Shown one piece after another: positions 1-12,891 of a stretch of DNA of 12,891 bases (the stretch's first letter is position 1; each line of letters starts with the position of its first letter). Source of the DNA: a bacterium (GTDB taxonomy: Bacteria; BMS3Abin14); the NCBI GenBank assembly GCA_029210545.1, contig JARGFV010000075.1:1-12891 (forward strand), written 5' to 3'. A program made the translations under genes and the position numbers. Below the pieces are notes generated by a model that did not search any database, was not told the DNA's origin, and was given only the letters and a program-made list of their open reading frames with translations.

Positions 1-182
1 TCAGCGATCCGTGAGGGAAGGGAAAACCACGCTTTTCCCTTCCCGTGGAGCCAAAGTCTCGCACAGACTTTGGTGATTTATCAGCAGTCATTGTAAGGAA
101 AGGGAAAACGACGCTTTTCCCTTTCCCCAGGGCATTAATGAGCCAGGAAAAGTCCCGCCTGGACTTTTTGCGACCCTGTCAA
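1..182 (+). repeat. Multi-hairpin intergenic repeat, two tandem units, cut by window start
   Basis: Two units of a hairpin element lie upstream of psd. Unit 1 has a perfect 12-bp stem (15-26 with 33-44, loop CCACGC) and then a perfect 9-bp stem (51-59 with 65-73, loop CGCAC). Unit 2 has a perfect 12-bp stem (97-108 with 115-126, loop CGACGC) and an 8-bp stem (148-155 with 161-168, loop CGCCT), followed by the tail GCGACCCTGTCAA. The same order of stems, near-identical loops and the GCGACCCT tail recur at 10600-10714 and 10757-10871, and in inverted form at 12851-12891. The text just before the first stem (ATCCGTGAG) matches the end of another hairpin in those copies, so the element starts outside the window. 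No T-run follows the stems, so these are not ordinary terminators. I do not know a name for the family. Confidence 0.8.
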
Positions 183-245
183 GATTGAGGGGGAAAACGA
201 TCATATCAGCACCGCCCTGCAAAATGGCTCGATGAAGCTTTTTGA

Positions 246-261
246 GAGGTTGTCAAAAATG
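246..261 (+). promoter_or_regulatory. Ribosome binding site that favours the ATG at 259 for psd
   Basis: GAGGT at 246-250 lies 8 bases before ATG 259. The in-frame ATG at 232 has no Shine-Dalgarno-like sequence close upstream, only a GA-rich stretch about 40 bases away. This is the basis for placing the psd start at 259. Confidence 0.55.
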
Positions 262-897
262 ACTATGCCCAGGGTCGCCCGGATAGGGGTCGCTTTCGCC
301 GCGGGTCCCGCCGCCGTATCGGTGCTTCTGCTCTTGTCGGGACTTGTTGTCCCCGGAGCCGTGGCCGGTGTTGTGGCCCTTGCGGTGCTCCTTTTCTTTC
401 GTGATCCCGAGCGGATCGCAACGGTCGCCGACGGGGACCTCCTGTCGCCCGCCGACGGCCGTATCGTGGCCGTGGACACCGGGGAGGAGAACAGGTTCCT
501 GGGCGCCCCGGCGCTGAGGATCAGCGTTTTCATGAGTGTTTTCAACGTTCATGTCAACCGGATCCCCGCCGACGGCACGGTCCTTTCCGTCAGGCACGTT
601 CCAGGCGGGTTCGCCATGGCCCACCTGGACGATGTCGGGGTCATCAACGAGAGGACCGAGATCCACATGGAGGACGAAAAGGGACGGCAGTCCCTCATGG
701 TACAGGTGGCAGGTCTGGTGGCCAGGAGGATCATCTGCCGTCTGCGGGCGGGTGACGAGGTGAGGCGGGGCGAAAGGTTCGGCCTTATCTGCTTCGGTTC
801 ACGGGTGGACCTGTACATTCCGACCGAGGCGATCCCCAACGTGAAGCTGGGAGACAGGGTCACCGCGGGCAGAACCGTTCTCGCGAGACTGGTATGA
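259..897 (+). CDS. psd: Phosphatidylserine decarboxylase proenzyme (short, PSD-A type)
   Basis: This enzyme removes CO2 from phosphatidylserine to give phosphatidylethanolamine at the inner membrane. It is 212 aa from ATG 259, or 221 aa if ATG 232 is used. Residues 10-47 are hydrophobic and can form the membrane anchor. Family motifs are SPADGRI (63-69), FNVHVNRIP (95-103) and FGSR (179-182). In this family the chain cuts itself between Gly180 and Ser181, and Ser181 becomes the pyruvoyl cofactor; Asp66 and His98 are the likely partners in that step. The length fits the short bacterial/archaeal class rather than the roughly 320-aa E. coli type. Its stop overlaps the pssA start (ATGA), so the two consecutive steps of the pathway are translationally coupled. 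The identity is firm; the start is less certain. Confidence 0.93.
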   Translation: MTMPRVARIGVAFAAGPAAVSVLLLLSGLVVPGAVAGVVALAVLLFFRDPERIATVADGDLLSPADGRIVAVDTGEENRFLGAPALRISVFMSVFNVHVNRIPADGTVLSVRHVPGGFAMAHLDDVGVINERTEIHMEDEKGRQSLMVQVAGLVARRIICRLRAGDEVRRGERFGLICFGSRVDLYIPTEAIPNVKLGDRVTAGRTVLARLV

Positions 898-1727
898 GCA
901 TGGAAAAGGACCGACAGGCACGCGGCAGGAGGGCGATCTACCTCCTGCCCAACATGATCACCACCATGTCCCTTTTTTCCGGGTTCGTGTCGGTCATCTC
1001 CTCCCTGGACGGGGAGTACATGAGGGCGGCCCTGGCCATCATCATCGCCGGTGTGTTCGACGCTTTGGATGGACGCATCGCGAGGCTGACGCGGACCTCG
1101 TCCCTTTTCGGCGTCCAGTATGACAGCCTGTCCGACTCCTTCGCCTTCGGGGCGGCTCCGGCGGTGCTCATGTACACGGCGGTGCTCCAGCCCCTGGGAC
1201 GTTTCGGATGGCTGGGGGCGTTCCTGTACATGGCTTGCGGTACACTGCGCCTGGCCCGTTTCAACGTCCAGGCCCAGAGGGTGGGGCAGAAGCACTTCAC
1301 CGGGCTCCCTATCCCCGCGGCGGCAGGGATGGTCGCCATCACGGTCCTCCTCGTGGGAACCGAATCCCTCACGACCCCCGTCGTTGAGGCGGTATTTATT
1401 GTCGGGGCGTACGCGCTGGGGCTGCTCATGGTAAGCACGATCCCGTACCCCAGTCTCAAGCAGGTTGTGATCCCGCGCCGGAAGGCGTTCCAGGTCCTGG
1501 CCCTCATCGTGCTTTTCCTGGTCATCGCGGCCAACTACCCGGTGTACTTTATGTTCGGGTTCGGGATCTTCTACGTCGTTCTCGGCCCGCTGCTCGGGCC
1601 CTGGATCGTTCGGAAGCTCGGTTCGGGTGATGTCGAGGAACTGGAAACATTTACCATTGAGGATGAAGACATTCTCGAGGACTCTGGAGAGGAGGTGGTG
1701 ACGCGCCATGGGTCTAAGCGAAAGTGA
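894..1727 (+). CDS. pssA: CDP-diacylglycerol--serine O-phosphatidyltransferase
   Basis: PssA joins serine to CDP-diacylglycerol, giving phosphatidylserine and CMP, the substrate for Psd. The 277-aa protein carries the full CDP-alcohol phosphotransferase signature at residues 56-81: Asp56, Asp59-Gly60, Ala63-Arg64, Gly73, Asp77 and Asp81. The Asp residues bind metal and substrate in this family. Several hydrophobic segments follow (about 85-115, 135-180 and 195-240), as expected for an integral inner-membrane enzyme. The tail from about 245 is strongly acidic and then basic and is probably cytosolic. ATG 894 overlaps the psd stop and has no clear ribosome binding site, so initiation probably depends on coupling; ATG 900 is a possible alternative start. 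The gene is in the reverse order of the reactions, directly after psd. Confidence 0.95.
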   Translation: MSMEKDRQARGRRAIYLLPNMITTMSLFSGFVSVISSLDGEYMRAALAIIIAGVFDALDGRIARLTRTSSLFGVQYDSLSDSFAFGAAPAVLMYTAVLQPLGRFGWLGAFLYMACGTLRLARFNVQAQRVGQKHFTGLPIPAAAGMVAITVLLVGTESLTTPVVEAVFIVGAYALGLLMVSTIPYPSLKQVVIPRRKAFQVLALIVLFLVIAANYPVYFMFGFGIFYVVLGPLLGPWIVRKLGSGDVEELETFTIEDEDILEDSGEEVVTRHGSKRK

Positions 1728-1804
1728 CCTCAGGTTGAATGGCAGGGCCGGTCCGGAAGGCCGATGGAACAGACAGCGTGTTACCCTACGGAAGGAGAAG
1801 GAAA

Positions 1805-3352
1805 ATGTCTGACAGGATCCTCGTTTTTGATACGACCTTGAGGGACGGAGAACAGTCGCCGGGAGCATCCATGAACCTGGAGGAGAAGGTCCAGGTGGCA
1901 AGGCAGCTCGAACGCATGAACGTCGACGTCATCGAAGCGGGGTTTCCCATCGCCTCGGAAGGTGACTTCGAGGCGGTCCGGGCCGTGGCAGGTGTCCTGA
2001 AAAAGACCGAGGTCGCCGGGCTCTGCCGGGCCAGCAAAAAGGACATCGACCGGGCGTGGGAAGCCCTCAGGGAGGCGAAAAAGCCCAGGATCCACACCTT
2101 CATCGCCACCTCGGACATCCACGTCAAGCGTAAGCTCATGAAGACCCACGACCAGGTGAGGCAGGCGGCCGTGGACGCCGTGGCCCACGCCGCGGCTTAT
2201 ACACCCAACGTCGAGTTTTCCGCGGAGGACGCCGCCCGGAGCGATGTGAACTACCTGTGCGAGGTTGTCGAGGCGGTCATCGAGGCCGGGGCGAAGACGG
2301 TCAACATCCCGGACACCGTCGGGTACGCCATCCCCGCGGAGTTCGGCGCCCTCATCGCCACGATCCGGGAGCGGGTGCCCAACGTGGACCGGGCGGTCCT
2401 GTCGGTGCACTGTCACAACGATCTGGGCCTGGCGGTGGCAAACTCCCTGGCCGCGGTCCAGGCAGGGGCCAGGCAGGTGGAGTGCACCATCAACGGCATC
2501 GGGGAAAGGGCCGGCAACGCCTCCCTGGAGGAGGTCGTCATGGCCATCCGGACCCGTCAGAACTACCTCGATGTCCACACGGACGTCAGGACCCAGGAGA
2601 TCTACCGGGGCAGCCGGCTGGTATCCGGGATCACCGGGATACTGGTGCAGCAGAACAAGGCCATCGTCGGGGCCAACGCCTTCGCTCACGAGGCGGGGAT
2701 CCACCAGGACGGCATGCTCAAGGACAAGATGACCTACGAGATCATGACCCCCGAGTCCGTGGGGATCAAGGAGAGTTCACTGGTCCTGGGCAAACATTCG
2801 GGGCGGCACGCTTTCAGGAAGAGGCTTGAGGACATGGGCATCGACCTGACTGAGGAGCAGCTGCAGACCGCTTTCTTCGCCTTCAAGGCCCTGGCCGACA
2901 AGAAGAAGACGGTCTACGACGAGGACATCGAGGCCCTCATCGCCGAGGAGATCCTGCGGATCCCCGACCGGTTCCGGCTGGTCAGCGCGATCTTCACTTC
3001 CGGGACGAACGTCGTTCCTACGGCCACCGTCGAGGTCGAGGTGGACGGCAAGGTCAGGACCAGGGCCGAGTTCGGGGACGGTCCGGTGGACGCGGTGTTC
3101 AAGGCGATCAAGAAGATCTGCAAGAGCAAGGCGAAGCTGCTGCGCTTTACCGTCTCCGCCATCACCGGGGGAGCCGACGCGATGGGCGGAGTCACCGTAA
3201 GGGTCCGCGAGGACGGCTACACCATCATCGGGCAGGGCGCCTCTTCCGACATCGTGGTCGCCTCGGCGCGGGCCTTCGTCAACGCCCTGAACAAGCTGGA
3301 GTATCGGAAACGGAGCCAGGAGACAGCCGAGACGGAGAGGCCGAGCCTGTAA
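1805..3352 (+). CDS. leuA: 2-isopropylmalate synthase
   Basis: LeuA condenses acetyl-CoA with 2-oxoisovalerate to 2-isopropylmalate, the committed step of leucine synthesis. From ATG 1805 it is 515 aa, close to the usual bacterial size. I chose this start because AAGGAG at 1793-1798 is well spaced and the family's N-terminus ([13 protein letters not shown], residues 8-20) then follows at once; an in-frame ATG at 1739 would add 22 atypical residues. Arg13-Asp14 are catalytic, and the metal ligands include His202 and His204 in [16 protein letters not shown] (295-303) is the domain linking the barrel to the C-terminal part. Residues from about 390 form the regulatory dimerisation domain that binds leucine in homologues; it looks intact, so feedback inhibition is likely. 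It heads leuACDB, 77 bp after pssA. Confidence 0.96.
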
Positions 3353-3389
3353 AACGAATTCCACATTTGAAATCATGTCAGGAGATTTT

Positions 3390-4649
3390 ATGGGACAGAC
3401 AATAACCCAGAAGATCCTCGCCGCCCACTGCGGGCGGGACGAGGTCCATCCCGGCGAGATCGTCATGGCCGACGTGGATCTCGCCCTGGGGAACGACATC
3501 ACTGCCCCCATCTCCATCAGGATCCTCAGGGAGAAGGGGATCCGGAAGGTGTTCGACAAGGACAGGATCGCCCTCGTCCCGGACCATTTCGCCCCCAACA
3601 AGGATATCGCCTCGGCGCAGCAGTGCAAGGAACTGCGTGAATTTGCCAGGGATTTCGACATCACCCATTACTTCGAGCTCGGCGAGATGGGAGTGGAGCA
3701 CGCCCTCCTGCCCGAAAAGGGGCTGGTGATCCCGGGCGACCTTGTCGTCGGGGCCGACAGCCACACCTGCACCTACGGCGCCCTGGGAGCATTCTCCATG
3801 GGAGTGGGAAGCACCGACCTCGCCGGGGCCATGATCAGCGGCAAGGCCTGGTTCAAGGTCCCCGCCGCCATGAAGTTCGTCATCCGGGGCGCGCTCAGGT
3901 CGTGGGTGGGCGGCAAGGACCTCATCCTCTATATCATCGGGAAGATCGGTGTTGACGGAGCCCTGTACCGCTCCATGGAGTTCACCGGCGATACGATCCG
4001 CGCCCTTCCCATGCCTGACCGCCTGACCATGTGCAACATGGCCATCGAGGCCGGCGCCAAGAACGGTATCATCGAGCCCGACGCGATCACCGAGCAGTAC
4101 GTGAGGGAGCGGGCCTCCAGGGAATGGAAACTCTATCAATCCGATCCGGATGCCGAGTATGTCGAAGTCGTGGAGATCGATGCCGCCGAAGTGGACCTCC
4201 AGGTGGCTTTCCCCCATCTTCCGGAAAACGCGCGGCCGGTGGGGGAGGGGAAGGGCATCGCCATCGACCAGGTCGTGGTGGGGTCGTGCACCAACGGCCG
4301 CCTGGAGGACCTTAAGGCCGCGGCCGGCGTCCTCAAGGGACACAAGGTGGCACCCGGTGTGCGCATGATCGTGATCCCGGCCACACCCCTTATCTATCGT
4401 CAGGCCCTCGAAGAAGGTCTCTTCGACATATTCCTGTCCGCCGGGGCGGTGATCAGTCCGCCCACCTGCGGACCGTGCCTGGGCGGACACATGGGCATCC
4501 TCGCAGAGGGAGAGCGGGCGGTGGCCACCACCAACCGCAACTTCGTCGGCAGGATGGGACATCCGAAGAGCGAGGTGTACCTGGCCGGTCCGGCCGTCGC
4601 GGCAGCTTCAGCCATCACTGGCACCATCAGTTCACCGGAAGATTTATAG
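3390..4649 (+). CDS. leuC: 3-isopropylmalate dehydratase large subunit
   Basis: With LeuD this subunit isomerises 2-isopropylmalate to 3-isopropylmalate through a [4Fe-4S] cluster. In the citramalate route the same enzyme handles citramalate to 3-methylmalate. From ATG 3390 it is 419 aa, the length of the archaeal/deltaproteobacterial LeuC subgroup and shorter than the roughly 466-aa enterobacterial form. AGGAG at 3379-3383 supports this start over the in-frame ATG at 3375, which overlaps no such site. The three cluster ligands are visible: Cys300 in GSCTNGR, and Cys360 and Cys363 in [26 protein letters not shown] and RNFVGRMGH are also family signatures. The stop codon sits in the loop of an 11-bp stem (4623-4661). 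Confidence 0.96.
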
Positions 4650-4661
4650 GGAACTGATGGT
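4623..4661 (+). other. Perfect 11-bp stem-loop enclosing the leuC stop codon
   Basis: ACCATCAGTTC (4623-4633) and GAACTGATGGT (4651-4661) are exact inverted repeats around a 17-base loop that contains the TAG at 4647-4649. There is no T-run after it, so it is not a classic intrinsic terminator. Its place inside the leu operon suggests a role in mRNA stability or in tuning the ratio of the leuC and leuD parts of the message; this role is an inference. Confidence 0.6.
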
Positions 4662-4784
4662 AGAGCGAAGGTCAAAGTACGAAGAACGAAGTTGAGTCTC
4701 ATTTCTTCGCGCTTCGCCCTTTGCGCTTCGCGCTGACAATGTAAACAGCATGTATCGGGCTTGACCTTCAAAAAAGGTGATCTT
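4662..4784 (+). other. leuC-leuD gap with nested inverted repeats and the leuD ribosome binding site
   Basis: This unusually long gap inside an operon has an outer perfect 9-bp inverted repeat, GAAGGTCAA (4667-4675) with TTGACCTTC (4761-4769). Inside it is a 12-bp arm pair with two mismatches, CGAAGAACGAAG (4680-4691) with CTTCGCGCTTCG (4705-4716), built from short CGAAG-type repeats. The right outer arm contains ACCTT (4764-4768), which can also pair with AAGGT (4774-4778), part of the leuD Shine-Dalgarno AAGGTGA (4774-4780). The two pairings exclude each other. No open reading frame of note is present. Confidence 0.5.
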
Positions 4785-5297
4785 ATGAGCAAACCAAACA
4801 TACTAAGTGGAAAGGCATGGCGTTTCGGGGACGACGTGGACACCGATGCCATCATACCGGCCAGGTACCTCAACACCTCCGATCCCGATGAACTGGCCTC
4901 CCACTGCATGGAGGACGCCGATCCCCGGTTCATGGCGAAGATGTCGCCCGGGGACGTGATGGTGGGCGGCAAGAATTTCGGGTGCGGCTCCTCCCGTGAG
5001 CACGCCCCCATCGCCATCAAGGCCGCCGGGATCTCCTGTGTCATCGCGGGGTCTTTCGCCCGGATCTTCTACAGGAACGCCTTCAACATGGGCCTGCCCA
5101 TTTTCGAATCCGAGGGGGCGGCCAGGGGGATCGACACGGGGGACGAAGTCGAGGTGAACCCGGCCACCGGTGTCATCCGGAACGTGACAAAGGGCCATCA
5201 GTACCAGGCGGAGGCCTATCCACCCTTCATGGTGGATCTTATCGAGGCGGGGGGGCTCATCCCCTACCTCCTGGAAGGAAAACACCATGGCGGCTGA
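4785..5297 (+). CDS. leuD: 3-isopropylmalate dehydratase small subunit
   Basis: LeuD is the swivelling-domain partner of LeuC; the complex interconverts 2- and 3-isopropylmalate in the cytoplasm. The protein is 170 aa from ATG 4785, as usual for the short LeuD that pairs with a 419-aa Leu[15 protein letters not shown] (16-29) and [14 protein letters not shown] (62-75) are the family signatures; the second forms the phosphate/carboxylate-binding loop. AAGGTGA at 4774-4780 supports the start and lies downstream of the in-frame ATG at 4761. The 3' end overlaps leuB by 11 bp, so LeuB translation is probably coupled to it. Confidence 0.95.
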
Positions 5298-6381
5298 GAA
5301 GAAGCGGTTCGACATCCTGGTCCTCCCCGGGGACGGCATCGGGCCCGAGGTGACGGCCGAAGCCGTCAAGGTCCTTGAAACCGTGTCCCGAAAGTACGGA
5401 TTGACCTTCGTCATGAGCGAGGCCCTGGCCGGCGGCGCCGCCATCGATTCGGAGGGCGCGCCCATCAGCCTGGACACCCTGGACCGGGCCAGGAACTCCG
5501 ACGCGGTTCTCCTGGGTGCGGTGGGCGGACCCCGGTGGGACGGCCTCCCAACCGAAAAGAGGCCCGAAAAGGGACTCCTGCAGCTCAGGGGCTCCCTGGA
5601 CCTTTTCGCCAACCTGAGACCGGCCCGGGTCTTCGGTCCCCTGGTGTCCGCCTCCACCCTCAGGCCGGAGGTTTTGAGGGGGATCGATCTCCTCGTTGTC
5701 AGGGAACTGGTGTCCGGGATCTATTTCGGAGAGCCGAGGGGGATCGATGCGACGCCCGGGGGCAGGGTCGGCTACAACACCATGAGGTATACGGAGGCCG
5801 AGATCGAAAGGGTGGCCCGTGTCGCTTTCGAGAACGCAAGGCAAAGACGGCGGAAGGTCACGTCCGTGGACAAGGCCAACGTCCTTGAGGTGTCGGGCCT
5901 CTGGCGGGAAGTGGTCATTGAAGTGGCCCGGGACTATCCGGACATCGAGCTTGATCACCAGTACGTGGACAACTGCGCCATGCAGCTTATCCGCAACCCG
6001 GCCCAGTTCGACGTCATCGTCACCGGCAACCTGTTCGGGGACATCCTGTCCGACGAGGCGGCCATGCTCACGGGATCTATCGGCATGCTTCCGTCCGCAA
6101 GCGTCGGAGGCGACGCGGCCCTGTACGAGCCTGTGCACGGGAGCGCTCCCGACATCGCCGGACAGGGGAAAGCCAACCCCCTGGCCACGATTCTTTCCGT
6201 GGCCATGATGCTTCAGATCAGCTGCGGCGCCCCCGAGGCTGCCGACTCTGTTCGCAAGGCAGTGGAGATGGTCCTGGATGAAGGTTCCCGGACAAGTGAC
6301 ATCGCCGGGGTGGGTGAGAAGGCCATCTCCTGCGGTTGGATGGGTGATCGCGTCGTCGAGCGGCTGGAGGAGATGCAGTGA
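5287..6381 (+). CDS. leuB: 3-isopropylmalate dehydrogenase
   Basis: LeuB oxidises and decarboxylates 3-isopropylmalate with NAD+ to 2-oxoisocaproate. The same enzyme type converts 3-methylmalate to 2-oxobutyrate in the citramalate route. The 364-aa length is normal. GDGIGPEV (15-22), [11 protein letters not shown] (75-85), the substrate-binding Arg101, Arg111 and Arg139, Tyr168, Lys196 in VDKANVL, and the Mg-binding Asp228, Asp252 and Asp256 are all present. [18 protein letters not shown] (281-298) is the NAD-binding signature of the leucine-pathway members. AAGGA at 5275-5279 stands 7 bases before ATG 5287. The start overlaps leuD and the stop overlaps hom (TGATG). Confidence 0.96.
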
Positions 6382-7703
6382 TGGACCCTGTTAAGGTCGG
6401 AATCATCGGTCTGGGTACCATCGGATGCGGAACGATCCGGATCCTTCAGGAAAACGGGGACATCCTGGCCGAACGGCTCGGCGCCTCCATCGAGGTCGTC
6501 AGGATCGCTGACCTCGATCTCGATCGCCCCCGGGATATTAAACTTGACCCGGCTGTCCTCACCACCGACGCCCGGTCCGTTATTGATGATCCCGATGTCC
6601 AGATCGTCGTTGAACTCATCGGCGGTATCGAACCGGCCCGCACCTTCATCCTCGATTCCCTGGATAAGGGCAAGCACGTGATCACGGCCAACAAGGCCCT
6701 TCTGTCCGAACACTGGCAGGAACTGGTGGAAAGGGCCGAGGAGAAGGGCGTCTCTTTGCTGTACGAGGGAAGTGTCGCCGGCGGGATCCCCCTGGTGAGA
6801 ACCATAAAGGCGGGGCTCGTGGCCAACCGGATCCGTTCGGTGACCGGGATCATCAACGGGACCTGCAACTATATCCTGTCCAGGATGTCCGCGGAAAAGT
6901 GCCCCTACGGGGAGATCCTCGCTGAGGCCATGGAGATGGGTTACGCGGAAGCGGACCCGGCCATGGACGTGGACGGGATCGACGCCGCCCAGAAACTGTC
7001 CATCCTGGTGAACCTGTGTTTCAACACGCCGGTCTCCTGGAAGGACCTGCCCTGCCAGGGGATCACCGGGGTGACCCCACTGGACCTGGAAATGGCCGAG
7101 GAGTTCGGTTACAGGGTCAAACTGCTGGCATCGGCAAAGATGAAGGGCGGGTCTCTGGAGGCGTGGGTCCACCCGGCCCTTGTACCCGAGGGACACCCCC
7201 TGGCGCCGGTGGACAACGTGTTTAACGCCGTGTACATCGAAGATGACAACATGGGGCCGTCCCTGTATTACGGACGCGGCGCCGGGGCCCTGCCCACCGG
7301 CAGCGCCGTTGTCGCGGACATCGTTTCGTGTGCCCGGGACCTCCTTTCCGGTGCGGTAGGAAGGGTTCCTGTCGGCGGAAGCCGGTTGGGGGTCCGCGGC
7401 GAAAAACCGTGCCGGCTGGCCGCCGACACCGTGAGCGAGTATTATGTAAGGATCTCGGCCAAAGATCAGCCGGGCGTGCTTTCGGCCATATCGGGGATCC
7501 TCGGGGAAGAGGGCATCAGCATCAGCTCGGTGATCCAGAGAGGGCGCCAGATGGAGGAGGGGGGCGACGTCCCCTTGGTCATGATCGTTCACGGGGCCCC
7601 CTATTCCAGGATGACCCGGGCCCTTGCCCGCATCGACGGCCTGGATGTCACGCTGGCAAAGAGCTTTCTCATGAGGATCCTGCCGGAAGGAGAGTGGATT
7701 TGA
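6381..7703 (+). CDS. hom: Homoserine dehydrogenase with C-terminal ACT domain
   Basis: Hom reduces aspartate semialdehyde to homoserine, the branch point toward threonine and methionine. From ATG 6381 the protein is 440 aa, typical of the monofunctional ACT-containing form. GLGTIGCGT (10-18) is the dinucleotide-binding loop. VITANKALLS (100-109), with Lys105, GSVAGGIPLVRTI (130-142), GIINGTCNYILSRM (156-169) and the stretch from Ala189 to Lys205 (including Asp192, Asp196 and catalytic Lys205) form the active site. An ACT domain starts near residue 354 (YYVRISAKDQPGVLSAI) and probably senses threonine. GGAGGAG at 6366-6372 precedes the start, with a GTG directly before the ATG as a weaker alternative. 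It shares a TGATG overlap with leuB and a TTGA overlap with the next gene. Confidence 0.95.
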   Translation: MDPVKVGIIGLGTIGCGTIRILQENGDILAERLGASIEVVRIADLDLDRPRDIKLDPAVLTTDARSVIDDPDVQIVVELIGGIEPARTFILDSLDKGKHVITANKALLSEHWQELVERAEEKGVSLLYEGSVAGGIPLVRTIKAGLVANRIRSVTGIINGTCNYILSRMSAEKCPYGEILAEAMEMGYAEADPAMDVDGIDAAQKLSILVNLCFNTPVSWKDLPCQGITGVTPLDLEMAEEFGYRVKLLASAKMKGGSLEAWVHPALVPEGHPLAPVDNVFNAVYIEDDNMGPSLYYGRGAGALPTGSAVVADIVSCARDLLSGAVGRVPVGGSRLGVRGEKPCRLAADTVSEYYVRISAKDQPGVLSAISGILGEEGISISSVIQRGRQMEEGGDVPLVMIVHGAPYSRMTRALARIDGLDVTLAKSFLMRILPEGEWI

Positions 7704-8956
7704 GCCCTCCGGTCAAACATATCGTCCTGCTGGGGGACGGCATGGCGGACAGGCCCATCCCTGAACTTGACGGGCGCACCCCCCTCATGGCCGCGGCGAC
7801 GCCGAACATGGACCGCATTGCCGCCAACGGTGTCCTGGGAACGGTCAGGACCATCCCGGACGGGATGGCCCTTGGATCGGACGTGGCCAACCTGTCGGTG
7901 CTCGGTTACGATCCCGCCGCTGTTTATACCGGACGGTCACCCATCGAGGCTGCCGGCATGGGGGTCGCTCTCGGGCCGGCGGACGTGGCGTTCCGGTGCA
8001 ACCTGGTGACCCTGGCGAAGAAGGGGGGCGCGGGGCGGCTCGACACCCGCATATCGGGGGCCGTGACGCCTGACCTCGTCATGAAGGACTTTGCCGCCGG
8101 CCATCCGTCCGACGAGGAAGCAATAGCTGTCGTCCGCGATCTGGAGAGGGAACTCGGGGGTGACGGGATCGAGTTTTTCCCGGGTGTGTCCTACCGGCAC
8201 CTCATGGTCTGGCGGGACGGCCTGGACGATATGGAGGTCGCCCCGCCCCACGATCTCACCGACAAGCGGCTTGCCGAGGGCTGGTTCGAGGGCAAGGCCT
8301 CCGGAAAGGTCCTCGGGCTCATGGAAAGGGCGGTAAGCCTGCTGGCCGATCACCCGGTAAATGCCGCGCGCCTCGCGGCAGGCAGGGATCCCGTCAACGC
8401 CATATGGCTCTGGGGACAGGGGTTCAGGCCGAAGATGGCCCCTTTCAGGGAAACCTACGGCCTTGCCGGCGCCATGATTACGGCGGTGGACCTTCTGCGG
8501 GGACTTGCGGCCTGCATCGGCTTCGAGGTCATCGACGTCCCCGGGGCCACGGGGTACCTGGACACCGATTACGAGGGGAAAGCGGCAGCCGCCCTCGAGG
8601 CGCTGGAAAGGGTGGACATCGTCTACCTCCACGTGGAGGCCCCGGACGAGGCCGGTCACGGCGGGAAGCTTGCCGAAAAGTTAATGGCCCTGGAGGATTT
8701 CGACAGCCGGATCGTCGGCCCCGTGCTGAAAGGGCTCGAGAAGCTCGGACCGCACAGGGTCCTGCTCACGCCGGACCACGCCACGCCCCTCGAGATCAAG
8801 ACCCACTCCGGGGAGCCTGTGCCGTTCGCGGTCCTGGATCCCGCCCGGAGCGCCGGTTCGGGCCGGGCGTACGACGAGGAGAACGCGGCCGCCACCGGAC
8901 TGCACATCGAGTCCGGCCATGAACTCATGGGGCGGTTCGTGAGAGGAGAGTTTTAG
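7700..8956 (+). CDS. ApgM-type phosphoglycerate mutase family protein, proposed homoserine kinase
   Basis: The 418-aa protein belongs to the alkaline-phosphatase fold group of cofactor-independent phosphoglycerate mutases of the archaeal (ApgM) kind. LLGDGMADRPIPELDG (10-25) holds metal ligand Asp13, and GSDVANLSVLGYDP (59-72) holds the likely nucleophile Ser60. HVEAPDEAGHGG (311-322), TPDHATP with Asp359-His360, and His369 in THSGEP complete the metal sites. It starts with TTG at 7700, overlapping the hom stop as TTGA, with AAGGAG (7687-7692) 7 bases upstream; reading further upstream would only overlap hom. As I recall, TIGR02535 groups such proteins as proposed homoserine kinases where they sit beside hom and no classical ThrB exists. 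Placement between hom and lysC favours that role (homoserine to O-phosphohomoserine). A glycolytic mutase (symbol apgM) remains possible. Confidence 0.85.
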   Translation: MSPPVKHIVLLGDGMADRPIPELDGRTPLMAAATPNMDRIAANGVLGTVRTIPDGMALGSDVANLSVLGYDPAAVYTGRSPIEAAGMGVALGPADVAFRCNLVTLAKKGGAGRLDTRISGAVTPDLVMKDFAAGHPSDEEAIAVVRDLERELGGDGIEFFPGVSYRHLMVWRDGLDDMEVAPPHDLTDKRLAEGWFEGKASGKVLGLMERAVSLLADHPVNAARLAAGRDPVNAIWLWGQGFRPKMAPFRETYGLAGAMITAVDLLRGLAACIGFEVIDVPGATGYLDTDYEGKAAAALEALERVDIVYLHVEAPDEAGHGGKLAEKLMALEDFDSRIVGPVLKGLEKLGPHRVLLTPDHATPLEIKTHSGEPVPFAVLDPARSAGSGRAYDEENAAATGLHIESGHELMGRFVRGEF

Positions 8957-9299
8957 AAATTCGTGACAGCGTGTGTCCGTGGAGCGTAGTGGCATAAAAT
9001 CATTGTGAAGCGTGAATGCGTAGAGAAAAAACGTGATTGCGTGAACGTGTGAGTGCGTGGATGCGTAAAGGAAAAAACGTGATCGCGTAAAGCGTGAAGC
9101 GTGGAGGCGAAAAGGAGCGCACGTGAATGTTTAGTGCTCTTTCTCACACACGCACTTACGGATATACGCACATACGCACAAACGCACTTACCCACCTGCG
9201 TACAAACGGAAACACGGAGACACGGACACAACACGCACCTACGGACAAACGGATAAATGCACACACGCACGTGTGAACACAGAGGGGAGGCAACAGGAT
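8957..9299. repeat. 343-base low-complexity gap, GTG-rich left half and CAC-rich right half
   Basis: No gene is seen here. From about 8996 to 9115 the + strand consists of loose 7-8 base repeats around GCGTGAA or GCGTAAA, broken by two A-runs (GAGAAAAAAC near 9023 and GGAAAAAAC near 9070). From about 9142 to 9275 it consists of repeats such as ATACGCAC and ACACGGAC. The two halves are therefore roughly reverse complements and could fold into one long imperfect hairpin centred near 9125-9140. The last part, CACAC-GCAC-GTGTG, is a small palindrome just before the lysC ribosome binding site. I see no clear promoter, lysine riboswitch or terminator. Reading frames on either strand here give only repetitive peptides. 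Confidence 0.6.
9164..9227 (+). repeat. Eight contiguous degenerate octamers, consensus near AWACGSAC
   Basis: Sixty-four bases divide exactly into eight units of eight. The first three are ATACGCAC, ATACGCAC and AAACGCAC. The later ones drift through TTACCCAC and CTGCGTAC to ACACGGAG and ACACGGAC. The unit boundary never slips, which argues for tandem duplication followed by point changes. CACGGAGACACGG (9213-9225) recurs exactly at 12637-12649. Confidence 0.7.
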
Positions 9300-10523
9300 A
9301 TGGCTCTAGTTGTCCAGAAGTTCGGCGGCACCTCCGTGGGGGATGTCGACAGGATCAGGCATGTGGCGTCCATCGTCAAACGAACGGCGGACGCGGGCAA
9401 CGACGTGGTCGTCGTCGTTTCCGCCATGGCCGGCGAGACCAACAGGCTCGTGGACCTGTGCGAGAAGCTCATGGAGCAGCCCGATCCAAGGGAGTACGAC
9501 GTGGTGGTCTCCACCGGTGAGCAGGTCACGATCGGCCTTCTCTCCATGGCCCTCAAGACCATGGGGAAGGAAGCCGTTTCCATGATGGGTTTTCAGATCC
9601 CCATCTACACCGACGAGGTCCACGCCAAGGCCAGGATCAGCAAGATCGACGGTCAGAAGGTCAGGGATGAACTGAAAAAGGGGAAAATTGTCGTCGTGCC
9701 CGGTTTCCAGGGGATCACCGGCAAGGGGGATGTCACTACCCTCGGCAGAGGAGGATCGGATACCTCTGCCGTGGCCGTGGCCGCTGCCCTCAAGGCGGAT
9801 TCCTGCGAGATCTACACCGACGTCGAAGGGATCTACACGGCCGATCCCAACGTGGTGATCGACGCCCGGAAGATCGGCAAGATCTCCTACGACGAGATGC
9901 TGGAGATGGCCAGCCAGGGCGCCAAGGTGCTCCAGATCCGTTCAGTCGAGTTCGCCAAAAAATACAATGTTCCACTCCACGTCCGCTCCACCTTCACGGA
10001 AACGGAGGGCACCTGGGTGACCAAGGAGGATTCTGATATGGAAAAGGTAATGGTATCGGGTGTGACCTGTGACAAGAACGAGGCGAAGATCTCCATCCGG
10101 AGGGTCCCCGACAGGCCCGGGATCGCCGCCGCGATCTTCGGCCCGATCGCCGCGGCCAGCATCAACGTCGACATGATCATCCAGAACATCAGCACCGACG
10201 GTTTCACCGACCTGACGTTCACCGTCCCCCGCAACGACCTGAAACAGGCCCTCGGCATCATCGATACCGTCAAGGGTGAGATCGGTTTCGACGAGGTCCT
10301 TTTCGAGGAGAAGGTGGCCAAGGTGGCTGTTATCGGTAACGGTATGCGAAGCCACTCCGGAGTCGCTTCCAAGATGTTCCAGGCCCTGGCCGCCGAGGGG
10401 ATCAACATCATGATGATCAGCACGTCGGAGATCAAGGTTTCGTGCGTCGTCGATAGAAAATACGCGGAACTTGCCGTGCGTGTCCTCCACGATGCCTTCG
10501 ACCTCGCGGGTGAGACAGTCTGA
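9300..10523 (+). CDS. lysC: Aspartate kinase, monofunctional, with two ACT domains
   Basis: LysC phosphorylates aspartate to aspartyl phosphate, the first step toward lysine, threonine and methionine. From ATG 9300 the protein is 407 aa, as in other monofunctional kinases of this class. GGGGAGG at 9284-9290 supports this start over the in-frame GTG at 9273. KFGGTSVG (7-14) opens the kinase domain, with STGEQVT (71-77) and [16 protein letters not shown] (149-164) as nucleotide and aspartate-binding loops. Residues from about 262 form tandem ACT domains for feedback by lysine and/or threonine. A strong internal ribosome binding site precedes in-frame Met247, so the gene probably also makes a short regulatory subunit. 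The gene is separated from both neighbours by over 340 bases of repeats and probably forms its own unit. Confidence 0.96.
10023..10040 (+). promoter_or_regulatory. Internal ribosome binding site in lysC with in-frame ATG
   Basis: AAGGAGGA at 10023-10030 is a near-complete match to the anti-Shine-Dalgarno sequence and lies 7 bases before ATG 10038. It is the strongest such site seen in the window, better than that of the full-length lysC start. Its codons encode Lys-Glu-Asp just ahead of the ACT domains. Confidence 0.7.
10038..10523 (+). CDS. lysC: Predicted aspartate kinase beta (regulatory) subunit from internal start
   Basis: Initiation at ATG 10038, in frame with lysC (residue 247), would give a 161-aa protein holding only the two ACT domains. 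Bacillus, Corynebacterium and Thermus aspartate kinases are known to make such a beta subunit from inside lysC and to assemble as alpha2-beta2. The start falls at the same domain border, at [18 protein letters not shown]. The sequence shows the site directly; that the product is made here is an inference. Confidence 0.6.
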
Positions 10524-10534
10524 ACAGGCTGGGA

Positions 10535-10576
10535 GCTAAGTGCTAAGTGGTAAGTGATAAGAGCTAAGTGCTAAGA
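10535..10576 (+). repeat. Six contiguous heptamers, consensus GNTAAGW
   Basis: Forty-two bases split exactly into six seven-base units. Three are GCTAAGT; the others differ at one to three positions (GGTAAGT, GATAAGA, GCTAAGA). The array starts 11 bases after the lysC stop. It has no coding sense and no similarity in sequence to the arrays in other gaps, only the same period. Confidence 0.75.
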
Positions 10577-10599
10577 GCTTCCGCATTGCGCCTGGGAAC

Positions 10600-10714
10600 G
10601 GCGCCCGGATAAATGATGCGAAGGAAAGTCATTTATCCGTGAGGAAAGGGGAAACGACGCTTTCCCCTTTCCGGTGAGCAGGAAGTTCCGCCAGAACTTT
10701 CTGCGACCCTAACA
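10600..10714 (+). repeat. Hairpin repeat copy A, 115 bp, identical to copy B
   Basis: Three stems lie in series. Stem 1 is GGATAAATGA (10607-10616) with TCATTTATCC (10629-10638). Stem 2 is a perfect 12-bp pair (10643-10654 with 10661-10672, loop CGACGC). Stem 3 is an 11-bp pair (10678-10688 with 10694-10704, loop CGCCA) with one G-T pair, followed by the tail GACCCTAACA. A short GCGCC/GGCGC stem (10588-10592 with 10600-10604) precedes it. All 115 bases equal copy B, 157 bp downstream. Confidence 0.85.
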
Positions 10715-10761
10715 GTTGATGACGGCACTGGAGAGTCATCAACGCGCCCCGCTCGGGGCGC
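10715..10761 (+). repeat. Two further hairpins linking repeat copies A and B
   Basis: GTTGATGAC (10715-10723) pairs perfectly with GTCATCAAC (10735-10743). GCGCCCC (10744-10750) pairs perfectly with GGGGCGC (10755-10761) around the loop GCTC. The second stem occupies the same place before copy B that GCGCC/GGCGC holds before copy A, with different bases but kept pairing. The hairpins therefore follow one another almost without spacers. Confidence 0.7.
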
Positions 10762-10871
10762 CCGGATAAATGATGCGAAGGAAAGTCATTTATCCGTGAG
10801 GAAAGGGGAAACGACGCTTTCCCCTTTCCGGTGAGCAGGAAGTTCCGCCAGAACTTTCTGCGACCCTAACA
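10757..10871 (+). repeat. Hairpin repeat copy B, 115 bp, abutting the cimA leader
   Basis: This is base-for-base the same as 10600-10714. Its third stem ends at 10861, 14 bases before the cimA Shine-Dalgarno (GAAAGG, 10875-10880). If cimA is transcribed from upstream, its 5' leader would carry the whole hairpin series. The exact identity of copies A and B points to a recent tandem duplication. Confidence 0.85.
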
Positions 10872-10889
10872 ATAGAAAGGTAATGGGCC

Positions 10890-12488
10890 ATGGCCGCGAA
10901 AAACAAAGATCGTGTCGTCATCTATGATACCACGCTGAGGGACGGTACCCAGGCGGAGGAGATCAGCCTGCAGTTGATCGACAAGGTCGCTATTTCCCGC
11001 AAGCTTGACGAACTGGGTGTCGATTATATCGAGGCCGGCTGGCCCGGCTCCAATCCCAAGGACATGGAGTTCTTCGCGAAGACCAGGGATATCAGCCTTT
11101 CCAACGCCCGGTTCGCCGCTTTCGGGTCCACCCGCCGCAAGGGGATCAGGGCTGCCGATGATCCGCAGATCAAGGCTCTCCTGGACGCGGCCGATGTGAT
11201 CACCATCTTCGGAAAAAGCTGGCACCTTCATGTCAAGGAGGCCCTCAGGACGACCCTCGAGGAGAACCTTGACATGATCAACGATTCGGTGGCCCATCTC
11301 AAGGCCAACGCCGACATCGTGTTCTACGACGCCGAACACTTTTTCGACGGCTACAAGGACAACCCCGAATACGCTCTTAAAACCCTCGAAGCCGCCCACG
11401 ATGCGGGGGCGGACTGCCTCGTCCTGTGTGACACCAACGGCGGGACCCTTCCCGCCGAGATCCAGGCCATCGTACGGTCGGTGCAGAAGAGGCTGCCCGG
11501 GGCCCGGATCGGGGCCCACATGCACAACGACTCCGAGTGCGCGGTAGCCAACAGCCTGCTTCTCATCGAGCAGGGGGGGCGTCATGTCCAGGGCACCATG
11601 AACGGATGGGGCGAGCGGTGCGGCAACGCCAACCTCTGCTCCATCATCCCATCGCTGATCCTCAAGAAAGGGCTCACCTGCGGCGTGGATGGAAAACGGC
11701 TGGCGCGGCTCCGCGAGATCTCCCGCACCATCGCCGAGATCGCCAACATGAGCCCCTATTCCCACCAGCCTTTCGTCGGGCGCAGCGCCTTCGCCCACAA
11801 GGGCGGCGTCCACGTTTCTGCCATGCAGAGGAACCGGGAGACCTATGAGCATATCGACCCGGACCAGGTCGGGAACCGGACCCGCGTCCTCCTTTCCGAC
11901 CTTTCGGGCCGGAGCAACGTCATCTTCAAGGCCAGGGAGTTCGGGATCGAGATCGACGAGAAGGATCCCGCCATCGCCGAGGTCCTCGAACAGATCAAGG
12001 ACCTGGAGAACCGGGGCTTCCTCTACGAATCGGCCGAAGGGTCCTTCGAACTCCTCCTGAAAAAAGCCCTCGGGCGCCACCGGCGTTTCTTCGGTCTCGT
12101 CGGGTTCAGGGTCATCGACGAAAAACGGGAGTGGGACAAGCCGCCCCTGTCCGAGGCCACCATCATGGTGGAGGTTGACGATCACGTGGAGCACACGGCC
12201 GCGGTCGGTCAGGGTCCCGTTGACGCCATGGACGCGGCCCTGAGAAAGGCGCTGACCAAGTTCTACCCGGTCCTGGCGCACGTGAGGCTCATCGATTTCA
12301 AGGTCAGGATCCTCCCCGAGGACAAGGGCACTGCCGCCGTGACCAGGGTCATCATCGAATCCGGCGACAACGAGACAAGATGGTCCACCGTTGGTGTTTC
12401 CGCCAATATCCTCGAAGCCTCCTGGCAGGCCCTCGTGGATTCCATCGAGTACAAGCTGCTCAGGGAAGAGGAGGCGGGACGGCTGTAG
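10890..12488 (+). CDS. cimA: (R)-citramalate synthase, Geobacter GSU1798 type
   Basis: CimA condenses pyruvate with acetyl-CoA to (R)-citramalate, the first step of threonine-independent isoleucine synthesis. The 532-aa protein has the DRE-TIM metallolyase barrel: [13 protein letters not shown] (12-24, with Arg17-Asp18), the metal ligands His210 and His212 in HMHNDSE, and [14 protein letters not shown]-terminal LeuA-type dimerisation/regulatory domain follows from about residue 395. It differs from the LeuA at 1805-3352 in having GTQAEE instead of GEQSPG and [14 protein letters not shown] instead of [14 protein letters not shown], which mark the citramalate synthase subgroup. GAAAGG at 10875-10880 lies 9 bases before ATG 10890. 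Its product needs LeuCD and LeuB, encoded upstream in this window. Feedback by isoleucine is likely from family knowledge. Confidence 0.93.
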
Positions 12489-12504
12489 GGGCGTGCCACG
12501 CCCC
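12488..12504. other. GC-rich palindrome just after cimA
   Basis: GGGGCGTG and CACGCCCC are perfect inverted repeats with one central base, starting at the last base of the cimA stop codon. Allowing a loop of three leaves a 7-bp GC stem. No T-run follows, so a Rho-independent terminator is not well supported, though some termination or pausing is possible. Confidence 0.45.
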
Positions 12505-12513
12505 GTACCGTGA

Positions 12514-12545
12514 GGGGGCGAGGGGGAGAAGGGGAGATGGGGAGA
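12514..12545 (+). repeat. Four contiguous G-rich octamers, possible G-quadruplex
   Basis: The units are GGGGGCGA, GGGGGAGA, AGGGGAGA and TGGGGAGA in unbroken register. They give four G-runs of 5, 5, 4 and 4 bases with loops of 3, 4 and 4 bases, which fits the standard quadruplex pattern on the + strand and so on a cimA read-through transcript. The structure is an inference. Confidence 0.6.
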
Positions 12546-12549
12546 AAAA

Positions 12550-12626
12550 ACGACCGGACGACGGAGCGACTGAGCGACCAGGATCACTACTCAGAACCAA
12601 GAACCTGGAATCCGGAACCCGGAACC
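12550..12626 (+). repeat. Further 7-8 base arrays: CGACGG-like, then NRGAAYC heptamers
   Basis: Positions 12550-12579 divide into units of 8, 7, 8 and 7 bases built on ACGACGG / AGCGACT. After 12 unrelated bases, 12592-12626 divides into five exact heptamers of consensus NRGAAYC (for example AAGAACC and CGGAACC twice). Neither resembles coding sequence. Confidence 0.6.
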
Positions 12627-12850
12627 CTCTACTCACCACGGAGACACGGCTTGTCACGCCATAGCTCGAAGAGCGACGGCGGAAGAAAATCGGAGAAAGG
12701 CATAAATGCGGGGGAAGGCGCGGTTCCTGTAAAGGCGGCAAGAGCGGATTCACCACAGAGCTCATCACGCCTCTGGCGTGACAGGCGTCGGACACGGAGG
12801 AAGGCCAGGAACTGGGGTAATGCTTGTCTTCGCGAGCTCAATTATGATAG
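12627..12850. other. Gene-free region with a degenerate CACCAC-GAG / TCACGCC repeat and hairpin
   Basis: No gene is seen. CTCACCACGGAG (12632-12643) followed by TCACGCC (12655-12661) is repeated loosely as TTCACCACAGAG (12749-12760) followed by TCACGCC (12765-12771). In the second copy TCACGCC and GGCGTGA form a perfect 7-bp stem (12765-12771 with 12775-12781, loop TCT). In the first copy the downstream bases contain GCTC-GAA-GAGC. The stretch CACGGAGACACGG at 12637-12649 also occurs at 9213-9225. Confidence 0.45.
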
Positions 12851-12891
12851 AGTCGCAAAAAGTCCAATCCGGGACTTTTCGCTCCACGGAA
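12851..12891 (-). repeat. Inverted partial copy of the hairpin element, cut by window end
   Basis: Read on the minus strand this matches the third-stem part of the units at 1-182, including the lead-in CGTGGAGC and the following TTGCGAC. The stem pairs 12855-12865 with 12872-12882 (10 of 11 pairs, one A-C mismatch) around a 6-base loop. The lead-in continues off the window, so the 12-bp stem expected next lies outside. Confidence 0.65.

Follow-up and report, generated by a model that had tools for sequence, protein, structure and literature searches.

The DNA analysed here (the window) is one whole contig, C75, of 12,891 nucleotides, from a 2.72-Mb genome (G000) assembled in 241 contigs. Its genes, all on the + strand and named from Pfam matches, are psd, pssA, leuA, leuC, leuD, leuB, hom, apgM, lysC and a cimA-like gene. 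Two hairpin units stand upstream of psd (11-180), two more between lysC and cimA (10588-10871), and a fifth is truncated by the right contig end (Table 1). What are these units, how did they reach their present positions, and why do their stems go on pairing while their letters change?

A sequence-only reading had reported five units, two at 1-182, one each at 10600-10714 and 10757-10871, and one inverted at 12851-12891. Hairpins were found at every one of these places, although only four count as units: the last is a 3' hairpin alone, because the contig stops inside the element, and the units at 10600 and 10757 are identical over 115 nt and thus constitute one observation, not two. The three versions of the 12-bp second stem described in that reading, GGGAAGGGAAAA in unit A, GGAAAGGGAAAA in unit B and GGAAAGGGGAAA in units C and D, all pair without a mismatch around a C(C/G)ACGC loop, and the third stem likewise still pairs through its changes (AAAGTCT, AAAGTCC, AAGTTC). 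Fold z-scores of the window units range from -2.9 to -6.8. Two parts of a full unit, its first hairpin (GTTGATGAC..GTCATCAAC) and its GC palindrome, are absent from the earlier list; unit C is without that first, 5' hairpin, H1. The fifth copy is preceded by AATTAT (12840-12845, + strand), which resembles an AANNTT target. The window copies are older, end-damaged members of their family.

Table 1. Hairpin units and the genes directly downstream of them in the window.
Feature	Position	Strand	Parts	Basis
Unit A	11..74	+	GTGAG lead; H3 15-26/33-44, loop CCACGC; H4 50-74	Fold; covariance model R1, 87.3 bits at 10-77
Inter-unit linker, TTATCAGCAGTC type	75..96	+		Sequence; same kind of joint in multi-unit copies elsewhere in the genome
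Unit B	97..180	+	H3 97-108/115-126; CCAGGGCATTAATGAGCCAGG linker variant 127-147; H4 148-155/161-168	R1, 53.0 bits at 92-174
Unit B, 3' terminal repeat	162-180	+	GACTTTTTGCGACCCTGTC	Terminal motif and its inverted-repeat role
psd	232..897	+	Phosphatidylserine decarboxylase; downstream of units A and B	Pfam PF02666, 2.5e-42
Unit C	10588..10714	+	GC hairpin (GCGCC..GGCGCC); H2 10606-10616/10629-10639; H3 10643-10672 (arms 10643-10654/10661-10672); H4 10678-10704; tail CGACCCTAACA	Sequence, fold; R1, 86.1 bits
Unit D (tandem copy)	10715..10871	+	H1 10715-10743; GC palindrome 10744-10761; H2 10763-10773/10786-10796	Sequence, fold; R1, 86.1 bits
Unit D, continued	within 10715..10871	+	H3 10800-10829 (arms 10800-10811/10818-10829); H4 10835-10861; tail CGACCCTAACA	
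cimA-like gene	10890..12488	+	Citramalate / isopropylmalate-synthase family; directly downstream of unit D	Pfam HMGL-like and LeuA_dimer
Fifth copy, 3' end only	12846..12891	-	H4 and terminal repeat GACTTTTTGCGACTCTATC (12846-12864 on the - strand)	

Two other stretches of the window are also repetitive. Positions 8960-9290, upstream of lysC, are of low complexity with short degenerate repeats (GTGAATGCGTAGAG.., ACGCACTTACGGATA..) and resemble decayed tandem repeats, and the non-coding tail at 12500-12840 contains pieces, such as GGAACCCGGAACCC and CACGGAGACACGG..TCACGCC, that resemble other dispersed repeats.

The units belong to a large family. A blastn search with one unit found 48 places in the genome, while the terminal motif GGACTTTTTGCGACYCTRTCA, allowing up to three mismatches, occurred 368 times (176 forward, 192 reverse); the same pattern read backwards occurred on neither strand. 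The covariance-model search that the sequence-only reading had proposed uncovered many more copies. Trained on 26 diverse copies, the H3-H4 model (R1) gave 225 matches at E<=0.01 within the 1.47 Mb sampled (some 54% of the genome); this count includes dozens of cases in which the H3 palindrome was read antisense, as well as partial copies where contigs end. Contig ends that fall inside the element are frequent in this assembly (for example C2:56, C13:57, C19:55 and the right end of the window), so the repeat is probably responsible for much of its fragmentation.

Complete copies measure 44-564 bp and carry no transposase gene. In the commonest class, of 154-155 bp, many copies read in register resolve into H1 (GATGGACTCGCAAAAAGTCCATC), a GC palindrome (GCGCCCCGCGCGGGGCGC), H2 (AAATCAATGAC..GTCATTGATTT), H3 (GGAAAGGGAAAA-CGACGC-TTTTCCCTTTCC), H4 (GCGAAAAGTCC..GGACTTTTTGC) and a tail (GACCCTATC); the consensus can alternatively adopt a cloverleaf fold in which the two ends pair to close it. 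The smallest forms, 44-46 bp, are the two ends alone without the H3-H4 core, and larger forms repeat either the GC hairpin with H2 or H3 with H4, in multi-unit arrays of up to about 560 bp. Among 36 copies of 150-156 bp the median pairwise identity is 0.91. Two loci (L040:14833-15011 and L047:10947-11122) have an H2 with an additional GTCATTAATTTGCGGGATAA segment and form a distinct subfamily of about 175 bp.

The ends of the element and the bases that flank them are those of a transposon. The terminal inverted repeats are about 19 bp long (GATGGACTCGCAAAAAGTC / GACTTTTTGCGACCCTATC), with ends given as 5' GATRGRGTCGCAAAAAGTC and 3' GACTTTTTGCGACYCTRTC, and the pair 5' GATRRACTCGCAAAAAGTC and 3' GACTTTTTGCGACYCTRTC was found in 89 copies in the 54% of the genome sampled. 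When the six bases 5' of the 5' end were compared with the six bases 3' of the 3' end, 30 of these 89 copies showed a perfect 6-bp duplication at AANNTT, against 1.4 on average, and 6 at most, in 5000 shuffles; within the 150-156-bp class the duplication was perfect in 18 of 36. Flanking repeats were in clear excess in the 6-bp register only, and a 7-bp target duplication was rejected because that register does not fit. Other genomes contributed 19 additional perfect 6-bp duplications.

An empty site is also available for comparison. When the flanks of the copy at L034:3181-3369 are joined with a single AACTTT, they match an uninterrupted paralogue of the host repeat (L072) at 127 of 130 positions without a gap, and a second paralogue (L085) at 116 of 130. 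Two additional occupied/empty pairs are consistent with insertion. The interrupted sequence is itself a second dispersed repeat family (L072:14047-14177, with paralogues in L085, L050, L081 and L012), which the element has invaded at least twice at the identical AACTTT/AAAGTT site (L034 and L084).

Together, the inverted ends, the duplication of fixed length (6 bp), the short body without a transposase and a resident insertion sequence with matching ends indicate that the repeats are very probably a composite MITE, a non-autonomous DNA transposon carrying structured hairpin modules. The insertion sequence, about 1665 bp long and the one intact example found in this genome, came from a DDE_Tnp_1 search (L257:1241-2905) and encodes a transposase of 520 aa with PF05598 (DUF772) and PF01609 (DDE_Tnp_1) domains. 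Its ends, GATGGACCCGCAATTAGTC and, on the opposite side, TACTTTTTGCGATGCCGTC, agree with the MITE end at 15 of 18 positions on the left and, in register and by eye, at 17 of 18 on the right; its own target repeat is imperfect (4/6, AACCTT/AATATT). Homologues of the transposase with 78-83% identity occur in two other genera (genomes G009 and G007), where the MITE end is matched at all 18 positions by the transposase-proximal ends, GACGGACTCGCAAAAAGTATC and GATGGCTTCGCAAAAAGTATC. From these ends we infer that a transposase of this type would move the MITE, and we note that no such homologue was detected in several element-rich relatives.

The classification of this candidate partner is less precise. 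Its best NCBIfam match is IS1182 (NF033551) at 116.3 bits, well under the cut-off of 270, so that it is not an IS1182 member by the curated test; ISNCY_1 scored more weakly. The combination of DUF772 and DDE_Tnp_1 is shared with IS1182-like and unclassified (ISNCY) insertion sequences, and the ISDol1 subgroup of ISNCY is presumably compatible with the candidate in size and duplication length. Searches for other partners returned no rve-type transposase in this genome and, among the loci examined, no case in which both sides had clearly matching ends; simple pairing of long terminal repeats flanked by a duplication and enclosing an ORF, in the sampled DNA of this genome and the loci of relatives, gave nothing convincing. 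A truncated IS1634-family transposase lies at a contig end (L252, G000:C154, 1291-2121, - strand) and adjoins the 5' end of a MITE copy.

The sequence-only reading had correctly seen an element that is dispersed, copied and structured, and had offered a REP-like non-autonomous mobile unit as one possibility. Non-autonomous and mobile it is; the REP-like part is contradicted by the inverted ends, the 6-bp duplication and the matching insertion sequence, all of which speak for a DDE transposase instead of a REP-associated tyrosine transposase (RAYT). The RAYT gene that the reading advised looking for does exist (L032, G000:C150, 1429-2118, + strand; NCBIfam REP_Tyr_transpos, 83.8 bits against a cut-off of 80), one element copy lies some hundreds of bases upstream of it, and the hairpins are preceded by conserved unpaired GTGAG/GTNGAG leads, all of which would suit REP/BIME-type repeats moved by a RAYT. 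Yet in a survey of this genome and 11 relatives the distribution of RAYTs does not follow that of the element: G001 lacks the element despite its two Y1 genes, G007 (98% complete) yielded 29 core matches but no Y1 gene, and in G006, G010 and G011 the element is present and a Y1 gene was not detected. No confident hairpin core was seen near the other Y1/RAYT loci scanned in the family. Thus neither the absence of target duplication that goes with HUH transposition nor RAYT genes that track or flank the repeats, as in REPs and REPINs, is observed here, and we regard a RAYT-driven origin as extremely improbable.

Among the genomes searched, the MITE is largely confined to one bacterial family. 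In a search of this genome and 60 relatives, the terminal motif was present in numbers (10 to 368) in 10 of 12 family members, host included, with two occurrences in one of the others and none in the last, whereas the 49 genomes outside the family had 0 or 1. Most public records carrying the exact motif are MAGs (among them SZUA-178, SZUA-204, ZodW_Metabat.265, CSMAG_1715 and PFL40), with single matches elsewhere; no virus-borne copy had the exact terminal motif, and none of three exact motif strings was found in the literature. The MITE family is new as far as these searches show; the kind of element is known, and is here unusually clear. Such ends may extend beyond the family, since in BMS3Bbin05, one of the public records with the motif, a 232-bp stretch (L127, 6376-6608) has similar ends (GACTGATTCGTAAAAAGTG / GACTTTTTACGACTCTGTC) and is flanked by a perfect duplication, AAAATT. 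Desulfobacterales records (L163, L181 and L195) contain single occurrences of a TACGA variant of this end.

Within the part of this genome taken as stretches (54%), on which all of our context statistics rest, of the 99 interior copies whose two neighbouring genes were called, 98 lie outside genes, as judged with a rough, purpose-made gene caller. Could the units be a conserved cis-regulatory leader RNA, of riboswitch or attenuator type, for the genes downstream? Among copies that we sorted by sequence into old and young, the older ones within 40 bp of a gene start face it by their 3' end in 11 cases and by their 5' end in 2, and in relative G008 some cores stand directly upstream of starts that read, from the protein starts, as rpmA, rplK and rplL (another core there adjoins a tRNA). 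However, young copies have no orientation bias and the downstream genes are functionally unrelated. Nor are the window's own insertions conserved: the lysC-cimA gap is 37-73 bp and devoid of the element in eight relatives, so that this insertion is lineage-specific and a conserved leader of cimA is rejected, and at psd the element is absent from most readable relatives, with different remnants in G004 and G009. The earlier statement that no named family was recognised agrees with Rfam, whose models gave nothing in the window at the gathering score and nothing relevant at E<=0.5 in seven loci. A leader RNA in this sense is thus very unlikely, and strong covariation by itself should not be taken as a new riboswitch class.

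The covariation is nevertheless real in the terms in which the sequence-only reading had framed its test, namely paired changes in excess of chance. Across 26 diverse copies from this genome, 97.5% of stem cells pair and double changes occur in 17 of 24 pairs, compared with 7.1 in shuffles, none of 500 of which reached any of five covariation measures. The 124 distinct rows from this genome (97.9% paired, double changes in 19 of 23 pairs) and the 109 distinct rows drawn from loci in other genomes (93.4% paired, 15 of 23 pairs) behave alike, with no shuffle of 500 attaining the observed value on any measure for own or cross-genera rows, although the structure guided the fitting of alignments A3 and A4, a bias in its favour, and the shuffles ignore relatedness. 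Sliding the partner columns by 1-3 positions destroyed the signal. Because the stems still pair as their letters change, the single-strand fold of the element is probably maintained.

Maintenance need not imply function. Template switching at quasi-palindromes during replication could copy one arm onto the other and keep stems perfect with no function needed, an account that opposes the part of our reading concerned with selection and leaves the MITE itself untouched. Long stems with short loops are its classic substrate, and in some variants several bases shift together (GGAAAGCGAAAA, GGGAACCGAAAA). Arm copying is strand-symmetric, however, and does not predict an excess of G-U over A-C on one strand, as selection on a folded top strand (RNA or ssDNA) would. 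On the H3-H4 strand we counted 90 G-U and 22 A-C among copies of this genome, and 61 and 23 among relatives without one lineage-specific pair (61 and 62 with it); these counts are a lead rather than proof, because the cells are not independent events. Moreover, a base pair inside the H3 loop, which switches between C-G, U-A and U-G beside a bulged C, is paired in 109 of 109 distinct relatives, and unpaired positions (the GT and GA leads and the triloop C) are conserved as well. Template switching as the whole explanation is therefore unlikely in our estimation. The strand-specific covariation of H3-H4 suggests selection on a folded transcript or single strand, and a structured RNA, another option named in the sequence-only reading, may still apply to these internal hairpins.

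How the core relates to the MITE ends is a separate matter. G008 has about 22 H3-H4 cores but only 10 terminal-motif matches, so the hairpin core and the MITE may have separate histories. A structured RNA or ssDNA element that existed independently before the MITE, and was then captured between the MITE ends as cargo, would account for the core arrays of G008, which start at the GC hairpin and have few terminal motifs, and for the bare-end MITEs of 44-46 bp. Against this, the completeness of the G008 assembly is put at only 81%, and cores without H1 may equally be end-deleted MITEs, because the right arm of H4 together with the tail is the 3' terminal repeat; capture is accordingly a rather improbable origin. 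We likewise hold it possible, and on balance doubtful, that the core is itself a functional structured RNA, a processing or protein-binding site spread inside MITE ends. Its features are a conserved, unpaired GUGAG lead, a C-(N)AC-G triloop by the bulged C and, possibly, an H4 closed by tandem G-A pairs. If so, a regulatory RNA domain would have been distributed by transposition through one bacterial family, with core-only arrays near ribosomal-protein and tRNA genes.

For the composite MITE, these observations suggest the following course of events. The DUF772 and DDE_Tnp_1 transposase would bind the MITE ends in trans and insert the unit at AANNTT sites in AT-rich intergenic DNA, and tandem duplication would add further modules. 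Less certainly, after insertion into leaders or between the genes of an operon the top strand would be transcribed and the H3-H4 fold kept by selection; the gain might be an insertion that does no harm to read-through or translation, or a means of setting mRNA processing. Standard transposition alone leaves the covariation of the internal stems unexplained. If that covariation holds on a tree, the transcript or single-strand fold of a MITE, and not its ends alone, would be under selection, and the strand-specific covariation of the internal hairpins is the part most worth specialist attention. Ends, duplication, empty site, candidate partner and covariation together make this a well-documented bacterial MITE in an uncultured family.

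Among known systems, REP sequences and the GTAG- and CGTC-tagged palindromes associated with RAYTs are short, intergenic and present in hundreds of copies, with unpaired tags beside their hairpins (PMC2817692, PMC3733652). The present element shares these traits and differs from REPs in its inverted ends, its 6-bp duplication and a RAYT gene that does not track it. Its nearest analogues are probably Chunjie and BOX. The Chunjie MITE of Geobacter uraniireducens is 178-235 bp long, with conserved ends, many partial copies and, in one case, an insertion in an operon; we liken the two by description rather than by end sequences, and the review passage on Chunjie mentions no multi-module arrays (PMC10969869). 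BOX elements of Streptococcus pneumoniae combine end modules with a variable number of internal tandem modules, would fold if transcribed, and have been proposed to be mobilised through the similarity of their ends to a resident insertion sequence (PMC3049150); the word 'compensatory' does not appear in that paper. The likeness to BOX is drawn from this composite layout of end and internal modules, whereas the 6-bp duplication at AANNTT, the four hairpins with a GC palindrome and the measurable covariation of the stems belong to the element described here.
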